Below, piece after piece: positions 1 through 64,000 of a DNA stretch of 64,000 bases. Origin of the DNA: Rubellicoccus peritrichatus (lineage in GTDB: Bacteria; Verrucomicrobiota; Verrucomicrobiia; Opitutales; Cerasicoccaceae); contig NZ_CP136920.1 of NCBI RefSeq assembly GCF_033100135.1, positions 4,583,001 to 4,647,000 of the forward strand. Reading direction: 5' to 3'. How positions within the stretch are numbered: the first letter of the stretch is position 1; every line of letters starts with the position of its first letter. Under the pieces are notes generated by a model. It saw nothing but the letters and a program-made list of their open reading frames with translations. It was not told the origin of the DNA and made no database searches. The position numbers and the translations under genes were made by a program.

Positions 1-65
1 TTTCCGCGATGTCACTAGCTAAAACACTGACATTCAAGACAAAAGAGCCTTGCCATACTGCATGA

Positions 66-78
66 TGTGTCCTACACA
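66..78. promoter_or_regulatory. Candidate operator between divergent RHH genes (left copy)
   Basis: A perfect inverted repeat, TGTGT-CCT-ACACA, lies 10 bases before the plus-strand RHH start at 89. The octamer TGTCCTAC recurs inside that gene near 117. RHH proteins usually bind short palindromes in their own promoters, so this is a plausible autoregulatory operator. The same site in the right copy is 35804-35816. No binding data; inferred from position and symmetry. Confidence 0.35.
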
Positions 79-88
79 CTAAGACAAT

Positions 89-259
89 ATGGGCGATGAG
101 AGACAGCGGACATGTATTGTCCTACCTGAAAATCTGATCAAGCGAATAGACAAATTTGTAGCACAGAAAAACCTTAGCAACAGGAGCGAAGCATTAGAAA
201 AAGCTCTTGAGGAAATACTACCTGAAGAAGATGAAACGAAGCTTAACGAAGCTGAATAG
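89..259 (+). CDS. Ribbon-helix-helix DNA-binding protein (left copy)
   Basis: A 56-residue protein starting MGDERQRTCIVLPENLIKRI. A short beta strand (TCIVLPE) is followed by two helices with the turn KNLSNRSEALEKAL, the classic CopG/Arc/MetJ pattern: strand for DNA contact, then a helix-Asn-Arg-Ser-Glu-helix dimer core. An acidic tail (EEDE) follows. Such proteins are dimeric repressors. It diverges from a second RHH gene (complete only in the right copy at 35566-35739), and a palindrome lies between them. Its place beside integrase suggests a role in lysogeny or integrase control; the target is unknown. Confidence 0.7.
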   Translation: MGDERQRTCIVLPENLIKRIDKFVAQKNLSNRSEALEKALEEILPEEDETKLNEAE

Positions 260-281
260 TGTCCGATACTATTAATGAACC

Positions 282-297
282 CCCTAAAATATTAGGG
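282..297. promoter_or_regulatory. Perfect inverted repeat upstream of the 341-727 gene
   Basis: CCCTAA-AATA-TTAGGG forms a 6-bp-arm palindrome between the RHH stop (259) and the next plus-strand start (341/347). It could be an operator for one of the prophage regulators or a weak hairpin. The same site in the right copy is 36020-36035. Confidence 0.3.
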
Positions 298-340
298 CAA
301 GAAATCAACCTAACTCCCCTCCCTGTCTCAATTCCAGTAA

Positions 341-727
341 GTGCCGATGAGACAGCTTGACGACATAAACGCACACCTTGAGAGCCTGATAGACAAGTAT
401 GGTGGCACTCAAACAGCACTCCTGACCAAGCTGAAGTTAGAGGGCAAGGACTATCTGCTGTCACGCTTTCGCCGAGATGGGAGCATGGATGAAGTCTTTG
501 TTGCCGCTGCTGTCAATTACTTGACCGAAGACGAAGCCCTACCCTTTGCCACCTACTACATCAATGCAATTTTGAAGCCCCCCTACGCGCTAGACGTTGT
601 CAGATACGATAAGCAGAGGCGAAAGACTGCACACGACCTGGATACTTTACCCAAGAAAGAAGAGAACATGTTTCTGAGGGGGCTTTCGGCTATCATACAC
701 ATTATCAACCGCCCTGACAAAAAGTAG
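341..727 (+). CDS. Conserved-looking phage protein of unknown function (left copy)
   Basis: 128 residues from a GTG at 341; an ATG two codons later (347) is an equally good start. No family recognised. The protein is mostly helical and charged, with a Lys/Arg-rich end (DKQRRKTAHDLDTLPKKEEN) and no signal or membrane segment, so it is probably cytoplasmic. It lies downstream of the plus-strand RHH gene in the same direction, likely co-transcribed, and is convergent with 811-1218. The sequence AGGG-N8-CCCT at about 783-798 between the two convergent stops may act as a shared terminator. Confidence 0.5.
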   Translation: MPMRQLDDINAHLESLIDKYGGTQTALLTKLKLEGKDYLLSRFRRDGSMDEVFVAAAVNYLTEDEALPFATYYINAILKPPYALDVVRYDKQRRKTAHDLDTLPKKEENMFLRGLSAIIHIINRPDKK

Positions 728-810
728 ACTCCCTAAAATGAAATGATCGAGCTGATTAAAGTTTTGATATACATAATTCTAGGGCCTGATGACCCTAAGA
801 ACCCAGGTAA

Positions 811-1218
811 TCATAGCTCCTCGTCTCGCGTATTGGCAGCTATATCTGGATCATAACCCAGGATCGATTTAGCGACATGGTGAGCGTCCCAATGTTTAGG
901 CGGGATCATGTCTCGCTCCTGCCGGAACTCCACATTGCGCCAGTGCTCCAAAACGCCTACCTGCTTGCTGATGACCTGCTGTAAGTCCTCAACCTTGTCT
1001 GACAGAGCAAGGCCGCTCAACATTGGCCAGTCGGGAGCGTGCATTTCAAACCCCGCCTCTTTCGCGGTATCCACATGGGCTTGAAGCTCCTGAAAAAGCA
1101 TACTGATGGCTTGGCGCAATTTCTCCGGGTCATCACAGTTTTGGGCAATGTGCCTCCAGTAAAATGCTCCCTGTTTTGCGCTGCTCATATAGTAAGATGG
1201 CTGTCTTTCTGCTGGCAT
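811..1218 (-). CDS. Phage protein of unknown function (left copy)
   Basis: 135 residues, acidic and helical, no recognised domain. It contains a stretch predicted to be amphipathic (PEKLRQAISMLFQELQAHVD) and ends in DEEL. It lies just downstream of the integrase on the same strand (59-bp gap), so it may be co-transcribed with int; an excision or recombination accessory role is possible but unsupported by any motif. Confidence 0.45.
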   Translation of the reverse strand: MPAERQPSYYMSSAKQGAFYWRHIAQNCDDPEKLRQAISMLFQELQAHVDTAKEAGFEMHAPDWPMLSGLALSDKVEDLQQVISKQVGVLEHWRNVEFRQERDMIPPKHWDAHHVAKSILGYDPDIAANTRDEEL

Positions 1219-1276
1219 TTCACAAGACTAAAAGAGCCTGCGAAAGTGTCTAGGGGAAAGTGATAAAATCTGACCT

Positions 1277-2350
1277 TCACGGCCTCAACTCAGCAAGGTT
1301 TGACGCCATCGCCTTTGTAATACCCATGCCCTGATAGTTTTGATACAACATATCTTGGTTTCGATGACCCAAATTTTTGGCGGTTGCTGCAGGATCAGCG
1401 AAGTAAGCAACGTGATAGGTGCAATGGGTGTGACGAATAGCGTCATGGGGCCAATCTCGAATAGTTTTACCCCTGTTGGCATATCCCGCTAGTTGCTTCC
1501 ATCGCTTGGTGACGCTTGATGGCATTATTTTACAAACTGGACCCTTTCTCATTTCTTTGGGAATCGACTCTAGCCATTCCCAAATGACATCGAAATGCTT
1601 GCTGTCTCCGTCGAGTATGCGCCCGCTCTCCCCCTTGCTGGTGACATTTGTTAAAGTAATGATCCTGTCAGAAAGATTGATGTCACGTTCCCATGTCATG
1701 GCGGGCTTGCTGCCACCGGGCGCGATCTCATGCGGCCTCAACCCTGCGAAGATTCCAAGAGCAGCCGATGCCCTAAGATTCATTTTGGCACCCCTGAGGA
1801 TGAAAACTATGTCGTCAAACTCAAGAATCCGAGGCTTCCCGGATTCATCCTTAGCTCTGTAATCCTTGCGGGCCGTTGCGTTCGGCATCCTCAGCTTCAG
1901 CTTTTGGGCTGGGTTGATCGGAATCAAGGGAGGCTCCAAACTACAAGCATATCCAAACAAAGCCCTAATGGCCCGATGGTGACAGTTGATGCTTCCAACT
2001 GACAGCTTCAGTCCCTCCAAGTAGCCTACAACGTCATTGCGGGTTAGTTCGCCTATCCGCTTATTGCCGTGTTGATCCAGGAATCCCGGAATAGTGTCTT
2101 GGTAGAATTCCAAGGTTTCCATGGACATGGGCTTAGGCTGTCCCGATCTCACGCGATTCAGGCACTCCAGGAGCCATTTATCGCATACTTCAGACACAGT
2201 AGGACCTGACCCAGTAACAGAACTATGCCCAATATGAGACTTGCCTATTCGAACAAGCTCAAGGAAGTTAAAACCCGTTCCTTCAGCTTCAGCGACCGCC
2301 AAGCGCGTAAGCTGCTTTTGTTCAGGACTTAATGCGAAATTACTTCTCAT
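1277..2350 (-). CDS. int: Tyrosine-family site-specific integrase (left copy)
   Basis: 357 residues. An N-terminal SAM-like core-binding region (about 50-150) precedes the catalytic domain. Visible catalytic residues: Arg205 in GLRPHE, a beta-hairpin Lys near 239, Arg306 in DAIRHTHC (with Asp where the usual box II His sits), His329 in LGHRNQ and the nucleophile Tyr339 in LYQNYQG. It catalyses integration and excision at the tRNA-Arg att site. The gene sits 140 bp from the att core on the minus strand, the usual arrangement for tRNA-targeting phages. In this left copy the adjacent tRNA is only a 3' half. Confidence 0.93.
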   Translation of the reverse strand: MRSNFALSPEQKQLTRLAVAEAEGTGFNFLELVRIGKSHIGHSSVTGSGPTVSEVCDKWLLECLNRVRSGQPKPMSMETLEFYQDTIPGFLDQHGNKRIGELTRNDVVGYLEGLKLSVGSINCHHRAIRALFGYACSLEPPLIPINPAQKLKLRMPNATARKDYRAKDESGKPRILEFDDIVFILRGAKMNLRASAALGIFAGLRPHEIAPGGSKPAMTWERDINLSDRIITLTNVTSKGESGRILDGDSKHFDVIWEWLESIPKEMRKGPVCKIMPSSVTKRWKQLAGYANRGKTIRDWPHDAIRHTHCTYHVAYFADPAATAKNLGHRNQDMLYQNYQGMGITKAMASNLAELRP

Positions 2351-2490
2351 GGACCTCCTGATTTTTCATAGGGAGGATTCTCTCGAAAATGCCCCAAAAT
2401 GTCAATATTTTGCCTATATTTTGGAGAATTTAGACCGCAAAAAAGGTCGTTTTTCAGCCAAAGATATTCTGTAAGTCGTTGAATATCAAA

Positions 2491-2540
2491 TGGCACGCCG
2501 CCAGGGAGTCGAACCCCGAACCTCCTGATCCGTAGTCAGG
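2491..2540 (-). other. attP: att core: 3' half of tRNA-Arg at phage-phage junction (attP-like)
   Basis: These 50 bases equal the 3' half of the tRNA-Arg at 38229-38305 (CCA end, T arm, variable loop, 3' side of the anticodon arm). Identity stops at 2540, just 5' of the anticodon stem on the tRNA strand. On the left is the integrase end of the phage, on the right the lysis end; the chromosomal flank expected at attL is absent. The fragment is not a functional tRNA. Confidence 0.85.
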
Positions 2541-2560
2541 GATTTCAACATTGATTATCA

Positions 2561-2578
2561 ATGGCTTACAAAAGCCAT
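2561..2578. terminator. Hairpin beside the att site
   Basis: ATGGCTT-ACAA-AAGCCAT is a perfect 7-bp stem with a 4-base loop, followed on the plus strand by TTTTG. It sits 20 bp inside the phage from the att core and could terminate transcription crossing the att site or form an arm-type site for integrase or an excisionase. Confidence 0.4.
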
Positions 2579-2647
2579 TTTGTACTAAACAGGGCATTTT
2601 CCATTTTCTAGGCCCAAATTCGTCAAATATTACGAGCTATGAGCATG

Positions 2648-2878
2648 CTATTCAGGAGGAAAATAACCACTCTCTGAAATCTTCACAAGCTTTCCTGTTT
2701 TGCCTTCCTTCTTGAGCAACCTTCTGGCCGATGCTTTGTCTGGAAACTGCGTTGCATCCTCGTGATCAGGCGTCGAACAAAGATAAGGCTTTGGCCCCTC
2801 GCTCGATCCCCAGTAGCCCGAGACCTGAGTCCTGACGACCTTCCCCCAGCTACTCCCCATATGGATGATGTATGGCAT
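2648..2878 (-). CDS. Small phage protein of unknown function
   Basis: 76 residues, rich in Lys/Gly (RRLLKKEGKTGKLVKIS), no recognised family. It is the last gene before the att site on the lysis side, a place that often holds accessory (moron) genes. Another frame of similar length overlaps it at 2683-2895; this frame is preferred for its more protein-like composition, but the call is uncertain. Confidence 0.35.
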   Translation of the reverse strand: MPYIIHMGSSWGKVVRTQVSGYWGSSEGPKPYLCSTPDHEDATQFPDKASARRLLKKEGKTGKLVKISESGYFPPE

Positions 2879-2914
2879 GCGCCTATAGTGAACATATTGC
2901 CATATTAAATCAAG

Positions 2915-3283
2915 TCAGTAAAAAGCAAATTCCAGGGTATTCCAACTATTGTCAGCCTTTTGCTGCACTATGTAAAACTGATGCCTTATCTTAACGCCAT
3001 AGGGATTCTTTGCATCAACTGTTCCTATGGTTTTATAATTACCATTAGCCAAACGTTCAGTATCAAGCGCGACAAAGTTAGCACTGTCTGGACTGCTGAG
3101 CTGCATTCTAACATAATTCCTGGAAGCCGCCTTTGCTTCTGAGCTAAAATCGCTAGACTCCTGCTCAAACTTATGGCTTTCCTCAAGGCTTTGGCTAATT
3201 GAAATGATGATTGCAATCAGTGAGAGAGGAAGGCTGATGTAGAATAATGCTTTTAGTTTTTCCACACTTAGCGAATGAGGCAT
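2915..3283 (-). CDS. Small single-pass membrane protein, unknown function
   Basis: 122 residues. One hydrophobic helix near residues 12-31 (FYISLPLSLIAIIISISQS) follows a short basic N terminus. The rest is soluble, with a compact domain of the kind that reads ASRNYVRMQLSSPDSANF then YGVKIRHQFYIVQQ. This looks like a membrane-anchored extracytoplasmic domain. It is distal in the lysis/lysogenic conversion region; function unknown. Confidence 0.5.
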   Translation of the reverse strand: MPHSLSVEKLKALFYISLPLSLIAIIISISQSLEESHKFEQESSDFSSEAKAASRNYVRMQLSSPDSANFVALDTERLANGNYKTIGTVDAKNPYGVKIRHQFYIVQQKADNSWNTLEFAFY

Positions 3284-3326
3284 TGTGTAAAGAATGGCAA
3301 TCCTAAAGACTCAACAGCTACCGACA

Positions 3327-3620
3327 TCAATTCTCACTTGGTCTCGTTAGCCAAAAGTCTTCATAGCCTTTCAGTTCGTACCTCTTTCTTGATTCATCAA
3401 TAAGAGCGCCTATTTCATCCTCCTTCTCCATTCGCTGAAGGATCTGAGCATTCGTCTGAGCAAGCTTCTTAGTTTCGGAAGCCTCTTGGTTTGAGCTGTC
3501 TACTTTGTAATGCAAAGATGTGACATAGACACCAAAGGAAAAAGCAACGCCCAGTAGTGAAAACACTGTGAGTAATACGGCTGTGACCGTACCGATGATT
3601 TTAATGCCTTGTGTGCTCAT
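3327..3620 (-). CDS. N-terminal TM plus coiled coil protein; i-spanin candidate
   Basis: 97 residues: one TM helix at about 8-34 (IIGTVTAVLLTVFSLLGVAF) then a charged helical region (EASETKKLAQTNAQILQRMEKEDEI). That is the layout of an inner-membrane spanin (Rz-like): N-in anchor and periplasmic coiled coil. It lies 2 bp after the multi-TM holin candidate and near a tiny lipoprotein (4105-4266), the usual i-spanin/o-spanin/holin grouping. No sequence family recognised, so the call rests on topology and context. Confidence 0.4.
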   Translation of the reverse strand: MSTQGIKIIGTVTAVLLTVFSLLGVAFSFGVYVTSLHYKVDSSNQEASETKKLAQTNAQILQRMEKEDEIGALIDESRKRYELKGYEDFWLTRPSEN

Positions 3621-3622
3621 TC

Positions 3623-4102
3623 TTATTTGCGTCCTCCAGGTGTAAAATAAAACCCGACGATCATTGAGAAGATCGAGACGACCATAAGGGCAATGTGTCC
3701 ACTAGAGACCGTGACTGTTTCTCCTGCCCTAATGGGTATGGTGAGAAGCCCCCAGAGCAAGGAGAATGATTGTTGCTGCTCTGGTGGGTAGAATGTGACG
3801 ATTGGAGCTGTTGGCCAGAGGAGTGCGAGGATTCCGAGGACTGCGAGTGTTGACACCCCGATGAGAGCAACAATGCGGCGAGTCCAGCGACTAAAGATGT
3901 GAAGCGTCTCCCCGTCGCCGTAGAGGAGCTTCGCAAATTCGATATTGTGTGCATTCTTTTTGGCGTCCCTTAACGCTTCCCGCTTCTCCCTTGCCTCACC
4001 CCTGGCCGCATAACTGTCAATCAGACCAGCAATAATCTTTAAGATACTGCCAATGCCTGCGCTGCCAACCGACGCAATGAACGTTGCGAGTAAAGCGAGC
4101 AT
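3623..4102 (-). CDS. Multi-TM phage protein, holin candidate
   Basis: 159 residues with an amphipathic/hydrophobic N terminus (about 1-29), a charged cytoplasmic stretch (AARGEAREKREALRDAKKNA), then two strong TM helices (about 76-95 and 134-154). It resembles three-TM holins of the gene-transfer-agent/phage type that open the inner membrane at lysis. It sits next to spanin-like genes and downstream of the tail genes. Confidence is moderate because holins share little sequence. Confidence 0.45.
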   Translation of the reverse strand: MLALLATFIASVGSAGIGSILKIIAGLIDSYAARGEAREKREALRDAKKNAHNIEFAKLLYGDGETLHIFSRWTRRIVALIGVSTLAVLGILALLWPTAPIVTFYPPEQQQSFSLLWGLLTIPIRAGETVTVSSGHIALMVVSIFSMIVGFYFTPGGRK

Positions 4103-4104
4103 GT

Positions 4105-4266
4105 TTAACGAGATTGAATTTCGAGGTATAGGCTTTCACGCTGCTTATCGATGTCGCCTTTATCTGAAACGTGAATAACTCCGCTGGGGGTATCCGCGGA
4201 TGTCCGTTCCTGTGACGCGCAACCAACAAGGGTTACGAGTAATGTGATTAGAATTAATGTTTTCAT
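4105..4266 (-). CDS. Tiny lipoprotein; o-spanin candidate
   Basis: From the ATG at 4266 this encodes 53 residues: a signal peptide MKTLILITLLVTLVGC with a lipobox LVGC (Cys16) and a short polar tail of 37 residues. Size, lipobox and position beside the holin and i-spanin candidates match an outer-membrane spanin (Rz1-like). A longer in-frame extension upstream to 4371 would hide the signal peptide and overlap the previous gene, so the internal start is preferred. Confidence 0.5.
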   Translation of the reverse strand: MKTLILITLLVTLVGCASQERTSADTPSGVIHVSDKGDIDKQRESLYLEIQSR

Positions 4267-4291
4267 GTTTATGCTTTCGTTTCGTTTTGTT

Positions 4292-4747
4292 TTAAGACAA
4301 TCGAGTATTGAACTCTTCAAATAGCTCAAGATACCCACTGGGCTGAGGTGACAGTTCTTCAATCTCTCCACTGATGGTCCTTATGGCTGCAACCACCTCC
4401 CAGGTGCTACGTATGGCTAGTTGCTCATCTAATTCATCACCGTTGAGCGTCAGACCTGCTACCTGCTTACCAACAAGGTCCAACATGCGGGCAGTTAAAT
4501 TTCTCTGCTTCCACTCGGGTATGAGTTCAATGATCCTGCGGCCTGCCTCTGACTTGACTGCCGCTTGATACTCAGAGTTGGTACTCCACTTGGGCGCACC
4601 CAGGCACACTAACGGAGCAATCGCACGCTGTTGTTTAGCGGTCAATTCTACGCCCTGAGGTGTAGCTATCTCACCAGAGAATTCCCAGGCTGTTTGCTGA
4701 TCAAATCCAAGGACGGTATTTAATATGTAAGGTGAAACTTTCATCAT
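4292..4747 (-). CDS. Phage protein of unknown function after the fibre gene
   Basis: 151 residues from the ATG at 4747, which overlaps the stop of the fibre gene (ATGATGA), implying translational coupling; a start at 4768 is less likely. Helical, no TM, no recognised motif. It contains PQGVELTAKQQRAIAPLVCL and ends in LELFEEFNTRLS. Its position directly after the fibre gene would suit a fibre assembly factor, but nothing in the sequence proves this. Confidence 0.5.
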   Translation of the reverse strand: MMKVSPYILNTVLGFDQQTAWEFSGEIATPQGVELTAKQQRAIAPLVCLGAPKWSTNSEYQAAVKSEAGRRIIELIPEWKQRNLTARMLDLVGKQVAGLTLNGDELDEQLAIRSTWEVVAAIRTISGEIEELSPQPSGYLELFEEFNTRLS

Positions 4748-6681
4748 CCAGGAAAGCCGTGAGAGCATGCATAAACAGATAAGCGGTAATCGGCGGCAGT
4801 AGCCCCATTTTCGACTTCATATGAAATAGATACGCTCGCGTTATTACTGTTTGGGCCACTTGCTGTTGAGCCTACGGACACGTCATTGACAAACCACTCA
4901 ACGTTACCATTTAGCGCCTTAATCTTGATTTGATCCAAGGGGAATAAAGCGATAGTTGTTGATAAATCGACACTGACAACGGAGCCTTCAGCATCGCAGG
5001 CAATCCCCCACAGATCGCGGTCTCGAAGCTCCACGCCAACCCAGTCGCCAACTTGAAGCCCGAATGGCAGAACAGTTGTTTTACCAACAAACATTCTGAA
5101 AATACCCTCAGCATTAGGAGTGATGGCATTAATGCTCAATGCAACCTCAAGTTCGTTAACACTCCACCTAATACCCGCAGTGGAGCCAGGAGCAATTAGC
5201 ACAGAATTGTTGTTTATACGAAGCCGAGCCCTTGAATTAGCAGTGGTGAATGTGCGAAGTGCTGCCTTTGAATTCTGCGGCTCAATGCTAGCTGTAGCAC
5301 TCCCAATGACCTCAGTTGATGAGAATTCAAGTAAGCCGAAATTTGTGTATATCGCATTACGTTGGCGCTCAAGTTCCGCTGTGAGATTCGCAACTGTTGC
5401 AAGGCTGGCTAAGCTGGCCCCCTCCAAGGTTGCAGCATCAACACCCGTGAGACCAGAGCCTTCTGCACTAATTGAATTAAAAGTTGCATCATCTGAAGTA
5501 CTTAAACGCTGGTCTTCAATTGGCTGGTATAGTGCATTTGCTTGTTCAGTAGTGGAGTAGCTGGCCTTGGGTGTTGGAACTGTGTCAAGGCTGCTTATTA
5601 GGTCATCGATGACTGTTGCGCTCCCCCTTAACAATGTGAAGGGCTTTCCTCCTAGCGGGGTCCACTCAATCTCAAATTCAGCTTCAGCCTTCCCTGACAC
5701 AGCATGATTTGTCACAAGATCCTCAACCCCATCTGTGTTGAGATTGAAAGCGGCGACTTTCCCCACAGGAACAGATAGCCCCGTGACGTCAATAGAGAGC
5801 AGATTATCAATTGCTATCTTTGACAAAGTACCAGTAAATAATATATCCCATTGAGAGACTGAAGAACTGGTCTTGCTAACAGTAATGTTACCCGACCCCA
5901 CGTTCTCTAATCCTTCTAATGCTAATTGAATAGTGGCAGCATCAGCATCCCATTCAATTAAGCCTGTTGTATGCGCTGAGCCACCATGATCCAAGGTTAT
6001 TGTGAATGACCCCGCATAGGGCTGAGGATCTAGAATTATGCGCTGCTTTTCATTAACCTCCGATGTACCGCTAACAAGGCGTACTGCGTCGAATCCAGTA
6101 TTTGACAAATCGGAAAACACGTCCTGATAAGCTGCTGCTGCTTGGATCATTCTAATCCTAAAAATTGCATTTACGGACTCTGAGCCGTCTTGCTTTACAG
6201 AGACTAACGGATTGGAGGTTGGTTGTATCGAGCCAGCATTTACCGTTGGCTCTTCAATTTCTCCCGCCTCCCCCCTGTCGATGACCCAACCCGTCAAGTA
6301 GTCGCCCGATACTTCAGCATTACTATATCCAAGGCTTAAGCTTGAGCGTATTTCACTTTGTATCGTGCTAGCATCAGCATTGAAATCAATGTCGCCGGTT
6401 TCCTGGACATTTTCAGGGTCAGTAATTCTGAAATTTCCGCTTGTTGGAGGCTCATTTAAAAGGCCCAACTTAGCCTTAAGTGTTCCTGCACCAAGATCCA
6501 CATAATCCCAAAAATAATCTTGGCTGTCTGACGCGGCTGGCTCAACCACAAGAACTCTAAGATTATACTCATCCTCTTGATAAAAATCACCAAGCTCAGT
6601 CAAATAAGAGCGCGAGAAAAAACTCTCAACAAGCCTCCTGCTGCTCTTGTCGATTATTAACGTCAAGTCACTTAGTGCCAT
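4744..6681 (-). CDS. Distal tail / fibre protein
   Basis: 645 residues from the ATG at 6681, chosen because conserved motif A (6692-6705) and the upstream stop lie just before it; an in-frame extension to 6738 exists. Beta-rich and low in Cys. Two internal repeats are visible: one with TGDIDFNADASTIQ and one with TTGLIEWDADAATIQ then VGSGNITVS. The middle holds a fibre-like segment (RLSTSDDATFNSISAEGSGL) of the kind found in tail fibre shafts, and the C-terminal ~170 residues look like a globular binding domain. Likely a receptor-binding or baseplate upper protein; host range would depend on the C-terminal part. Confidence 0.6.
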   Translation of the reverse strand: MALSDLTLIIDKSSRRLVESFFSRSYLTELGDFYQEDEYNLRVLVVEPAASDSQDYFWDYVDLGAGTLKAKLGLLNEPPTSGNFRITDPENVQETGDIDFNADASTIQSEIRSSLSLGYSNAEVSGDYLTGWVIDRGEAGEIEEPTVNAGSIQPTSNPLVSVKQDGSESVNAIFRIRMIQAAAAYQDVFSDLSNTGFDAVRLVSGTSEVNEKQRIILDPQPYAGSFTITLDHGGSAHTTGLIEWDADAATIQLALEGLENVGSGNITVSKTSSSVSQWDILFTGTLSKIAIDNLLSIDVTGLSVPVGKVAAFNLNTDGVEDLVTNHAVSGKAEAEFEIEWTPLGGKPFTLLRGSATVIDDLISSLDTVPTPKASYSTTEQANALYQPIEDQRLSTSDDATFNSISAEGSGLTGVDAATLEGASLASLATVANLTAELERQRNAIYTNFGLLEFSSTEVIGSATASIEPQNSKAALRTFTTANSRARLRINNNSVLIAPGSTAGIRWSVNELEVALSINAITPNAEGIFRMFVGKTTVLPFGLQVGDWVGVELRDRDLWGIACDAEGSVVSVDLSTTIALFPLDQIKIKALNGNVEWFVNDVSVGSTASGPNSNNASVSISYEVENGATAADYRLSVYACSHGFPG

Positions 6682-6691
6682 CTTAATGACA

Positions 6692-6705
6692 GCGACTAAG
6701 TCAAC
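6692..6705 (-). repeat. Conserved 14-bp boundary motif, copy A
   Basis: On the minus strand this reads GTTGACTTAGTCGC. The TGA in it is the stop codon of the 6701-6988 gene, and the motif ends 10 nt before the fibre gene start. It shares 19 bp (through TGTCA) with copy B. Four exact copies occur in the structural region and none was found elsewhere in the window. The centre GACT-T-AGTC is palindromic. Confidence 0.8.
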
Positions 6706-6988
6706 CTGCCTTATTAAGCCTGTCCCGTCGTTGAGCACATGGGCTACCAGGCTTTAGTTGGTCATTTTCATCCAAACATGGGTGTCTTAGAAATTTGGCA
6801 ACTGGCTTCACAAGCTTCTCGACTTTGTCGCCAAGTCTTAAATTCCCAGTGCTTTGAACTTCCCTCTTACCCTTATGCAAAGTTTTGCCAGCACGTTTGG
6901 CACAGTCGAAATGAGTAAGCTTGCCTTCTACTTTGTAAAGCTTCTCAGAGCCGGTTAGCTCAATACCACACATGCTACACTTAGGCAT
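6701..6988 (-). CDS. Small zinc-ribbon-like phage protein
   Basis: 95 residues from the ATG at 6988, which overlaps the stop of the preceding tail gene by 8 bp. N terminus MPKCSMCGIELTG followed by HFDCAKRAG gives a CxxC...HxxC set able to bind one zinc. The rest is basic (KTLHKGKREVQ). No family assigned. It lies between two large tail genes, so a tail assembly or virion role is possible. Its stop codon is embedded in boundary motif A. Confidence 0.5.
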   Translation of the reverse strand: MPKCSMCGIELTGSEKLYKVEGKLTHFDCAKRAGKTLHKGKREVQSTGNLRLGDKVEKLVKPVAKFLRHPCLDENDQLKPGSPCAQRRDRLNKAG

Positions 6989-9542
6989 TGAAATCAAGGG
7001 GTTCCTCTTGCGGCTCAACTAATATACCATCCTCGTATTCATCTCGCTCACTGCCCTTCAGGTCCTCAATCCAAATAATCTCATTATTTCCGGCATCGAT
7101 GATTTCATAATCCGCATCCTTTTTGCTCGATTCACCTTTTTCATAGCTGAATGACTTGGTAATGGTGGTTTCTGTCACAGCCCCGGTGATTACATTCAAG
7201 GTTTTTTTCACATAGCTAAAATCCTCTGAGCGAGCCTCCAAAGCGGAAGAGGTCAACTCCCCCCGAAACTTCACCCTGAAGCGTTGGCGTTGATACTTGA
7301 CTTCATTGTTATGCAAATAATTCGCCGCAACATATGAGCCGTAAGGAGAGCCAGATAAGCGAGAACCAAGGAGTGTTGGCCAATCACCACTAACCTCAGA
7401 ATTAAGGCGTGATTTCAATTGAGCTGTGGTGTATTCGTTGCTGAGAGTCGATTTAAGATTCTGCTCAAGTGTATTTTCATTGCATATAATCTCGCGCTTA
7501 TATTCGCGTTCGGTATCTGACTCAGATTGTGGTTTGAGCGGACGCAATCCCGTAAGCTTTGAGCTTGTAGATGGTTGTAACAGAAATCCTTCTGGCCAGT
7601 TTGCACTACCTTGCGCGGCGACTAAATCTTCTGAGAATGCGGTGGGAGTTGAGTATACTCCTTCGAGATCCCACTCTCGCACGCCGGAATAACTCTTAGG
7701 ATCAAGATTGAGATCCTGACATCCGGCAAAGCTGCCATTAAAAGTCTCAGTGCGATAGACCTTGATTGGGTCATTCTCCTGATAGCTGAATACACCCTTC
7801 TTCTCGACTGACCCACCTTGATATTGTATCTCACCAACGGATAGCTGACTCATACCCTTAACCCCGACAACCGTCACAGACATGTGCTCAGCAGGAGCCG
7901 ACACCGTAAACCAGCCAGTAGTTGCCTCGTAATCCCCCTTGTTCGCTGTGACAGTTGCGCTGCGCTCAGTCCAGGTGTAGGTGTCTTTATCGCTGACACC
8001 CTCCTCGCGCTGTTCATGCTGCCAGGTTCGTTCGCGCCAACTTAGTTTAATGCTCACTCCGCCGGTTAGATCATAACCGATAAGTGGCAACCGAACACGG
8101 TAGCGCAGCTCACCCTTGGACATGCTATCGCGATATTCATTAATCGAGTGATGAGCGACAGAGGATGAAGAGGATAAATAGGTCAGCCAATGCACAGCGG
8201 AATTGGTAACGCCTGCTGCTTTTTTCTTGTTCGCTTCTGACAAGTTCGCTTGAGCAATGGTGAGCTGATCATTCGCCTCGTCAATTGATTCATCATGCCC
8301 AGGCAAGCTATCTTCCGTGCTATGAATTGATGCCAACGTTCCGCTAGGGTTAGGCAACTCAGCTAATAGGTCATCAATTTCACTGGTGAGCTGGTCTCTT
8401 TCATTTTCTAAAGCTGACTCTTCCGACTCAGACAATTCCTTGTAGAGTAGTTGATGGCGAACCCAAATACGGCGATTATCCTTATCGCTGATTTGCTGGC
8501 GCTTCTGATTAAACTCCACTATCTCGGAGGCGTAGTCACTCTTCAAGCTGGCAATATCCGACTCAGTATCTGCTTTTGCCTGTATTAAGTCCGCAACTCT
8601 GTCGGTGTAGAAATCTACGGTTGATTGAGCACTAATGACATTATCTTCATCATCTTCTACTCGATTTGATAGCGCCTTATTATAACTTTCTTCAGTGTTA
8701 AAGTTCAGACGGCGAAGCCTAGGACGATATGAGCGAAATATGCTCAATGCTATGTTTACATTCAAATAATTAGCCGCTGCTAAGGCGCCATCAGCAAGCG
8801 CTTGCATGTCTCCCTCTGTGAATTCGTCACTCAGCGTTAGACTTCCTGATGTCTGGGTATTTCCAACATTGGGGTCCTTCTTCATCTGAGTATTACTTAC
8901 GACGGTATCGGCGTAAACAATGCCCGCTTGGACGTTTTCCGTTATGTCAGTAACACTTGTTACTGGCTGAAATATTGGTACTCCAGTATCAGGATCTTCC
9001 CCGGTTTGTTGGCAACTTGTGAAAGATGACGTTCCTTCTGCGACATATTCCTTTGAATATCCATCAGCGCAGAAGCCAGTAAATGGACAAACGCCTTCGG
9101 GGTTACTCTGCTGAAGCGTTCCTGACATAGCGATCACTTCGCCGTGTTGATACGTCTCATCACCGCAAGTTGCTTCCATTGTATTGTCCTCATTGCGACT
9201 ATAAGTGCCATTCAATGCAGTGAACACATAATTGTCAGCATCATCAGGGGCATTATCATCCACAAGCTGTAATATGCGATCACCGTCTGTCGTCTCCCCT
9301 TGGTTGATAACTTCTACTTTTCCGGTTCCGCTTGATTTGCGGTAGAATGTCCCAGGTGTTTCAAAGCCCGTAAAACCTTTCTTCATGCCTGAACCTGAAC
9401 GACTTTGATAGACAACACTTGCACCCGCTGGAACACACACGCACTTGCACGGTCTTCGATTTCGATTCCTTATCGGATAAGGCACACCGTCACCATGGCC
9501 TACGAAATAGGGCAAGTCTACTGCTGTCAGAAAATCTGCCAT
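6981..9542 (-). CDS. Large tail protein with central coiled coil
   Basis: 853 residues. The N-terminal third is Cys-containing and beta-rich (KCVCVPAG, EATCGDET, CPFTGFCADG). Residues of about 285-445 are highly charged helix, predicted coiled coil (for example DRVADLIQAKADTESDIASL). The C-terminal part is beta-rich and ends in acidic repeats (DEYEDGILVEPQEEPLD). No named family recognised. Size and place between the tape measure group and the fibre suggest a tail-tip or central fibre component. Confidence 0.55.
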   Translation of the reverse strand: MADFLTAVDLPYFVGHGDGVPYPIRNRNRRPCKCVCVPAGASVVYQSRSGSGMKKGFTGFETPGTFYRKSSGTGKVEVINQGETTDGDRILQLVDDNAPDDADNYVFTALNGTYSRNEDNTMEATCGDETYQHGEVIAMSGTLQQSNPEGVCPFTGFCADGYSKEYVAEGTSSFTSCQQTGEDPDTGVPIFQPVTSVTDITENVQAGIVYADTVVSNTQMKKDPNVGNTQTSGSLTLSDEFTEGDMQALADGALAAANYLNVNIALSIFRSYRPRLRRLNFNTEESYNKALSNRVEDDEDNVISAQSTVDFYTDRVADLIQAKADTESDIASLKSDYASEIVEFNQKRQQISDKDNRRIWVRHQLLYKELSESEESALENERDQLTSEIDDLLAELPNPSGTLASIHSTEDSLPGHDESIDEANDQLTIAQANLSEANKKKAAGVTNSAVHWLTYLSSSSSVAHHSINEYRDSMSKGELRYRVRLPLIGYDLTGGVSIKLSWRERTWQHEQREEGVSDKDTYTWTERSATVTANKGDYEATTGWFTVSAPAEHMSVTVVGVKGMSQLSVGEIQYQGGSVEKKGVFSYQENDPIKVYRTETFNGSFAGCQDLNLDPKSYSGVREWDLEGVYSTPTAFSEDLVAAQGSANWPEGFLLQPSTSSKLTGLRPLKPQSESDTEREYKREIICNENTLEQNLKSTLSNEYTTAQLKSRLNSEVSGDWPTLLGSRLSGSPYGSYVAANYLHNNEVKYQRQRFRVKFRGELTSSALEARSEDFSYVKKTLNVITGAVTETTITKSFSYEKGESSKKDADYEIIDAGNNEIIWIEDLKGSERDEYEDGILVEPQEEPLDFNA

Positions 9543-9545
9543 AGC

Positions 9546-10142
9546 TCAAGCAGCGACAATTACTGCATTTCGATAAATGGTGGAACATCCGGATTCACTG
9601 GCACCGGTTTCGACACGTAAGTTTGTCTTCACTGCACTATAAAATGCAGTTGGAGCGTTCTCACTGGAGTCATACGAAAAGAGAATTGTGTAAAGCGTCG
9701 TGGGTATATTCCCGTTATTGCTCGGAGCCTGTGTGACGGGAACAGTCGAAGATTCTTCGATCGTTGCTCCTGTGACTTCGCCTTGCTGGGTAATATTTGT
9801 TTCCAGGTAGACGACTCGACCTTCAGCATTACCATTGAGGGTGATTTCTCCATTCCAATTATTAGGCAATTCATTGTTAATGGTACCAGGGATGAGCTTG
9901 ACCGCCAAAGCGTTGTTAGCATTTCCAGCTGAATATGGCTTCCAGGGGTGATCTTCGCGAACTGTGGATTCACTTCTTGCTGTCAATTCTGCAACCCACC
10001 CTAATGGCGTCTGTGTAATTCGTAGTCCTTTATGGCCATTCCCCGGGGCTCCCCTATTGCTCTGCTCAATAAGCTCATTAAGACGAGATACTGTCACCTC
10101 ATCTTCAATACGCCTTGACCCTTTAAACCGCCAACTAATCAT
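9546..10142 (-). CDS. Tail-region protein of unknown function
   Basis: 198 residues, beta-rich, no TM or signal. It begins MISWRFKGSRRIEDEVTVSR and contains NNWNGEITLNGNAEGRVVYL. Its start overlaps the stop of 10139-10837 by 4 bp and it ends 3 bp before the 853-aa tail gene, so it belongs to the tail operon. Probably a tail-tip or minor tail component; unrecognised. Confidence 0.5.
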   Translation of the reverse strand: MISWRFKGSRRIEDEVTVSRLNELIEQSNRGAPGNGHKGLRITQTPLGWVAELTARSESTVREDHPWKPYSAGNANNALAVKLIPGTINNELPNNWNGEITLNGNAEGRVVYLETNITQQGEVTGATIEESSTVPVTQAPSNNGNIPTTLYTILFSYDSSENAPTAFYSAVKTNLRVETGASESGCSTIYRNAVIVAA

Positions 10143-10837
10143 TTCCTATAAACTAGTTCATTCCACCCATCCTTGCCTGAAAGCATCCAGCCTTCAGACA
10201 CAGCAAAAACGTCTGCCTCTTCAGTGTAAGTAAATTCAATTTTCAACCAATTCCTTGACCCGATAGCGGGCTCGTTGCCAGCTGGTGAATCAATGCTTCC
10301 CAGATCCGTCAATCCTGAGGGCTTCGTCCTGGAAAGGTATCGCTTGCGGAAAATTACGCCTGGGGATAGGAAGCTTTCGATGCCTGCTAATTTTGCACTT
10401 TGTACAGCTTCACTTGTTGCATTAAATCCAACAAATAAGCCATCATCATCCGTGATGATTCCATCGACGCCCACCCCCTGCTCTATAACGCTCCAATTCG
10501 AAGAGGTTCTAATTGGCTCAGTGGACATGGTACCAACGACTTCATAAACAGGAGGAGGAAGTCCTCCCCCTGTTCCGTTGATTTGCCCTCCCCTAAACTC
10601 TGCCGTCCATTCACCCAACCCACCAGGCAAGAAGCGTGGACTCACAATCTTACAAACAAGATTTGGATAGTTGGAATGTCTGTTGCCTTGAGTTGGTATT
10701 AATCTGAGCAAGTCATTGCCATTGCACTTAAAAGTCTCACGCAGTGTCACAAGACCAATATCACTGATGGTAATATCGGGTGGTTGTGTGCAAACTTTTA
10801 CCCCTGATGTAAGCTTACCTTGACGTGCTACACTCAT
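10139..10837 (-). CDS. Tail-region protein of unknown function
   Basis: 232 residues, beta-rich, Gly/Pro-containing loop GGQINGTGGGLPPPVYEV. It overlaps the tape measure stop by 4 bp at its start and the next gene by 4 bp at its end: tight translational coupling. The first gene after a tape measure is often the distal tail (Dit-like) or tail-tip adaptor protein, and length and composition would allow that, but no motif confirms it. Confidence 0.5.
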   Translation of the reverse strand: MSVARQGKLTSGVKVCTQPPDITISDIGLVTLRETFKCNGNDLLRLIPTQGNRHSNYPNLVCKIVSPRFLPGGLGEWTAEFRGGQINGTGGGLPPPVYEVVGTMSTEPIRTSSNWSVIEQGVGVDGIITDDDGLFVGFNATSEAVQSAKLAGIESFLSPGVIFRKRYLSRTKPSGLTDLGSIDSPAGNEPAIGSRNWLKIEFTYTEEADVFAVSEGWMLSGKDGWNELVYRK

Positions 10838-12090
10838 GCAAAACTTGCACCCCCGTCTTTTAGTTTTCGAATCTCATTCTTAATGCCTTCAAGTTTATCA
10901 AGTTGCTGTTTGGCCAGCCTTTCAAGGGTTCTAGGATCGGCACTAGCAAAGCCACCACCGCCACCAATAGCAGTGATGCTAGCTACTTCACCCAAGCCCG
11001 CCCTAGACCTGATTTCGTCTAGTTTTGATCTGCCTTTAGCATCCTTATCCAGCAATCTTTCAAGGGCTTTCTTTGCAGTTTCGTCACTGCGTGAAGGGCC
11101 TGGCTTACGCCTTGTGCGTCTCTTATTGTTCTGCAATATGGGGTCTCTTGACAATATATCCTGCGCCTCATCGGAGGCTGACTGTGTGCCAGTAGTAATA
11201 ATACTACCGATGTCTTCTAGGGCATTCTTAGCTTCAGCCTTCATACTGGAAAGTGTGATTCTGAAATTATCACTAACCCGAGCAAAGGAATCCTTAATCT
11301 TGTCAACATCCAAGGATAGGATTCCATCAATCGCTTGGCCTACTGAAGCAACATTCTCCATTACCAGACTTATCACGTTACCAATTTGCCTGCCCAGAGC
11401 TTCAACACTGCGTCTTAATACACCAATAATTCTATTAAATACATCCAACACTGGAAATAGGAAACCTTTGACTGTGTTAGCAAGCAAAGCCAATTGGTCA
11501 TTGAAGTCTGCGGTTGATTTTACTGCTCCCTCTGAGGCCTTGCTCGCTCTCGCTAAACCATTTGCAGCGACATCCTGAAGCAGTGGTAGAATTTCTGTAT
11601 AACGATTGCCTAGGAGCCCAGTTATCGCAGCGAGCCTGTCACTTTCTGTAGTTAAGCCTCCTACAGTATTCGCAAGTAGCATAAAGACTTCCTCGGGTGA
11701 TTTATCTTTGAAGTCTTCAACTGTAAGGCCAAGCGCTTTCATTTCATCAGCAATAGATTGCGTCGGTCCACCAGCCCGATTAACTTCCCCTATAAATCTT
11801 TTTAGACCCCTTGTTGCATACTCAAGATTAGCTCCCGTAAGATCGGCTTGAATTGATAAGTCCTGAATAAAATCGGATGTCCCATCCCCCAGCTGCTTGG
11901 ACAGCTTGTCAATTCGATCCAGATCCGAGTACATGCGCTTTAAGCCAAGTAAAACTGATGCAAAAGCAAAAGCCTTGGCAAACTGCCGTGCTGCCGTTGT
12001 AGCAAAGGCCTGTACCTTGTTCTGTGCCTTCGCTAGACCCGTATCAAGCAGGGAGTTATCTGTTCCTACTTTTACTTTAACGTCAGCCAT
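10834..12090 (-). CDS. Tape measure protein (short)
   Basis: 418 residues. It opens MADVKVKVGTDNSLLDTGLA then a long helical region with ATTAARQFAKAFAFASVLLG, followed by LGDGTSDFIQDLSIQADLTG and ATRGLKRFI, the typical TMP N-terminal pattern (helical, Ala-rich, with 'NTVGGLT'-type tape measure blocks). A hydrophobic segment lies near 208-240. The C terminus is Lys/Arg-rich with a Gly run. Tape measure length sets tail length, so at about 0.15 nm per residue this predicts a short siphovirus tail near 60 nm. Confidence 0.75.
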   Translation of the reverse strand: MADVKVKVGTDNSLLDTGLAKAQNKVQAFATTAARQFAKAFAFASVLLGLKRMYSDLDRIDKLSKQLGDGTSDFIQDLSIQADLTGANLEYATRGLKRFIGEVNRAGGPTQSIADEMKALGLTVEDFKDKSPEEVFMLLANTVGGLTTESDRLAAITGLLGNRYTEILPLLQDVAANGLARASKASEGAVKSTADFNDQLALLANTVKGFLFPVLDVFNRIIGVLRRSVEALGRQIGNVISLVMENVASVGQAIDGILSLDVDKIKDSFARVSDNFRITLSSMKAEAKNALEDIGSIITTGTQSASDEAQDILSRDPILQNNKRRTRRKPGPSRSDETAKKALERLLDKDAKGRSKLDEIRSRAGLGEVASITAIGGGGGFASADPRTLERLAKQQLDKLEGIKNEIRKLKDGGASFA

Positions 12091-12712
12091 TGGGAAATGC
12101 CTTTCCTTGACGCTCTGCTAATAATCTTCTGCCAGTCTCTTCGGCCTGCTTTGCTTGCTCGTCCCACTCAATTAAAGTAGCATCGTCTGGAGCAAATTTG
12201 AGTTCCCCGCCCTGAGCCTCAACATTTGAATCAGTCATCCAACAGAGCAGACCAAAAGGCATTGACCATGCTCTCTCCTCACCGACCAACGGAGCGGCCA
12301 TGCAAACACGAGTCATAACATATGGTGCAGTGATCGGATCACCTTTCGACCCCACCTTTTCCATATGTTCTGGCAACGACATATAATCACTCCAGTAAGT
12401 TTGCCATTTTCTAATATGACTAAAAAAATGCCTACGCTTAAGAACAGAACGGAAAACATGCCAATGCAATAAGCCATCTATCCCTATGTCAGGCGTTCCC
12501 TTTGGGACATATGCACCCTGAACAAGCTTAATTGGCCTAGAGCATACAGAAACAGCTAACGCTAAATCCTCAGGAAGGAGACCTTCGCCGCATACAACTG
12601 GAGACTGTATCGCGTCTAGATATAAAAGATGAGCTGCACTTAAAGGCTGAAGTTTCCGACCGAAAACCCTGCTTTCGGCATTGATGACGCATTCAAGAAA
12701 TTTTGGGTCCAC
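12083..12712 (-). CDS. Protein between tail tube and tape measure (assembly chaperone position)
   Basis: 209 residues, helical, no TM. It lies exactly where tailed phages place tail assembly chaperones, between the tail-tube and tape measure genes, and overlaps the tape measure start by 8 bp. Sequence includes LSAAHLLYLDAIQSP and an Ala/Glu-rich end (EWDEQAKQAEETGRRLLAE). Some chaperone pairs use a programmed frameshift; no obvious slippery run was seen. Function inferred from position only. Confidence 0.45.
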   Translation of the reverse strand: MDPKFLECVINAESRVFGRKLQPLSAAHLLYLDAIQSPVVCGEGLLPEDLALAVSVCSRPIKLVQGAYVPKGTPDIGIDGLLHWHVFRSVLKRRHFFSHIRKWQTYWSDYMSLPEHMEKVGSKGDPITAPYVMTRVCMAAPLVGEERAWSMPFGLLCWMTDSNVEAQGGELKFAPDDATLIEWDEQAKQAEETGRRLLAERQGKAFPNG

Positions 12713-12720
12713 ATTCTAAC

Positions 12721-13083
12721 TTAAGTGGGGTTAATTTGTTCGTATTTCTCTAAGTCATATGAACATTCTGAGTAACCACGTGCTTGAGATTCGTTACCTT
12801 TGCGTACGATCTCATACGTATCGTTGAAGTCAGGGTCGTTCATATTGGCCAATGTCAACACTTCACCAATGTCAGCTGGAGTATATGAGGACTGGAAGCG
12901 CAATCGCACATTTACTTTCTTTACGCGATCATCACGCCTGGTTTCGACAGTGACGCCATTTTCATCTGGAACAGTGTCGTTGAGGTTAAACTCGTGACCT
13001 GCGCTAATAGCGGTTACTGAGGCATTAGTAATGGTTGCCCCTGTTCCGAATACGTGTGCTGTGCCTTGTACTTTTGCTGACAT
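12721..13083 (-). CDS. Probable tail tube / major tail protein
   Basis: 120 residues, beta-rich, single compact domain. Contains ISAGHEFNLNDTVPDENG, DRVKKVNVRLRFQSSYTPAD and DTYEIVRKGNES. It sits downstream of the neck genes and upstream of the chaperone-position gene and tape measure, the standard slot of the tube protein. Smaller than lambda gpV but in range of small tube folds. It is preceded by boundary motif B and by a 45-bp leader, unusual in this tightly packed operon and fitting a highly expressed gene. Confidence 0.55.
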   Translation of the reverse strand: MSAKVQGTAHVFGTGATITNASVTAISAGHEFNLNDTVPDENGVTVETRRDDRVKKVNVRLRFQSSYTPADIGEVLTLANMNDPDFNDTYEIVRKGNESQARGYSECSYDLEKYEQINPT

Positions 13084-13118
13084 TGTAATTATAGTTGAAG
13101 AATGGGCTTATAGTGACA

Positions 13119-13132
13119 GCGACTAAGTCAAC
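13119..13132 (-). repeat. Conserved 14-bp boundary motif, copy B
   Basis: Minus-strand GTTGACTTAGTCGC; the TGA is the stop codon of the 13128-13592 gene. It is followed by TGTCA as in copy A (19 identical bases) and lies 35 nt before the tail-tube start. See copies A, C and D. Confidence 0.8.
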
Positions 13133-13592
13133 TTAGCTCGCTAAAAACTTGAGCTTCAAACACCAAAGTAGTCAGCCATTGCCTATCTTCAGTGGATTCC
13201 TGAATGCCTGATGGTACAAGCTCGTGAAATACGATCTCCTTAACCGCTCGCAAGTCCGGGCCTTCATCTGGAGGATTGAGGGCGGTTAATACCCTCTCCT
13301 GATCGCATAACGCATCCGAAATACCTTTTGCCATCTTATCATGTATCCTATGTCTTCCCTCATCGGCTGATGAGTAAATCATTATCGCCAATGCAGCCGA
13401 GTACTCTCCCGTTCCTGCTGGCATTCCATCAGCATAAGTAGCCTCCAAACAATGCACCTCACAGCGAGGACTCTTCTTAGTCTCTGAGCTTCGCCCTTCA
13501 AGAAATTGTATTGTTGAAAGCATGGGTTTGCGGCGATTATTACTCGTAAGGTACCGCGATAAGGCTTTTTCAATCTGTCTTGTTACTTGCAT
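13128..13592 (-). CDS. Neck protein, tail-terminator candidate
   Basis: 154 residues from the ATG at 13592, one base after the previous stop; an alternative start at 13616 overlaps that gene by 23 bp. The pattern is alpha/beta: an N-terminal helix (VTRQIEKALSRYLTSN), then CEVHCLEATYADGMPAGTGE and a C-terminal strand LTTLVFEAQVF. Order (neck genes, this, tail tube) matches tail terminators. Its stop codon is embedded in boundary motif B. Family not recognised with certainty. Confidence 0.45.
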   Translation of the reverse strand: MQVTRQIEKALSRYLTSNNRRKPMLSTIQFLEGRSSETKKSPRCEVHCLEATYADGMPAGTGEYSAALAIMIYSSADEGRHRIHDKMAKGISDALCDQERVLTALNPPDEGPDLRAVKEIVFHELVPSGIQESTEDRQWLTTLVFEAQVFSELS

Positions 13593-13593
13593 T

Positions 13594-14361
13594 TTATAGT
13601 CCCGACTTTCTAGCATTTGCGTCTATAGCTCTATCCAGAAGATTTGCAGCAACTCTTTCCTCGCGCTTAAATGCAGCCCTGGCACTGGAAGAGGACAGCA
13701 CATCAGAGGCATAGGGAACTCTATTGTGAAGCTGATAATTTACACTTCGTGAACCCCTTGACTCGATCACGCTTCCACTTACTTTTGATACACCCTTTTT
13801 GCCTTTTGCCCAGGCTGGGATTCCACGAGTTCCACCTAATAACCTTGCACATGCTGCCCAGCCTGCTTTTGCCAAACCAACGCGCTTTTGAATTTTCTGC
13901 AAATACTTATCTCGCTTTGCATCATCAGGAACAACAGTTTGCTGACTGTTTTTTTTGGGTACGCGCCCCTTACTATTTCGAGCACTTGAATGTCTTTGCT
14001 TTTGTAATGACCTCGTTAAATCAATACCCTCTTCCATTGCAATTTTACGCGCTTTAGCATATTGATTATTCTGCAAGAATAACCAGAACGCAGAAGCTAA
14101 ATCTTCGCTTCTCCTGGCAATGGCATCAAAAGCCTTTGATGGGGAAAGAAATACGTTCCGTACGTCAATAGCCGTCTTTCGCTTGCCTCGACCATGGGCC
14201 CGACTACTGAAGCCATGTGGTTGTGTTTGATAAGCTAAGTTTACGCTCACCCTTCTTGCACTCTGCTTTGTTACTTGAGGAATTGTTTTCCCGTTTGCAG
14301 CAGACAGCCTCCTGAGCTTCGACTTTAAAACCCTGTCATCAACTGTTGCTGTCAATTTCAT
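13594..14361 (-). CDS. Neck / minor tail protein (gp10-like position)
   Basis: 255 residues, strongly basic, helical N terminus (KLTATVDDRVLKSKLRRLSA, KQSARRVSVNLAYQTQ). In HK97-like phages this slot holds gp10-type head-tail joining proteins with a similar basic N-terminal helix. It overlaps 14358-14687 by 4 bp. It is longer than the usual 120-160 residues, with an inserted Lys/Gln/Ser-rich stretch. Assignment rests on order. Confidence 0.45.
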   Translation of the reverse strand: MKLTATVDDRVLKSKLRRLSAANGKTIPQVTKQSARRVSVNLAYQTQPHGFSSRAHGRGKRKTAIDVRNVFLSPSKAFDAIARRSEDLASAFWLFLQNNQYAKARKIAMEEGIDLTRSLQKQRHSSARNSKGRVPKKNSQQTVVPDDAKRDKYLQKIQKRVGLAKAGWAACARLLGGTRGIPAWAKGKKGVSKVSGSVIESRGSRSVNYQLHNRVPYASDVLSSSSARAAFKREERVAANLLDRAIDANARKSGL

Positions 14362-14687
14362 TTAGCAGGATCATCCAGGGAGAAAGTGACACTAAAGTTG
14401 TCTTCTGAGGCCCCTACTATCAGGCGCTTCAGTTTTTTCTTTTTTAAGGTAACTACACGCCCCACCAGTTCATCTACAACAACTGAATCTGGGATTTGGG
14501 ATAGTAGCACCGTGACCTCGCTACTGCCATCGGGCATAAAGCCACCGGCCTCAGCTAGATCCTTGCTTCGTTCAATTGTCGGCAATATGCATGGAAGCTC
14601 CAAACTCCCAATCTGTAGATAATCAGAATTCCTATTCTCTTCGAAGACCTCAAAGGCCTCCCCAAGGCTCTCACTTATCTCTGACAT
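14358..14687 (-). CDS. Head-tail joining protein candidate
   Basis: 109 residues: acidic N-terminal helix (SLGEAFEVFEENRNSDYL) then beta strands (EVTVLLSQIPDSVVVDE, LKRLIVGASEDNFSVTFSLD). Small alpha/beta proteins of this size at the start of the neck module are usually head completion or stopper proteins. Its translation starts just downstream of an intrinsic-terminator-like hairpin (14697-14720), so its level may be lower than that of capsid. Confidence 0.45.
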   Translation of the reverse strand: MSEISESLGEAFEVFEENRNSDYLQIGSLELPCILPTIERSKDLAEAGGFMPDGSSEVTVLLSQIPDSVVVDELVGRVVTLKKKKLKRLIVGASEDNFSVTFSLDDPAK

Positions 14688-14690
14688 GGT

Positions 14691-14720
14691 AAAGAAAGGC
14701 GGGCCATTACTGACCCGCCT
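14691..14720 (-). terminator. Intrinsic terminator inside the head operon
   Basis: On the minus strand AGGCGGG-N10-CCCGCCT forms a perfect 7-bp GC-rich stem followed by TTCTTT. It lies after the capsid and 73-aa genes and before the neck genes, which suggests partial termination lowering expression downstream of capsid. Confidence 0.65.
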
Positions 14721-14727
14721 CTAATAA

Positions 14728-14949
14728 TTATTTTTTGTTACCTTTCTTGGATTCTTCTGGAGGTGAATCAGTGGGTTTTGATTGAGATTTCTGATCTTTG
14801 TCGGTTCTAGCCATTTCAGATTCCTCAATCTGGACTGCCTTATTCATGTTAATGAGCAATCGTCCAATAGAGTCTGAAACTTCGATTTTCTCATCAGTGA
14901 ATACGGGCTCCCCGCTAATCGCTGTGTCTTTTGTGATCTCGATAAACAT
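14728..14949 (-). CDS. Small acidic/basic phage head protein
   Basis: 73 residues. N terminus MFIEITKDTAISGEPVFTDE then KIEVSDSIGRLLINMNKAV matches a recurring pattern in small phage proteins placed just after the capsid gene (a short beta domain of the form '...kdt.i.G..v..Ge.vevsd..ar.Li..gkA'). The C terminus is a Lys/Ser/Glu low-complexity tail. Probably a minor head or decoration/connector component; precise role unknown. Confidence 0.5.
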   Translation of the reverse strand: MFIEITKDTAISGEPVFTDEKIEVSDSIGRLLINMNKAVQIEESEMARTDKDQKSQSKPTDSPPEESKKGNKK

Positions 14950-14967
14950 TGTTACCCTTTCATCAGA

Positions 14968-16863
14968 TTACTGGTTTCCTGCATCAGTGCTAACAGCGAA
15001 AGACTCAGGATGACGAACACCACAGTCTGTCAAGATTGTAACCATGATCTCAACCTTGCCTTCCTTCTTTAGAGAGTAAGGATCGACGATAACGTCAATG
15101 CCTGCCCAATCAGCAACAATCAAATCGCTGAAATTGCCAAATACAACCCTGTTGGCGGGTACCTGATTTGTGGCAAATGATGGATAGCCATTCACCTCAC
15201 GCCCAGCCCAAAGGAATTGACCGCTGCCAGCATCCTTTGGTGTTGTCTTCCATGCTCCCCTGACCCCAGGAGTGGTAAGGTAAGCCATGCTTTCAACATC
15301 AGCGTTATCTGTTGCAACAGCGGTTTCAAACTCTACCACCTTTGCCCATGTGGGAGCAGTAGCAGCGCCAAAGGTAACCGTGTTAATCCCGGTTGTGTTG
15401 ATGATACCTGTTGGTTGGTTGTCAGCACCTGTGCCAGCAATGCACGCCAGATCCTTGGCGATAGCCAACACACGCATCAAGTCATCTCTGACAAATGCCT
15501 CAATATCAATCGAAGACTGGGCAAGGAGCATTTTACTATAAGCCGTGTTGCCTGCGAGTCGCTTTGGAGAAAGCGCCAAACTACCGAATGTTTGAGTGCT
15601 TCCAGTAACCGCGTCATTCTCCCCGAGCCAGTAAGCAGTTGCACCACCGTCTGCACTGGGGATCGCAATGTTTCCCTGCAGCCCACTTAGAGAGCGAGCG
15701 CCTAAGCTGGTCACAAAGGTCCTATTTCGCAATAGCTCAATAAGGGAACCACCAAGCACAGAGGTTTGCACAGTATGGCCACCGTCAGCACTAACGCCCA
15801 CAGACAAGTCACGACTGATTTTTCTGTTCTGGCTGGCGAGAGCGCGCGCGATGCGAGTATCATCATAGCTTTCCATATCCGCAGGGACATAGAAGCCTTG
15901 TGCCTCACGCTTGAGCGCCTTAGCAGTCGCCTCTGAGGCTTCACCCTCAAGGCCATCGACGGGCTTCCCTTCACCGGCAAGTCGCAAGGCACGAGTAAGA
16001 CTGTACTCCTTTTTTTCCTTCTTACTCATGCCTACATCTGGCTTAGTTGTGATAGCTTGCGCTTCAAGCTTATCTCTCAGGATATGACCCTGGAAGTCTG
16101 CAAGCGGCTTATCGTTTTCGACGTAGTCACGAACAACCTCGTTATCAACGTTGTATTCACGAGCGAGGCGGGAAATTTCCGCTACGCGATTTTGCTCTGT
16201 CTTCTTTGCGCGTTCAATCGCCTTTGGGTCCTCACGAACCTCAACAACGGTTTTGACCTCTGGAGACGAAGCGGGTTTTTCACGAGTAACCGTCTCGTTT
16301 TTGTTTTCTTCTGACATTGTATTATCTAATATTTTTATAGATTCGCCGGATTGATTCGCTTTGCCCCGACCAACTCCGACAGTTGTATCGGCTGGGACTG
16401 TCACCAGGCTGACTTCGACAGGGGTCCACTTCGTAACGCGGAAAACGTCTTTTTCGTCCGTTGACGTGGACTCACGCTTTACCTCGTCTATATCGGTAGT
16501 GACACTAACCGACCGAAGGATGCTATCTTTGACATCCTGAAATTTTTCTTCTGCCAGGGGGCCGCGTCCAAATCGAACAACAGCATACCCTTTTCGATCC
16601 CTGACCTCAGCGGAAATCACCGCCCCGAGATGCATATCTTTTTGGTGATTAAATAGCAGGGGTCCATTTGAAAGCAGCCTGCTCAAGTCAACCGATCCCG
16701 GTCCATGATCCAAAATATCAAGGTAGCCAAAGCCATCGTCAATGGGCTCCTCTGATGAGAAGGAAAGCTCAACAGTTCGCTCCTCTTCATCAATTACTGA
16801 AACCCTCTCAATTTTAAGCGCTCGTGTAAGCTGCTTTGGAAATTGTTTTAGATGCTCTGGCAT
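14968..16863 (-). CDS. Fused prohead protease and HK97-fold major capsid protein
   Basis: 631 residues. Residues ~1-175 resemble prohead proteases of the U35/S14-like type: GPLLFNHQKDMHLG carries the catalytic His, and SILRSVSVTTDI the nucleophile Ser, followed by WTPVEVSLVTVPAD. Residues ~190-300 form a charged helical scaffold-like delta region. Residues ~330-631 are the HK97-type capsid with GNIAIPSADGGATAYWLGEN, LIELLRNRTFVTSLGA and C-terminal HPESFAV. The protease would cut itself and the delta domain away during head maturation. Such fusions are known in phages that make both activities from one gene. The start ATG is 9 nt after boundary motif C. Confidence 0.9.
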   Translation of the reverse strand: MPEHLKQFPKQLTRALKIERVSVIDEEERTVELSFSSEEPIDDGFGYLDILDHGPGSVDLSRLLSNGPLLFNHQKDMHLGAVISAEVRDRKGYAVVRFGRGPLAEEKFQDVKDSILRSVSVTTDIDEVKRESTSTDEKDVFRVTKWTPVEVSLVTVPADTTVGVGRGKANQSGESIKILDNTMSEENKNETVTREKPASSPEVKTVVEVREDPKAIERAKKTEQNRVAEISRLAREYNVDNEVVRDYVENDKPLADFQGHILRDKLEAQAITTKPDVGMSKKEKKEYSLTRALRLAGEGKPVDGLEGEASEATAKALKREAQGFYVPADMESYDDTRIARALASQNRKISRDLSVGVSADGGHTVQTSVLGGSLIELLRNRTFVTSLGARSLSGLQGNIAIPSADGGATAYWLGENDAVTGSTQTFGSLALSPKRLAGNTAYSKMLLAQSSIDIEAFVRDDLMRVLAIAKDLACIAGTGADNQPTGIINTTGINTVTFGAATAPTWAKVVEFETAVATDNADVESMAYLTTPGVRGAWKTTPKDAGSGQFLWAGREVNGYPSFATNQVPANRVVFGNFSDLIVADWAGIDVIVDPYSLKKEGKVEIMVTILTDCGVRHPESFAVSTDAGNQ

Positions 16864-16872
16864 TTACCAGTT

Positions 16873-16886
16873 GCGACTAAGTCAAC
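16873..16886 (-). repeat. Conserved 14-bp boundary motif, copy C
   Basis: Minus-strand GTTGACTTAGTCGC; its TGA is the portal stop codon (16882-16884). It ends 9 nt before the protease-capsid start. Confidence 0.8.
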
Positions 16887-18450
16887 CCTGCGACTCTTCA
16901 ACCTGGACAGCAGGCTTAGTTTGATTGGGACGCTTAGGAGCGCTTTTTATCCCTCTGGCCTCTTTTTCCTTTTCATCTGCCTCAATTTCATCAAGCACGG
17001 TTTCATAGTCGTCTCCTATGCCCTCTACAATATCACGATCACTTCTCCAATTGTTCTCTCGCAAGAGCGCAAGCCCCTTGACATCTTTCTCAGGGTCAAC
17101 CCACTGCCATGTTCTGCCTTTGAATTCTGCATTTAAGAATTTCTGAAATCGTGAAGCTGGAAGCGGTTGACCATTATCAAGTTTTATTAAACCAAAATCG
17201 AGTGAGTGTTTCAACCATGACCTAAAAATTGGGTCTTTATCAGACTTGATATACCAATCCTGAATAATTTTGTAACCATCGCGCTCACTTAGCTTCCCTT
17301 CTCTGAGGGATGAGTAATTTACTCCCTCTAGATCTCCAGCCAAAGTATTATATCCGGGGCCGCCAAGGCCAACAGCAGCACCTCGAAGCATTGCCTTTCT
17401 GAAATCAGGAAACGCCTGAGTCGGGTGCTGGGGGTCAAACTTCTCTATTCCAACGCCCACGGGCAGTTCTTCCATCAGCCCCGGTTCAGCATCCATGCGT
17501 ATAGGCTCGCGATTCTCCTCGTCTCCCCCATAACCTGCCCCTTCACCGGGAATGCGCGTAAAGAAGGCCATCTTAGCAGCTGCCGTTGTTGCTGCAACCA
17601 GCTCAGCCTCTTCATATCCTCCAAGCATGCGAAGGCGCCGCATTGCGGTAACAATCCAAGAAACTCCACGAGTTTGGGTAAAGCGTTTCTTCTTTTTTAG
17701 AAAGTGAATTTCATTCGCTGGTACACGAACGCGAATCTTATTATTGATTCGAGACCAGAAATACAGATCGCCAGGGTGGTCTGTGTCGATCCAATACGCA
17801 ATAGGCATCTTCCATTCGTTCAGTTCTACCCCCATGCGTAACTCATTGCCTGTCTCTGGTGCTTTACCATTCAAATGAATGTCCAACTGATCGGACTCCA
17901 AAGGATGAATTGCAAATCCGAATTCGTTATCAATGCCCTTGACCTCACGTTTAATCATTTCCCCATCTCGTGCAACCGTTCGAATTGAGATTCGGTCTGT
18001 CTCAGGGCCGGACGTATCTCTTGTCACCGTGTAATTTTCTGGAATATTCTGCCTCTTCCACGCTGACTCAATAGCCTTCTTCGCAAGCTTATCTACGGTC
18101 CCATCTCCATTTTTTGGCATTGAGTTTAACCTGATGCCAGTATGGCCAATAATATTTACTTCCAGCTCGTGAAGAAATTTTTCTACAAAATCATTGTTTT
18201 CCTCAAGGTCACGCGCTCTTTGCAGGATGACTTTTGCAGCTTGGTATATGTCTGAATCTCCAGTACTCGCAAATCCACCAGTCCAGTTTTCGGTGAGGCG
18301 GTCAACCCTCCCGGCATCATATTGACGTGAAACTGAGGGCCGCTTGGTAATCTTTAGCCTTTCACCCTGACGCATTACTGCCCACTTCGATTCGGGATTG
18401 TTGAGTATCTCAAGCGCCGTTGCACGGTCTCTGGTATTCAGCTCATTCAT
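16882..18450 (-). CDS. Portal protein, lambda gpB family
   Basis: 522 residues. Features of lambda-type portals: an N-terminal region with NNDFVEKFLHELEVNIIGHTGIR (a 'NN...l...v.giG' pattern), then the stem/wing section EIHFLKKKKRFTQTRGVSW and the helix GGYEEAELVAATTAAAKMAF, the most conserved stretch in this family. The portal is the dodecameric DNA channel of the head vertex. The start overlaps the previous stop as TAATG. A short Lys/Pro tail follows the family domain. Its stop codon lies in boundary motif C. Confidence 0.88.
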   Translation of the reverse strand: MNELNTRDRATALEILNNPESKWAVMRQGERLKITKRPSVSRQYDAGRVDRLTENWTGGFASTGDSDIYQAAKVILQRARDLEENNDFVEKFLHELEVNIIGHTGIRLNSMPKNGDGTVDKLAKKAIESAWKRQNIPENYTVTRDTSGPETDRISIRTVARDGEMIKREVKGIDNEFGFAIHPLESDQLDIHLNGKAPETGNELRMGVELNEWKMPIAYWIDTDHPGDLYFWSRINNKIRVRVPANEIHFLKKKKRFTQTRGVSWIVTAMRRLRMLGGYEEAELVAATTAAAKMAFFTRIPGEGAGYGGDEENREPIRMDAEPGLMEELPVGVGIEKFDPQHPTQAFPDFRKAMLRGAAVGLGGPGYNTLAGDLEGVNYSSLREGKLSERDGYKIIQDWYIKSDKDPIFRSWLKHSLDFGLIKLDNGQPLPASRFQKFLNAEFKGRTWQWVDPEKDVKGLALLRENNWRSDRDIVEGIGDDYETVLDEIEADEKEKEARGIKSAPKRPNQTKPAVQVEESQG

Positions 18451-19004
18451 TATGGGCGGGTAAAATGTATTGCAATTTGTTTTCGCTCCCTGCCCTCTTC
18501 ATTCCTGACAAGCTGCTCATAGCGATCCAACTGTTTGTTTAAGTCGGTGAGATTAACGATTGAATAGCTCTGCCCGTTTACCGTGGCGGTCTGAAGCGTC
18601 CGCGAACTCAGTTTCTCTATAGTATCCCTTAGTGCATCTCGTGTTCGACGATTGAAACTCCTGGTGTCGCCAGAGTTTCTTGTAGGATCTGGAAGCACTG
18701 TTATAACATCGGAGTAAACTTGCTCGCGTATTGTTTTGCCATTAGTTGCACTATCCTCAATGTAGCCGATGATCCTATAGGTTCCTGCTTTCCACTCGGA
18801 GGATTCCTTAGGAGTAATTGCGACCTTGAAGCCAATGTTCAGGGTTTCAGCAGATATTCTATATGTGTTGCCTTTCTCTGGATTAATTAGCGAATACCTC
18901 AAATTGTATGAGCTTGCTGGATAATTGGAGAAGCTCCTTTGCCAGTTAGCAGAAAAACCCTGTGTCAAATGCACAGGTTCAGATTGAGGAATGGATTTTG
19001 CCAT
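18450..19004 (-). CDS. gpW-like head-tail joining protein with extra N-terminal beta domain
   Basis: 184 residues. The C-terminal ~70 residues (LRDTIEKLSSRTLQTATVNG, SIVNLTDLNKQLDRYEQLV) have the helix - beta hairpin - helix order of lambda gpW, the small head-completion protein. In lambda gpW lies between terminase gpA and portal gpB, exactly as here. The N-terminal ~105 residues form a beta-rich, Ig-like region (YRISAETLNIGFKVAI, WKAGTYRIIGYIED) absent from classical gpW. The start is preceded by GGAAAG within a perfect hairpin (19006-19024), which may control translation. Confidence 0.55.
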   Translation of the reverse strand: MAKSIPQSEPVHLTQGFSANWQRSFSNYPASSYNLRYSLINPEKGNTYRISAETLNIGFKVAITPKESSEWKAGTYRIIGYIEDSATNGKTIREQVYSDVITVLPDPTRNSGDTRSFNRRTRDALRDTIEKLSSRTLQTATVNGQSYSIVNLTDLNKQLDRYEQLVRNEEGRERKQIAIHFTRP

Positions 19005-19005
19005 G

Positions 19006-19032
19006 TCGCTTTCCAGAAGCGACTAAGTCAAC
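19006..19032 (-). repeat. Boundary motif copy D with start-site hairpin
   Basis: The 14-bp motif GTTGACTTAGTCGC (19019-19032) lies just after the terminase stop, here not in frame with it. Its GTCGC forms part of a perfect hairpin GTCGCTT-CTGGA-AAGCGAC (19006-19024 on the minus strand) that contains the GGAAAG Shine-Dalgarno-like sequence of the next gene. Confidence 0.7.
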
Positions 19033-19035
19033 TGA

Positions 19036-20964
19036 TCAATGATGCCTCCAGCGATTGACAAAAGATGTTCTTCTTTGCTGCCTGTAAGGTCTTGGAACGG
19101 CTACAGGTCTCGCAGATTCAAGGGGCTTTGGCGCTACCCTCGCCTCTTCCTTTTGTTTGGTGGCCAGCTTTTCAACATTCTTTGCAATATCATTCCAGCG
19201 AGGATCAAGGGACACAGCAGCAGCATAAGCATACTTGCGAATGTCCAGTGCTTCATTAGGGAGTTTCTCGGGGTTAATGAATGTCTGATAAGGCCTACCA
19301 CCTTGATACTTCATAACAAGGCGCTCTGCCGCTACGAGCTGACGATAATATTCTAAGTCATACCCATTACCTTTTGGAAAATGGCATGTATGTGACCCAC
19401 CCGGCTCCCTTGCGACATCTGCATAGACAGACTTCTTAGTCGCAACATCTCCAATCATATAGTGGGGTAGTCTGAGCCGATTATTCTTACTCGGTCTGCC
19501 AACGATGGGAGGTGTGTTACGACCCTCTGTTCCTTTGCCCCTGACTGGATACAGCTTGATCCCGACAGCTAAGCAACTCTTGCAGAATGGTAAAACAAGG
19601 TCGTCACGGTGGCCCATATCTATAAAACCACGAGCCAATTTTAATGACCCACCATTATAAAGTTTCCATTGTTTTTCTAAAAGATCCCTAAACGGCTTCC
19701 ATGTCTCAGGATCTTCCAGATCCCCCATGAATTGATAGTAACCCAAGCCCCACGATTCAAAGCCTTCACCATAGGCGACTACTTCAGCCTCTATGCGAGC
19801 AGGACTCCCTTGCACATCGGCACCAAGAACCAGCATCAGAGAGCCGTCTGGGATCGGTTCATCTGAGGGGTCATAATGCTCAGCTCTAGCGTGGATAGCT
19901 TCATAGTCCATTTGCTCGGCAGAATCATCAAATACCTCAGCCTTGAAGGTATTGGTCCAGACCTGGAGACCCTGGCTACCCTGCTCCTTCGCGTCATAGA
20001 ATTCTTCAACAAATTGAATCATTTTATTGTTCTTAAAACCCTTTTTGGCTGGAAACACAGAATACAATCCATTGAGATGATAGCTGCGCACTCCATTAAA
20101 GGTAGCCGTTGGTCTCCATTCACCATTACGGACCATGCGAACACGCTCTTTGTCATTATGCGCATGACCGCATTCCTCACAGATATATCTAGGATCATCT
20201 CTAGTGCCTTGCTTTGACCAATCCAATTGCTCCCACTTCAAAGTCTGCCAATGGCCGCACGCATCATTGCAACACTTTACAAACCAGTATCTTTGATCTC
20301 CTTTCTCAAACCATGTTTGGATTCGAGAAAGTCCCTTTATAGTGGGTGTAGATGCCAATACTTGGATAGAGTCTGCGTAGTTATCAGCTCTTTTAAAAAG
20401 TAGCGTAATTGGGTCGCCCTCCTTACCGTCCTCCATTGCGTCGATTTCATCAGCAATAACAATTCTTGCCTGAATCTGCCGAAAACCACTAGGAGAATTA
20501 GTGCCTATCGCTGAAATTCTACCACCAGGAAACTTCTTTGAGCGAATTGTATTATCGCCATCACGGCTTTTTGGTTCGCTTATTTTCGCCTTTATAGAGG
20601 GCGTATTATCACGCATTGGCTCAAACATCTCCTTAGCCCATTTCTCAGAGCTATCAATGGTGGGATATGCAACTAAAATATTACTTGGGTCACGATCTAT
20701 TGAGCATCCTTCAAGATTGTTTATACATTCCGTCTTTCCCTGTCTTGCAGCCCACTGGAGAACCGTTACCTGTACATCATCATCAAAAAATGAATCTTGT
20801 GGCTCTTTCTGAAATGGTGCGAACTCTGGGTCATACATGCCTTGCACAGCAGTTACTTCGCTAGGCAAAAATCGATTCTCAGCTGCCCATTGATACGCAG
20901 GAATTGGTTCGGGTATTATAAGCAATTGAAAAGCCCGCTCGATAACTGTATCCACCCTACCCAT
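19036..20964 (-). CDS. Terminase large subunit, lambda gpA family
   Basis: 642 residues. ATPase: deviant Walker A LQWAARQGKTECIN (about 66-80) and Walker B RIVIADEIDAME (about 163-174). A Cys-rich ribbon typical of gpA is seen as FVKCCNDACGHWQ and ICEECGHAH (about 230-270). The nuclease domain has the acidic motif LVLGADVQGSPARIE and later FIDMGHRDDL. It packages DNA into proheads and cuts cos ends. Basic C terminus (RPYRQQRRTSFVNRWRHH) may bind the portal. It overlaps the small subunit gene by 8 bp. Confidence 0.93.
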   Translation of the reverse strand: MGRVDTVIERAFQLLIIPEPIPAYQWAAENRFLPSEVTAVQGMYDPEFAPFQKEPQDSFFDDDVQVTVLQWAARQGKTECINNLEGCSIDRDPSNILVAYPTIDSSEKWAKEMFEPMRDNTPSIKAKISEPKSRDGDNTIRSKKFPGGRISAIGTNSPSGFRQIQARIVIADEIDAMEDGKEGDPITLLFKRADNYADSIQVLASTPTIKGLSRIQTWFEKGDQRYWFVKCCNDACGHWQTLKWEQLDWSKQGTRDDPRYICEECGHAHNDKERVRMVRNGEWRPTATFNGVRSYHLNGLYSVFPAKKGFKNNKMIQFVEEFYDAKEQGSQGLQVWTNTFKAEVFDDSAEQMDYEAIHARAEHYDPSDEPIPDGSLMLVLGADVQGSPARIEAEVVAYGEGFESWGLGYYQFMGDLEDPETWKPFRDLLEKQWKLYNGGSLKLARGFIDMGHRDDLVLPFCKSCLAVGIKLYPVRGKGTEGRNTPPIVGRPSKNNRLRLPHYMIGDVATKKSVYADVAREPGGSHTCHFPKGNGYDLEYYRQLVAAERLVMKYQGGRPYQTFINPEKLPNEALDIRKYAYAAAVSLDPRWNDIAKNVEKLATKQKEEARVAPKPLESARPVAVPRPYRQQRRTSFVNRWRHH

Positions 20965-21391
20965 CTATGCTTCCTTTGATCTCTGTAATAGCTCCCATAC
21001 GTAGTTGATTAGCTAGAGCTGATTTTCTTTCCTTTGGAATATCCGCCCATGAATTGATAACCTTTCGCAGTCCTAGCGCTAGTTGTTCTAATTTCTCTTC
21101 CACTTCCTCAACTGGCAATGTGACACTCGCCTTCTCATCTCTCTCTAATTCACGAATATCAGCATCTGCCGTGACCTTCCGTAGTCTCTCCCTTTGGATG
21201 GCTTTTTCGAAATCGCTACTTTGCTTCTCCTCTGACGATTTTTTCAGCAAGGCGATGTAGCCTTGTACAGACTGGCTTAGATCATATTTACCGCGCCCAA
21301 GCTTTTTGACTACCTCATCATTTGCCAACTGGGTTATGCGGGCGGTCGTCAGTCCAAGCACTCTTGCAAGTTCAGTGCGATTGACAATCAT
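20957..21391 (-). CDS. Terminase small subunit, Nu1-like
   Basis: 144 residues. N-terminal winged-helix/HTH (NRTELARVLGLTTARITQLA) as in lambda gpNu1, followed by a coiled-coil dimerisation helix (QRERLRKVTADADIRELERD) and a C-terminal helix that would bind gpA. It recognises the cos/pac region to start packaging. A cos site is expected within or just upstream of this gene (21392-21490, no obvious hallmark seen). Confidence 0.82.
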   Translation of the reverse strand: MIVNRTELARVLGLTTARITQLANDEVVKKLGRGKYDLSQSVQGYIALLKKSSEEKQSSDFEKAIQRERLRKVTADADIRELERDEKASVTLPVEEVEEKLEQLALGLRKVINSWADIPKERKSALANQLRMGAITEIKGSIDG

Positions 21392-21489
21392 TTGTGTAAA
21401 AGTAAAATCATTAAAATTCGGATGCCCAAAACTAGGAAATGAACAGTAGACGGTTTAACTGCGGTTTGCAGCTCCAGGAAGGACCCATT

Positions 21490-21987
21490 TTAGCGTTTTG
21501 CCTCCTTCAAGTAACGCAATCTTGCCTTTCGACATGCCTTTCTTGCATCGCTGTGATAAAACAAGGAAGATTGAATGCCTAGTTCATCAGCGAGTTTATG
21601 AGCGATCTTAGTCACCCCGTAATTTGTCATCCCCAGGCTATGTGCCATGTCTGCAAATGAGTTCTCTTTGAATCGAGATGGAGCAATGAGGAAGGCGAGA
21701 ATGATAATCTTTCTTCCCGCCGCTAAGGGATTCTTGCTGTTGCCAATAGACAATTGGAATATACCATTCAATGCCTCAAGTGCTTGGTTGGTTTCCTCCT
21801 CACCATCCTCCTTGTTCTCCATGATCTCACGTGGATTCAGTGAGTCATGGGGAACAACGCCTCCATCTGAGCGAGTGTTAAATGCGATGGCACCGGGGGC
21901 TTGCGCGTTTCTTCTTTTACTTGGCGATGATCCAGCTGCCTTAATGTGCAAGGCGCTTATATCAGTATCTTGATTCTCACTATTCAT
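21490..21987 (-). CDS. Helix-turn-helix protein, possible late-gene regulator
   Basis: 165 residues. Polar, low-complexity first ~60 residues, then a helical domain whose end (ENSFADMAHSLGMTNYGVTK) reads as an HTH, followed by a basic C terminus (RKACRKARLRYLKEAKR). The gene lies directly upstream of terminase, where late regulators or sigma-like activators of structural genes are often found. It could also be a host-takeover DNA-binding protein. No family certain. Confidence 0.45.
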   Translation of the reverse strand: MNSENQDTDISALHIKAAGSSPSKRRNAQAPGAIAFNTRSDGGVVPHDSLNPREIMENKEDGEEETNQALEALNGIFQLSIGNSKNPLAAGRKIIILAFLIAPSRFKENSFADMAHSLGMTNYGVTKIAHKLADELGIQSSLFYHSDARKACRKARLRYLKEAKR

Positions 21988-22025
21988 ATTTCATCAGTTA
22001 GTTTGTTGTTGCCTTGTAGCTCCAC

Positions 22026-22394
22026 TCACGAAGCTACCACAAAAGAGTTCTCCAGTACAGAAATCTTCTGTAATTTACAGTGTTTCGGGTACGAAATCAT
22101 ATCTCCTTCTTCGAGACATTTACTATCACGCACTGTAGTACCGCTAGAAAGCTCTTTGATTCTTTCAAGGATACTCGGCGTACCCGTGACAAAAGAAACG
22201 CCTTCTCGCTGATCCTCGTACCAAATAGCCACATTCAGGCGAGCGTAATCCTCCTCCCTAATAACGATGAGCTTATCTTCTCCAGCTTCCAGACAAGACA
22301 GGCCATTCCATTCATCGGTCATGGTGAACTGTCCGAGTGAGGCCTCACCTATCAAAACCTCGAATGTGTTGATTGGATTTAGTGTTAGTTTCAT
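22026..22394 (-). CDS. Phage protein of unknown function
   Basis: 122 residues, mixed alpha/beta, acidic. It contains NTFEVLIGEASLGQFTMTDE and a C-terminal SYPKHCKLQKISVLENSF. Its start overlaps the RusA stop by 4 bp, so it is co-translated with the recombination gene. No recognised domain. Confidence 0.45.
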   Translation of the reverse strand: MKLTLNPINTFEVLIGEASLGQFTMTDEWNGLSCLEAGEDKLIVIREEDYARLNVAIWYEDQREGVSFVTGTPSILERIKELSSGTTVRDSKCLEEGDMISYPKHCKLQKISVLENSFVVAS

Positions 22395-22792
22395 AGTTTT
22401 TCAATTTGGATAAAGATTCCTGGCTTCTCGGACCAAAACTTTTCGATGATCTCAGAAGCCACCTGAGCGTCGTCGTTCCAGAACTTAAGATCTGTCATGC
22501 AGTCGAAGAGAAGCTTGTTCAGGTTGTGAGCATCTGGTCTGGTGTCCTTGAATTGCCCGTGGCTTCGTTTCCCCGTCAAAGGGAAGCACCACTTTACAAT
22601 CACTCTCAACGGACCCGTCATTGATGATCTTGGTACGTGTTGGCCTAAATGCGCCATGAGCTTTGCTCTCGCCTCTTTGACTTTTGGCGGCTCGAAAAAA
22701 ATTGGCTTACCATTTTCGACCATGACTTGCTTCTCCTGATGGGTTGCTGTTGGTGGTTTCATGTGCATGAAAAATTGAATTTGCTCAGGCAT
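22391..22792 (-). CDS. rusA: RusA-family Holliday junction resolvase
   Basis: 133 residues, the usual size for RusA. The family signature is clear: RPDAHNLNKLLFDCM then FWNDDAQVASEI, supplying the acidic metal ligands (Asp of RPD and the two Asp of NDD). It cuts four-way junctions during phage recombination or before packaging. It is in the replication/recombination module downstream of the primase-ATPase. Confidence 0.87.
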   Translation of the reverse strand: MPEQIQFFMHMKPPTATHQEKQVMVENGKPIFFEPPKVKEARAKLMAHLGQHVPRSSMTGPLRVIVKWCFPLTGKRSHGQFKDTRPDAHNLNKLLFDCMTDLKFWNDDAQVASEIIEKFWSEKPGIFIQIEKL

Positions 22793-23024
22793 AGATTTTT
22801 TCTTTTCGGAATAGGTTTGGTGTCACTCGCTTTCCACTTGTGGTAGGTAGGGCCGGGCGTAGCTTGGTCGCCCTGCCTTCCACCTGTGGGCGTGAGGGAG
22901 GGAACCCCCTTACTACCTTTAGGTAGGGGGGTTCATGTTCGAACATGAACACACCCTCAGAAGGGGGTTCGTTCATAAACGCACATTGAACCCCCTTCTG
23001 AGGGTTCGTGAAATTAATGGTCAT
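22785..23024 (-). CDS. Doubtful small gene across the inverted-repeat cluster
   Basis: An open frame of 79 residues from the ATG at 23024 (ATGACCATTAA overlaps the upstream stop) to 22785, overlapping the RusA start by 8 bp. Spacing would suit a coupled gene. However its sequence is dictated by the palindromes at 22902-23005 (repeated EPP/NEPP peptides), and no domain is visible. It may be only an open frame over a regulatory or origin region. Confidence 0.25.
   Translation of the reverse strand: MTINFTNPQKGVQCAFMNEPPSEGVFMFEHEPPYLKVVRGFPPSRPQVEGRATKLRPALPTTSGKRVTPNLFRKEKIYA
22902..23005. repeat. Cluster of three inverted repeats (origin candidate)
   Basis: Three palindromes lie back to back. 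First, GAACCCCC..CTACCT-TT-AGGTAG..GGGGGTTC (22902-22934). Second, a perfect 20-bp palindrome GTTCATGTTCGAACATGAAC (22931-22950). Third, perfect 18-bp arms ACCCTCAGAAGGGGGTTC (22953-22970) and its complement (22988-23005) around a 17-nt loop. The octamer GAACCCCC or its complement occurs four times. Just to the left are two near-palindromes CCAC(C/T)TGTGG (about 22835 and 22881). It follows the primase gene, which suggests a replication origin or a strong attenuator. Confidence 0.75.
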
Positions 23025-25230
23025 TTTCACCCTCTCCTTTCCTGAAAACGAATCCATTCTCTAAGGTGAAACTCTTAGACTTATTGACTCTGAGTCTGAC
23101 TGTTTTTTCGGTTTTTCCGAGGACCTCAGCAAGTGCTGAAACCTTCACATTGCCATTGTCATCTCTAGCCATTTCGAAGGCGTTATTAAAGCTCTCGTCA
23201 GCCTCTTTCTTTGAGGCCTTGTTTCTCTCCGACCTGACTCTCTGAAATTTCTCATATGGGTCCTCTTCGCCGTCCGCTTTTGCGTCTTTGAGTAGCCCAT
23301 CAGAGTCAACCACATGAATGGGATACCGAAAGAATATCTCTTTAGCTGGAAAGGTAGCAAACTCCCTAAGAGTTCCCTCAAGTCTCCATCCTGTAGTTAT
23401 ACTGGCTTCAAACTGAGCTTCTAACCTGGAAGATCCTGGTACGTTGATACCCTCTTCGCCAGCCCATTCAAGAAGCCTCTCGGGGACTAATGCATCATCC
23501 TGTGAACACTTCTCCCACCAATCAGACTTGATCTTAGTAAGTTCAGCGTGAAGGGCATCACACTCCCATCTTTGTGAAATTTGTTTCCTGCGTCCCTCAT
23601 CAATCTCCAGCTCAATTAGGTCTACAATAGCATCAGGATCACGTGCAAAGACTCCTGAGCCTGAAGATCTGTCTCGACTAGTCTTCTGCCCCTGAGAGCC
23701 TTTTGAATGATGGTGGCAATAAATAGTAGCAGCCCCAAGCTCTACGCAAATCTTGTCGAACTGGTTGCAGAAATGAGCCATCTCTTCTGCGCTGTTCTCG
23801 TCACCAGTCAGCACCTTATAGATCGGGTCAATTATGACAGCCTTGTAGCCCTTCTTGGCAGACCTGCGAATAAGCTTAGGCGCGAGCTTGTCCATGGAGG
23901 CGGCACTTCCTCTCAGATTCCAAACATCAATATTTCCATTATTCTCAATGTTGAGATGCTGATGAATGTTCCAGAAACGGTGCTTACTGGATCGCTTGTC
24001 TAGCTCAAGGTTCACATAGAGTACTCGTCCCTTAGTGCATTTCCATCCCATCCATTCGAGCCCCTGAGAAATGGCAATTGAGAGCTGCTGTAGAGAAAAT
24101 GACTTACCAGCCTTTGAAGGGCCAGCGAGTAGCATTTTATGCCCCTCTCGCAAGAGTCCCTTTATCAGCTCAGGTGCAAGCCCTGGCTCACCATCAATTG
24201 TAAGTTCTTCAATATCGGGCAACTCATCTCTTAGATCCTCAATCCACTCACGCCAATCAAGCCAAGAAGACTTGCCAATGCCAGTGGCTAACAGAAATTG
24301 TTTTTCACCATTTCGAGCGACCCCTGGCATTCTCGAAAGCCTGGAGGGATTCCGGTTCTGACGATCCATGGCTAAACCGTTCTTCTCGCAAACCTGATAC
24401 AAGTAATCCACTCGTTCACGGTATTCTTCGTAGCTGTCAGCCTCAACCTTTACAACCGCGTGAAGGCTCTTACCACCTGAGTGAACAAGCGTAGCTATTG
24501 GCAATTCAAGCTCCTTCAGGAGTGCATACTGTCGAGGTATGTCTACGACATCAGACTCAACCAAGGCGTAACGGTAGCTTGTGACATTCTGGTCTTTGAC
24601 TCCATTACCATCCAATGGATTAAAACGAATCCAGGCACCAACTTCAGAGTTCGTGTCACCAATGACAGAGCCTATGTCTCCCTTACAATCATTGAGTAAT
24701 TCAATGAGTTGACCTGCTGACCTATCAAAGCATCCCTTCTTAGGAAGGTGCTTTTCTGCATTTTCATTGAACCATGACTCAGTGACATAGCCTACTTGTT
24801 CCTCGGACTGAAACAATGTCTCAAGATACGTGATCAAATCTGAAACAGGATTCCAGTCGTTCGAAGGTTTTTTAATTTCTTCATCTTCAAGCCAATGCTC
24901 ATTGACGACTTTTAAGTCATCGCTACCTCCGATCTCATCGTTCCATCCAATTGAACGCCCTGCCTTCTCAGCACTATATTCTACTTCATTCCAGTAGACA
25001 GGCTGTCTCCTCCCAAAGATTACTGCATCAGACCATTTAGACTCTCCTTCACCTGGATTAATGGAAAGGCTGCCTGCAAGCTTCTCTAAATGGAACAAGT
25101 CAACAGCAGATAACGCACCTGTGGCAGCATAACCACCCGCCAATCTTCCAGTATCCCTTAGGCATGCATGCATGTTCCCCTGGGTCATGCCTTGCTTGAG
25201 TTTTTCTTTCAATAATTCAAATGCGTTCAT
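23014..25230 (-). CDS. Replication protein: primase-like domain plus RepA-type ATPase/helicase
   Basis: 738 residues. About 195-305 resembles an archaeo-eukaryotic/phage primase core (GAWIRFNPLDGNG, ALVESDVVD, LVHSGGKSLHAVVKV, NRNPSRLSRMPG). About 350-600 is a RecA-fold RepA/AAA_25 ATPase with Walker A GPSKAGKS (370-377), Walker B KAVIIDPIYK and IYCHHHSKG. The C terminus (DDNGNVKVSALAEVLGKTEK) looks like a winged helix. It would prime and unwind phage DNA and is likely the initiator; the palindrome cluster overlaps its 3' end. Confidence 0.8.
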   Translation of the reverse strand: MNAFELLKEKLKQGMTQGNMHACLRDTGRLAGGYAATGALSAVDLFHLEKLAGSLSINPGEGESKWSDAVIFGRRQPVYWNEVEYSAEKAGRSIGWNDEIGGSDDLKVVNEHWLEDEEIKKPSNDWNPVSDLITYLETLFQSEEQVGYVTESWFNENAEKHLPKKGCFDRSAGQLIELLNDCKGDIGSVIGDTNSEVGAWIRFNPLDGNGVKDQNVTSYRYALVESDVVDIPRQYALLKELELPIATLVHSGGKSLHAVVKVEADSYEEYRERVDYLYQVCEKNGLAMDRQNRNPSRLSRMPGVARNGEKQFLLATGIGKSSWLDWREWIEDLRDELPDIEELTIDGEPGLAPELIKGLLREGHKMLLAGPSKAGKSFSLQQLSIAISQGLEWMGWKCTKGRVLYVNLELDKRSSKHRFWNIHQHLNIENNGNIDVWNLRGSAASMDKLAPKLIRRSAKKGYKAVIIDPIYKVLTGDENSAEEMAHFCNQFDKICVELGAATIYCHHHSKGSQGQKTSRDRSSGSGVFARDPDAIVDLIELEIDEGRRKQISQRWECDALHAELTKIKSDWWEKCSQDDALVPERLLEWAGEEGINVPGSSRLEAQFEASITTGWRLEGTLREFATFPAKEIFFRYPIHVVDSDGLLKDAKADGEEDPYEKFQRVRSERNKASKKEADESFNNAFEMARDDNGNVKVSALAEVLGKTEKTVRLRVNKSKSFTLENGFVFRKGEGENDH

Positions 25231-25334
25231 AAACTAATAATACTTGATGGCTGCTTAGATGTTAGCTCTCGCAATGAACCCGCCCCGGCACCTCACCGAG
25301 ACGGGCCATTTCACGACACCCATTTGGGTTAATA

Positions 25335-25353
25335 TTGTGACACCTCGTCACAA
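25335..25353. promoter_or_regulatory. Inverted repeat upstream of the replication gene
   Basis: TTGTGAC-ACCTC-GTCACAA, perfect 7-bp arms, lies about 105 bp upstream of the primase-ATPase start in a 190-bp gap. The AT-rich stretch 25361-25383 next to it could be a promoter on the minus strand. A likely operator for an early regulator (for example the Xre protein at 26030). Confidence 0.4.
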
Positions 25354-25420
25354 AGACTTTAGAATATAATATTAGAATTCTCATGGTAATGCTGACTCAT
25401 TCGTTGTTAGTGTCCGTAGA

Positions 25421-25990
25421 TTAGAATTTCTTTCCTCCGTGTTTGTAAGGTCGGCCTTGGTTGTATTCATCCTTCTCTATCATCGCTGGTGCTACATTCA
25501 ACTTGGCTTGCGTCGCATAATTCATAATGCGAATTACGGTATCTCCCAACTCTACTTCGCGGCCTTCTCTCCAAGGTAGCTTGTCATCAGGTGCGCTGCT
25601 TCGAAATGCTTCAAAAGCCTCACAGAGTTCACAAACCATCAGCATGAACTGAGTGCCATGATCGATGTTACCATCCTCTGCAACGAAGCCCTTATCGCAA
25701 TTGGTTTGATGTGTGCGCTTGGCCATGAGTAGCCAAGCCTCAATGAACGGGTGATGAAGATCATATCGTTCCTTGAGGTCATTTGCCAAATCAGGTATTC
25801 GCTCTTGGATCGCCTTCGCATACATTGACAATGCTGCTCGACAAGCACGAACATGACTTACGTCGCCTCCCTTATAGTCAAGACGCAGGACAAAATACTC
25901 AGCATCAGGATCAACAGAACTACCGTCTGCCTTGGTAACTACATACTTTTGATGTAGTCCGTTTGGATTCTCTTCTTTTGTGGGTACCAT
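25421..25990 (-). CDS. MazG-like nucleotide pyrophosphohydrolase
   Basis: 189 residues. The helical core FMLMVCELCEAFEAFR followed by REVELGDTVIRIMNYATQ gives the ExxE...ExxD metal-binding pattern of all-alpha MazG/dUTPase-type NTP pyrophosphatases. Such phage enzymes clean up nucleotide pools or lower ppGpp. An N-terminal extension precedes the core. A 190-bp regulatory gap separates it from the primase downstream. Confidence 0.65.
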   Translation of the reverse strand: MVPTKEENPNGLHQKYVVTKADGSSVDPDAEYFVLRLDYKGGDVSHVRACRAALSMYAKAIQERIPDLANDLKERYDLHHPFIEAWLLMAKRTHQTNCDKGFVAEDGNIDHGTQFMLMVCELCEAFEAFRSSAPDDKLPWREGREVELGDTVIRIMNYATQAKLNVAPAMIEKDEYNQGRPYKHGGKKF

Positions 25991-26029
25991 GATAATATCT
26001 CCAGTTTCGTTGTTATCTCGAAAAGTTCG

Positions 26030-26323
26030 TCATGCGTGATCAGAGCGATATAGCTCAATTGCTCGGAATGCCTGCTCAACAAGTTCAAGTCGATACGCTC
26101 TGTTGCCAGACTCTAAATCCGAAAGATAGGCAGCAGATATGCAGAGCCGCCCCGCAAGTTTGCGAAGTGACAGCGCAGCTTGTTCGCGGTACTCTCGCAT
26201 TAGTTTGCCCGTGTCCTTACAATGCTCCTTCTTGGCAATCTCCCATTGATGCTGAAGTCTTAGACACTCTTGCTCGCCATCCTGAACGCGCTTTAGTATG
26301 TTCGCTTTAATAAGCTTACTCAT
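26030..26323 (-). CDS. Xre-family HTH regulator
   Basis: 97 residues. A leading charged helix (about 1-40) is followed by a Cro/C1-type HTH, REYREQAALSLRKLAGRLCI then SAAYLSDLESGNRAY, with the 'SxxYLSxxExG' recognition pattern. It is on the early strand, so it may act as a Cro-like or middle-gene regulator. The 7-bp-arm repeat at 25335 is one candidate target. Confidence 0.72.
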   Translation of the reverse strand: MSKLIKANILKRVQDGEQECLRLQHQWEIAKKEHCKDTGKLMREYREQAALSLRKLAGRLCISAAYLSDLESGNRAYRLELVEQAFRAIELYRSDHA

Positions 26324-26359
26324 GATGCTATCACTCTCCTTTCTTTAATTGGTTTCAGG

Positions 26360-26647
26360 CTAGAAGCCCTCAAACTCTGGAAGTTTCTCGAATTGGTCCT
26401 CAGTGAGCTTGATGGTCGTGACGATGCCTCCTTCATACTCTGGATCTGTGAGAAATTCCGTAAAGGCTCCGACACTATCGATAACAAAAGTCCCATTTAG
26501 GTCGAAGCGGTCATACTCCTTAAGCTCAAAGTTCTCGCACATTGGAGAATGGTCCGAAGGCGGATACTCTCCACCATTTGTCTCATGCCAATCGCGACAA
26601 TAATTCTCACAGCATGGGTAAAAGTGCACATCAAAATCTTCGTCCAT
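26360..26647 (-). CDS. Small acidic phage protein with Cys/His cluster
   Basis: 95 residues. N-terminal Cys/His set (HFYPCCENYCRDWH, then PMCENF) may bind zinc. The remainder is acidic (LTEDQFEKLPEFEGF). No family recognised. It is one of a run of small early genes between the regulators and the replication genes; such genes often target host functions. Confidence 0.45.
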   Translation of the reverse strand: MDEDFDVHFYPCCENYCRDWHETNGGEYPPSDHSPMCENFELKEYDRFDLNGTFVIDSVGAFTEFLTDPEYEGGIVTTIKLTEDQFEKLPEFEGF

Positions 26648-26685
26648 ATTACATTCCTCGTTTGTTGGTTATATTTCTCGTGTCG

Positions 26686-26925
26686 TCATCGTGTTATCGG
26701 CGGGAGGGACTCACACCACGCTCTGTCAAAATCCAGATATGCGTCTTCAGGTGATTTACCAAAACCTGCGACTCCATCCTGTAAGTTTTCTCCAAACAAA
26801 GCACACCATCTATCCCCGTCTATCGAAAGGGATGGGTGATAGCGTGTGCTGGGTCGTTCGTCATGTGCTCGTTTGTCACAAGCGTGAGCATATCGCTCGT
26901 TCAATATCAACTGTTCGTCTACCAT
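26686..26925 (-). CDS. Small conserved-type phage protein
   Basis: 79 residues. The core PSLSIDGDRWCALFGENLQD followed by GVAGFGKSPEDAYLDFDRAW resembles a widespread small phage family of unknown function with the 'GVAGFGdSPedA..dF..aW' end. A single alpha/beta domain, cytoplasmic. Function unknown. Confidence 0.55.
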   Translation of the reverse strand: MVDEQLILNERYAHACDKRAHDERPSTRYHPSLSIDGDRWCALFGENLQDGVAGFGKSPEDAYLDFDRAWCESLPPITR

Positions 26926-26955
26926 AGTATTTGATGTTAGTGCTGTTATTCGGCT

Positions 26956-27159
26956 TCAGCTCAGTGGAAAAAATTGCTTCTCGCCAAGCTTCACAAAAAA
27001 ATTCAGATCGGATTTGCGGTATCGGTTTCCATCCCCCAGACAGCTATATTCCTCCCTTGGTTCTATCTTTGTGATACGGAAGAAGAAGGGCTTACCGTCA
27101 ACGCAGCCCTGATATTTGTAGTATTTACTACTCTTTTTAATTTTTGCGTAGAGTTCCAT
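26956..27159 (-). CDS. Small basic phage protein of unknown function
   Basis: 67 residues, Lys/Tyr-rich (MELYAKIKKSSKYYKYQGCV), beta-rich appearance, no known domain. It lies in a string of small genes on the same strand, 20 bp from the 54-residue gene upstream. Confidence 0.4.
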   Translation of the reverse strand: MELYAKIKKSSKYYKYQGCVDGKPFFFRITKIEPREEYSCLGDGNRYRKSDLNFFVKLGEKQFFPLS

Positions 27160-27178
27160 AACTGTTGATTTTTAGTGG

Positions 27179-27343
27179 TTATTTAGATTCCTTCGTCATC
27201 GCGTTATCAGCGGCTTCAGCCTGCACCCTCTGGATGCAGGCATCCAACGTTGCGATGCCTCCGTAATCTATGCCCATCTTCTCAAGTTTCTGGCGAGCAT
27301 CAGATGACGCCCATTCAATTACTTGGCGTTGTGTATCGCCCAT
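27179..27343 (-). CDS. Small helical protein (54 aa)
   Basis: Reads MGDTQRQVIEWASSDARQKL ... QRVQAEAADNAMTKESK. Mostly helix, no membrane segment. Well-formed start and stop and spacing between neighbouring early genes support a real gene. Function unknown. Confidence 0.45.
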   Translation of the reverse strand: MGDTQRQVIEWASSDARQKLEKMGIDYGGIATLDACIQRVQAEAADNAMTKESK

Positions 27344-27457
27344 GCGTCACCCTCATCAGAGCTGTGCTGCAATTGATAACACATACAAGCGAGCAGCTTT
27401 CTTGATTATTGTCTTCTTCATGACATTCAAAATTTAGTGGTTATCGATCGTCGTTCG

Positions 27458-29076
27458 TCATTGGTTGATCATATGCGGATTAAATTCACATGGCGTAATC
27501 CCTGGTGGTACTCTCCAACGATTAGCAGCGACTCTATCAATTAGCTTCTTAGCATCATCAAATGCCCATGTACCAACATGTTTAAATCCATAGCGCTCAA
27601 GGCATCTTATTTGCTTGGGTGTTGTGAGGCCTTCAGCTCTTCTCTTGTCCAGTCGATCAAGTATTTTTTTAGCCTTACCAGCATTCTCAATTTCGTCCGG
27701 CATGATACCTAGACGCTCTAAGCTGCTCCTCTGTGCAGCTGAGGGCGGTGCCATTTCCCATCCAAAGGCGGGAACATAATTAGCGAGGTCCTCAGACTCA
27801 ATTGACATTTCAAATTGAAGTGGATCAACCAGCTTGCGCTTTCTATTGCGCATTTCAGCAAGCCTTTTTGCGAGTGCTTCCTCACGATCTGAGACACAAT
27901 CAGCTTCAGCCTTTTCAATTGCCTTCCTCCAGGTCAAACAGCAGCCTCCCCGCCGCGCCCTCTAGGTTCTTGTTGCCCTTCCTTGCAACCTCTTCCGCAT
28001 CAGCAATTAAATAGGCTGGCCTGCAAAGCTCATGTTTCTCACTATGCAAAGGAAATCTAAAAGCAAAAGGTGATCCTGTCTTCTAGAATGCGTGTTCCTC
28101 GTCCTACTATCTGACAGTAAAGACTCCTTACTTGAGTTGGACGCAAACAGACAATGCAATCAACAGAGGGACAATCCCAGCCTTCTCCGTAAGTAACATT
28201 GAGTTACAATAAGAGTTCCGTACTTACCATGTTCAAAATCTTGAAGAACCTCATCGCGATCTTTGCCTTGATCCATTGACTTCAGCAGCTCTAAATCCGC
28301 GTGTCTCAAGCAAAGGAATCTCATCTTCTGGGACGTTGCTAACAGTGGCAGAAACACAACAGTCTTACGCCCCTTGCAATGCTCATACCATTTCTCATCA
28401 GCAATTTGCTCAAGGACTGGATCAAGGGCGCTACTTACTTCGGATAATTTAAAATCGCCCGATTGCATTGGAAACTCCAGTAAGATCAAGCTTCAGCGGA
28501 ATGGTTAGAGCCTTTATAGGGGCCAAGTAGCCCTCTTTGATAGCTTTAGGTAGAGTGTAGTCAAAGGCCAGCGAATCAAAGAACCTGGCCAAGATTCCTC
28601 ATATCTCCCCTGTCTGGAGTAGCTGTCACACCAAGCACCTTTTGCATTGGAAAATGGTCAAAACTCCGCTGATAGGCTATCTGCCAAGAACGTGATGTGC
28701 CTCATCAACTATAATCACCTGATAATGATCACTACGAACCGTCTAGGCGCTTCTGTCCATAAGCGTTTGCACGCTCCCGACAGTAACACGGTAAAAGCTA
28801 TCCTCGGCTGAGTCTTCAGCTTTCTCAACTGCACATTCAAGACCAGTCGCTTTTGCGCATTTTTGCTCAGCAAGCCTTGGCTAAGTAGCTCCACCTCTGT
28901 GTGCAAGAATCTAGGCATCTGTCACCTTGCGAACTTGGTCCTCGATGAGCTTGCAAAAGACTATTGGTCTTCCCGCATCCAGTGGGCAGAACAAGAAGGG
29001 TCCTTTTGACCCCCTTGCTCCACTCCTCTCGGATGGCCGTGTTTAGCTTCTGGACTGGTATGTCGTAATTCCACAA
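27458..29076 (-). pseudogene. DEAD/DEAH-box (SF2) helicase broken by many frameshifts
   Basis: Conserved helicase pieces appear in order but in different frames. Near 29000 there is Walker A (LLVLPTGCGKT), followed by motif II (IIVDEAHHVL, near 28700), GVTATPDRGDMRN (near 28610), EVSSALDPVLEQIADE and KTVVFLPLLATSQKM (28330-28440), then a normal C-terminal portion of 159 residues open at 27458-27937 (LTTPKQIRCLERYGFKHVGT). Joining them needs roughly ten single-base indels. Amino acids between breaks are well preserved, so the breaks are very recent or are sequence errors. The start probably was ATGTGG overlapping the upstream TGA, now TGATTGTGG. Intact, this would be a ~540-aa phage helicase. 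Confidence 0.8.
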
Positions 29077-29530
29077 TCAGAACTTTCCGGGAGTGTAACC
29101 TTGCTCGGCAGGCTCAAGGAACTTATCAACCTTGTTGATAAATCTCTCCTCACTAGTTCCCTTCTTAATGTATTTTTCTTGGGCTATTTAAGGCGACCTT
29201 TGACCCGATAACCTTGTCCCAATTCATGCGAAGCTTCTCACCTTTCTTACGCTGACCAATTGATGTAAAGAACTGACAAATTAGCCATTCTAGCTTTGGG
29301 TGAAGCAACAGGTCTTGTGTTAAATAAGCGCGTTGCCATGCTCACCCCATCACCTCAAGGCTCAGGACAGCCTTATTGCATGCGCCCAATTTTTCAGAGC
29401 CAGGAAATCTACCGCGCTCAAACTTTGTAAACAGTGAATGGATATGCTCCATCAGGCAGGAGAACAAAATCATTCCCCTCGTTTCGATTTCAGCATCCCA
29501 TGCTAGTTCACTTCCGTTGTTATCACTCAT
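29077..29530 (-). pseudogene. DUF669-like phage protein, frameshifted
   Basis: From MSDNNGSELAWDAEIETRG the frame is lost and regained: FERGRFPGSEKLGACNKAVL lies in frame 1, QDLLLHPKLEWLICQFFTSI and GQRKKGEKLRMNWDKVIGSK follow, and the C terminus KVDKFLEPAEQGYTPGKF ends at the TGA 29077-29079. The order matches DUF669 proteins, which in phages sit next to a RecA-like ATPase and a helicase, as here. At least four indels or stops are needed to explain the reading. Probably involved in single-strand DNA handling; not established. Confidence 0.7.
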
Positions 29531-29559
29531 CGTATTATACTTTCTTAATAGGTTAATTG

Positions 29560-30609
29560 TTAGGCGACTGAATCAAGTTCCAGTTCTTTGATAATCTCCA
29601 ATACCTTTGGCCAGCAGCTATTAGGACGCCGTCTACAAAATCATCAGCATAACGGTCAATCGGTGTTTGCCTCAGGATAGTAACCCTTGCTTGCAACGGC
29701 TTTTTGAATCTGCTTTGCCGAGATGCTATCCTTCTTGCATTACTCAAATAGCTTAGTCGGGAATCCTCCAGGGTTATCAAATGGGATTGATGTTCCCGTG
29801 GGCTGAGGCTCGGTAACTTTAGGATCGTTAATAGCTTCACGTTCCATTTTCAGTTCTTCGCTAGACGACTCTGTGAACTCTGCTAGTTCATCATCACCCT
29901 GAAAGATATGCTCAATATTGGGAGAATTCAAAATCTAGCTCATCGGCTAGACCATGGCGATTCTTCGCATCCCAGCACGGATGATGAGAAGTGCGCATAA
30001 CACGACGACCGCCCTGGGCCTTCTTGCTTTTGGTTTTATCATCTTCAATTACAAAAGTTTTGTAATTTGCAAATAGAACCATATCAGCCCACTCCTTTAC
30101 TAGGGGAGAGCATTCTTAGTAAGCTTTAGCTCCCATCTGTCGTAAGCACCAATCTCATCAGGCTGCTCAAACTTGCGCATATGAGCATGGGCAAGCAAAA
30201 CAACATTGATCCCCTTCTCCCGCACATCATTCAGCAAATTTAAAAGCTTACCAAATTCCTCTGCCAAGTGAGTATACCCCTTGCCGTATCCAAAATCTTC
30301 AATACTGCTCTTGCCAGCGACAGCACATACATATTCTATGCATTGCCTCTCTGCCCAATCAATCGTATCGATGATCAAGGTTTTAAACTCAGACTTTGCA
30401 ACTTCCTCAACTTGAGATAGAATCATTGTCCAGCTTGCGGGTTTCTTTGTGCGAGCTACATCAAGGTGATCTGTTGAGTCTTCTGTGTCGATGAAGACGG
30501 GATTTGGAAACTTGCTTCCAAATGTACTCTTTCCAATCCCCTCAGGACCATACACAACTATTCGCTGCGCCTTGTTCTGTTTTCCTTTTATAATTTCCAT
30601 ATTATACAA
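29560..30609 (-). pseudogene. RecA-fold phage ATPase (Sak4/AAA_24-like), frameshifted
   Basis: The first 169 residues are open (30100-30609): Walker A VYGPEGIGKSTFGSKF, a Walker-B-like TLIIDTIDWAE and VVLLAHAHMRKFEQPDE. A missing C in a C run near 30105 closes the frame. Reading continues in a second frame with VKEWADMVLFANYKTFVIED and VMRTSHHPCWDAKNRHGLAD. Further shifts near 29928 and 29665 and a TAA near 29750 interrupt the rest, which ends IIKELELDSVA at 29560. Such ATPases assist phage single-strand annealing recombination. It adjoins the DUF669 and helicase pseudogenes. Confidence 0.75.
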
Positions 30610-30853
30610 TATCCGTGTTTACTAATTTATTGATAAGCTCTTGCTTGATGGTATCCACAAAGCTCTTAGGTGGCTGACTTATGACATCAGCAGACTGCTT
30701 GAATTCCTCTATCATTGAAATCGCTTCATCATAAGTAAGATCACGATTGTCCAAGTATTCCTTGACTGCACCTGCCTTAACTCGCCATGAGTCCACAGCA
30801 ATTTCCTTGGCCGTTTGATCAATTCTTTTTGATAGCTGTTGTAATGTTGTCAT
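30602..30853 (-). CDS. Small helical phage protein
   Basis: 83 residues, almost all helix (MTTLQQLSKRIDQTAKEIAV, YDEAISMIEEFKQSADVISQ). It overlaps the ATPase start downstream by 8 bp and the 59-aa gene upstream by ATGA, so it is in the recombination operon. Function unknown. Confidence 0.5.
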   Translation of the reverse strand: MTTLQQLSKRIDQTAKEIAVDSWRVKAGAVKEYLDNRDLTYDEAISMIEEFKQSADVISQPPKSFVDTIKQELINKLVNTDIV

Positions 30854-31029
30854 AGTGATGTGAATTTCCGCTTTGTAATTTCGTTAAGCCTTTGATCACC
30901 TCTAAGGCGCTTCTTGATAAGCTTCTCAACTGTAGTTCCAGCGCCCCTAACGGGTAGCCCTCTGTTGTCCCAATAGGTGCCAATGTGCTCCCCGTATTTG
31001 TCCTGATAAGTGTAGCGATAGCATGGCAT
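30850..31029 (-). CDS. Small basic phage protein (59 aa)
   Basis: Reads MPCYRYTYQDKYGEHIGTYW then TTVEKLIKKRLRGDQRLNEI. Strongly basic C terminus suggests nucleic acid contact. Its stop overlaps the next start (ATGA) and it begins 2 bp after the AAA+ gene. No family recognised. Confidence 0.5.
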   Translation of the reverse strand: MPCYRYTYQDKYGEHIGTYWDNRGLPVRGAGTTVEKLIKKRLRGDQRLNEITKRKFTSL

Positions 31030-31031
31030 TG

Positions 31032-31667
31032 TTAGAACCCATCACAGAGGCTTTGAAGATCGTGCAATGCAGCACGCATGTTACCATTGCAGCCTTCGGC
31101 AATCTTTCTCACTTCGGAAGGATCAAGCCTTGGCCAATGACGCATTGCGAATTCGTGAATCTCTTCGGATGTCAGACTCTTAACTTCCAATGGTGTGAAT
31201 CTGGTTTGAAACCTGTCAGAGAAATTCTCCGTATGGTTGTTGCTAGTTCCAATAATCGCTACGCACTCGGGAAGCTTGTCTATGACATCAAGCATGAGAT
31301 CTTGAGCCCTTGCTGGTACGGTGTCTATCTCCTCAATGACGAGCACACGCCAACCAGAATAAAGAGACCCAATTCTAAAGTCTCGTTGCCATTGGCGAAC
31401 CAAATCCACGTCAACATTGATCCCAGAATATGAGAGTATGTTCTCTCTGTGCTCAGCTATTGTATTGGCAGCAATTTCAGCTAAGGCTGACTTTCCACAA
31501 CCAGGATCACCAATGAGAAGCACGGTCCATTTTCCAAACTTGCTAAGACTGAGCTTCTTAGCCTTCTTGACGAGAGGTTCAGCTAATTCTCTGGCATCTC
31601 CGCATAGGTCCTCAACTCTAATGTTCGGATTGTTGATCAAGTCTGATGGTTCTATTTGAGCAATCAT
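31032..31667 (-). CDS. Clamp-loader/RFC-like AAA+ ATPase
   Basis: 211 residues, a single AAA+ module: Walker A GDPGCGKS (53-60), Walker B VLVIEEIDTVPAR (108-120), sensor-1 AIIGTSNNHTENF (138-149) and an RFQTRF motif (154-159) like the arginine-bearing SRC box of replication factor C small subunits and DnaX. It ends with a small helical lid (GCNGNMRAALHDLQSLC). It may load a host sliding clamp or remodel a replication complex; a stand-alone RFC-like protein in a phage early operon is uncommon. Confidence 0.68.
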   Translation of the reverse strand: MIAQIEPSDLINNPNIRVEDLCGDARELAEPLVKKAKKLSLSKFGKWTVLLIGDPGCGKSALAEIAANTIAEHRENILSYSGINVDVDLVRQWQRDFRIGSLYSGWRVLVIEEIDTVPARAQDLMLDVIDKLPECVAIIGTSNNHTENFSDRFQTRFTPLEVKSLTSEEIHEFAMRHWPRLDPSEVRKIAEGCNGNMRAALHDLQSLCDGF

Positions 31668-31888
31668 TTTGACCCCCTTCTTGTTGACCTTCTTGGCTTG
31701 TTGTCGCTCTTTAGTTTCAAGTCTGGAAGTAACTCGACGACTTGGTTGTGATCATTATCAAGCCATGTTGAGGTATTAATACGAAACAGTTCCCCCGACG
31801 GTGAAATCTCTTGGATAATCCCCTCGATGATCTTCTTGCCGCTACGAAAAATCCCGCGCTTCCCAATATGTTTAATTGTGATATTCAT
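31664..31888 (-). CDS. Small basic phage protein, SH3-like beta fold possible
   Basis: 74 residues, beta-rich N terminus (ITIKHIGKRGIFRSGKKIIE, GELFRINTSTWLDND) and a basic tail (NKPRRSTRRGSK). It overlaps the AAA+ gene start by 4 bp. Possibly a nucleic acid or partner-binding adaptor for that ATPase; unproven. Confidence 0.5.
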   Translation of the reverse strand: MNITIKHIGKRGIFRSGKKIIEGIIQEISPSGELFRINTSTWLDNDHNQVVELLPDLKLKSDNKPRRSTRRGSK

Positions 31889-31914
31889 AGTTTCCTGTTT
31901 ACTTTTAAAGTTAC

Positions 31915-32037
31915 CCTGTCTCTAGCTGCCTGTAATACGTTTCCAGCCTGCGTCTGGCGCTAACCTAGCCCGCCATCGTTGCGATTGTTTCCGTTGCAGT
32001 CATACGTCTGAGGAGCGACCTCACGACTAGAGACAGG
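31915..32037 (-). ncRNA. Candidate structured RNA closed by an 11-bp stem
   Basis: Perfect complementary arms CCTGTCTCTAG and CTAGAGACAGG (31915-31925 and 32027-32037) enclose ~100 nt containing further hairpins. On the minus strand there is TGAGG-TCGCT-CCTCA next to the 5' arm, and GGCGG-GCTA-GGT-TAGC-GCC further in. This is the organisation of a compact regulatory RNA. It lies in a 432-bp stretch without a convincing gene, upstream of the AAA+ operon. A phage antisense or immunity RNA of the c4/CI type is one possibility; no family assignment is made. Confidence 0.45.
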
Positions 32038-32207
32038 TTTGTGTGTGGACCACGTTTGAAAAGGTGGAGAGGGCCGGACGCTACTTCGGCACAGCCTGTG
32101 CGACTGTTTTGTGACACCACATCGATTGGTTACGTGCTCGGCGTGTCTCGTCTGGCTCTTTAATAGGCCAGCACTGGCTTCCACGCCGCCTCTCCATAAA
32201 GTCACGA

Positions 32208-32236
32208 CAGCGGGGGCAACAAACCCTCCCCCGCTG
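32208..32236. terminator. GC-rich hairpin in the 31889-32320 gene-poor region
   Basis: CAGCGGGGG and CCCCCGCTG form a perfect 9-bp stem around an 11-nt loop, followed on the plus strand by CCTTTT. The gap 31889-32320 also holds the 123-nt stem-closed element and GCACA-GCC-TGTGC near 32090. A 118-residue open frame crosses the whole gap on the minus strand but has no gene-like features. Confidence 0.45.
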
Positions 32237-32320
32237 CCTTTTACCATCATACCACTACCATTGCGGATGCTCGCCGCAAAAGACTTAGTAAGAAAATATG
32301 TTAGGTTGAAAGTCATTGGA

Positions 32321-32500
32321 TTATACAGGTTTGGCGGTTAAAATCATTAAGAGACCAATAAGCAGAGCGGCTAGAAATAGAACTGTTTCGGCAAACTGTC
32401 CTCTAAGCACATAAGCAAACATCCCAATCGATCCAGTGAGGACAAAGCCCACACCAAGGACGCTGATAACGAGGCCAAATATGCATCTTAGAATTTCCAT
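32321..32500 (-). CDS. Tiny two-TM membrane protein (59 aa)
   Basis: MEILRCIFGLVISVLGVGFV starts the first hydrophobic helix (about 4-30); LFLAALLIGLLMILTAKPV forms the second (41-57). The start overlaps the previous stop as TAATG, a strong sign of coupled translation. Role unknown; small early membrane proteins in prophages are often superinfection exclusion or toxin-type genes. Confidence 0.55.
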   Translation of the reverse strand: MEILRCIFGLVISVLGVGFVLTGSIGMFAYVLRGQFAETVLFLAALLIGLLMILTAKPV

Positions 32501-32817
32501 TACATCTTCTTGGCTAAACGATCATAAGCGCGCCTGACCTGGCTTGCGTTCCAATAGCCACCACGCTTACGAATGCAGGGGCGACCTGTGGCTCTTGATT
32601 GTTTTTCATCCCATCGCCTTAATGTGGTTGCGCTGCATCCTGGCTTACCGATGTAAAGTGCAACTTCTGCGTCGTTCCACATTGGGAGATCTCGCCAATT
32701 CTCACGAACAACTGGGCCACCTGGTTCTGGGTTCTCGCCCTTCAGCGATTCAAGACGCTCGACGCATTCCCGAAGGAGGCTTTCAATTTTTAGAATCTGT
32801 TCGGGCGCGGCATTCAT
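32500..32817 (-). CDS. Helix-turn-helix (excisionase/MerR-like) protein
   Basis: 105 residues. N-terminal coiled coil (QILKIESLLRECVERLESLK) then a winged-helix-like domain: WNDAEVALYIGKPGCSATTL RRWD as the HTH and GYWNASQVRRAYDRL as the wing/helix. This is the HTH_17/Xis pattern. As an early minus-strand gene it may be an excisionase or early regulator. Confidence 0.55.
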   Translation of the reverse strand: MNAAPEQILKIESLLRECVERLESLKGENPEPGGPVVRENWRDLPMWNDAEVALYIGKPGCSATTLRRWDEKQSRATGRPCIRKRGGYWNASQVRRAYDRLAKKM

Positions 32818-32818
32818 C

Positions 32819-33109
32819 TCAAGCAGCGGCTAAAGGGTTCATTGCTTCTGCATAAGCTTCAGCAGCAAGTGATTCGATAAAGAGGCCCTCTGAGAAGTTG
32901 CTACCATCAAAGGCACAATCGATAATTGCCTCCCAGGTTTCGTCATTGATCAGCTTATCAACCAGAGGGCGCAGTAGCTCCTCTTCACTGTCTTTGTAAT
33001 AGACGCGGACAAGGTCTCCTGTTTCGTGCAGGTAGCTCAACTTGATCTCCATCACAATTTCGTAATAGTCGTCATTGGTCTCGATGAAGGCTTCGACTAG
33101 TTCTGTCAT
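32819..33109 (-). CDS. Small acidic phage protein
   Basis: 96 residues, very acidic (MTELVEAFIETNDDYYEIVM, KDSEEELLRPLVDKLINDET). Acidic proteins of this size in early regions can mimic DNA and bind host factors; that is only a possibility here. It overlaps 33106-33354 by 4 bp. Confidence 0.45.
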   Translation of the reverse strand: MTELVEAFIETNDDYYEIVMEIKLSYLHETGDLVRVYYKDSEEELLRPLVDKLINDETWEAIIDCAFDGSNFSEGLFIESLAAEAYAEAMNPLAAA

Positions 33110-33354
33110 TGTTTGCCTCCTTGCAGTGCCTCATCGAGATTTTGAATTTCGCTTAAGCGGGTTTGTCTTTCAGCCCTCCAGACTTTATACATCTCACGGA
33201 CAATTTGGGGCACTATCCACCATTCAATTGTTGCTGTTATTGTAATAGGCTTGCCCGTTGGTGAGTCTGCGTAGATTTTAAGCTTCAAGCCCTCACCATA
33301 GACTCGATGGGCCTCAACATGGCAGACGTTCTCAATGTTTCTATTGTGCGTCAT
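33106..33354 (-). CDS. Small phage protein of unknown function
   Basis: 82 residues, His/Arg-containing with a beta stretch (GKPITITATIEWWIVPQIVR) and a helical C terminus. Coupled by overlaps to both neighbours (ATGA). No family recognised. Confidence 0.4.
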   Translation of the reverse strand: MTHNRNIENVCHVEAHRVYGEGLKLKIYADSPTGKPITITATIEWWIVPQIVREMYKVWRAERQTRLSEIQNLDEALQGGKQ

Positions 33355-33527
33355 GCCGCCCTCCTATCTTCTGTTTGATTGGCGATCTGACGGCGAAGTT
33401 GTAACACTTCGTTATAAGTGCGACGGCTGTAGTCCTCAGACTCCTTTAGCTGCTCACGAACTGTGAGGGCATAGCCTGTGACGCAAGCTAACAAAAAGAT
33501 TGGAACGGTTATGGCTAAAGCGATCAT
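33351..33527 (-). CDS. Tiny single-TM protein (58 aa)
   Basis: One TM helix MIALAITVPIFLLACVTGYA followed by a charged helix (REQLKESEDYSRRTYNEVLQ). Overlaps upstream and downstream genes by ATGA at both ends, so it is clearly part of the operon. Topology (N-terminal anchor plus coiled coil) suits a membrane-tethered partner protein. Confidence 0.5.
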   Translation of the reverse strand: MIALAITVPIFLLACVTGYALTVREQLKESEDYSRRTYNEVLQLRRQIANQTEDRRAA

Positions 33528-33919
33528 GCTGCAACTGCCTCCTCTTCTAAAAGATTCCCGTCTTCATCCGTGAAGAAGTAATCATCACGAGCATTGCGGC
33601 GATTGGTCTTCAGCCTGACGATTCTTGCAGCAGAACCATTTGAACGTGGCCTGATGACATCCGTTCCTAGCACTGAAGCCGGAAGAATTGCACCGAGGCC
33701 AAGGAGAATGAAGAGACAGACGGTTGATTCAGTGACTACCTTGACTGACTCCTTGCTTATTATGCGACCTTGATTGACTGCTTCAGCAGCGAGTGTCTTT
33801 AAGTAGGCCGAAATCGAAACATTGGATTCATAGGCGAGCTTGGACAGTTTGAAGTCCAGCGACTCAGATAAATTCAATGTCCGGTTCTTAGTTCCGGGGC
33901 CTAGTGCGTTGGTTGGCAT
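33524..33919 (-). CDS. RHH-like domain fused to a transmembrane segment
   Basis: 131 residues. Residues ~12-50 read as RHH: strand NRTLNLS, helix SLDFKLSKLAYESNVS, then ISAYLKTLAAEAVNQG. A hydrophobic segment (67-86, VCLFILLGLGAILPASVLG) follows, then a basic stretch and an acidic end (EDGNLLEEEAVAA). A DNA-binding fold tied to the membrane is unusual and could tether phage DNA or sense the envelope. The domain call is from pattern only. Confidence 0.45.
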   Translation of the reverse strand: MPTNALGPGTKNRTLNLSESLDFKLSKLAYESNVSISAYLKTLAAEAVNQGRIISKESVKVVTESTVCLFILLGLGAILPASVLGTDVIRPRSNGSAARIVRLKTNRRNARDDYFFTDEDGNLLEEEAVAA

Positions 33920-34167
33920 TATGACTCCCTCCCTTCTGCTTTAGCTTTTACCTGCTTCAGCTTCTCAACAAGGTCATCCAGCCTAGCAACATATTCATCC
34001 CATTTCTTAGAATGAACTCGGTAATCGCCTAGAGCATCTATAATGAAGGTTAACTCATAGGATGCATCTTTCCATTGGGATTCATATAAGTAGCCCAATG
34101 TCTTACCTTCGACTATCATGCTGGCTGCTAATTTGACCTTATTACTGGCCTCAATTTCTTCGCTCAT
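33919..34167 (-). CDS. Small helical phage protein
   Basis: 82 residues: MSEEIEASNKVKLAASMIVE, SQWKDASYELTFIIDALGDY, then a charged C-terminal coiled coil (RLDDLVEKLKQVKAKAEG). Abuts the RHH-TM gene. Function unknown. Confidence 0.45.
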   Translation of the reverse strand: MSEEIEASNKVKLAASMIVEGKTLGYLYESQWKDASYELTFIIDALGDYRVHSKKWDEYVARLDDLVEKLKQVKAKAEGRES

Positions 34168-34193
34168 GGTATGTGGTGGTTTGGGTTGGTGGT

Positions 34194-34358
34194 TTAGTTG
34201 GATTGCTTTTTCGGATTTGTGCCAAAAAGCAGAAATGTGACGTGTTCTTTAACCGTCCTGCCCTCGATCTTGGCTCGCTTCTCGAAACTCTTCAGTTCCT
34301 CGGGTCTCAGTAGCTTAGTAAGATTTAGTGTGACTGTTAGAGGTTTGGTGTTGCTCAT
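34194..34358 (-). CDS. RHH-like small protein, first early gene (54 aa)
   Basis: MSNTKPLTVTLNLTKLLRPE gives a strand (LTVTLNL) and first helix; FEKRAKIEGRTVKEHVTFLL gives the second helix, an RHH-type order. It is the first gene of the leftward early operon, divergent from the Xre repressor across the operator region, a position equivalent to a Cro-type antagonist. Confidence 0.5.
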   Translation of the reverse strand: MSNTKPLTVTLNLTKLLRPEELKSFEKRAKIEGRTVKEHVTFLLFGTNPKKQSN

Positions 34359-34458
34359 GTTCTAAAATCTTAGATTTCAAAACATAAAAGTTTGAATTCA
34401 AAACTATTGCAACAAAAAAAGTTGTAATTTCTAAACTTTTTCATTTCCTCTTAAGAAT
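34359..34458. promoter_or_regulatory. Divergent early/repressor control region with palindromes
   Basis: 100 bp of AT-rich DNA between the leftward early operon and the rightward repressor. It contains AAATCT-T-AGATTT (34365-34377, perfect), TTTGAATTCAAA (34391-34402, perfect) and CAAC-N7-GTTG (34410-34424). These are the likely operators of the lysis/lysogeny switch, bound by the Xre repressor and perhaps the RHH protein. Confidence 0.6.
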
Positions 34459-35040
34459 ATGGCATCCGATATTACACCTGAATCGCTTAAAGAATGGCGA
34501 AAAGAACAGAAGATGACCCAAACTGAAATGGGCTCTCTGATGGGCTGGGAAAAACTTGTCGTAACAAATATAGAGACCGGGAGACGAAAAATCAGTGACG
34601 CCGAACAAAGGCTGTTAAAATTGCTTATCCATGGCGAGTTACCCTTTAATGCACCTGTTTCAGATGACGTACTTGAATTCGATCAAGATGAGTGGGGATT
34701 AATCCATCGCATGGCACAAAGAGAGGGCTACAGTGATGCGAAGGATTGGATTGTAAGTAAAATTAGGGCTTACCTTTCGATGCTGCCTAAGCAGAGTGAG
34801 GATATACCAGCCATTGAAGACCTCAAACCCGACCCAATCCCAGCAATTCCAGGAGCCGCAAGTAAGCCGACTTACACGCTCGAAGAAGCGAGACGACTAG
34901 CTGAGGCCGAGGCTGCTTCTCGGGATGACATTTCGGAGGAGCTTTACGATCAACAACAACTTGAGAATGATCGTCTTTATGAGGAAGCTCGCAAAAAGAA
35001 GAAGGGTAAGCAGAAAAGTCAGAAACGGTTTTCAGCTTAG
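34459..35040 (+). CDS. Xre-family phage repressor
   Basis: 193 residues. HTH at about 7-60: LKEWRKEQKMTQTEMGSLMG then EKLVVTNIETGRRKISDAEQ, with the typical 'TQ.emg...g....v.niE.Grr'. A second helical segment lies at about 78-112. The C-terminal third is a charged tail (EARRLAEAEAASRDDISEEL, KKKKGKQKSQKRFSA) and not a LexA-type peptidase domain, so RecA-triggered self-cleavage is not expected. It faces the early operon across a palindromic control region: the best candidate for the lysogenic repressor. Its last 218 bp overlap the response-regulator gene on the other strand. Confidence 0.75.
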   Translation: MASDITPESLKEWRKEQKMTQTEMGSLMGWEKLVVTNIETGRRKISDAEQRLLKLLIHGELPFNAPVSDDVLEFDQDEWGLIHRMAQREGYSDAKDWIVSKIRAYLSMLPKQSEDIPAIEDLKPDPIPAIPGAASKPTYTLEEARRLAEAEAASRDDISEELYDQQQLENDRLYEEARKKKKGKQKSQKRFSA

Positions 35041-35440
35041 TATCCCAGCGCTTGATTAACACCATCAACTCAATCAGGCGAACCGGGTATTTTCCTGTCA
35101 GCTCGGCTTTGTCCAGGAATTCGATTGCTCCCAATGCAAGCGCCCGCCGCCGCTTGGTGTCGGTTGGCTTTGCTGACATGGCAATGATAGCTGGGTAGCG
35201 CCTCTGCACCCTCCAGAGATCCTTAATGTCACGCATGAGGGAAAGGCCATCAGTGCCATGCCCTATCATCACATCGACAAAGACAGCATCAACCGCTTCG
35301 TTCTTAATTGCTTCTAGTTTGAATTCGAGCGGACTGGTGAACGTTGTGACCTTATAATGACTTGTTCGTTCTATCTGCTCCTTGATTATTATGTTGTTGT
35401 ACTCTTGGTCGTCTAAGACCAGAATTTCTCTTTTCTGCAT
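34823..35440 (-). CDS. Phage-encoded REC-domain response regulator
   Basis: 205 residues from the ATG at 35440 (a TTG at 35467 is an alternative). REC domain ~4-125 with all key residues: acidic pair D10-D11 in ILVLDDQE, phosphoacceptor D56 in AVFVDVMIG, S89 in IIAMSAK and K111 in FLDK. After REC there is no recognisable output domain; the basic C terminus (residues ~134-205) is encoded opposite the 3' end of the repressor gene (218 bp overlap). No histidine kinase lies in the phage, so phosphorylation would come from the host. Located in the immunity region, it may link host signalling to induction. Confidence 0.72.
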   Translation of the reverse strand: MQKREILVLDDQEYNNIIIKEQIERTSHYKVTTFTSPLEFKLEAIKNEAVDAVFVDVMIGHGTDGLSLMRDIKDLWRVQRRYPAIIAMSAKPTDTKRRRALALGAIEFLDKAELTGKYPVRLIELMVLIKRWDTKLKTVSDFSAYPSSFCELPHKDDHSQVVVDRKAPPKCHPEKQPRPQLVVSLLRACKSAYLRLLELLGLGRV

Positions 35441-35494
35441 TGTATTAAGCTCGCAGGAAAGAGGCAAGCTCGCCAGAAAATTTTAAGCATGCAC

Positions 35495-35524
35495 GAACGT
35501 TTTTGCACAGCTGCAAATTCGTTC
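35495..35524. promoter_or_regulatory. Large imperfect palindrome upstream of the response regulator
   Basis: GAACG-TT-TTTGCA-CAGC-TGCAAA-TT-CGTTC: 13-nt arms with two mismatches, between the minus-strand RHH stop (35566) and the response-regulator start (35440). Likely an operator for the neighbouring RHH or REC protein, or a weak terminator of the RHH gene. Confidence 0.45.
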
Positions 35525-35565
35525 AAGGCCACGGAACAAAGGGTTAAAACGCTTGTCCGCGCGAG

Positions 35566-35739
35566 CTACTTTTTATCCAGCTCCTTGAAATATGCATCAA
35601 GGTGGACCGTAAGCCAATTTGACCGTGAGCGAGATTCTTCTGCCGCTGCTTTGTCCATGCGCTTAACTAGCTTCTGAGGCAGAGACACGGAGACTTGAGC
35701 GTTTTTGGGGTTTCGCTTTGGTACGTGCTTCTTGGCCAT
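35566..35739 (-). CDS. Ribbon-helix-helix protein (basic)
   Basis: 57 residues from the ATG at 35739. MAKKHVPKRNPKNAQVSVSL has a basic lead and a strand (AQVSVSLP); KLVKRMDKAAAEESRSRSNW and LTVHLDAYFKEL give the two helices with the 'SRSNW' turn typical of RHH repressors. An in-frame extension upstream would read into the divergent promoter and is unlikely. It diverges from the RHH at 35827, an Arc/Mnt-like pairing. The start base is the first base shared with position 1 of the window. Confidence 0.68.
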   Translation of the reverse strand: MAKKHVPKRNPKNAQVSVSLPQKLVKRMDKAAAEESRSRSNWLTVHLDAYFKELDKK

Positions 35740-35826
35740 TTCCGCGATGTCACTAGCTAAAACACTGACATTCAAGACAAAAGAGCCTTGCCATACTGCA
35801 TGATGTGTCCTACACACTAAGACAAT

Positions 35827-35997
35827 ATGGGCGATGAGAGACAGCGGACATGTATTGTCCTACCTGAAAATCTGATCAAGCGAATAGACAAATTTGTAGC
35901 ACAGAAAAACCTTAGCAACAGGAGCGAAGCATTAGAAAAAGCTCTTGAGGAAATACTACCTGAAGAAGATGAAACGAAGCTTAACGAAGCTGAATAG
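35827..35997 (+). CDS. Ribbon-helix-helix DNA-binding protein (right copy)
   Basis: 56 residues, identical to the protein at 89-259: strand TCIVLPEN and helix pair around KNLSNRSEALEKAL. In this copy the divergent basic RHH gene (35566-35739) is complete, so the full control region is visible, with TGTGT-CCT-ACACA at 35804-35816 between the starts. Confidence 0.7.
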   Translation: MGDERQRTCIVLPENLIKRIDKFVAQKNLSNRSEALEKALEEILPEEDETKLNEAE

Positions 35998-36078
35998 TGT
36001 CCGATACTATTAATGAACCCCCTAAAATATTAGGGCAAGAAATCAACCTAACTCCCCTCCCTGTCTCAATTCCAGTAA

Positions 36079-36465
36079 GTGCCGATGAGACAGCTTGACG
36101 ACATAAACGCACACCTTGAGAGCCTGATAGACAAGTATGGTGGCACTCAAACAGCACTCCTGACCAAGCTGAAGTTAGAGGGCAAGGACTATCTGCTGTC
36201 ACGCTTTCGCCGAGATGGGAGCATGGATGAAGTCTTTGTTGCCGCTGCTGTCAATTACTTGACCGAAGACGAAGCCCTACCCTTTGCCACCTACTACATC
36301 AATGCAATTTTGAAGCCCCCCTACGCGCTAGACGTTGTCAGATACGATAAGCAGAGGCGAAAGACTGCACACGACCTGGATACTTTACCCAAGAAAGAAG
36401 AGAACATGTTTCTGAGGGGGCTTTCGGCTATCATACACATTATCAACCGCCCTGACAAAAAGTAG
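36079..36465 (+). CDS. Phage protein of unknown function (right copy)
   Basis: 128 residues, identical to 341-727 (GTG at 36079 or ATG at 36085). It follows the plus-strand RHH gene. Charged, helical and cytoplasmic; no family recognised. Confidence 0.5.
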   Translation: MPMRQLDDINAHLESLIDKYGGTQTALLTKLKLEGKDYLLSRFRRDGSMDEVFVAAAVNYLTEDEALPFATYYINAILKPPYALDVVRYDKQRRKTAHDLDTLPKKEENMFLRGLSAIIHIINRPDKK

Positions 36466-36548
36466 ACTCCCTAAAATGAAATGATCGAGCTGATTAAAGT
36501 TTTGATATACATAATTCTAGGGCCTGATGACCCTAAGAACCCAGGTAA

Positions 36549-36956
36549 TCATAGCTCCTCGTCTCGCGTATTGGCAGCTATATCTGGATCATAACCCAGG
36601 ATCGATTTAGCGACATGGTGAGCGTCCCAATGTTTAGGCGGGATCATGTCTCGCTCCTGCCGGAACTCCACATTGCGCCAGTGCTCCAAAACGCCTACCT
36701 GCTTGCTGATGACCTGCTGTAAGTCCTCAACCTTGTCTGACAGAGCAAGGCCGCTCAACATTGGCCAGTCGGGAGCGTGCATTTCAAACCCCGCCTCTTT
36801 CGCGGTATCCACATGGGCTTGAAGCTCCTGAAAAAGCATACTGATGGCTTGGCGCAATTTCTCCGGGTCATCACAGTTTTGGGCAATGTGCCTCCAGTAA
36901 AATGCTCCCTGTTTTGCGCTGCTCATATAGTAAGATGGCTGTCTTTCTGCTGGCAT
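36549..36956 (-). CDS. Phage protein of unknown function (right copy)
   Basis: 135 residues, identical to 811-1218, 59 bp downstream of the integrase on the same strand. No motif recognised. Confidence 0.45.
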   Translation of the reverse strand: MPAERQPSYYMSSAKQGAFYWRHIAQNCDDPEKLRQAISMLFQELQAHVDTAKEAGFEMHAPDWPMLSGLALSDKVEDLQQVISKQVGVLEHWRNVEFRQERDMIPPKHWDAHHVAKSILGYDPDIAANTRDEEL

Positions 36957-37014
36957 TTCACAAGACTAAAAGAGCCTGCGAAAGTGTCTAGGGGAAAGTG
37001 ATAAAATCTGACCT

Positions 37015-38088
37015 TCACGGCCTCAACTCAGCAAGGTTTGACGCCATCGCCTTTGTAATACCCATGCCCTGATAGTTTTGATACAACATATCTTGGTTTC
37101 GATGACCCAAATTTTTGGCGGTTGCTGCAGGATCAGCGAAGTAAGCAACGTGATAGGTGCAATGGGTGTGACGAATAGCGTCATGGGGCCAATCTCGAAT
37201 AGTTTTACCCCTGTTGGCATATCCCGCTAGTTGCTTCCATCGCTTGGTGACGCTTGATGGCATTATTTTACAAACTGGACCCTTTCTCATTTCTTTGGGA
37301 ATCGACTCTAGCCATTCCCAAATGACATCGAAATGCTTGCTGTCTCCGTCGAGTATGCGCCCGCTCTCCCCCTTGCTGGTGACATTTGTTAAAGTAATGA
37401 TCCTGTCAGAAAGATTGATGTCACGTTCCCATGTCATGGCGGGCTTGCTGCCACCGGGCGCGATCTCATGCGGCCTCAACCCTGCGAAGATTCCAAGAGC
37501 AGCCGATGCCCTAAGATTCATTTTGGCACCCCTGAGGATGAAAACTATGTCGTCAAACTCAAGAATCCGAGGCTTCCCGGATTCATCCTTAGCTCTGTAA
37601 TCCTTGCGGGCCGTTGCGTTCGGCATCCTCAGCTTCAGCTTTTGGGCTGGGTTGATCGGAATCAAGGGAGGCTCCAAACTACAAGCATATCCAAACAAAG
37701 CCCTAATGGCCCGATGGTGACAGTTGATGCTTCCAACTGACAGCTTCAGTCCCTCCAAGTAGCCTACAACGTCATTGCGGGTTAGTTCGCCTATCCGCTT
37801 ATTGCCGTGTTGATCCAGGAATCCCGGAATAGTGTCTTGGTAGAATTCCAAGGTTTCCATGGACATGGGCTTAGGCTGTCCCGATCTCACGCGATTCAGG
37901 CACTCCAGGAGCCATTTATCGCATACTTCAGACACAGTAGGACCTGACCCAGTAACAGAACTATGCCCAATATGAGACTTGCCTATTCGAACAAGCTCAA
38001 GGAAGTTAAAACCCGTTCCTTCAGCTTCAGCGACCGCCAAGCGCGTAAGCTGCTTTTGTTCAGGACTTAATGCGAAATTACTTCTCAT
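37015..38088 (-). CDS. int: Tyrosine-family integrase (right copy)
   Basis: 357 residues, identical to 1277-2350. Catalytic set Arg205, Arg306, His329 and Tyr339. This copy is 141 bp from the intact tRNA-Arg target, the normal arrangement in an integrated prophage. Confidence 0.93.
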   Translation of the reverse strand: MRSNFALSPEQKQLTRLAVAEAEGTGFNFLELVRIGKSHIGHSSVTGSGPTVSEVCDKWLLECLNRVRSGQPKPMSMETLEFYQDTIPGFLDQHGNKRIGELTRNDVVGYLEGLKLSVGSINCHHRAIRALFGYACSLEPPLIPINPAQKLKLRMPNATARKDYRAKDESGKPRILEFDDIVFILRGAKMNLRASAALGIFAGLRPHEIAPGGSKPAMTWERDINLSDRIITLTNVTSKGESGRILDGDSKHFDVIWEWLESIPKEMRKGPVCKIMPSSVTKRWKQLAGYANRGKTIRDWPHDAIRHTHCTYHVAYFADPAATAKNLGHRNQDMLYQNYQGMGITKAMASNLAELRP

Positions 38089-38228
38089 GGACCTCCTGAT
38101 TTTTCATAGGGAGGATTCTCTCGAAAATGCCCCAAAATGTCAATATTTTGCCTATATTTTGGAGAATTTAGACCGCAAAAAAGGTCGTTTTTCAGCCAAA
38201 GATATTCTGTAAGTCGTTGAATATCAAA

Positions 38229-38305
38229 TGGCACGCCGCCAGGGAGTCGAACCCCGAACCTCCTGATCCGTAGTCAGGTGCTCTATCCAATTGAGCTAGC
38301 GGCGC
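38229..38305 (-). tRNA. tRNA-Arg(ACG), prophage target
   Basis: 77-nt cloverleaf with encoded CCA: acceptor GCGCCGC/GCGGCGT (one G-U), D arm GCTC/GAGC, anticodon stem CCTGA/TCAGG with loop CTACGGA (anticodon ACG), T arm CGGGG-TTCGACT-CCCTG, discriminator G. The phage supplies the 3' half from 38229 to 38278, so integration restores an intact gene. ACG (read as ICG) serves CGU/CGC/CGA codons. Confidence 0.96.
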
Positions 38306-38437
38306 TCATGGAAATGGAAAGCCGGGAACAATGTGGTGTTCTCAAATAGAGATCAAGCACAAGTTTTCACTTTTTTCACATTTAATTTTTAGAGAGCTGC
38401 TTGCCATTGGTAACTAAATAGAAAGAGAATAAAATTC

Positions 38438-39109
38438 ATGGAGCCTGTTACCCCCAGTACTGCACTTAAAAAGGTCTTTCACGGAAACAATCAATTTGTC
38501 CAAAAACAGGACCATGAAAAATTCGAGGCTTACGAAAATGAACAACACCCATCTATCACATTACTGACATGCTGTGACTCACGTGTTCAAGGCAGTGTTT
38601 TCGGTCTTGATCCGATTGATCAATTTTTCTCGATTCGCAACATCGGAAATCAACTGACTGCTGCCACCGGCTCAATTGACTATGGAGTACGCAATCTTCA
38701 AACACCTCTCCTGCTTATCCTTGGTCATACAAGATGTGGTGCGGTCAAAGCAGCAATGGGAGACTATAGAAATGAATCGATGCAGATCATTCAGGAGTTA
38801 AATGGCCTTCATATCTCCCTGATGGATGTCGACTCAGCCAGCGATAAAGAAGCAGCGTGGCTACATGCAGTGGAAAAGAACGTCGATTATCAAGTCGAAC
38901 TTGCACAACGCCGCTACGCTGAGGAAGTAAACAGCGGTAGGCTGGTAATCGCAGGCTGTGTTTATGACTTTGTAAATCTCTACGGCAAAAATCGCGGACG
39001 GGTCATATTACGAAACCTGAATGGAGAGACAAATCCTCAGAAAATTCGTGATTCTGAAGTATTACAAAGTCTGGATCAGGAGATCCTTAAACAGATTATA
39101 ATAATGTAA
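38438..39109 (+). CDS. Beta-class carbonic anhydrase
   Basis: 223 residues. Zinc and active-site residues are all present: Cys in LLTCCDSRV (about 45-46) with the Asp47-Arg49 dyad, and His97 and Cys100 in ILGHTRCGAV. It interconverts CO2 and bicarbonate in the cytoplasm. It has no signal peptide. It is the first chromosomal gene after the prophage target tRNA, with its own ~130-bp upstream region. Convergent with the fusion gene at 39123. Confidence 0.93.
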   Translation: MEPVTPSTALKKVFHGNNQFVQKQDHEKFEAYENEQHPSITLLTCCDSRVQGSVFGLDPIDQFFSIRNIGNQLTAATGSIDYGVRNLQTPLLLILGHTRCGAVKAAMGDYRNESMQIIQELNGLHISLMDVDSASDKEAAWLHAVEKNVDYQVELAQRRYAEEVNSGRLVIAGCVYDFVNLYGKNRGRVILRNLNGETNPQKIRDSEVLQSLDQEILKQIIIM

Positions 39110-39122
39110 TACAAAGATGAAC

Positions 39123-41729
39123 TTAAGCCTCAAACTTGTCTCTACTGCGATAGTCGAAAAACAAACCAAAGACTTGAAGTGTCGAAAGGTTTTTGTGCCC
39201 TGCCTTACGATTCAGTGAAGCAATTTTGAAGGCAATTCTCCACTGTTTGGCAAGGGTCTTCAAACCAAACCAATAAGAATGCTTCGGATCATAGATATAA
39301 GTTGCTTCCGAAGAAAGTCCGTTGAGCTCGATTACTTTAATATTCTTTCCCTTCGCCAAGTCAGTCTCAGAGGGAACACGCACATCATATCGCCCAAACC
39401 AGAAGCCATCGAAGTGCCTGCTGATTTCATCGAACGCGGCCAATGTGGCTGGCGTGGACAACTCACTCCCATCCAAAAAGAGTGAACCACGACAGTGGGT
39501 TCCCAAGTCTGTCAGAGTAATCTTTTCACCTGACTCCAGTACATCATCCAATCGATTTTCAAACTTATCGAGAAAGAACTTTGCCATGCAAACCGCTCGG
39601 TTATCCATCAGGATCAGGCGTTCAAGGGTGCTGGCACCATCGCCGGTTATGCTTGGAAAACGTTTATCCGTAATGCCCAGGATATGTCCTGTTTCTTCGC
39701 CCGGATAACGATAATAGAAAACTCCAAATTCGCATCCCGGAACAAACTCCTGGGCGATTGTATCTCCAAGGCAATCCTCCAGATAAGAACGGGCTTCTTC
39801 GCTCTTTTTAACAATAGCAACGCCTTGCCCTCGTTCACCAAGATCAGGCTTCAACACAATAGGATAGGAAAGCTCTTCCTTATTTATAAAAGTTTTTAGG
39901 GACTCGAGATTCTCTTCCAAAGAAGTCTCTTTTTTCAAAAGCACCCATCTCGCAATAGTATCCCCTGCCCCTTTTAAGTTTTCCAGAATTTGTGATTTTG
40001 CTTCCCCCGCAAGACCACCGCCATTTGGAATGCCAGGATTGACTGCTGTGAAAAGCGGAGCGCAGCGATACTTAATCAAGCCATGCCATGTAATGTATAA
40101 TCCAATAGGAATGTACATGGCCCAAAGCGGCCAAAACTCCCAGCTGGTCATACGCTTCCATCGTGAAAGAACCAAACGCCTTCCCCGCCAGGTTAATAAC
40201 GGGACAATCCAACGAAGGAATAACCAGGCTAGGACGAAGACCAGGACCAATCCAAGCAGGGCAAAGCGTTCGTAACGCTCCATAACGTTGAGCACCGTAT
40301 CACCAACCATGTAAGCGATTCCAACGAGGATTGGTGTCCAAGCAAAAACAGCTACAATAAAATAGAAAAGAAACTTTTGTAACGGTATTCTCAAAACACC
40401 CGCTGCGACATAACAAGGCAATCGTAGCCCGGGAACAAAACGTGCTAGTAGAATGATCAAAGCCCCACGCCGATGATACCATTTGGCCATGCGATTGACA
40501 GAAGCCTCGGAGACAAACCATTTGAGTGGAGCTCTTTTCAAAGCCGGTGCCCCCATAAAATAGCCTGCCAGGTAAAGCAGCATATCGCCAATAAAAATAC
40601 CGACAGCACATGCCACAGTCGCAGCCCAGTATGGCAAGACACCGCGCGAAGCAAGCACACCTCCAATGATACAGCTGAAGTCTTCGGCCACTTGAGTGCC
40701 AAGTGCCAACAAGACCATCATGACACCATAACCTTGATCACGCACGGACTGAGGAATCTCGTCCGCTATATTCGTTTGAGGATCAAAGGTCTTACTCTCA
40801 ATTGCCTTTACAAAATTGAGTATTGGAGCCACGTAAGATTCCGCATCACGAAGCATTTGAAGATGCCCTCCTTTAAGCCAGTGCATCTCCGGCTTCTGTG
40901 CAATCATGGCATGCTCGGCAGCTGCTCTTGGAGGAACAAATCTATCCTGCTCACCATGCAGGATCAGCATCGGGCCGTCGTATTTTTCTATAATGGAGCG
41001 AAAAGGCCGCTGATCAGTATCATAAAAGTTACGTGCGTAGGCTACATTCAGGATACCATGATCCATGTAACCAAAATGTGGAAACAGGTTTTGTAAGGAC
41101 CACAAACCCATGAGCTGAAACCAATGCAGTCCGTGATTCAATGTATAATCCCCTAATAATTCATGCTCCTGAACTCCGATAGCCGAGCCCATGACCAAAC
41201 CTTCGACCCGCTGAGGGGCAATATCAGCAATATTGAGTATCACACCTCCACCCATGCTATAGCCCACAAAGTAGGCTTGCTCAATACCAAGGGTATCAAG
41301 CAAAGCCAAAGTATAGTATGCGCCTGCCCGGGTGGAGTAATCCTTAATATCTATTGTCGAACCACCAAATCCCGGAAGGTCCGGCACAATGACGCGGGCA
41401 TCCTCTTGCAGTAATGGATACACCTTCTTCAGTGCCACGGACCCAACCGGACTTCCGTGAATCAAAACAATGACTGGAGCATCAGGATTCCCCGAAAGCG
41501 GTGGAAGATCCCGATAAGCAATCTGAACTATCTTACCGGTTTCGTCATCACGATCAAATTCAGGAACTTCAATACGTTTTTGGCCGGCGCCAAGCTCCCC
41601 TTCCGATGGAACGAAAAAGCGGGCAATCGTCGAGGCGATGAGCAGTAAGAAAAAAATCCCTCCAAGGAACAACCATAACGAACTACGCCGAGCCGCAGAA
41701 TGCTTTTCCATCGCTGACACGAATGACAA
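39123..41729 (-). CDS. Three-domain fusion: alpha/beta hydrolase, DedA/VTT membrane domain, ATP-grasp
   Basis: 868 residues. N-terminal TM (about 17-36), then an alpha/beta hydrolase (about 70-310) with oxyanion HGSPVGS, nucleophile elbow GYSMGGG, Asp in HGEQDRF and His in KGGHLQML. Residues ~340-530 are a DedA/VTT (SNARE-associated) membrane domain with ARFVPGLRLPCYVAAG. Residues ~590-868 are ATP-grasp-like: VLKPDLGERGQGVAIV, IAQEFVPGCEFGVFYY and the metal-binding KVIELNGLSSEA. The fusion suggests a membrane enzyme that moves or modifies a lipid or peptide-like substrate. It is the last gene of a three-gene operon, abutting the NRDE gene. Substrate unknown. Confidence 0.8.
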   Translation of the reverse strand: MSFVSAMEKHSAARRSSLWLFLGGIFFLLLIASTIARFFVPSEGELGAGQKRIEVPEFDRDDETGKIVQIAYRDLPPLSGNPDAPVIVLIHGSPVGSVALKKVYPLLQEDARVIVPDLPGFGGSTIDIKDYSTRAGAYYTLALLDTLGIEQAYFVGYSMGGGVILNIADIAPQRVEGLVMGSAIGVQEHELLGDYTLNHGLHWFQLMGLWSLQNLFPHFGYMDHGILNVAYARNFYDTDQRPFRSIIEKYDGPMLILHGEQDRFVPPRAAAEHAMIAQKPEMHWLKGGHLQMLRDAESYVAPILNFVKAIESKTFDPQTNIADEIPQSVRDQGYGVMMVLLALGTQVAEDFSCIIGGVLASRGVLPYWAATVACAVGIFIGDMLLYLAGYFMGAPALKRAPLKWFVSEASVNRMAKWYHRRGALIILLARFVPGLRLPCYVAAGVLRIPLQKFLFYFIVAVFAWTPILVGIAYMVGDTVLNVMERYERFALLGLVLVFVLAWLFLRWIVPLLTWRGRRLVLSRWKRMTSWEFWPLWAMYIPIGLYITWHGLIKYRCAPLFTAVNPGIPNGGGLAGEAKSQILENLKGAGDTIARWVLLKKETSLEENLESLKTFINKEELSYPIVLKPDLGERGQGVAIVKKSEEARSYLEDCLGDTIAQEFVPGCEFGVFYYRYPGEETGHILGITDKRFPSITGDGASTLERLILMDNRAVCMAKFFLDKFENRLDDVLESGEKITLTDLGTHCRGSLFLDGSELSTPATLAAFDEISRHFDGFWFGRYDVRVPSETDLAKGKNIKVIELNGLSSEATYIYDPKHSYWFGLKTLAKQWRIAFKIASLNRKAGHKNLSTLQVFGLFFDYRSRDKFEA

Positions 41730-42473
41730 TCAGACGAGGCAAGCATGAGGAGTCAACCTCACTGTAACCGCTTGGCCAAAACGTTTCTCACCAAGTTGCT
41801 TGGGCTGGTAAGACATTAAAATAGCTTCGGGCCCAACTTCAATTTGGCAGAGACTGACGGTTTCAGAATCATCACGTTGCATAAAAACTGAATGCGAAGC
41901 AGCTTCAGGCATGGAGTAATGATGAAATTCACGGAGCTTCTCAGAAGATGGATCTTCATTTCCCGCAACCATGTCAGCAAAGAGCTTCCGTCGTGCCTCG
42001 ATGACTTCGTCGCTCATGAAAGAGGAAGAAGTAACCGGCAATGAGGCTTTAGCCTGTGCATCAATACTAAGAGAATGTGTATCCCAACGGTACAAGCAGC
42101 CCTCATTTCCTGGCTCAATGACCATCAGAAGAAAGCCTTCATAATGAGCAAGGTCAATCAATTCGACTTTGCGTGTCACAGAATCGATATCCCGACAAGA
42201 TGCCAGCAGTTCGACCAGCCGCCCACGGCTGATTCGCGGCTGCTTCATAGGAGCCGGGCTCTCAGGGTATTGATTAAGCAAGCTGACAGTCAGGCCATAC
42301 TCGTTAACCAAAATCCATGTACCACCACCATCAGGATCACGAGGGCATATGTATTTAACGCCTTCCTTGGAGTGAAGCTTGGGTTCAATCCCCGGGGATC
42401 GATCCTTACGCTCGTCACGACTAAAAAATAACTCGTAACGTGCAGAATCACTCCACCATGTAGCCGTACACAT
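41730..42473 (-). CDS. NRDE/TANGO2-family protein
   Basis: 247 residues. Starts MCTATWWSD with a Cys2 that could be an N-terminal nucleophile, followed by the family signature region FFSRDERKDRS (a variant of NRDE) and DGGGTWILVNEYGLTVSLLN. TANGO2-like proteins are Ntn-hydrolase-like and implicated in haem or lipid handling; the bacterial role is unclear. 3 bp after the DinB-like gene and 0 bp before the fusion gene: one operon. Confidence 0.75.
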   Translation of the reverse strand: MCTATWWSDSARYELFFSRDERKDRSPGIEPKLHSKEGVKYICPRDPDGGGTWILVNEYGLTVSLLNQYPESPAPMKQPRISRGRLVELLASCRDIDSVTRKVELIDLAHYEGFLLMVIEPGNEGCLYRWDTHSLSIDAQAKASLPVTSSSFMSDEVIEARRKLFADMVAGNEDPSSEKLREFHHYSMPEAASHSVFMQRDDSETVSLCQIEVGPEAILMSYQPKQLGEKRFGQAVTVRLTPHACLV

Positions 42474-42476
42474 GAA

Positions 42477-42992
42477 TTATACCTTAGTTTTGTTGTGCTT
42501 CAGAGTCGAAGGAGCGACTCCAAAGTCTTTATCAAGCGTAATTCCCAGACGCTTGCACATAACTGCAATCAAAGCATAATGGTGAACAGTATGACTCAAA
42601 AGGAACTGCAATTCGCGGCGAACCGTTGAACGACTCCACTCATCCTCTGGAAGTGCATAACTGCCTGTGTCCATTTTCACACGGACGTCACGCTCAAGAT
42701 CCACATCCGTTAACGCAGCAAGTGCTTTCGCGATATCATCACTGGCATTAGCAGCAGTTGATGGATTGGTCTCAACCTGAGTATCGCGAGCGCGGGCATC
42801 GTAGTCGATTTCACCACCTGCATAGCCTCTTAAAAGACTCCAATAGTGATCTAAATTATGCCGGATATGCCCACCGATACTGCTGTTGAAACAGTCCGGA
42901 TGTTTCCGCATGTAAAACTCTTCCGGAATACGGCGCAACAGTGATGCACCCTGATTCAGGATCGAATAGCAATCTTCAAGAAGGCCGTTCAT
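42477..42992 (-). CDS. DinB-like four-helix protein
   Basis: 171 residues. The metal-binding His pattern of the DinB/YfiT superfamily is seen as SSIGGHIRHNLDHYWSLLRG and later FLLSHTVHHYALIAV. Family members are metal-dependent thiol S-transferases or unknown. First gene of the minus operon with NRDE and the fusion protein; the link between them is unexplained. Confidence 0.7.
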   Translation of the reverse strand: MNGLLEDCYSILNQGASLLRRIPEEFYMRKHPDCFNSSIGGHIRHNLDHYWSLLRGYAGGEIDYDARARDTQVETNPSTAANASDDIAKALAALTDVDLERDVRVKMDTGSYALPEDEWSRSTVRRELQFLLSHTVHHYALIAVMCKRLGITLDKDFGVAPSTLKHNKTKV

Positions 42993-43181
42993 AATTATAT
43001 TATTTGCGGATTAGAGAGTCCCGCAGCCATATAGGCAAGCGAGAACCTGAAATCACAGTTGTCCTAGTAGTCGTTCGGCATCCATAAACCTTGCAATGAC
43101 TTATTCGCAAATTCAGTAAAACAGCAATAACGATTTGACTAGTTTGCATTTCTTAACTCATCGTCAAAAAACCTAACTGAC

Positions 43182-44111
43182 ATGAACAAATTACGTATTT
43201 CCATCGCTTCATTGATTATTGGGGCCATCGCAGCTTCTACACCATTGAACGCTCAAACGATTTCCAGTGGTGATTCCGTCCTCAATTTTCTCTCACCGCA
43301 AACACCTCTTGGCATCAGCATCAGCCAGGGGATTGAGAACAGCTTTGGCAGCGATCTGAAGTCCCCAGGAACGGGCGATCTCAGCATTCTACGCCTTGAT
43401 ACAAACCTGACATACTCCAAAAGCTACGATTTATCCTTTTTCAGAGCGGGTTTCACCTACGAATACTCCGACTATGACTGGAGCAACGCATCACCTTTCA
43501 GTAAGACGAATTCCTTTGGTCTGAACGGATTTGGCCTCCACACCTTTGAAAAAGACAGACCTTGGGGCGTTTTTGGTCTAGCATCCTTGCGTTGGGGAGC
43601 TGAAGACAATGCTTCACTCGGTGAAGGTTTCAGCTTTCTTGGCGCAGTGGGTCCCACCTATTCCTTTTCCAAGAAGTTGCGTATTGGAGCAGGATTGATG
43701 GTGATAACCCAGCCTCAACAAGCTACACGCTATCTACCTATTGTTACCCTGAACTGGGAAATAAACGACCACTGGAGCATCAGAACCTTTAACGGGGCAA
43801 CCGTCACTTATGACCTCAATGCAGATAAAGAGACTCGGCTGGACTTCACCGTCCAATATGAGACTCGTGATTTCGTCCTCAAAACACAGACTTCTCCGAC
43901 CGGCATTACGGATGAGCCAGCAGTCGCCGAAGAGAGTGTCATCGTGGTTTTTGGTGTGACTCAAAAAATCGGAGGCCCGTTTTTTGTTCGCGCTTACCTT
44001 GAAGGTAATCTCTTCCGTGAATTTGAGCTTAGGGCAGATGGTAACAAATACCAAACAATCAAATCCGACCCAGCGATTGGTCTCGGATTCCAGGTTGGTG
44101 CAAATTTTTAA
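43182..44111 (+). CDS. Predicted outer-membrane beta-barrel protein
   Basis: 309 residues. Signal peptide MNKLRISIASLIIGAIAAST with cleavage after LNAQ. The mature part has alternating strands with aromatic girdles (SYDLSFFRAGFTYEYSDYDW, GVFGLASLRWGAEDN, GPTYSFSKKLRIGAGLMVI) and ends with a barrel-closing GLGFQVGANF (C-terminal Phe). Resembles DUF6268-type porin-like proteins. Likely an outer-membrane channel or structural barrel. Confidence 0.65.
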   Translation: MNKLRISIASLIIGAIAASTPLNAQTISSGDSVLNFLSPQTPLGISISQGIENSFGSDLKSPGTGDLSILRLDTNLTYSKSYDLSFFRAGFTYEYSDYDWSNASPFSKTNSFGLNGFGLHTFEKDRPWGVFGLASLRWGAEDNASLGEGFSFLGAVGPTYSFSKKLRIGAGLMVITQPQQATRYLPIVTLNWEINDHWSIRTFNGATVTYDLNADKETRLDFTVQYETRDFVLKTQTSPTGITDEPAVAEESVIVVFGVTQKIGGPFFVRAYLEGNLFREFELRADGNKYQTIKSDPAIGLGFQVGANF

Positions 44112-44219
44112 AAAATCTGGCAATAAACATATCAGAATAGCCGCAAGCTCAGACTATTCATACATATTGAATAAGAAAAAGTCTTCCCCTGGCCTCTGCT
44201 AAGTCCATACTCCGCGGAC

Positions 44220-44867
44220 ATGAAACAGATACCATTTAAGGAAAAGCAAACGATCCTTTTTCAAGGCGACTCAATCACCGACTGCGAGCGCGACAAAGAA
44301 GACCCAGATTCTCTCGGGCGTGGCTACGCCAACATGGTAGCAGCTTTCTTTAATGCGCTACACCCAGAGATGAGACTCCGCTTTGTCAATCGCGGCATAA
44401 GCGGCAATCGTGTCATCGACCTGAAGCAACGCTGGCACAATGATTGTATTGCTCTTCGTCCCAGTTGGGTCTCGATCATGATTGGGATCAATGATGTCTG
44501 GAGACGCTATGACAGTAACGATCCAACTGCAGTTGAAGCTTTTGAGAATGACTATCGTAAAATCCTGAGTGACACTCAGCAGCAAATCGGTGCACAACTA
44601 ATCCTCTGCGAGCCTTTTGTTCTACCCCACCCTCAGGACCGTGTAGCATGGCGTGAAGATCTCGATCCAAAAATCCAGGTCGTGAGAAAATTAGCTCGTG
44701 AACACGGCGCACTCTATGTCCCACTTGATGGCCTTTTCGCATCATCTACGATGCTGCGCGAACCCGAATTCTGGGCAGAAGATGGTGTTCATCCCACACA
44801 AGCAGGCCATGCATTGATCGCTCATCATTGGCTGACACACGTTGGAGCAATTAAGACAGTGCACTGA
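44220..44867 (+). CDS. SGNH/GDSL-family esterase
   Basis: 215 residues. Block I ILFQGDSITDCERD (nucleophile Ser), block II GRGYANMVAAF, block III IGINDVWRRYD and block V EDGVHPTQAGHALIAHH (Asp/His). No signal peptide, so it is cytoplasmic. Family members deacetylate or hydrolyse esters, including acetylated xylan oligomers, which would fit the neighbouring xylan genes, but the substrate is inferred only. Confidence 0.85.
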   Translation: MKQIPFKEKQTILFQGDSITDCERDKEDPDSLGRGYANMVAAFFNALHPEMRLRFVNRGISGNRVIDLKQRWHNDCIALRPSWVSIMIGINDVWRRYDSNDPTAVEAFENDYRKILSDTQQQIGAQLILCEPFVLPHPQDRVAWREDLDPKIQVVRKLAREHGALYVPLDGLFASSTMLREPEFWAEDGVHPTQAGHALIAHHWLTHVGAIKTVH

Positions 44868-45071
44868 AACGGGCAATCGTTAGATATAAATATTGATCCC
44901 CTCCCTATAACAATCACCCTCAACAGACTTTCTTAAGGACACCACACCTCTATGAAGTGGAAAGAAAATTGAGCATCAACAGCTTTCGTTTTTAAAATAC
45001 TGATTTTGTTCAAATAATAGAACCGATGCCATCAAACCGAAAAACAAAACTAGGTTTGAAGCTGTAGGATT

Positions 45072-46190
45072 TCAGATTGATGTCTGACGATGCCTTTTAC
45101 GATAGCGAAGTGGAGGTTCTCCGAAGCGCTTCTTGAAAACTTTGCTCAGATGCTGGGCATGGCAAAAGCCAGTGAACGCAGCGATGTGCTCAGCGGTATC
45201 TGACGTGTATCGCAGTAGGCGCTCCGCTTGGTTTAGTCGTAAATCCATGAGTTTTTGATGCACACTTTGATCCAAAACCTCGCTCATATGTAGCTCCAAA
45301 GTGCGCCGAGAAACTCCAATTGCATCGGCGATCTCAGATACGCCAACTGCTTGGTGAAGGCGCTCCTTCATGTAGATCAGCGCATTACGAACAATATCAT
45401 CGCTGACCGCAAAACTATCGGTGCTCGCCCTGGGCGTCACTCCGTTGGGTTTGATCATTATTGCTTCGGTTGGCGCATCTTCTCCGCTTATAAGACGCTG
45501 CAGGAGACAGGCCGCTTGATATCCGAGTTGTTCCAAGTCATGGTTCACACTAGACAGTGGGGCTGGAAGGAAATCGCAGATGAGTGGGTTGTTATCTACA
45601 CCGATAATCGCAAAATCGTCAGGTATTCGAAATCCCTCTTCAATACACACGTTCAGAATCCAGGCTGCATCAACATCAGTCTTGGCGAAGATGGCGCAAG
45701 GGCGAGAAAGTTTGCGGAGTTTATTAACCACAGCTTGCCTTAGATTGCTTCGACGCGAAGTCAAATTATGAACGCTGTGTCCAATTGCCTCCTCAAAACC
45801 AGCCAGGCGAGACTTGCCAACCGGGTCGGTGCGAAAACAAAACCAGGCGAAGTGCTCGTGGTTATGCTGAAGTAGGTGTTGTGCCGCTTCTCTGCCAATT
45901 TGCCGGTTATCGGCAACAACGCGTGGTAAGTGAATGTCGATTCGCGACATTGAGATGTCAACGACTGGCTGCTTTGCTTTGAGCACAAGCTGTTCGATAG
46001 ACGGATTATCCAAAAGAGCACAGAGAATACCATCTCCATGCCAGTCTTCAGGTGGTCGCGCTTCTTCAATAAAACTCAAGTTCAGATACCAACCAAACTC
46101 TTTGGCGGCCCGTGCAATTCCTCGATGAGTGGAGGTTTTAAGGCCACTAATAAGGAGAAGAATATTTTTGAATGTCCTAAAATCCTGCAC
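45072..46190 (-). CDS. XylR-like transcriptional regulator (sugar-binding + AraC HTH)
   Basis: 372 residues. N-terminal ~265 residues form a periplasmic-binding-protein/LacI-like effector domain (ILLLISGLKTSTHRGIARAA, VVADNRQIGREAAQHLL, FAIIGVDNNPLICDF). C-terminal ~100 residues are an AraC double HTH (VGVSEIADAIGVSRRTLELH, AAFTGFCHAQHLSKVFKKRF). This architecture is that of E. coli XylR and relatives. It is divergent from the SDR-UxuA-GH115-GH28 genes and is the probable regulator of that locus, sensing a pentose or uronate-derived sugar. Confidence 0.85.
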   Translation of the reverse strand: MQDFRTFKNILLLISGLKTSTHRGIARAAKEFGWYLNLSFIEEARPPEDWHGDGILCALLDNPSIEQLVLKAKQPVVDISMSRIDIHLPRVVADNRQIGREAAQHLLQHNHEHFAWFCFRTDPVGKSRLAGFEEAIGHSVHNLTSRRSNLRQAVVNKLRKLSRPCAIFAKTDVDAAWILNVCIEEGFRIPDDFAIIGVDNNPLICDFLPAPLSSVNHDLEQLGYQAACLLQRLISGEDAPTEAIMIKPNGVTPRASTDSFAVSDDIVRNALIYMKERLHQAVGVSEIADAIGVSRRTLELHMSEVLDQSVHQKLMDLRLNQAERLLRYTSDTAEHIAAFTGFCHAQHLSKVFKKRFGEPPLRYRKRHRQTSI

Positions 46191-46320
46191 GGTCTATAAG
46201 GCGTACACGGCATTACGCATTTATACAATAAAAATACTCAATATATGCACTTTGAGCATTTAGTTATCTGGGCTATTATTACCTCATTAATCACGGTAAA
46301 ATAATCTTAACAAGGAAGTC
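46191..46320. promoter_or_regulatory. Divergent promoter region of the uronate/xylan locus
   Basis: 130 bp between the regulator and SDR starts; AT-rich with TATACAATAAAAAT (about 46222-46236) and TATTATTACC as -10-like stretches, and AAGGAAG as ribosome site for the TTG-start SDR gene. The regulator probably binds here. Confidence 0.45.
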
Positions 46321-47136
46321 TTGAAATCTCTATTTGATATTTCCGGGCAAGTTATCGTCGTAACTGGTGCAACTGGAACACTTGCTGGCGAAGCTGCTCG
46401 ATACCTCCAGCGACAAGCCGCCAAAGTCGTTTACCTGAGTCGCTCGCAGGAAAAAGTCGATGCTGCAGTGGAGATAGCAAAATGTATTTCCGATGACTAT
46501 TTGGGAGTTGTCTGCGACGTGCTGGACCAGATTGCTCTGGAATCCGCCTATGCGCAGATAATGGATTGTTGGGGAAGAATTGATGGGTTGGTCAACGGTG
46601 CGGGCGGCAATCTATTCGGAGCAACCATCGGACCCGATCAGGAAGTGTTTGATTTGAACATGAATGATTACAGCAAGGTGCTGGATTTGAATTTAAAAGG
46701 TTCCGTTGTGCCGACCTTGACTTTCGCCAAGGCCTTCAAAAAGCAAAAACGAGGGAGTGTGGTAAACTTTTCTTCCATGGCTTCACCGCTTGCGATATCG
46801 CGTGTTTTAGGCTATTCGAACGCCAAAGCGGGAATTGATAACTTCACTCGCTGGATGGCTAATGAATTAGCGCAAAAATATGGAGATGGTGTTCGAGTTA
46901 ACGCGATTGCTCCCGGTTTCTTTATTGCCAATCAGAATCGTGCTTTGCTCCAAAACACAGACGGCAGCTACACCGAACGAGGGCAATCGGTGATTGATAA
47001 CACGCCATTCGGTCGCTTTGGGCATACCGAAGAAATCTGTGGCGCTATCCATTATTTGCTTTCAGGCGCATCGTCATTCGTCACAGGGACCGTAATCCCA
47101 GTAGATGGCGGTTTTTCGATTTATAGCGGGGTTTAA
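46321..47136 (+). CDS. SDR-family D-mannonate (fructuronate) oxidoreductase
   Basis: 271 residues from a TTG start preceded by AAGGAAG. Rossmann motif TGATGTLAGEAA, NGAGG (NNAG motif), catalytic Ser in NFSSMAS and YSNAKAG (YxxxK). PGFFIANQNRALL and C-terminal TGTVIPVDGGFS resemble the SDR proteins paired with UxuA in Bacteroidota and Verrucomicrobiota that reduce fructuronate to mannonate. It overlaps nothing but is 1 base from the uxuA start, so they are co-translated. Function assigned by family and context. Confidence 0.72.
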   Translation: MKSLFDISGQVIVVTGATGTLAGEAARYLQRQAAKVVYLSRSQEKVDAAVEIAKCISDDYLGVVCDVLDQIALESAYAQIMDCWGRIDGLVNGAGGNLFGATIGPDQEVFDLNMNDYSKVLDLNLKGSVVPTLTFAKAFKKQKRGSVVNFSSMASPLAISRVLGYSNAKAGIDNFTRWMANELAQKYGDGVRVNAIAPGFFIANQNRALLQNTDGSYTERGQSVIDNTPFGRFGHTEEICGAIHYLLSGASSFVTGTVIPVDGGFSIYSGV

Positions 47137-47137
47137 C

Positions 47138-48328
47138 ATGGTCTTGATGCGAGAGTCGATGCGTTGGTTTGGGCCGGATGATCCGGTCTCACTTCGTGAT
47201 ATTCGCCAGTGCGGCTGCCAGGGGGTTATGACGGCGCTACATCAGTTTTCATATGGTGAAGCATGGCCAATCGAGGCCATTCGGAGTCGCAAGGCAAAAC
47301 TGGAATCGCACGAACTAAAATGGTTGGCCGCAGAGTCTGTGCCGATCTCGGAAGACATCAAAACTCGTACCGGAGATTTTAAAAAGCATCTTGAGAATTA
47401 CAAGGCCACGATTTGCAACCTTGGCGCCGAAGGAATTGATACGGTGATCTACAACTTCATGCCCGTGCTCGATTGGGTGCGCACTGACATGGCTTACGCT
47501 TTGGAAGATGGCGCCCAGACTCTCTACTATGATCCTGTAAAATTTGCCATCTTCGATATCTACATCCTTGGTCGACGAACAGCTGAGGCAGATTATTCGA
47601 AAGAACAGATCGCGAAAGCATCAACCATTTATAAAGGCATGTCGTTAGGCGACAAAGATAAGTTTACGCAAACGATCATAGATGTTTTTCCGGGTAGGCA
47701 GTTCGGATACTCAATTGATGACATAAGAACAATGCTGCAACGATATCATTCAGTCCCTCGCAAGCAGCTCTATGAACATCTGAGATTGTTTCTCGAGGAA
47801 ATCATTCCTGTGTGTGAAGCATCTGGCGTGCGCATGGCCATCCATCCTGACGATCCCCCTTGGTCGCTGGTGGGGTTGCCTCGCATCGCCTCTACGGAGT
47901 CTGATCTGTGTAACGTGATTGGCGTAGTTGACAGTCCTTCCAATGGCATCTGCCTCTGCGCAGGTTCCTTGAGCTGCCGTGAAGATAATGACTTGCCTGG
48001 CATAGTGGATCGGCTGGGACATCGGATCAATGCATTGCACTTGCGCAGTACCCAGCGTCAAACAGATGGCAGCTTTTATGAAGCCACTCACCTCGACGGC
48101 TCGGTTGACATGGTTTCCGTTGTTACTGGTATTTTAAAAGAACAAACTAGACGTCAGGAAGAAGGGCGAAAGGATGCCCAACTCGCTTTTCGCCCGGATC
48201 ACGGCCGCGTCATGCTCGACGACCTCGGCAAACCTCCACTTGTGACTCCAGGTTATACGTGCATTGGGCGTCTACGGGGCTTGTCGGAAATTCGTGGCCT
48301 TCAGCGAGGACTGGCAGCGATTTTATAA
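47138..48328 (+). CDS. uxuA: Mannonate dehydratase UxuA
   Basis: 396 residues from the ATG at 47138, chosen because the usual N terminus (MRWFGPDDPVSLRDIRQCGC) follows at once; a longer frame would overlap the SDR gene. Family marks: NYKATICNLGAEGIDTVIYNF, PVLDWVRTDM, RMAIHPDDPPWSLVGLPRI and FRPDHGRVMLDD. It dehydrates D-mannonate to 2-keto-3-deoxygluconate. With the SDR protein it forms two steps of glucuronate breakdown; the isomerase UxaC is not in the window. Confidence 0.92.
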   Translation: MVLMRESMRWFGPDDPVSLRDIRQCGCQGVMTALHQFSYGEAWPIEAIRSRKAKLESHELKWLAAESVPISEDIKTRTGDFKKHLENYKATICNLGAEGIDTVIYNFMPVLDWVRTDMAYALEDGAQTLYYDPVKFAIFDIYILGRRTAEADYSKEQIAKASTIYKGMSLGDKDKFTQTIIDVFPGRQFGYSIDDIRTMLQRYHSVPRKQLYEHLRLFLEEIIPVCEASGVRMAIHPDDPPWSLVGLPRIASTESDLCNVIGVVDSPSNGICLCAGSLSCREDNDLPGIVDRLGHRINALHLRSTQRQTDGSFYEATHLDGSVDMVSVVTGILKEQTRRQEEGRKDAQLAFRPDHGRVMLDDLGKPPLVTPGYTCIGRLRGLSEIRGLQRGLAAIL

Positions 48329-48336
48329 AAAATTGA

Positions 48337-50400
48337 ATGGTTATGAAATATATAGTTGTATTTTCTTATCTGATTATATCCATGACTGCATCATTGCATG
48401 CGCAGGAATGGAATGCACCAGTTCGCGGTTCCTGGATAGCTGGTCCGCAAGAAGGGGTTTCGCTTTCTATTGGCGATCTAGTCGCTGACATTGTGGTGTC
48501 CGAGGATGCTCATTCGAGTGTGAAACAAGCCGCAGAGTTTCTGGCTCAGGATATCGAAAAGATTATTGATCAAAGACCCGATATTGTCTCGGTGATGCCA
48601 GATGACAAACCGTATATACGCTTGGCTACATGGGGCGAGGATGATGTCCCGGACAATGAAGAGTTTCAAGTACTGGAGGGAAAATGGGAGGCACATAAAA
48701 TCAAGACTATAGATCAAAGCGTCTGGTTAGTGGGGGCCAATCCCCGCGGAACAGCTTTTGCCGCATATACCTTGAGCAAGCGACTGGGAATCGACCCTTT
48801 ATATCACTGGACGGGATACACGCCAGAGAAGCATGAAACGCTTCGAATCAAAGAGATTGATTACTCGGCGGATGAGCCAACGTTCAAGTATCGCGGCCTC
48901 TTCCATGATGACGAAGATATCCTGGCAATTGAGCGGGATGAGAAATATGGGTGGCCCGTAGGTTCTGGAGGAACGGTTCCCTCGGAATGGTATGAGCGGT
49001 TTTTCGAAACATCGTTGCGCCTTAGAATGAACATGGTTGCCCCTTTTACTCGCACACGCCGTCCATACGAGGTTCGGAAAACGGCGAGCGACTGGGGGCT
49101 GCATTATACCTCACATCATTATGATATCCTGCTCTCCAATCCCTATGGGTATGAACGTTTCGATTTGGCTGAAGAACGTGGCATTGAAGGACCCTACAGT
49201 TGGTTTGAAAATCCTGAGGGCATTAAAAAATACTGGGAAGCTGGCGTCGAAGAGAACATAGAGCTTAACTGTATCTGGCCGGTTGGTCTTCGCGGCACTG
49301 AAGATCATTCACACAAGTTTGCCGAAGGAACAACACAGGCGGAAAAAAATGAAGCGTTTCTTGACGTGATCCGGACGCAGGTTGCGATGGCCAGGAAACA
49401 GTTTCCAGAGGACAAAGAGCCTGTGTTTCACTTTACGATGTGGGGAGAAATGTTCGGCATCTTAAAAAGTGGGATTCCGGATTTACCAGAGGAAGTTATT
49501 TTTATCTGGCCGGATGATACTGATGGCGGAATGGGAGTGCTGAATCATCTTCCCGAAAATACGGGAAAAATGAAGCACGGCATCTATTATCATCTGGCTT
49601 ACTGGGGGCCCATGCGCAAACAAACCACACACACCATTACACCTCAAAAGATTGAAGAGGAATTTCGCAAGGTGATCGACTCCGGAGCCACCGAATACAT
49701 GCTCAACAATGTCTCGGAACTTCGTGAGTATATAATGAATACGCGTTTTATTGCCGAAATCTGTTGGGATGCTGAAACCGCGTTTAAAGAGCCGGACGCT
49801 GCAGGACGTTTCACGGAGTGGTGGTGTCGCGAGTATTTTGGCGACGCAGCCGCAGACGATGCAGTTACAACCTACAACAACTATTTTGATATTATCCATT
49901 CTTACGACCAGATTTGGCAAGGAGCGCTGGCGTTGGACCAAGCGATATACTGGAGTCACTTTCACGAATACACTCCTGGCCGAATTACATTCACTCAGCC
50001 AGAGGTTGCAGAACTAATTGAAAAGGTTCATCAGCGTGCATTGCGTTACGATGAAGTATTTGAAGTAGCTGAACGGGCCGAATCGCATATGAATGAAGAG
50101 CAGGCACGATTTTTTCATGACAATGCCTTGTTAGGTATGTTAATTGATTACCGCCCGACTCAGGCTGCCGACATCGCCTTTCAGAGGATGATGACCCAGA
50201 CTAGCGGGCCCAAATATATGATACCGTTTTTAAAAGAAGCAGTGATGCAACCTTTGAAGCAATTGGATGATGAAGTCCGCCAATCGGAATGGGGTCATTT
50301 TAAAGATTGGTATCAGGAGACTTCCATGCGGAAAAAGAAGAGCGTGGAAAATCCGCGTTATTCATATTATCAGCTAAAAGAATTTTTGAAGATAGATTGA
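48337..50400 (+). CDS. GH115-family xylan alpha-1,2-glucuronidase
   Basis: 687 residues (ATG 48337 or 48343). Signal peptide with cleavage after SLHAQ, so it is exported. GH115 pattern: LVGANPRGTAFAAYTLSKRL, PTFKYRGLFHDDED, FFETSLRLRMNMVAPFTR, SHHYDILL, PEGIKKYWEAGVEE and WPVGLRGTED. Shorter than many GH115 enzymes (often 800 or more), apparently lacking the C-terminal domain. It removes (4-O-methyl)glucuronic acid from xylan, feeding the SDR and UxuA enzymes encoded just upstream. Confidence 0.82.
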   Translation: MVMKYIVVFSYLIISMTASLHAQEWNAPVRGSWIAGPQEGVSLSIGDLVADIVVSEDAHSSVKQAAEFLAQDIEKIIDQRPDIVSVMPDDKPYIRLATWGEDDVPDNEEFQVLEGKWEAHKIKTIDQSVWLVGANPRGTAFAAYTLSKRLGIDPLYHWTGYTPEKHETLRIKEIDYSADEPTFKYRGLFHDDEDILAIERDEKYGWPVGSGGTVPSEWYERFFETSLRLRMNMVAPFTRTRRPYEVRKTASDWGLHYTSHHYDILLSNPYGYERFDLAEERGIEGPYSWFENPEGIKKYWEAGVEENIELNCIWPVGLRGTEDHSHKFAEGTTQAEKNEAFLDVIRTQVAMARKQFPEDKEPVFHFTMWGEMFGILKSGIPDLPEEVIFIWPDDTDGGMGVLNHLPENTGKMKHGIYYHLAYWGPMRKQTTHTITPQKIEEEFRKVIDSGATEYMLNNVSELREYIMNTRFIAEICWDAETAFKEPDAAGRFTEWWCREYFGDAAADDAVTTYNNYFDIIHSYDQIWQGALALDQAIYWSHFHEYTPGRITFTQPEVAELIEKVHQRALRYDEVFEVAERAESHMNEEQARFFHDNALLGMLIDYRPTQAADIAFQRMMTQTSGPKYMIPFLKEAVMQPLKQLDDEVRQSEWGHFKDWYQETSMRKKKSVENPRYSYYQLKEFLKID

Positions 50401-50468
50401 AGAACTCACTTATCGAAATGTTAGCAAATCACTGAACTTAAATCTCAAAAAATTAAAATATTATTGGT

Positions 50469-51935
50469 ATGTGTAAAAATGTATTGTTTTACCTTTACTT
50501 AGGATTGGCAGGATTGAACGTGAACGCAAAAACTGAAAAAGTCTTTAATATCATAGACTATGGAGCAAAGCCCTGGGAGCTGAGCACTGACGAAATACAA
50601 GCCGCGATCGACGCCTGCCATGAAGCTGGTGAAGGGAAAGTTCTTTTTCCGAAAGGCAATTATATAACCGGAACGCTGTTTCTAAAGAGCAATGTCCACT
50701 TGGACTTCGCCAATGGCGCTACTCTCTACGGGAGCTCGGAGCTAAAAGATTACGCGGAGGTTCCTGTCGCTACGGAGGAGCCACATTTTTCAAAGTGCCT
50801 CTTTTACGTCAGCGAGGCCGAAAACATTTCCATCACCGGCCAAGACACAGCTGTGATTAACGGGCGGGGCTATTTTTTTAAGCACTCACCCGAGCGGCCA
50901 AAACTATTTCGAATCGAGAAATCTAAAAACATACGTTTCGAAGACATTACTGTAAAGAATTCTGGATCATGGTGTATTTATTTTGGCGAGTGCGATAGCA
51001 TCTGGATGACTCGCGTTTCGGTCTACAATAAAGAAAATCATAATAACGATGGCATGAATTTTGATGGCTGTGCCAACGTATGGATCAAAGACTGCAACTT
51101 ACAGGTAGAAGACGACGCAATCTGCTTGAAAAGTTCAGTTAACCGAACCACTGAAAACATCCATATCGAAGGCTGTACTGTAAGTAGCTACCATGCTGCC
51201 TTTAAGTTAGGAACCGCATCGGGTTGGACCTTCAAAGATATAACAGTTAAGAACTGTCGTTTCTATGACTGTCGCTACGGTGCGATCAAACTACTGATGG
51301 TTGATGGCGGCATGATTGATAACATTCATATTTCCGACATCGAACTGTTCAATTGCGGAGGGCCGATTTTTCTACGACTGGGAAATCGTGGGCGAGACTA
51401 CACTAAATCGATTAAACAAATTTACAGTGAAGATGTTTCACCTGAAGGCCGCCCAGTCGGAAGTTTGAAGAATGTTTACATCGGGAATATTTCCGGTCGC
51501 CTTTTCGGACGTAATACAGCCGTTGAGGGTATTATGTTTACCGGCCTTCCCGGACATCGGATCGAGAACGTCACCTTGGAAAATATTGATCTGAGTTTTT
51601 CTGGTCACGGCGATTTGGACACGAAGGGACTTGTCGTACCGGAAGATGAAGCGCGTTATCCGGAACAGTCATTTTTCGGAACACTCAATTCCTACGGATT
51701 ATTCATCCGTCATGCTAAAGATGTTACGCTTAAGAACATCAATTTTGGGTTACGTGGTCACGATTCGCGCCCAGCGATTTATCTTGAGGATGTGGTCGAT
51801 AGTCGGCTTGAGGATATCGAATTCGCTTTGGGCCATGGTGTCAAACAATCCATCATTGTGAAAGATTCCCCTGGATTGCAGTTAGATGACGTCCTGGCGA
51901 ATGGCAAAGAGGTAATCATTCCTAAGCATGAATGA
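50469..51935 (+). CDS. GH28-family glycoside hydrolase (polygalacturonase-like)
   Basis: 488 residues. Probable signal peptide (VLFYLYLGLAGLNVNA). Right-handed beta-helix with family motifs: NNDGMNFDG (NTD box), QVEDDAICLKS (catalytic Asp pair), SYHAAFKLGT where GHG usually stands (no GHG His seen), and RYGAIKL (RIK-like). It follows GH115 by 68 bp. It may act on galacturonan or an acidic side chain; the altered third motif makes the linkage uncertain. Confidence 0.83.
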   Translation: MCKNVLFYLYLGLAGLNVNAKTEKVFNIIDYGAKPWELSTDEIQAAIDACHEAGEGKVLFPKGNYITGTLFLKSNVHLDFANGATLYGSSELKDYAEVPVATEEPHFSKCLFYVSEAENISITGQDTAVINGRGYFFKHSPERPKLFRIEKSKNIRFEDITVKNSGSWCIYFGECDSIWMTRVSVYNKENHNNDGMNFDGCANVWIKDCNLQVEDDAICLKSSVNRTTENIHIEGCTVSSYHAAFKLGTASGWTFKDITVKNCRFYDCRYGAIKLLMVDGGMIDNIHISDIELFNCGGPIFLRLGNRGRDYTKSIKQIYSEDVSPEGRPVGSLKNVYIGNISGRLFGRNTAVEGIMFTGLPGHRIENVTLENIDLSFSGHGDLDTKGLVVPEDEARYPEQSFFGTLNSYGLFIRHAKDVTLKNINFGLRGHDSRPAIYLEDVVDSRLEDIEFALGHGVKQSIIVKDSPGLQLDDVLANGKEVIIPKHE

Positions 51936-52173
51936 AGGAATCAAGGAGACATAAAATCAGCATTTAACGATGCGTTACGCTTTTGCGACCAAAAGCGATG
52001 AACTGGAATATTCCATTTTTCATCAATACCTGCCAATTCAGATAAAGTTCGTAAACACGTGTTTCACAACTTCACTTATTGAATATAAGGATGAAGACTA
52101 TTATAGTACAAGCCCTCTGCCCTCTTTTCTTGTTGCGAACATGACAGACTTAAGGTTATCCATATGCAAATAA

Positions 52174-53567
<1,394 letters not shown>

Positions 53568-53594
53568 CACCTTGAACAAAATAGCCTTGAAAGA

Positions 53595-56486
53595 TCAGGG
53601 TTTCAAGTAAGTGCCATCAACACCTATCTTTCCTGGTCCGTTGAGAACATAGACTTTCAAGTTCCCTTTGCCGTTCACATTGGCAGTGAGACTTCCACCA
53701 CCGACATTTTGAACATCACCAGTGATAGCGTCGACATAGGTGCCATTCGGAATGCCATTGAAAGTCGCTCCACTCGACACTGCAATCAGGGCAAAGCTAT
53801 CCGTGCTTCCATCGGTAAATCGACGTTTAAAGGCCATGGAACCGCTGACGCCTTCGGTGGAATACTGCCCTTTTTGAAGTGCAGGTATGGCGCGACGAAT
53901 CAGGTTCAAGCGCCGGATGTGCTGGGCCAAAGGATGATTCAGAGTGTTGGCCATTTCTCCTGTAACATTAGAGTACTCACCAAAGTCAGTGACATTGATA
54001 CTGCCCTCAATGTGGCTGCCAAAATATGCGCGACCCGTATTTTCAAGCGGCGCGTTCGGCCCCACATCGATGACATGCCCCTTCTTAAACTCAATTTCAC
54101 TGCCGTAGTATAAGCAAGGGATGCCACGGAAGGTAAACATCAGGCTCAAGTTCTCAGCCCAACTGTCCTGCGGTTGTGCAAAGCGTTGATTCTCAGGTGC
54201 GCCATCCGGTGCGTAATCATGGGAGTCAACATAGGTGACATTGTAGGTGGCGTCGTTATACCATTGGTCACCACCAAGAGCCACATTGAATGCGTCATTG
54301 GCGTATTGAAAATTCCAGTGCATCGGAAAATCAATCTGTGCCATGCCTGAATTCAAAGAATGATCCGGAGCATGGTAGTCGTTACCAAATAGCAAGTGGT
54401 TGTTGCTGGTTGGTTCGTTATCAACTGTGTCATTGTCCTGCCAGTGTTGAAAAGTGGAAGCTTCATTCTCGACTCGGGTCCCCCATGGGTAAGACTGCGT
54501 TTCCGCCCAGGTATAGAAAGGCGTTGAGATTGCTGGAATACCACTGTTCCAGACCTGACGATACCGCGAAGCGATCTCCCCAAAGATAAAGAAATCGCTT
54601 CCACCTCTGGCCTTGAATGCAGGCAGATAATAATTGTTAAAACTCAAACGGGAAATGTGCTTAACCGTATCAACCCGGAAAGCATCCACGCCCATGTCGA
54701 TAAAGCCATTGTATGCATCGATCAGGTATTGGGCTGTCGTTGGGTTTTCTGTATTCAGATCCACTGTATCACCGGCAATCTGCGCGGTCTGCACGGTGTA
54801 TCCTTCCCATTGCAAAGACTTTTCGTGGTGATAGATGAATTCCGTATCGTTAAAATCTTCCTTCATGGCATCGATACGCGCACCGAACTGGGCATTAGGC
54901 ACAAGCGTCAAGTAGTCGTTGGGCAGAACACCCATTACATCGTTGATTGTCATGGCGACATCCGGGTCTTCGTTGAAACTGATCGTCTCAGACCGAGTGA
55001 ACATCGGATAAAGATTCTCTTCACCAAAGTTACAGGAATGATTCAACACGATGTCCTGAATGATCTTCATGCCACGAGCATGCACTTCATCAATCAATGT
55101 CTGATAAGTCACACCGGGTGATTCGTAACGAAAATCCACCTTGGTATGGTCGATTGCATGATAACCGTGGTAATCGTAGCCGCTGGCATTTTTAACTACT
55201 GGTGTAATCCAGATGGCAGAAAACCCCAGTGCTTTGATGTAGTCGAGCTTCTCGATCAGGCCTTTAAAGTCACCACGCCATGCCGGATCTGTATTCGGGT
55301 TGAGCGAGCCATCCCAGCACTTCATATTGTTAGCCGAGTCACCATCATAGAAACGCGTCGTCATGACAAAATAGATTGTTTCTTCACGAAAGTCTCCACT
55401 AGTGGCCCCCAATTCAGTCACAGTAATATCTTTTGTAACGACATCAAAAATGATGCGATAAGTCTTGTTGTCGGTCACCTCATAATCCGGGATTGGATAT
55501 CGCTCGGAAAAATCACCATAGCGATCAATCAGGAAACGCGCAGGTGATTCTTCCCCATTAAAGGTGGCAGTATATTCGTAAAAGCCATTACCCGTGTGCG
55601 TCATGGCAGCAGTATTCCAGTTGTTGGGCGTGCCACGAAAATACCAGGGTTCGATCACTCCGATCTCTTCAGTTGTGATTGCCTTCGTGTCACTGTTGAA
55701 AGTGATTTTGTAAATGCGATCATCAGTCACCAGTTGATCGTTCACTGCGGGATAGCGCTCTGAAAAGTCTCCAAAATGATCAATTAAAAACCGGGCCGGA
55801 CTCTCCTCTCCGTTGAACGTCGCAACGTACTCGTATGTATTCGCTGACACACGCGTCATTTCCGCAGTATTCCATGCATTGGGTGTGCCACGGAAATACC
55901 ATGTGTCGGGAGTCCACACCTCATCTGCTGTGATTGCTTTAGTCGCAGCATTAAAAGTAATCTTGTATGTCTTAAAATCAGTTACATGAAAATCTGTCGC
56001 CGGGTAGCGTTCGGAGAAATCACCAAAGTGATCAATCAGGAAGCGCGCTGGTGATTCTTGGCCGTTAAACGTGGCGGTGTATTCATAAGTATCCCCGCCA
56101 ACATGAGTCATTTCTGCGGTATTCCATGCATTGGGAGTTCCCCTGAAGTACCATTTGTCATTAAACTCCCTAACGGTAATTTCCTTGCTGATCGTGTTGA
56201 AGTTAATTCGGTAAGTTTTAAAATCTTCTATAATGTAATCCTGGGAGGGGTAACTTTCCGCCCAGTCACCGTTGCGATCGATTTTAAAACGCGCGTTCCC
56301 CTCTTCTCCATTGAACTCTTGTATGATTTCATAGTTGTTGGCATCCAGCATCGTCATCTGAGTGGCATCCCAATTATTAGGCGTTCCGCGAAAGAACCAC
56401 TCTCCATATACCTGCGAAGTAAACAGAGTCGTGATGTAGAAAAAACAGAACAACAAATGTGTTCTGGGACATAGGGCGGTTTTCAT
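53595..56486 (-). CDS. GH13 alpha-amylase with four N-terminal repeats
   Basis: 963 residues. Signal peptide (1-28, ending SQVYG). Four ~84-residue repeats (about 30-363), each starting W(Y/F)FRGTPN(N/A)W and containing FNG(E/Q)E and RYGDFSERYP-like blocks: probable starch-binding beta domains. The catalytic barrel (~366-850) has VLNHS (region I), GVDAFRVDTVKH (nucleophile Asp), FIFGEIA (acid Glu) and YVDSHD. A C-terminal beta domain ends LKVYVLNGPGKIGVDGTYLKP. Secreted alpha-glucan-degrading enzyme. Confidence 0.9.
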   Translation of the reverse strand: MKTALCPRTHLLFCFFYITTLFTSQVYGEWFFRGTPNNWDATQMTMLDANNYEIIQEFNGEEGNARFKIDRNGDWAESYPSQDYIIEDFKTYRINFNTISKEITVREFNDKWYFRGTPNAWNTAEMTHVGGDTYEYTATFNGQESPARFLIDHFGDFSERYPATDFHVTDFKTYKITFNAATKAITADEVWTPDTWYFRGTPNAWNTAEMTRVSANTYEYVATFNGEESPARFLIDHFGDFSERYPAVNDQLVTDDRIYKITFNSDTKAITTEEIGVIEPWYFRGTPNNWNTAAMTHTGNGFYEYTATFNGEESPARFLIDRYGDFSERYPIPDYEVTDNKTYRIIFDVVTKDITVTELGATSGDFREETIYFVMTTRFYDGDSANNMKCWDGSLNPNTDPAWRGDFKGLIEKLDYIKALGFSAIWITPVVKNASGYDYHGYHAIDHTKVDFRYESPGVTYQTLIDEVHARGMKIIQDIVLNHSCNFGEENLYPMFTRSETISFNEDPDVAMTINDVMGVLPNDYLTLVPNAQFGARIDAMKEDFNDTEFIYHHEKSLQWEGYTVQTAQIAGDTVDLNTENPTTAQYLIDAYNGFIDMGVDAFRVDTVKHISRLSFNNYYLPAFKARGGSDFFIFGEIASRYRQVWNSGIPAISTPFYTWAETQSYPWGTRVENEASTFQHWQDNDTVDNEPTSNNHLLFGNDYHAPDHSLNSGMAQIDFPMHWNFQYANDAFNVALGGDQWYNDATYNVTYVDSHDYAPDGAPENQRFAQPQDSWAENLSLMFTFRGIPCLYYGSEIEFKKGHVIDVGPNAPLENTGRAYFGSHIEGSINVTDFGEYSNVTGEMANTLNHPLAQHIRRLNLIRRAIPALQKGQYSTEGVSGSMAFKRRFTDGSTDSFALIAVSSGATFNGIPNGTYVDAITGDVQNVGGGSLTANVNGKGNLKVYVLNGPGKIGVDGTYLKP
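55398..56399 (-). repeat. Four tandem ~250-bp coding repeats in the amylase gene
   Basis: Units of 82-85 codons encode the four WYFRGTPN-type modules. Units 2 and 3 are the most alike (shared NAWNTAEMT, DHFGDFSERYP); unit 1 is the most divergent. This indicates recent duplication within the gene. Confidence 0.85.
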
Positions 56487-56640
56487 TTCACAATCCTTAT
56501 GGTTGAGATTATTAGGTAGAATGCTCCGGGGATCTATTTATTTAAATCAGTTTTGATTCATCCATAAGTAATTTATATTTGGACTGTTGAAGTCGGGTTG
56601 AAAACAGAACAAACCCTCATCAAAAACATTAACACGAAAT

Positions 56641-56825
56641 CAACCACCGAGGCACAGAGAACTCAGAGAAAACTTAAGAATAAACGACCATACTTATTTC
56701 ATCCACAGATTCTCGCAGATTAAAAAGAGTGCCGATCTGATTGACCGAATTCAATCTGTGAAAATCTTTGTAATCTGCGGATAAAAACCTGTGTCCTAAG
56801 TACCTCTGTGGCTAATCTATTTCAA
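56641..56825. repeat. 'CACAGAG' dispersed intergenic element, copy 1
   Basis: In the 402-bp gap 56487-56888. It starts CCACCGAGGCACAGAGAACT and ends near ACCTCTGTGGC, with inner pairs TCCACAGATT / AATCTGTG and CGCAGATT / AATCTGCGG, so the element is an imperfect long inverted repeat. Words such as AACCACAGAGGCACAGAGA recur in many environmental bacterial genomes. The rest of the gap shows nothing recognisable. Copy 2 is at 61971-62090. Confidence 0.75.
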
Positions 56826-56888
56826 TAGCCCAAAGGAATTGTATAGGGATCATAATCCACCACATCGATGAAGATAAAGCGATACCCC

Positions 56889-58040
56889 TTACGCTTCTAA
56901 TTCGCTAAGCAACCAATCAGCAGGTTGCATATCCGCTGCTTCACCTAAAATCGTTTTCAAGGCGGCGGCATCTTTCGTGCTCGCTGCAATACGTGACTTC
57001 CCGTTGATGCATTGTTGCAATTGATCCGCCAAAGCATCAGGGCTTGCGGCGCCTTGGATGAACTCCGGCCATGCGGGGCGATCCAAGAGAATATTGGCAA
57101 TCCCCAGGTAATCGATTTTCACCACCCGGCGGCCAATCATGTAGGTGAGCGGGTTCGCGCGATAAACAATGGCTCCTGGAACACCAGCCAGCGCAACTTC
57201 CAAGGACATCGTCCCGGAGCTCGTCAACACTGCAGACACGCGTTGTCCGTTCGCCAAAGTTTCCAACGAGACACAATCCTGTAGATCGGGATACTGAGAT
57301 AGAATCGCCGCCTCGGATTCCCGAATTGGATCGGATGGATAGACAATGATCACTTTGCGCTTCGAGTCTATCTTTCGAAACGCACGCAAGCCTTCCAGCA
57401 TGACAGGAAGAATTCGCTTCACTGGAGTCTGACGACTTCCCGGCAAAAGAAGAATCGGTGCATCCGGATCGTAAGTCAACGGAAGTGCATGATCCTCCTC
57501 AACAAAAGGGTGTCCAACGAAATTTACTGGCAGATCCGTATCAGAGTAGCAGGAAACCTCAAAAGGGAAAATAACGGCCAGGCTATCCAACAACTTTGCC
57601 ATCTTAAAGCGGCGTCCGGTTTTCCATGCCCAGATCTGCGGACTGATGTAGTAAAGCAACTTGATCTCTCCACCACCTTTGACTGCAAGCTTTTCATCGC
57701 AAAGTCGCTTTGCCAGACGAAGATTAAAGCCGGGGTAATCAATAAAACAAACCGCCCTTGGACGATGCTCCTTGATCCATGCGATTGTTGCCTCAAACAG
57801 CTCCTTAAAGAAGCCGTAATTTTTCAAGACTTCAAAAAGCCCGACTACTGAATGTTCAGTCAGATCAAATAGCAACTCCGCTCCGGCATCCTTCAATTCA
57901 TCCCCACCCAAAGCACAAACTGCCAGCCCGGGATTCTTCGCTTTGGCCTGCCGAACCATCCTTGCCGCATGCGCATCACCGGAATGCTCACCGGCGACGA
58001 CGAGGAGATCTGGGCGAGATGCTGGTGAAGGTAAGTCCAT
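56889..58040 (-). CDS. lpxB: Lipid-A-disaccharide synthase
   Basis: 383 residues, GT19 family. Motifs: VVAGEHSGDAHAARMV, CFIDYPGFNLRLAKRL, YYISPQIWAWKTGR, VNFVGHPFVEE, LLLPGSRQTPVKRILPVM and TSSGTMSLEVALAGVP. It joins UDP-2,3-diacylglucosamine and lipid X to make the lipid A disaccharide on the inner membrane, showing that the organism makes lipopolysaccharide. 32 bp after the oxidoreductase gene, probably one operon. Confidence 0.94.
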   Translation of the reverse strand: MDLPSPASRPDLLVVAGEHSGDAHAARMVRQAKAKNPGLAVCALGGDELKDAGAELLFDLTEHSVVGLFEVLKNYGFFKELFEATIAWIKEHRPRAVCFIDYPGFNLRLAKRLCDEKLAVKGGGEIKLLYYISPQIWAWKTGRRFKMAKLLDSLAVIFPFEVSCYSDTDLPVNFVGHPFVEEDHALPLTYDPDAPILLLPGSRQTPVKRILPVMLEGLRAFRKIDSKRKVIIVYPSDPIRESEAAILSQYPDLQDCVSLETLANGQRVSAVLTSSGTMSLEVALAGVPGAIVYRANPLTYMIGRRVVKIDYLGIANILLDRPAWPEFIQGAASPDALADQLQQCINGKSRIAASTKDAAALKTILGEAADMQPADWLLSELEA

Positions 58041-58072
58041 TAAGCATTATTTTTCTGCCACTGAGGCAAATC

Positions 58073-59002
58073 CTACATTGAAGCCCGGATTTGCTCTGTC
58101 ACCTGAATTGCGATTTCCAGTGCAGTGGCGCCAAGGCGGGCATCTACCTTGGGATTGGATTGGCTTTGAATTGCGTCGGCAAAAGAAGCCAGCTCGAGCA
58201 TCAGTGGTTCGCCTTTCTCGATAGGGATGTCCTTTTTGCTTAATCCGAGTTTGCCCTTGCGAATGAGATGCCCCTTTTGCTCTGCAAAGTTGAGCGAAAG
58301 ATAGGCGTTAGGTTGAAAAACACGGATCTCGCGAACGGCCTTCCGGCTAACACGACTGGTGTTGATATTAGCCACACAACCATTCTCGAAAGCGATGCGC
58401 GTGTTGGCAATGTCCTCGGTTTTGGTCATGACATTGACCCCGACGGAATCAATGCGCGCAATCGGGCTTTTCACCAGTTGCAGAATCACCCCGATATCGT
58501 GAATCATCAAATCGAGCACAACCCCAACCTCAATCCCACGTTTCTTGAAAGGAGCTAAGCGATCGCAAGTGATGAAACGTGGATCCGTCACGTTCTTTTC
58601 GAGGAAAGCCATCACCGGGTTGAAATGCTCAATATGGCCGACCTGAACGATACGGCCTTTCTCCTTGGCTTTCTGCATGATCGATTCGGCCTCCTCCAGT
58701 GTCGGCGTAATCGGCTTCTCGATCAGCAAATGGCAGTTACGCTCCAACAAAGGAATCGCCACATCATGGTGTAGATCAGTTGGAGTGACCACGCTTACTG
58801 CATCGCATGCTTCCCCCAGGGCTTCAATGCTGTCAAACACCTCGCCTCCATGCTCTTTTGCAACCTCACGCGCCCTTTTCGCACTGACATCATAGACGCC
58901 AACCAACTCGGTCTGCTTGAGCGCACCGTATATGCGGGCATGATGCTGGCCGAGATACCCGACACCAGCAACCCCACAACGTAAAGGAGCCTGTTTAGCC
59001 AT
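58073..59002 (-). CDS. Gfo/Idh/MocA oxidoreductase next to lpxB (GnnA candidate)
   Basis: 309 residues. Rossmann motif GVAGVGYLGQHHARIY, EKPITPTLEEAESI (catalytic Lys of the EKP motif), VGHIEHFNPVMAFLE. The GHIE(R/H)FNP stretch and the place beside lpxB resemble GnnA, which oxidises the 3-OH of UDP-GlcNAc before amination for 2,3-diamino lipid A. The partner aminotransferase GnnB is not in the window, so this is a family-plus-context inference; another UDP-sugar dehydrogenase role is possible. Confidence 0.7.
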   Translation of the reverse strand: MAKQAPLRCGVAGVGYLGQHHARIYGALKQTELVGVYDVSAKRAREVAKEHGGEVFDSIEALGEACDAVSVVTPTDLHHDVAIPLLERNCHLLIEKPITPTLEEAESIMQKAKEKGRIVQVGHIEHFNPVMAFLEKNVTDPRFITCDRLAPFKKRGIEVGVVLDLMIHDIGVILQLVKSPIARIDSVGVNVMTKTEDIANTRIAFENGCVANINTSRVSRKAVREIRVFQPNAYLSLNFAEQKGHLIRKGKLGLSKKDIPIEKGEPLMLELASFADAIQSQSNPKVDARLGATALEIAIQVTEQIRASM

Positions 59003-59238
59003 ATTGGGGAGAGTTTGCGGACCTCAGCGCCGGAATCAAGCGACAAGTAGCCGCTGTCGTAAGGCGATAGAAGCATCCGAGTCAGAGGCCCAGTCCAGAC
59101 TTCTCCTCCAAGTAGCGACTAAACTCCCAGGTTTTGGCGGTTTTGTATCCAATTCGCGCAGTTATGTTTATTAACAGATCCTCAATGGTTTGGTAAACTT
59201 GGAACATCGTTTAATCCAACAACCCAAAGAAAAACACC

Positions 59239-60186
59239 ATGAAAACAGAAAACATCGCATCAGGAGCAAACAGCGTCAGCTTTAAAAGCAAAGGCATCAA
59301 CATCGCAGGAGTACTGTATGTTCCAGAAAACTTTGATTCAAGTAAGTCCTATGAAGGCGTTGTTATGACTCCGCCATTCCCACAGGTTAAAGATCAAGTA
59401 ATGGCAAACTATGGTCCCAAAATGGCGGAACGTGGCTATGTTGCTCTTGCCTTTGACTACAATTCGAAAGGTGAATCCGACTCCTACGAGCCGAACTTTC
59501 GCGACGACGAGAACATGACTCGCAAATGGGAAGATTTACGCAATGCGATCTCCTACCTTGGAAGCCTGTCATTTGTCGAAGGCATCAACGGGATCGGTTT
59601 CTGCGGCGGTGGAAATATCATGTCATCCACAATCATTACTGATCTGCGGGTTAAGGCATTTGCCTCCGTCAGCGCCATGATGGCCTCAGATATGATACAA
59701 TTTGCTAATCGCAATGCATTCATCCAACAAGTTAAAGCCGCGAATGCTGCACGCCAGAAAATGTTCGAGACGGGAGAGCCAGTTTCTCACGATTACTTCG
59801 GTTACGAGGATCCGGACTATCTCGAGAAAAACCCTGATTTGTCCGGAACCGTTGCAGAAGGTTACGACTATTATGGCACAGGGCGTGGGGGCAAGGAGAC
59901 GTATCCGAACTTCACCAATGTGTTGATCTCCACAGTCTTTGAAACCGCAGCAATAAATCCAGGCGAGCATTATGCAGATAAGATGATACAGCCTTACTGC
60001 GGCATTGTTGGCTCAGAAGCGGATACCGCCATCTGCACCAAAGCTTTCTTCGATAAAGTGACTTCTGAAAAAGAATATCATGAGATCAAAGGCGCAAGTC
60101 ATGTCGGCTTGTATGATATACCAGAAAATATCAATAAGGTTGTCGAGATTATCGACACGTTTTTCAAGAAGCATGGCACTATCTAA
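59239..60186 (+). CDS. Alpha/beta hydrolase (YcjY/DLH-like)
   Basis: 315 residues. Cap and core order: VLYVPENFDSSKSYEGVVMT, ALAFDYNSKGES, nucleophile elbow GIGFCGGGNIMS with Cys in place of the usual Ser, VGSEADTAIC (acid) and KGASHVGLYD (His). Cytoplasmic. Cys-type elbows are typical of dienelactone-hydrolase relatives. It heads a set with a DUF2255 protein and an AraC regulator; such sets are often horizontally shared stress or detoxification cassettes. Substrate unknown. Confidence 0.78.
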   Translation: MKTENIASGANSVSFKSKGINIAGVLYVPENFDSSKSYEGVVMTPPFPQVKDQVMANYGPKMAERGYVALAFDYNSKGESDSYEPNFRDDENMTRKWEDLRNAISYLGSLSFVEGINGIGFCGGGNIMSSTIITDLRVKAFASVSAMMASDMIQFANRNAFIQQVKAANAARQKMFETGEPVSHDYFGYEDPDYLEKNPDLSGTVAEGYDYYGTGRGGKETYPNFTNVLISTVFETAAINPGEHYADKMIQPYCGIVGSEADTAICTKAFFDKVTSEKEYHEIKGASHVGLYDIPENINKVVEIIDTFFKKHGTI

Positions 60187-60273
60187 GAGATTTATCAGTG
60201 GAATAGTGTTGGCTCATCCATTGCCAACACATCGTTTCAGAAAATTCAAACGAAGACTTGAAGGAACGCTTGA

Positions 60274-60753
60274 ATGACTACGTCTAACAAAATGACCATG
60301 ATAGTGGATCTGCCGAAACTTTTCCTTACGCAGATCATCCAGCCATTGCGCCTTTCTATTCGCAGTGCCTTACCCTATCCCGAATCGCCACAAGACTTGG
60401 CCGATCTAGTGAATGGTTCTCTAAAGCATGAAATACGCGCTGGATACACACACCGCTTCATACCCATCTTGTTCGTTACGGTTGGAGATCGTGTGTTTTG
60501 CCGACGCTATACCTACGGTGAACCATCCTGGCACAGTGCGTTTCGAGCTGATCCACCTGGACAGATCAAGCTTGATAAAACCATCGTGAATATCGAAGGC
60601 CGTGTGCCGGCTGATTTGAACGATAAAAAACCAGCCATTGACCAGGCCTATGCCGATAAGCTCAAAAAGCTTGGCGCAAGATTCATGTTGGCCGGAGCGA
60701 TTGAATCCCGCGCCCAGGAAAGTACGATGGAATTGATTTTAGATGCTAAATAA
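60274..60753 (+). CDS. DUF2255-family protein
   Basis: 159 residues. The family core is LFVTVGDRVFCRRYTYGEPS then WHSAFRADPPGQIKLDKT, related in pattern to flavin- or cofactor-binding split-barrel proteins. No signal peptide. It lies 87 bp after the alpha/beta hydrolase and 24 bp before the AraC-type regulator, probably one transcription unit. Confidence 0.65.
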   Translation: MTTSNKMTMIVDLPKLFLTQIIQPLRLSIRSALPYPESPQDLADLVNGSLKHEIRAGYTHRFIPILFVTVGDRVFCRRYTYGEPSWHSAFRADPPGQIKLDKTIVNIEGRVPADLNDKKPAIDQAYADKLKKLGARFMLAGAIESRAQESTMELILDAK

Positions 60754-60777
60754 ACTATATGCTAACGAGTTTTAGTG

Positions 60778-61698
60778 ATGACCATGCAAAGAATACATTT
60801 CACAGAACTAACGGAATTTCATAAATTCCTAGGTCTTCCTGCCCCGGAAAATCCACTGTTTTCTGTGGTCAGTGTGTCGTCACGAAAGCCAGGAAATATA
60901 ACAAGTTGTGCTGATAAGGAAATAGTGCTTAGCAGTGATTTCTACTCCATATCGCTTAAGCACATTACATCGGGTGAAATTTTTTATGGCCGGACAAAGT
61001 ATGACTGCAAAAACGGCACAATGATTTTCATGGCGCCTGAGCAGGAAGTCCGACTGGTAGGACTAAACATCGAGTCCACTGGGCGAACTATTCTGTTCCA
61101 TGAAGACTTTATCCGAGGTCACAAAATTAAAGAGGAGATCAGGAAGTACAACTATTTCAGCTATGCAGTAAATGAAGCGCTGCACTTATCTCCGAAAGAG
61201 GAACAAATGATTTCAGGACTGATTGATCAGATTGAAGCAGAATACCACAACAATCAGGACGAATTCAGTAAGGAGCTGATTCTCTCTCAGCTGGATACGT
61301 TATTGAAATACGCCAACCGTTTCTATCACCGTCAATTCCTCCACCGTAAAGAGAATAGCTCCGACTTGCTCGATAAGTTCATTGATGAAATGGAAGGCTA
61401 TATAGCAGATAATCGACAGGAAGAAAAAACCATCCCTGCAGTAGAAGACATCGCGAACGCCATGGCGATGACCCCGCGCTACCTAAGCGATGCTTTAAAA
61501 GTGGAGACAGGGAAAACAGCGATGGAAAACCTTCATTTACACCTTATCAACAAGGCAAAGGACCTGTTACTAAAACCCGACGCGACTGTTGCAACGGTTG
61601 CTTACGACCTTGGGTTCGAGTATCCACAGTATTTCGCGCGCTTATTCAAAAAGAAAACAGGCCTGACTCCAACCGAATACAGGCAGTCCTATAATTAG
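60778..61698 (+). CDS. AraC-family transcriptional regulator
   Basis: 306 residues from the ATG at 60778 (a GTG one codon earlier and an ATG at 60784 also fit). N-terminal cupin-like ligand region (GTMIFMAPEQEVRLVGLNIE), linker helix pair, then the AraC HTH (about 205-300): IPAVEDIANAMAMTPRYLSD and VATVAYDLGFEYPQYFARLF ending KKKTGLTPTEYRQ. The pattern matches regulators paired with alpha/beta hydrolases of the preceding type, so it likely controls that gene. Confidence 0.85.
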   Translation: MTMQRIHFTELTEFHKFLGLPAPENPLFSVVSVSSRKPGNITSCADKEIVLSSDFYSISLKHITSGEIFYGRTKYDCKNGTMIFMAPEQEVRLVGLNIESTGRTILFHEDFIRGHKIKEEIRKYNYFSYAVNEALHLSPKEEQMISGLIDQIEAEYHNNQDEFSKELILSQLDTLLKYANRFYHRQFLHRKENSSDLLDKFIDEMEGYIADNRQEEKTIPAVEDIANAMAMTPRYLSDALKVETGKTAMENLHLHLINKAKDLLLKPDATVATVAYDLGFEYPQYFARLFKKKTGLTPTEYRQSYN

Positions 61699-61867
61699 TG
61701 GAATTGATTCAGCGCAGTTGATCGCCTCGTAAGTGAATCAATTTGGCATTCTGGTTTCGATAAAGCAGAGTGCTAAGCACATAGCTTAAGCAGTCGCACG
61801 ATGACCGAAGAGGAACGGGGTTCCGACTGAAAACATCAAAGAACGCTCGGGGTAAACCGGGACAGCA

Positions 61868-61908
61868 CCGCAGTGGAGGGCAAGGCGCTAAGGAGTCTTG
61901 CTCTGCGG
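61868..61908. other. Structured non-coding segment in the 61699-62090 gap
   Basis: The 392-bp gap after the AraC gene has no gene. It holds CCGCAG..GGCAAG-N12-CTTGCT-CTGCGG (61868-61908, with a 5-nt bulge) and GGAAC-GGG-GTTCC (near 61815). The remainder to 62090 is a CACAGAG-type repeat. Possibly a degenerate repeat element or small RNA; no family recognised. Confidence 0.35.
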
Positions 61909-61970
61909 GTTAGGTCACAAAGAACACAAAGCGTGCACCAAGATCACCGAGCTGATCGTGATGGAGTTTG

Positions 61971-62090
61971 AACCACAGAGGCACAGAGAAGATAGAGTTT
62001 TTATCCGCAGATTATCATAGATTGGGTTATAACAATCAGATGAGCATTCTTCTTGATCTGCGAAAATCTGTGGATGGATCAAACCACAGG
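61971..62090. repeat. 'CACAGAG' dispersed intergenic element, copy 2
   Basis: Starts AACCACAGAGGCACAGAGAA, contains ATCCGCAGATT, GATCTGCGAAAATCTGTGGAT and ends AAACCACAGG, abutting the histidine kinase stop at 62091. Same word set as 56641-56825 but a different internal order, so the elements are diverged members of one family. Confidence 0.72.
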
Positions 62091-63278
62091 TCACTTGTCC
62101 TCGGTTTCGAGCATGCGGACTCGACGGGATTTGAGAGGGAATTGCAGGGTTACGATCGTTCCGGTACCTTCGCGACTGTCGATGCCGATCTGACCGCCGT
62201 GGTCCCGCATGATACGGCGAACCACCAGCATACCGAGACCGTGCCCATCCGCTTTGCTGGTGTAGTAAGGCTGAAAGACCCGCGGGAGATCATCCTGGGC
62301 AATCCCCTTCCCTGTGTCGGCGACAAAGAGAAAAACGAAGGCATCATCGACACGAACCGAGAAACGCAGCTTGCCACCGGCATCCATGGCCTCCATCGCA
62401 TTTTTCGCCACGTTGAAGAAGACCTGCTTGATCTGATGCCTGTCCCCGAGAATCATGGGCGGGGGTTCGTCAATATCGATAACCACTTCAATCCCGAGGT
62501 CCTTCATCTCTGTGGCCTGGAAGTCTAATACTTCAGTCAGGATATCCAGCAACTGCACATCCTGCAAATCGGGCAACTGTGGACGAATGGCTTGGAGAAA
62601 GTGGGTGATGATCCCGTCCAGACGCTGGACCTCTCCAATGCAAACATCGAGTGAGGAATCCATTTTTCCGGTCTGATCACATGACTCAACCTTGGCCAGT
62701 TGCCGCTTGAGCAACTGCAAGTGAATGGTGAGCGAATTCAAAGGGTTGCCGATCTCATGGGCCACCCCTGCGGCCAGATCGAAAATCGACGAGAGCCGTT
62801 CATTCTCGATCAACTCCTGAGTGGTGGCCTTTTCCTCTGAAATATCTGACAAAATCAGGGTAAAGCGGGCGCTGACCTCATCTTCCGGGCTTTCAAACGG
62901 GACGAGATAGAGCCGCACAAAACGATGCTCCGGGTAGGAAATCTCAAATTCACGGGCCACTGCAGGTAAAACCTGAGCCGGCCCTTCAGCCGTGAAGTTC
63001 AGCGATTTGGCCAGCTCGGGCACAATCCGCCAGAGGATTGCCGTGCCAACATCCTCCTCCTTCAAACCAATGACCCGACACCCTGCCTCGTTGGCATATT
63101 CGATCCGCCCCAGTTCATCGATGACCAGAATGCCTTCTTGGATCGTGTTGAAAACTGTTTCAAGGAGTGCACGCTCGCGGGCCAGTCGCTGAACCAGAAT
63201 GGTCAGGTTAACTGAGTCCAAATCGTCAACACGCCCTAAAATGCGTTCGAGATGGCTTGATTTGCGAGCTGGAGGCAT
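62091..63278 (-). CDS. Cytosolic PAS-domain sensor histidine kinase
   Basis: 395 residues with no TM. PAS domain ~40-150 (NTIQEGILVIDELGRIEYAN), HisKA with phospho-His in AAGVAHEIGNPLNSLTIHLQ, and HATPase: N box FNVAKNAMEAMD, G1 VADTGKGIA, F box, G2 GHGLGMLVVRRI. NtrB-like architecture. No response regulator is adjacent, so the partner is elsewhere. It ends directly at a dispersed repeat and is divergent from the TerB-like gene with a 73-bp gap. Confidence 0.9.
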   Translation of the reverse strand: MPPARKSSHLERILGRVDDLDSVNLTILVQRLARERALLETVFNTIQEGILVIDELGRIEYANEAGCRVIGLKEEDVGTAILWRIVPELAKSLNFTAEGPAQVLPAVAREFEISYPEHRFVRLYLVPFESPEDEVSARFTLILSDISEEKATTQELIENERLSSIFDLAAGVAHEIGNPLNSLTIHLQLLKRQLAKVESCDQTGKMDSSLDVCIGEVQRLDGIITHFLQAIRPQLPDLQDVQLLDILTEVLDFQATEMKDLGIEVVIDIDEPPPMILGDRHQIKQVFFNVAKNAMEAMDAGGKLRFSVRVDDAFVFLFVADTGKGIAQDDLPRVFQPYYTSKADGHGLGMLVVRRIMRDHGGQIGIDSREGTGTIVTLQFPLKSRRVRMLETEDK

Positions 63279-63351
63279 TTCTTTTGTAAGTTAGTTAGTT
63301 TTGTGCAAGTGTTTCGTCTAAAGCTTAAAGGTATAGACGATTTAATAACGA

Positions 63352-63750
63352 ATGGACAAGCTCCGCTTATCAGTTGTCCTGGCCCGCGCGCTCATATGTG
63401 CAGCCTGGGCGGATGACGCTATCGATCCCGGCGAAAGAGAATTCCTGGATTCCTTCCTTCGCAACATAGACGGCATCAGTGAGACGGAGAGTAAGGGCCT
63501 GCAAGCGCTTCTCGATCATCGCCCGCTTCAATCCGACATTCTCCTGACCTTTAAAGAGCTCCGTGAAGTCGCGGCCATAAAGGAAGACCGGGAGTATATT
63601 CTCGAGACGGTTCATGGCATTTTCCAGTCAGATGGCAACTTCTGCGATAAGGAAGCCAGCTTTCTCCAAACCCTCGAAAAACTGCTCAATGCGGATAATG
63701 AAAACTTCTACCAGGAAATGTCCAAGGTGCTGGAGAGTTTGAAGTTTTAG
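63352..63750 (+). CDS. TerB-like helical protein
   Basis: 132 residues, all-helical. The acidic TerB-type repeat pattern is visible twice: CAAWADDAIDPGEREFLDSF and GIFQSDGNFCDKEASFLQTL (D-G/A-x-x-D/E-x-E-x-x-F/L). TerB-like domains bind metal or act as membrane-associated stress adaptors. Shares its promoter region with the divergent histidine kinase gene. Precise role unknown. Confidence 0.65.
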   Translation: MDKLRLSVVLARALICAAWADDAIDPGEREFLDSFLRNIDGISETESKGLQALLDHRPLQSDILLTFKELREVAAIKEDREYILETVHGIFQSDGNFCDKEASFLQTLEKLLNADNENFYQEMSKVLESLKF

Positions 63751-63968
63751 GGCCAGCTGAGATTCTGGCTTAAAACTATCTTAAACGTTTATTAATCTTT
63801 GCAGAACCAATCAGAATGTGTGTTGGTCCGGCAAAAGTCCTGCCAAACTCGCTTAATCTCTAAGAAAAATTGATGCGATAACAAAGGATTGTCTCGCCTT
63901 ATTGAGTTTTACTTCTTGGTTAGGTTAATTTTCTATTAAGGAAACCTTGTACATTACTATTCCACAGA

Positions 63969-64000
63969 ATGAGCAACACTCCCCTAAGTAACGGATTACT
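63969..64000 (+). CDS. Possible start of a gene cut by the window end
   Basis: ATG followed by an open frame (MSNTPLSNGL) to the last base, with AAGGAAA ~30 bp upstream. Only ten codons are visible, so neither function nor reality can be judged. The stretch 63751-63968 shows nothing else recognisable. Confidence 0.25.
   Translation, partial: MSNTPLSNGL

Follow-up and report, generated by a model that had tools for sequence, protein, structure and literature searches.

At the end of an operon in Rubellicoccus peritrichatus lies a gene whose product combines an alpha/beta hydrolase, a DedA/VTT membrane domain and an ATP-grasp ligase-like domain, and the question is what a protein of such composition does. 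The window (the whole stretch of 64,000 nucleotides that was analysed) sits in a 5.8-Mb genome assembled as one contig. The gene occupies a single open frame on the minus strand (39123–41729), which encodes 868 amino acids when counted from the TTG codon at 41729; the ATG at 41711 (862 amino acids) is the likelier start. The fusion is the last gene of the dinB–TANGO2–fusion operon, the features of which are given in Table 1. A scan of the region 38300–43300 for sigma-70 promoters found 7 sites where shuffled sequence would be expected to give 7.3, i.e., no excess.

Table 1. Features of the dinB–TANGO2–fusion operon (positions in the window).
Feature	Positions	Strand	Basis or remark
Fusion hydrolase–DedA–ATP-grasp	39123..41711	(-)	862 aa; 868 aa if the TTG at 41729 is the start
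N-terminal membrane anchor, residues 12–30, behind a basic N-terminus	41622..41678	(-)	Hydropathy and model helix
Alpha/beta hydrolase domain, residues 45–305	40797..41579	(-)	Pfam; triad Ser152, Asp256, His283
DedA/VTT domain, residues 321–505	40197..40751	(-)	Pfam VTT_dom; conserved residues
Basic helix and WEFWP helix (508–547) joining the ligase to the membrane domain	40071..40190	(-)	Model; alignment A3
ATP-grasp domain, residues 572–836	39204..39998	(-)	Eight invariant residues; predicted fold
TANGO2/NRDE-family protein, 247 aa, second gene of the operon, Met-Cys start	41730..42473	(-)	Pfam TANGO2
DinB_2-family protein, 171 aa, first gene of the operon	42477..42992	(-)	Pfam DinB_2, 32.5 bits, cut-off 24.8

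The three-domain fusion is genuine. A sequence-only reading of this DNA had placed the three domains in one chain, and all of them scored above their Pfam gathering cut-offs: Abhydrolase_1 with 85.8 bits (cut-off 25.8), VTT_dom with 58.3 bits (cut-off 33.9), and the RimK-like ATP-grasp profile with 22.9 bits (cut-off 21). A mis-joined assembly of separate genes, against which that reading had cautioned, is ruled out because the genome is a single contig and all genomes of the family but G003 (9 of 10, its own counted) have a near full-length copy (51–100% identity). A frame artefact is ruled out by these copies and by the spread of the fusion, all three domains having been seen in 54 of 80 relatives. 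It should be noted that the loci of these relatives were collected through the ATP-grasp domain, so that genes lacking it could not enter the sample. The hydrolase domain was missing from view in 26 of the 80, three of which were cut by a contig start, and some genes retained ATP-grasp without the hydrolase or the DedA domain. On a 70-row tree, the domain make-up switches at least 13 times and the adjacency to aminolipid (Ols) genes at least 16 times.

The N-terminal anchor has a hydropathy of 2.37 across its 19 residues, and the predicted model contains a helix at residues 6–31. The Abhydrolase_1 score and the triad listed in Table 1 place the following domain among the alpha/beta hydrolases with a full triad, as had been read from the sequence; the triad is complete in 43 of 51 aligned relatives. 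A Foldseek search with the whole model returned esterase and lipase folds, the membrane phospholipase A 6i8w being 36th among the best 50 rows, and neither a DedA nor an ATP-grasp chain appeared among the best 50 matches. 6i8w is PlaF of Pseudomonas, which has an N-terminal anchor. The fusion likewise has an anchor followed by an alpha/beta hydrolase, whereas PlaF, at its rank amid many esterases, has no DedA or ATP-grasp domain.

The VTT_dom score and the conserved acidic and arginine residues assign the membrane domain to the DedA/VTT family, in line with the sequence-only reading. In the 51-row alignment, Glu343, Gly428 and Arg430 are found in 51 of 51 sequences, and Asp344 and Arg424 in 50; we take Glu343, Asp344, Arg424 and Arg430 to be the functional DedA residues. 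The best DedA-type match among the best 25 of 52 NCBIfam rows was UptA, whose 67 bits are far under the cut-off of 250. The linker forms two helices in the predicted model (508–522 and 529–547), and its residues Arg511, Arg520, Glu525 and Trp527 are invariant in alignment A3.

The profile match of the third domain is weak and spans residues 594–657 only. The C-terminal 362 amino acids were modelled from a 57-row alignment with a mean pLDDT of 95.2, and the best solved matches of the model were the cyanophycin synthetase CphA1 (Z 16.9, 272 residues, 4.3 Å) and GshF (Z 15.3), along with LysX/ArgX (Z 14.7–15.2 for the best three entries) and Ddl (Z 13–14.3). Because these structural matches are ATP-grasp enzymes, we accept the domain as ATP-grasp despite the weak profile, and the earlier proposal of an ATP-grasp-like ligase domain stands. 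Lys621, Gln654, Glu661, Lys683, Arg774, Asp776, Glu795 and Asn797 are each invariant (51/51). The fold together with Lys621, Asp776, Glu795 and Asn797 places the domain among the ATP-grasp carboxylate-amine ligases, this pattern presumably serving the nucleotide and metal sites. Both the fold (Z 13–17) and the pattern are shared with cyanophycin synthetase, GshF, LysX/ArgX and Ddl; unlike such amide ligases, the fusion is joined to DedA, is attached to membrane helices, and has no Mur-ligase or CphA N-terminal domain. Three narrower assignments were rejected: D-alanine–D-alanine ligase (Dala_Dala_lig_C at 12.9 bits, under the cut-off of 24), cyanophycin synthetase (neither the CphA N-terminal domain nor the Mur-ligase half in Pfam up to E 1), and an OlsH-type GH3 enzyme (GH3 absent from Pfam up to E 1 and from the best 25 of 52 NCBIfam rows).

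As all 51 aligned sequences keep the ATP-grasp residues and 8 of these sequences have lost the hydrolase triad, the ligase, with DedA, appears to form the core of the protein. We consider it probable that the ATP-grasp domain is that core, and the conservation suggests that DedA comes second in importance and that the hydrolase is optional. In a divergent clade of the fusion (G028, G046, G060, G074 and G087), the Glu and Asn metal residues of ATP-grasp are lost (in two of them Asn only), indicating that the ligase step can be lost. Decay of ATP-grasp upon the loss of OlsB would fit G046, G060 and G087; it fails for G028 and G074, which still have an Acetyltransf_5 gene.

The DinB-like and TANGO2/NRDE-like operon partners named earlier were confirmed by their Pfam scores, the latter by 36.5 bits (cut-off 22.6) together with its Met-Cys N-terminus. 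Candidate metal ligands of DinB are His42 (68 of 74 sequences), His134 and His138 (74 of 74 each). In the TANGO2 set, Cys2, Arg19, Asp20, Glu21 and Arg25 are present in 59 of 59; at position 18, 55 of 59 have Asn, and the copy of the window has Ser. Neither dinB nor TANGO2 was seen at 16 of the 80 loci, part of which are cut by contig ends. Since a PDB sequence search with the TANGO2 protein of the window gave a chance antibody match only, the assignment of an Ntn fold is based on its Pfam family and on PMC13044924, where sections 3.4 and 3.5 compare TANGO2 to amide-acting Ntn hydrolases. Section 3.5 also states that the 'function and substrates ... remain unknown', while an excerpt of PMC11867700 describes acyl-CoA bound by human TANGO2. 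The partner gene product belongs to the same Pfam family as the human protein of these two papers and has Cys2 and the RDE of NRDE; it differs in being bacterial, in lying in an aminolipid operon, and in having Ser in place of the Asn of NRDE.

The neighbourhoods of the relatives point to a pathway. A gene of the olsB or olsF type was matched by HMM at 40 of the 80 loci, in eight phyla (41 with L059, which has olsA alone), and at six loci the ols gene overlaps the fusion-relative gene by 4 nt. L053, L093 and L096 matched olsF but not olsB and thus probably have the O-acyltransferase half only. In NCBIfam, five of five typed neighbours were closest to OlsB, OlsA or OlsF, every score being under the equivalog cut-off. 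At the genome level, 77 of the 80 carriers have an OlsB-type domain (37 of the 40 that lack an adjacent gene, all 12 scanned among those that have one, and 28 by the locus HMM match); in the genomes of L050, L054 and L081, an Acetyltransf_5 match was absent at E 1e-8. In Acidobacteriota, the OlsB-type domain occurs in 17 of 18 carriers versus 18 of 131 non-carriers (p 7e-12), and in 14 of the 17 the gene lies within 10 kb of the cassette. The corresponding Acetyltransf_5 counts in Verrucomicrobiota are 23 of 28 carriers, 5 of these 23 within 10 kb, versus 132 of 260 genomes without the cassette (p 0.001), where the domain is thus widespread.

The genome of the window itself has an OlsF-like gene approximately 3.4 Mb from the fusion, i.e., not adjacent. 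Vibrio and Photobacterium have separate genes in the order dedA-grasp-dinB-TANGO2-olsF, and parts of the cassette are separate neighbour genes also in Salinivibrio and Paracoccus (P. denitrificans PD1222). At plasmid loci of Azospirillum (two), Komagataeibacter (one) and Paracoccus (two), ols, dinB and TANGO2 were absent within 7–8 kb.

The links to olsB, olsA and olsF place the family in aminolipid (Ols) clusters. Because of the ols gene order and the genome co-occurrence in many phyla, the cassette (dinB, TANGO2, DedA, ATP-grasp and often the alpha/beta hydrolase) is very probably tied to acyl-amino-acid lipid synthesis, and this association of the fusion family with olsB, olsA and olsF, drawn from gene neighbourhoods and genome co-occurrence, is new here. 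The earlier idea of a machine acting on a lipid-linked or aminoacyl group was right in its direction, as the ols neighbours indicate; the equal weight that it gave to the domains did not hold, with ATP-grasp as the apparent core and the hydrolase triad lost, or its domain not seen, in part of the relatives. OlsC and OlsD are further ornithine-lipid synthesis or tailoring genes. With the ornithine-lipid genes OlsA, OlsB, OlsF, OlsE, OlsG, OlsH and OlsI the cassette has shared neighbourhoods and co-occurrence and likely a substrate of the same lipid class; unlike the cassette, none of the Ols enzymes is ATP-grasp, DedA, DinB or TANGO2 by the published descriptions considered here.

As relatives in many phyla adjoin aminolipid synthesis genes, the fusion most likely modifies or recycles amino-acid-based membrane lipids. 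Our best explanation of the whole, to which we give about an even chance, is a membrane-bound aminolipid-tailoring ligase. The ATP-grasp domain, on the cytosolic face, would activate a carboxylate as an acyl-phosphate and join it to the amine of an acyl-amino-acid lipid, and a head group of one amino acid would gain a second group through an amide bond, like the known ornithine-taurine and glycine-serine head groups. DedA would carry the aminolipid between leaflets, and the hydrolase, held outside the membrane through the N-terminal anchor, would remove or shift an acyl chain held by an ester bond. As a predicted enzyme with an N-terminal Cys nucleophile, TANGO2 would cut or exchange an amide of the same lipid, and DinB would provide a metal-dependent step. 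Head-group extension as the reaction itself falls somewhat short of an even chance, the genes alone being compatible also with re-acylation or turnover. Against the explanation as a whole stand the remote OlsF-like gene in the genome of the window, the three carrier genomes lacking an Acetyltransf_5 match, the loci without dinB and TANGO2, the frequency of Acetyltransf_5 outside the carriers, the divergent clade, and the plasmid loci without ols, dinB or TANGO2 genes. OlsI-like acyl transfer by the hydrolase domain is possible; its role as a substitute for OlsA is not favoured, because several intact-triad genes (e.g., L057, L067, L069, L075 and L077) have olsA beside them.

It is unlikely that the ATP-grasp domain instead couples amino acids with free fatty acids and so forms or mends N-acyl amino acids without acyl-ACP, with the hydrolase and TANGO2 freeing the pieces from damaged lipid and DedA bringing them back. 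Such salvage has precedents in a Legionella ATP-grasp enzyme reported to form acyl-histidine from a fatty acid (PMC11631085, section 4) and in OlsH, which makes N-acyl ornithine in an ATP-dependent manner and has the alpha/beta hydrolase OlsI in its operon (excerpts of PMC12493201), and acyl-CoA binding by human TANGO2 also agrees with it. However, the OlsB-type domain in 77 of the 80 carrier genomes means that the first acylation is already provided there, and OlsH is a GH3 enzyme of a different fold, with no GH3 match in the fusion in Pfam.

A unit that chiefly exports and degrades aminolipids, with ATP-grasp in a regulatory or ATP-sensing role, seems quite improbable. Two likely hydrolases (the alpha/beta hydrolase and TANGO2) next to a DedA domain would suit it, as would the divergent clade, in which the fusion persists although the metal site of ATP-grasp is lost, but the invariance of the ATP-grasp residues over the very alignment in which the triad decays argues otherwise, as do the genes that retain ATP-grasp without the hydrolase or DedA, in a sample itself gathered through ATP-grasp. 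Highly improbable is a role in wall or polymer synthesis, in which a Ddl-like ligase would act with DedA as an undecaprenyl-phosphate carrier and the ols neighbours would be due to chance: some relatives are auto-annotated as D-alanine–D-alanine ligase and UptA is the top DedA-type match, but the Ols adjacency and co-occurrence extend across several phyla, and the Dala_Dala_lig_C score is about half of its cut-off.

The aminolipid-tailoring ligase can be set beside what is published. According to excerpts of PMC12493201, the capacity for ornithine lipid synthesis is attributed to about half of the bacterial species sequenced; these excerpts name ornithine-taurine and glycine-serine head groups and mention taurine transfer onto ornithine lipid, and do not name the enzyme for such extended head groups. 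They describe OlsI as an alpha/beta hydrolase acting as an O-acyltransferase, in the OlsH operon of Singulisphaera, and OlsH as an adenylating enzyme of the GH3 type that was assayed with cell-free extract. The present operon likewise combines predicted ATP-dependent amide formation with an alpha/beta hydrolase; in contrast to OlsH/OlsI (OlsI being compared by description only), its ATP-grasp is fused to membrane domains and the genomes mostly contain an OlsB-type gene. In the open PMC literature, neither TANGO2 with DinB and ATP-grasp nor ornithine lipid with DedA was found together, and pairings of ornithine lipid, TANGO2, NRDE and 'DinB family' gave TANGO2 with NRDE only, among the matches listed. 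Ornithine lipid with ATP-grasp was met only in a review, and DedA, ATP-grasp and 'fusion' only in a cyanobacterial genome paper.

The cassette is a concrete candidate for making extended aminolipid head groups. Paracoccus denitrificans PD1222 has its parts as separate genes, among them the ATP-grasp gene PDEN_RS24485, the hydrolase gene PDEN_RS25810 and the VTT gene PDEN_RS24475. The natural fusion speaks for joint action of a ligase and a DedA-type membrane domain. The cassette also places TANGO2, a frequent partner of the fusion relatives, next to a defined lipid pathway, which may help to explain the human disease protein TANGO2. Tentatively, and with more doubt than confidence, we propose that bacteria of many phyla use the cassette to make an undescribed aminolipid whose head group is extended in a dipeptide-like or taurine-like manner, with TANGO2 as the amidase or acyl-exchange enzyme for this N-acyl lipid. 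If this is true, the bacterial operons would show the kind of substrate on which human TANGO2 acts.

The hydrolase–DedA–ATP-grasp fusion of Rubellicoccus peritrichatus matched the Pfam families Abhydrolase_1 (85.8 bits), VTT_dom (58.3 bits), and RimK-like ATP-grasp (22.9 bits against a cut-off of 21; residues 594–657), all above their cut-offs. This bears out the three-domain chain proposed in the sequence-only reading, as do the DinB_2 and TANGO2 genes upstream on the same strand for its proposed operon partners. The ATG at 41711, six codons inside the open reading frame and 18 nt after the TANGO2 stop codon, is a likelier start than TTG and gives a protein of 862 residues.

Features at and near the fusion operon (window coordinates)
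Feature	Position	Strand	Remark
Exact 2540-nt direct duplicate, left copy	1–2540		
GCGACTAAGTCAAC, four exact copies	6692, 13119, 16873, 19019	+	between the 2540-nt duplicates
Exact 2540-nt direct duplicate, right copy	35739–38278		ends within the tRNA-Arg gene
Integrase-like gene	37015–38088	-	in right copy; Phage_int_SAM_4 match exactly at cut-off
tRNA-Arg gene	38229–38305	-	
Beta-carbonic anhydrase gene	38438–39109	+	convergent with fusion
Fusion ORF	39123–41729	-	868 codons if TTG start
TANGO2/NRDE gene	41730–42473	-	3 nt after dinB, upstream of fusion; Pfam
GCGACTAAGTCAAC, two-mismatch copy	42000	-	shuffles average 0.27 matches at two mismatches
dinB (DinB_2)	42477–42992	-	upstream of fusion; Pfam

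The 35.7 kb between the duplicates may represent one of two tandem integrative elements. The carbonic anhydrase gene and the fusion operon lie outside this putative element, directly beside it.

A mis-joined assembly is contradicted by the 5.8-Mb genome being a single contig and by near full-length copies in 9 of the 10 genomes of its family, counting its own (51–67% identity in the others), G003 being the one genome lacking such a copy. The triple fusion is thus confirmed. Since the sequence-only reading had named the third domain as the point at which it could fail, we modelled the ATP-grasp domain by itself, using an alignment of 57 rows (mean pLDDT 95.2, pTM 0.92). The nearest solved structure was cyanophycin synthetase 1 (7wae; Z 16.9 over 272 residues, 4.3 Å), followed by GshF (Z 15.3), LysX/ArgX (Z 14.7–15.2, best three entries), and Ddl (Z 13–14.3). 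The modelled fold thus resembles amide-forming ATP-grasp enzymes, which, together with the Pfam match, upholds the assignment of this domain. A profile search of PDB sequences was in agreement. The full-length fusion model reached pLDDT 90.5 and pTM 0.72.

A genome contig collection was scanned with two peptide patterns; 432 stretches matched, of which 403 code for relatives of the ATP-grasp (ligase) part, and all counts out of 80 loci refer to the best 80 of these 403. Hydrolase, DedA, and ATP-grasp were joined in 54 loci, DedA and ATP-grasp in 17, and ATP-grasp with a membrane helix was found in 9, with five genes starting beyond the contig edge and three of these (L063, L065, L092) counted as hydrolase-less. 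According to HMM searches, dinB was present in 58 loci (57 on the same strand, upstream, within 3.5 kb), TANGO2 in 44 (42 so placed), and neither in 16; one or the other occurred in 61 of the 72 loci having at least 1 kb upstream. In the HMM search, none of the 80 loci, numbered L043 to L122, had the beta-carbonic anhydrase gene.

Elsewhere the components are separate neighbours: VTT–"D-alanine–D-alanine ligase"–DinB–NRDE in Salinivibrio kushneri; dedA–ATP-grasp–dinB–TANGO2, with olsF ~1 kb further, in Vibrio sp. THAF191d and Photobacterium sp. GJ3; ATP-grasp (PDEN_RS24485), alpha/beta hydrolase (PDEN_RS25810), and VTT (PDEN_RS24475, opposite strand) in Paracoccus denitrificans PD1222; and ATP-grasp–olsB in Variovorax. 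The fusion therefore unites proteins that are elsewhere encoded apart. Among the plasmid loci viewed (9 of 28 plasmid matches), those of Azospirillum (DedA–ATP-grasp) and Komagataeibacter (ATP-grasp alone) had none of the remaining cassette genes.

When the genes at the 80 loci were clustered, two further neighbours recurred alongside dinB and TANGO2, one at 28 loci and the other at 22. All five neighbours typed with Pfam and NCBIfam were nearest to OlsB (124.6 and 132.8 bits), OlsA (133.3 and 125.2), or OlsF (397.9), but below the curated equivalog cut-offs, so that they do not fix the head-group amino acid. Within the stretches fetched (at most 7 kb either side of the match), HMMs found an olsB- or olsF-type gene at 40 loci (olsF without olsB at L053, L093, and L096) and olsA at 27; L059, with olsA alone, is outside the 40. 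Going by record titles, 17 of these 40 are from Verrucomicrobiota, 12 from Acidobacteriota, 4 from Balneolota, 2 from Calditrichota, 2 from Rhodothermota, and one each from Thermodesulfobacteriota, Spirochaetota, and Planctomycetota. In six loci (L058, L098, L102, L105, L109, L118) an ols gene overlaps the ligase gene by exactly 4 nt; longer overlaps are at least partly a product of choosing the longest frame. Gene order varies: the ols genes precede dinB at L069, L106, and L137, follow the fusion at L055, L107, and L109, and separate the ligase gene from dinB at L035.

Two olsB paralogues and one olsA follow the ligase gene at L136 (8178–10718), and the two paralogues may differ in the amino-acid head group that they serve. 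A ferric-reductase-type membrane protein with a Rieske domain (L061, 1947–3925) and a partner without a Pfam match each recur near ols genes in seven loci. Between TANGO2 and ligase genes, L136 (6232–7130), L055 (5258–6402), and L118 (6098–6954) carry a gene labelled DoxX-like by its likeness to a typed L066 gene, and a second small gene, which we take to be YHS-like.

The OlsB-type domain family Acetyltransf_5 was found elsewhere in 37 of the 40 genomes without an adjacent olsB- or olsF-type gene (not in those of L050, L054, and L081), in 12 of 12 scanned genomes with one, and by locus HMM match in the other 28, giving 77 of 80. In 288 Verrucomicrobiota genomes (ATP-grasp E ≤1e-40, Acetyltransf_5 E ≤1e-8), it occurred, among the matches listed, in 23 of 28 ATP-grasp carriers vs. 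132 of 260 non-carriers (p 0.001), lying within 10 kb of ATP-grasp in 5 of the 23; the carriers without it were G046, G060, G154, G290 (a broken fragment), and G326. In 149 genomes of Acidobacteriota, to which G394 (the source of locus L077) belongs, the figures were 17 of 18 vs. 18 of 131 (p 7e-12), 14 of the 17 lying within 10 kb vs. ~0.5% each by chance. These p values ignore shared descent. Among the matches listed, 1 of 14 well-known control genomes matched at the same threshold. A ligase tree of 70 rows (the window, 63 of the 80 loci, and 6 plasmid loci), made by a quick method and weak at 28 of its 67 inner branches, requires at least 13 changes in domain make-up and at least 16 in ols adjacency, so the aminolipid link is not a single inherited accident.

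Ligase residues Lys621, Gln654, Glu661, Lys683, Arg774, Asp776, Glu795, and Asn797 are kept in all 51 full-length rows, a constancy partly due to the choice of loci, which were collected via ATP-grasp. DedA Glu343 and Arg430 are likewise kept in 51, and Asp344 and Arg424 in 50. Forty-three rows have the full hydrolase triad; the other eight (Pelagicoccus/DG1235: L051, L072, L074, L090; Balneolaceae: L106, L113, L120, L121) have none of the three residues at the aligned positions. A divergent clade with small genomes of 1.6–2.3 Mb (G028, G046, G060, G074, G087; loci L036, L037, L038, L040, L041) retains the fusion with a decayed ligase metal site, Glu and Asn being gone, or Asn only in two of the five. 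Neither dinB nor TANGO2 was found in the five fetched stretches, nor Acetyltransf_5 in three of the five genomes. The hydrolase therefore appears to be accessory, and the ligase can be lost. In alignments drawn from both locus sets (identical rows removed, near copies retained), the candidate DinB metal ligands His42, His134, and His138 occur in 68, 74, and 74 of 74 rows, and TANGO2 Cys2, Arg19, Asp20, Glu21, and Arg25 in 59 of 59; TANGO2 residue 18 is Asn in 55 and Ser in the window copy.

The fusion has a basic N-terminus and a single anchor (residues 12–30) followed by the hydrolase. By the positive-inside rule of membrane topology, the hydrolase would be periplasmic, and the ligase, since it requires ATP, would be cytosolic. 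The OlsB/A and OlsF products are N-acyl, O-acyl amino acids, with ornithine–taurine and glycine–serine among the known head groups (PMC12493201). An amide ligase beside OlsBA would make a second amide on such a head group, the favoured but unproven reaction. The chief competing reading has the ligase re-acylating amino acids, as a Legionella ATP-grasp enzyme is reported to do for histidine (PMC11631085). Alongside second-amide formation, the TANGO2 partner may act on the N-acyl amino acid lipid: human TANGO2 is compared in PMC13044924 with acid ceramidase, NAAA, bile-salt hydrolase, and isopenicillin N acyltransferase, and as these act on amides, such a lipid would be a natural substrate.

The sequence-only reading had proposed a membrane machine acting on a lipid-linked or aminoacyl group. 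That interpretation is partly confirmed: we hold the aminolipid link, seen in ols adjacency and co-occurrence, with high confidence, and the exact chemistry with moderate to low confidence. Our searches of open PMC papers turned up no existing name for the cassette. We conclude that it is a widespread aminolipid cassette and that, among the forms seen, this fusion is the most integrated.
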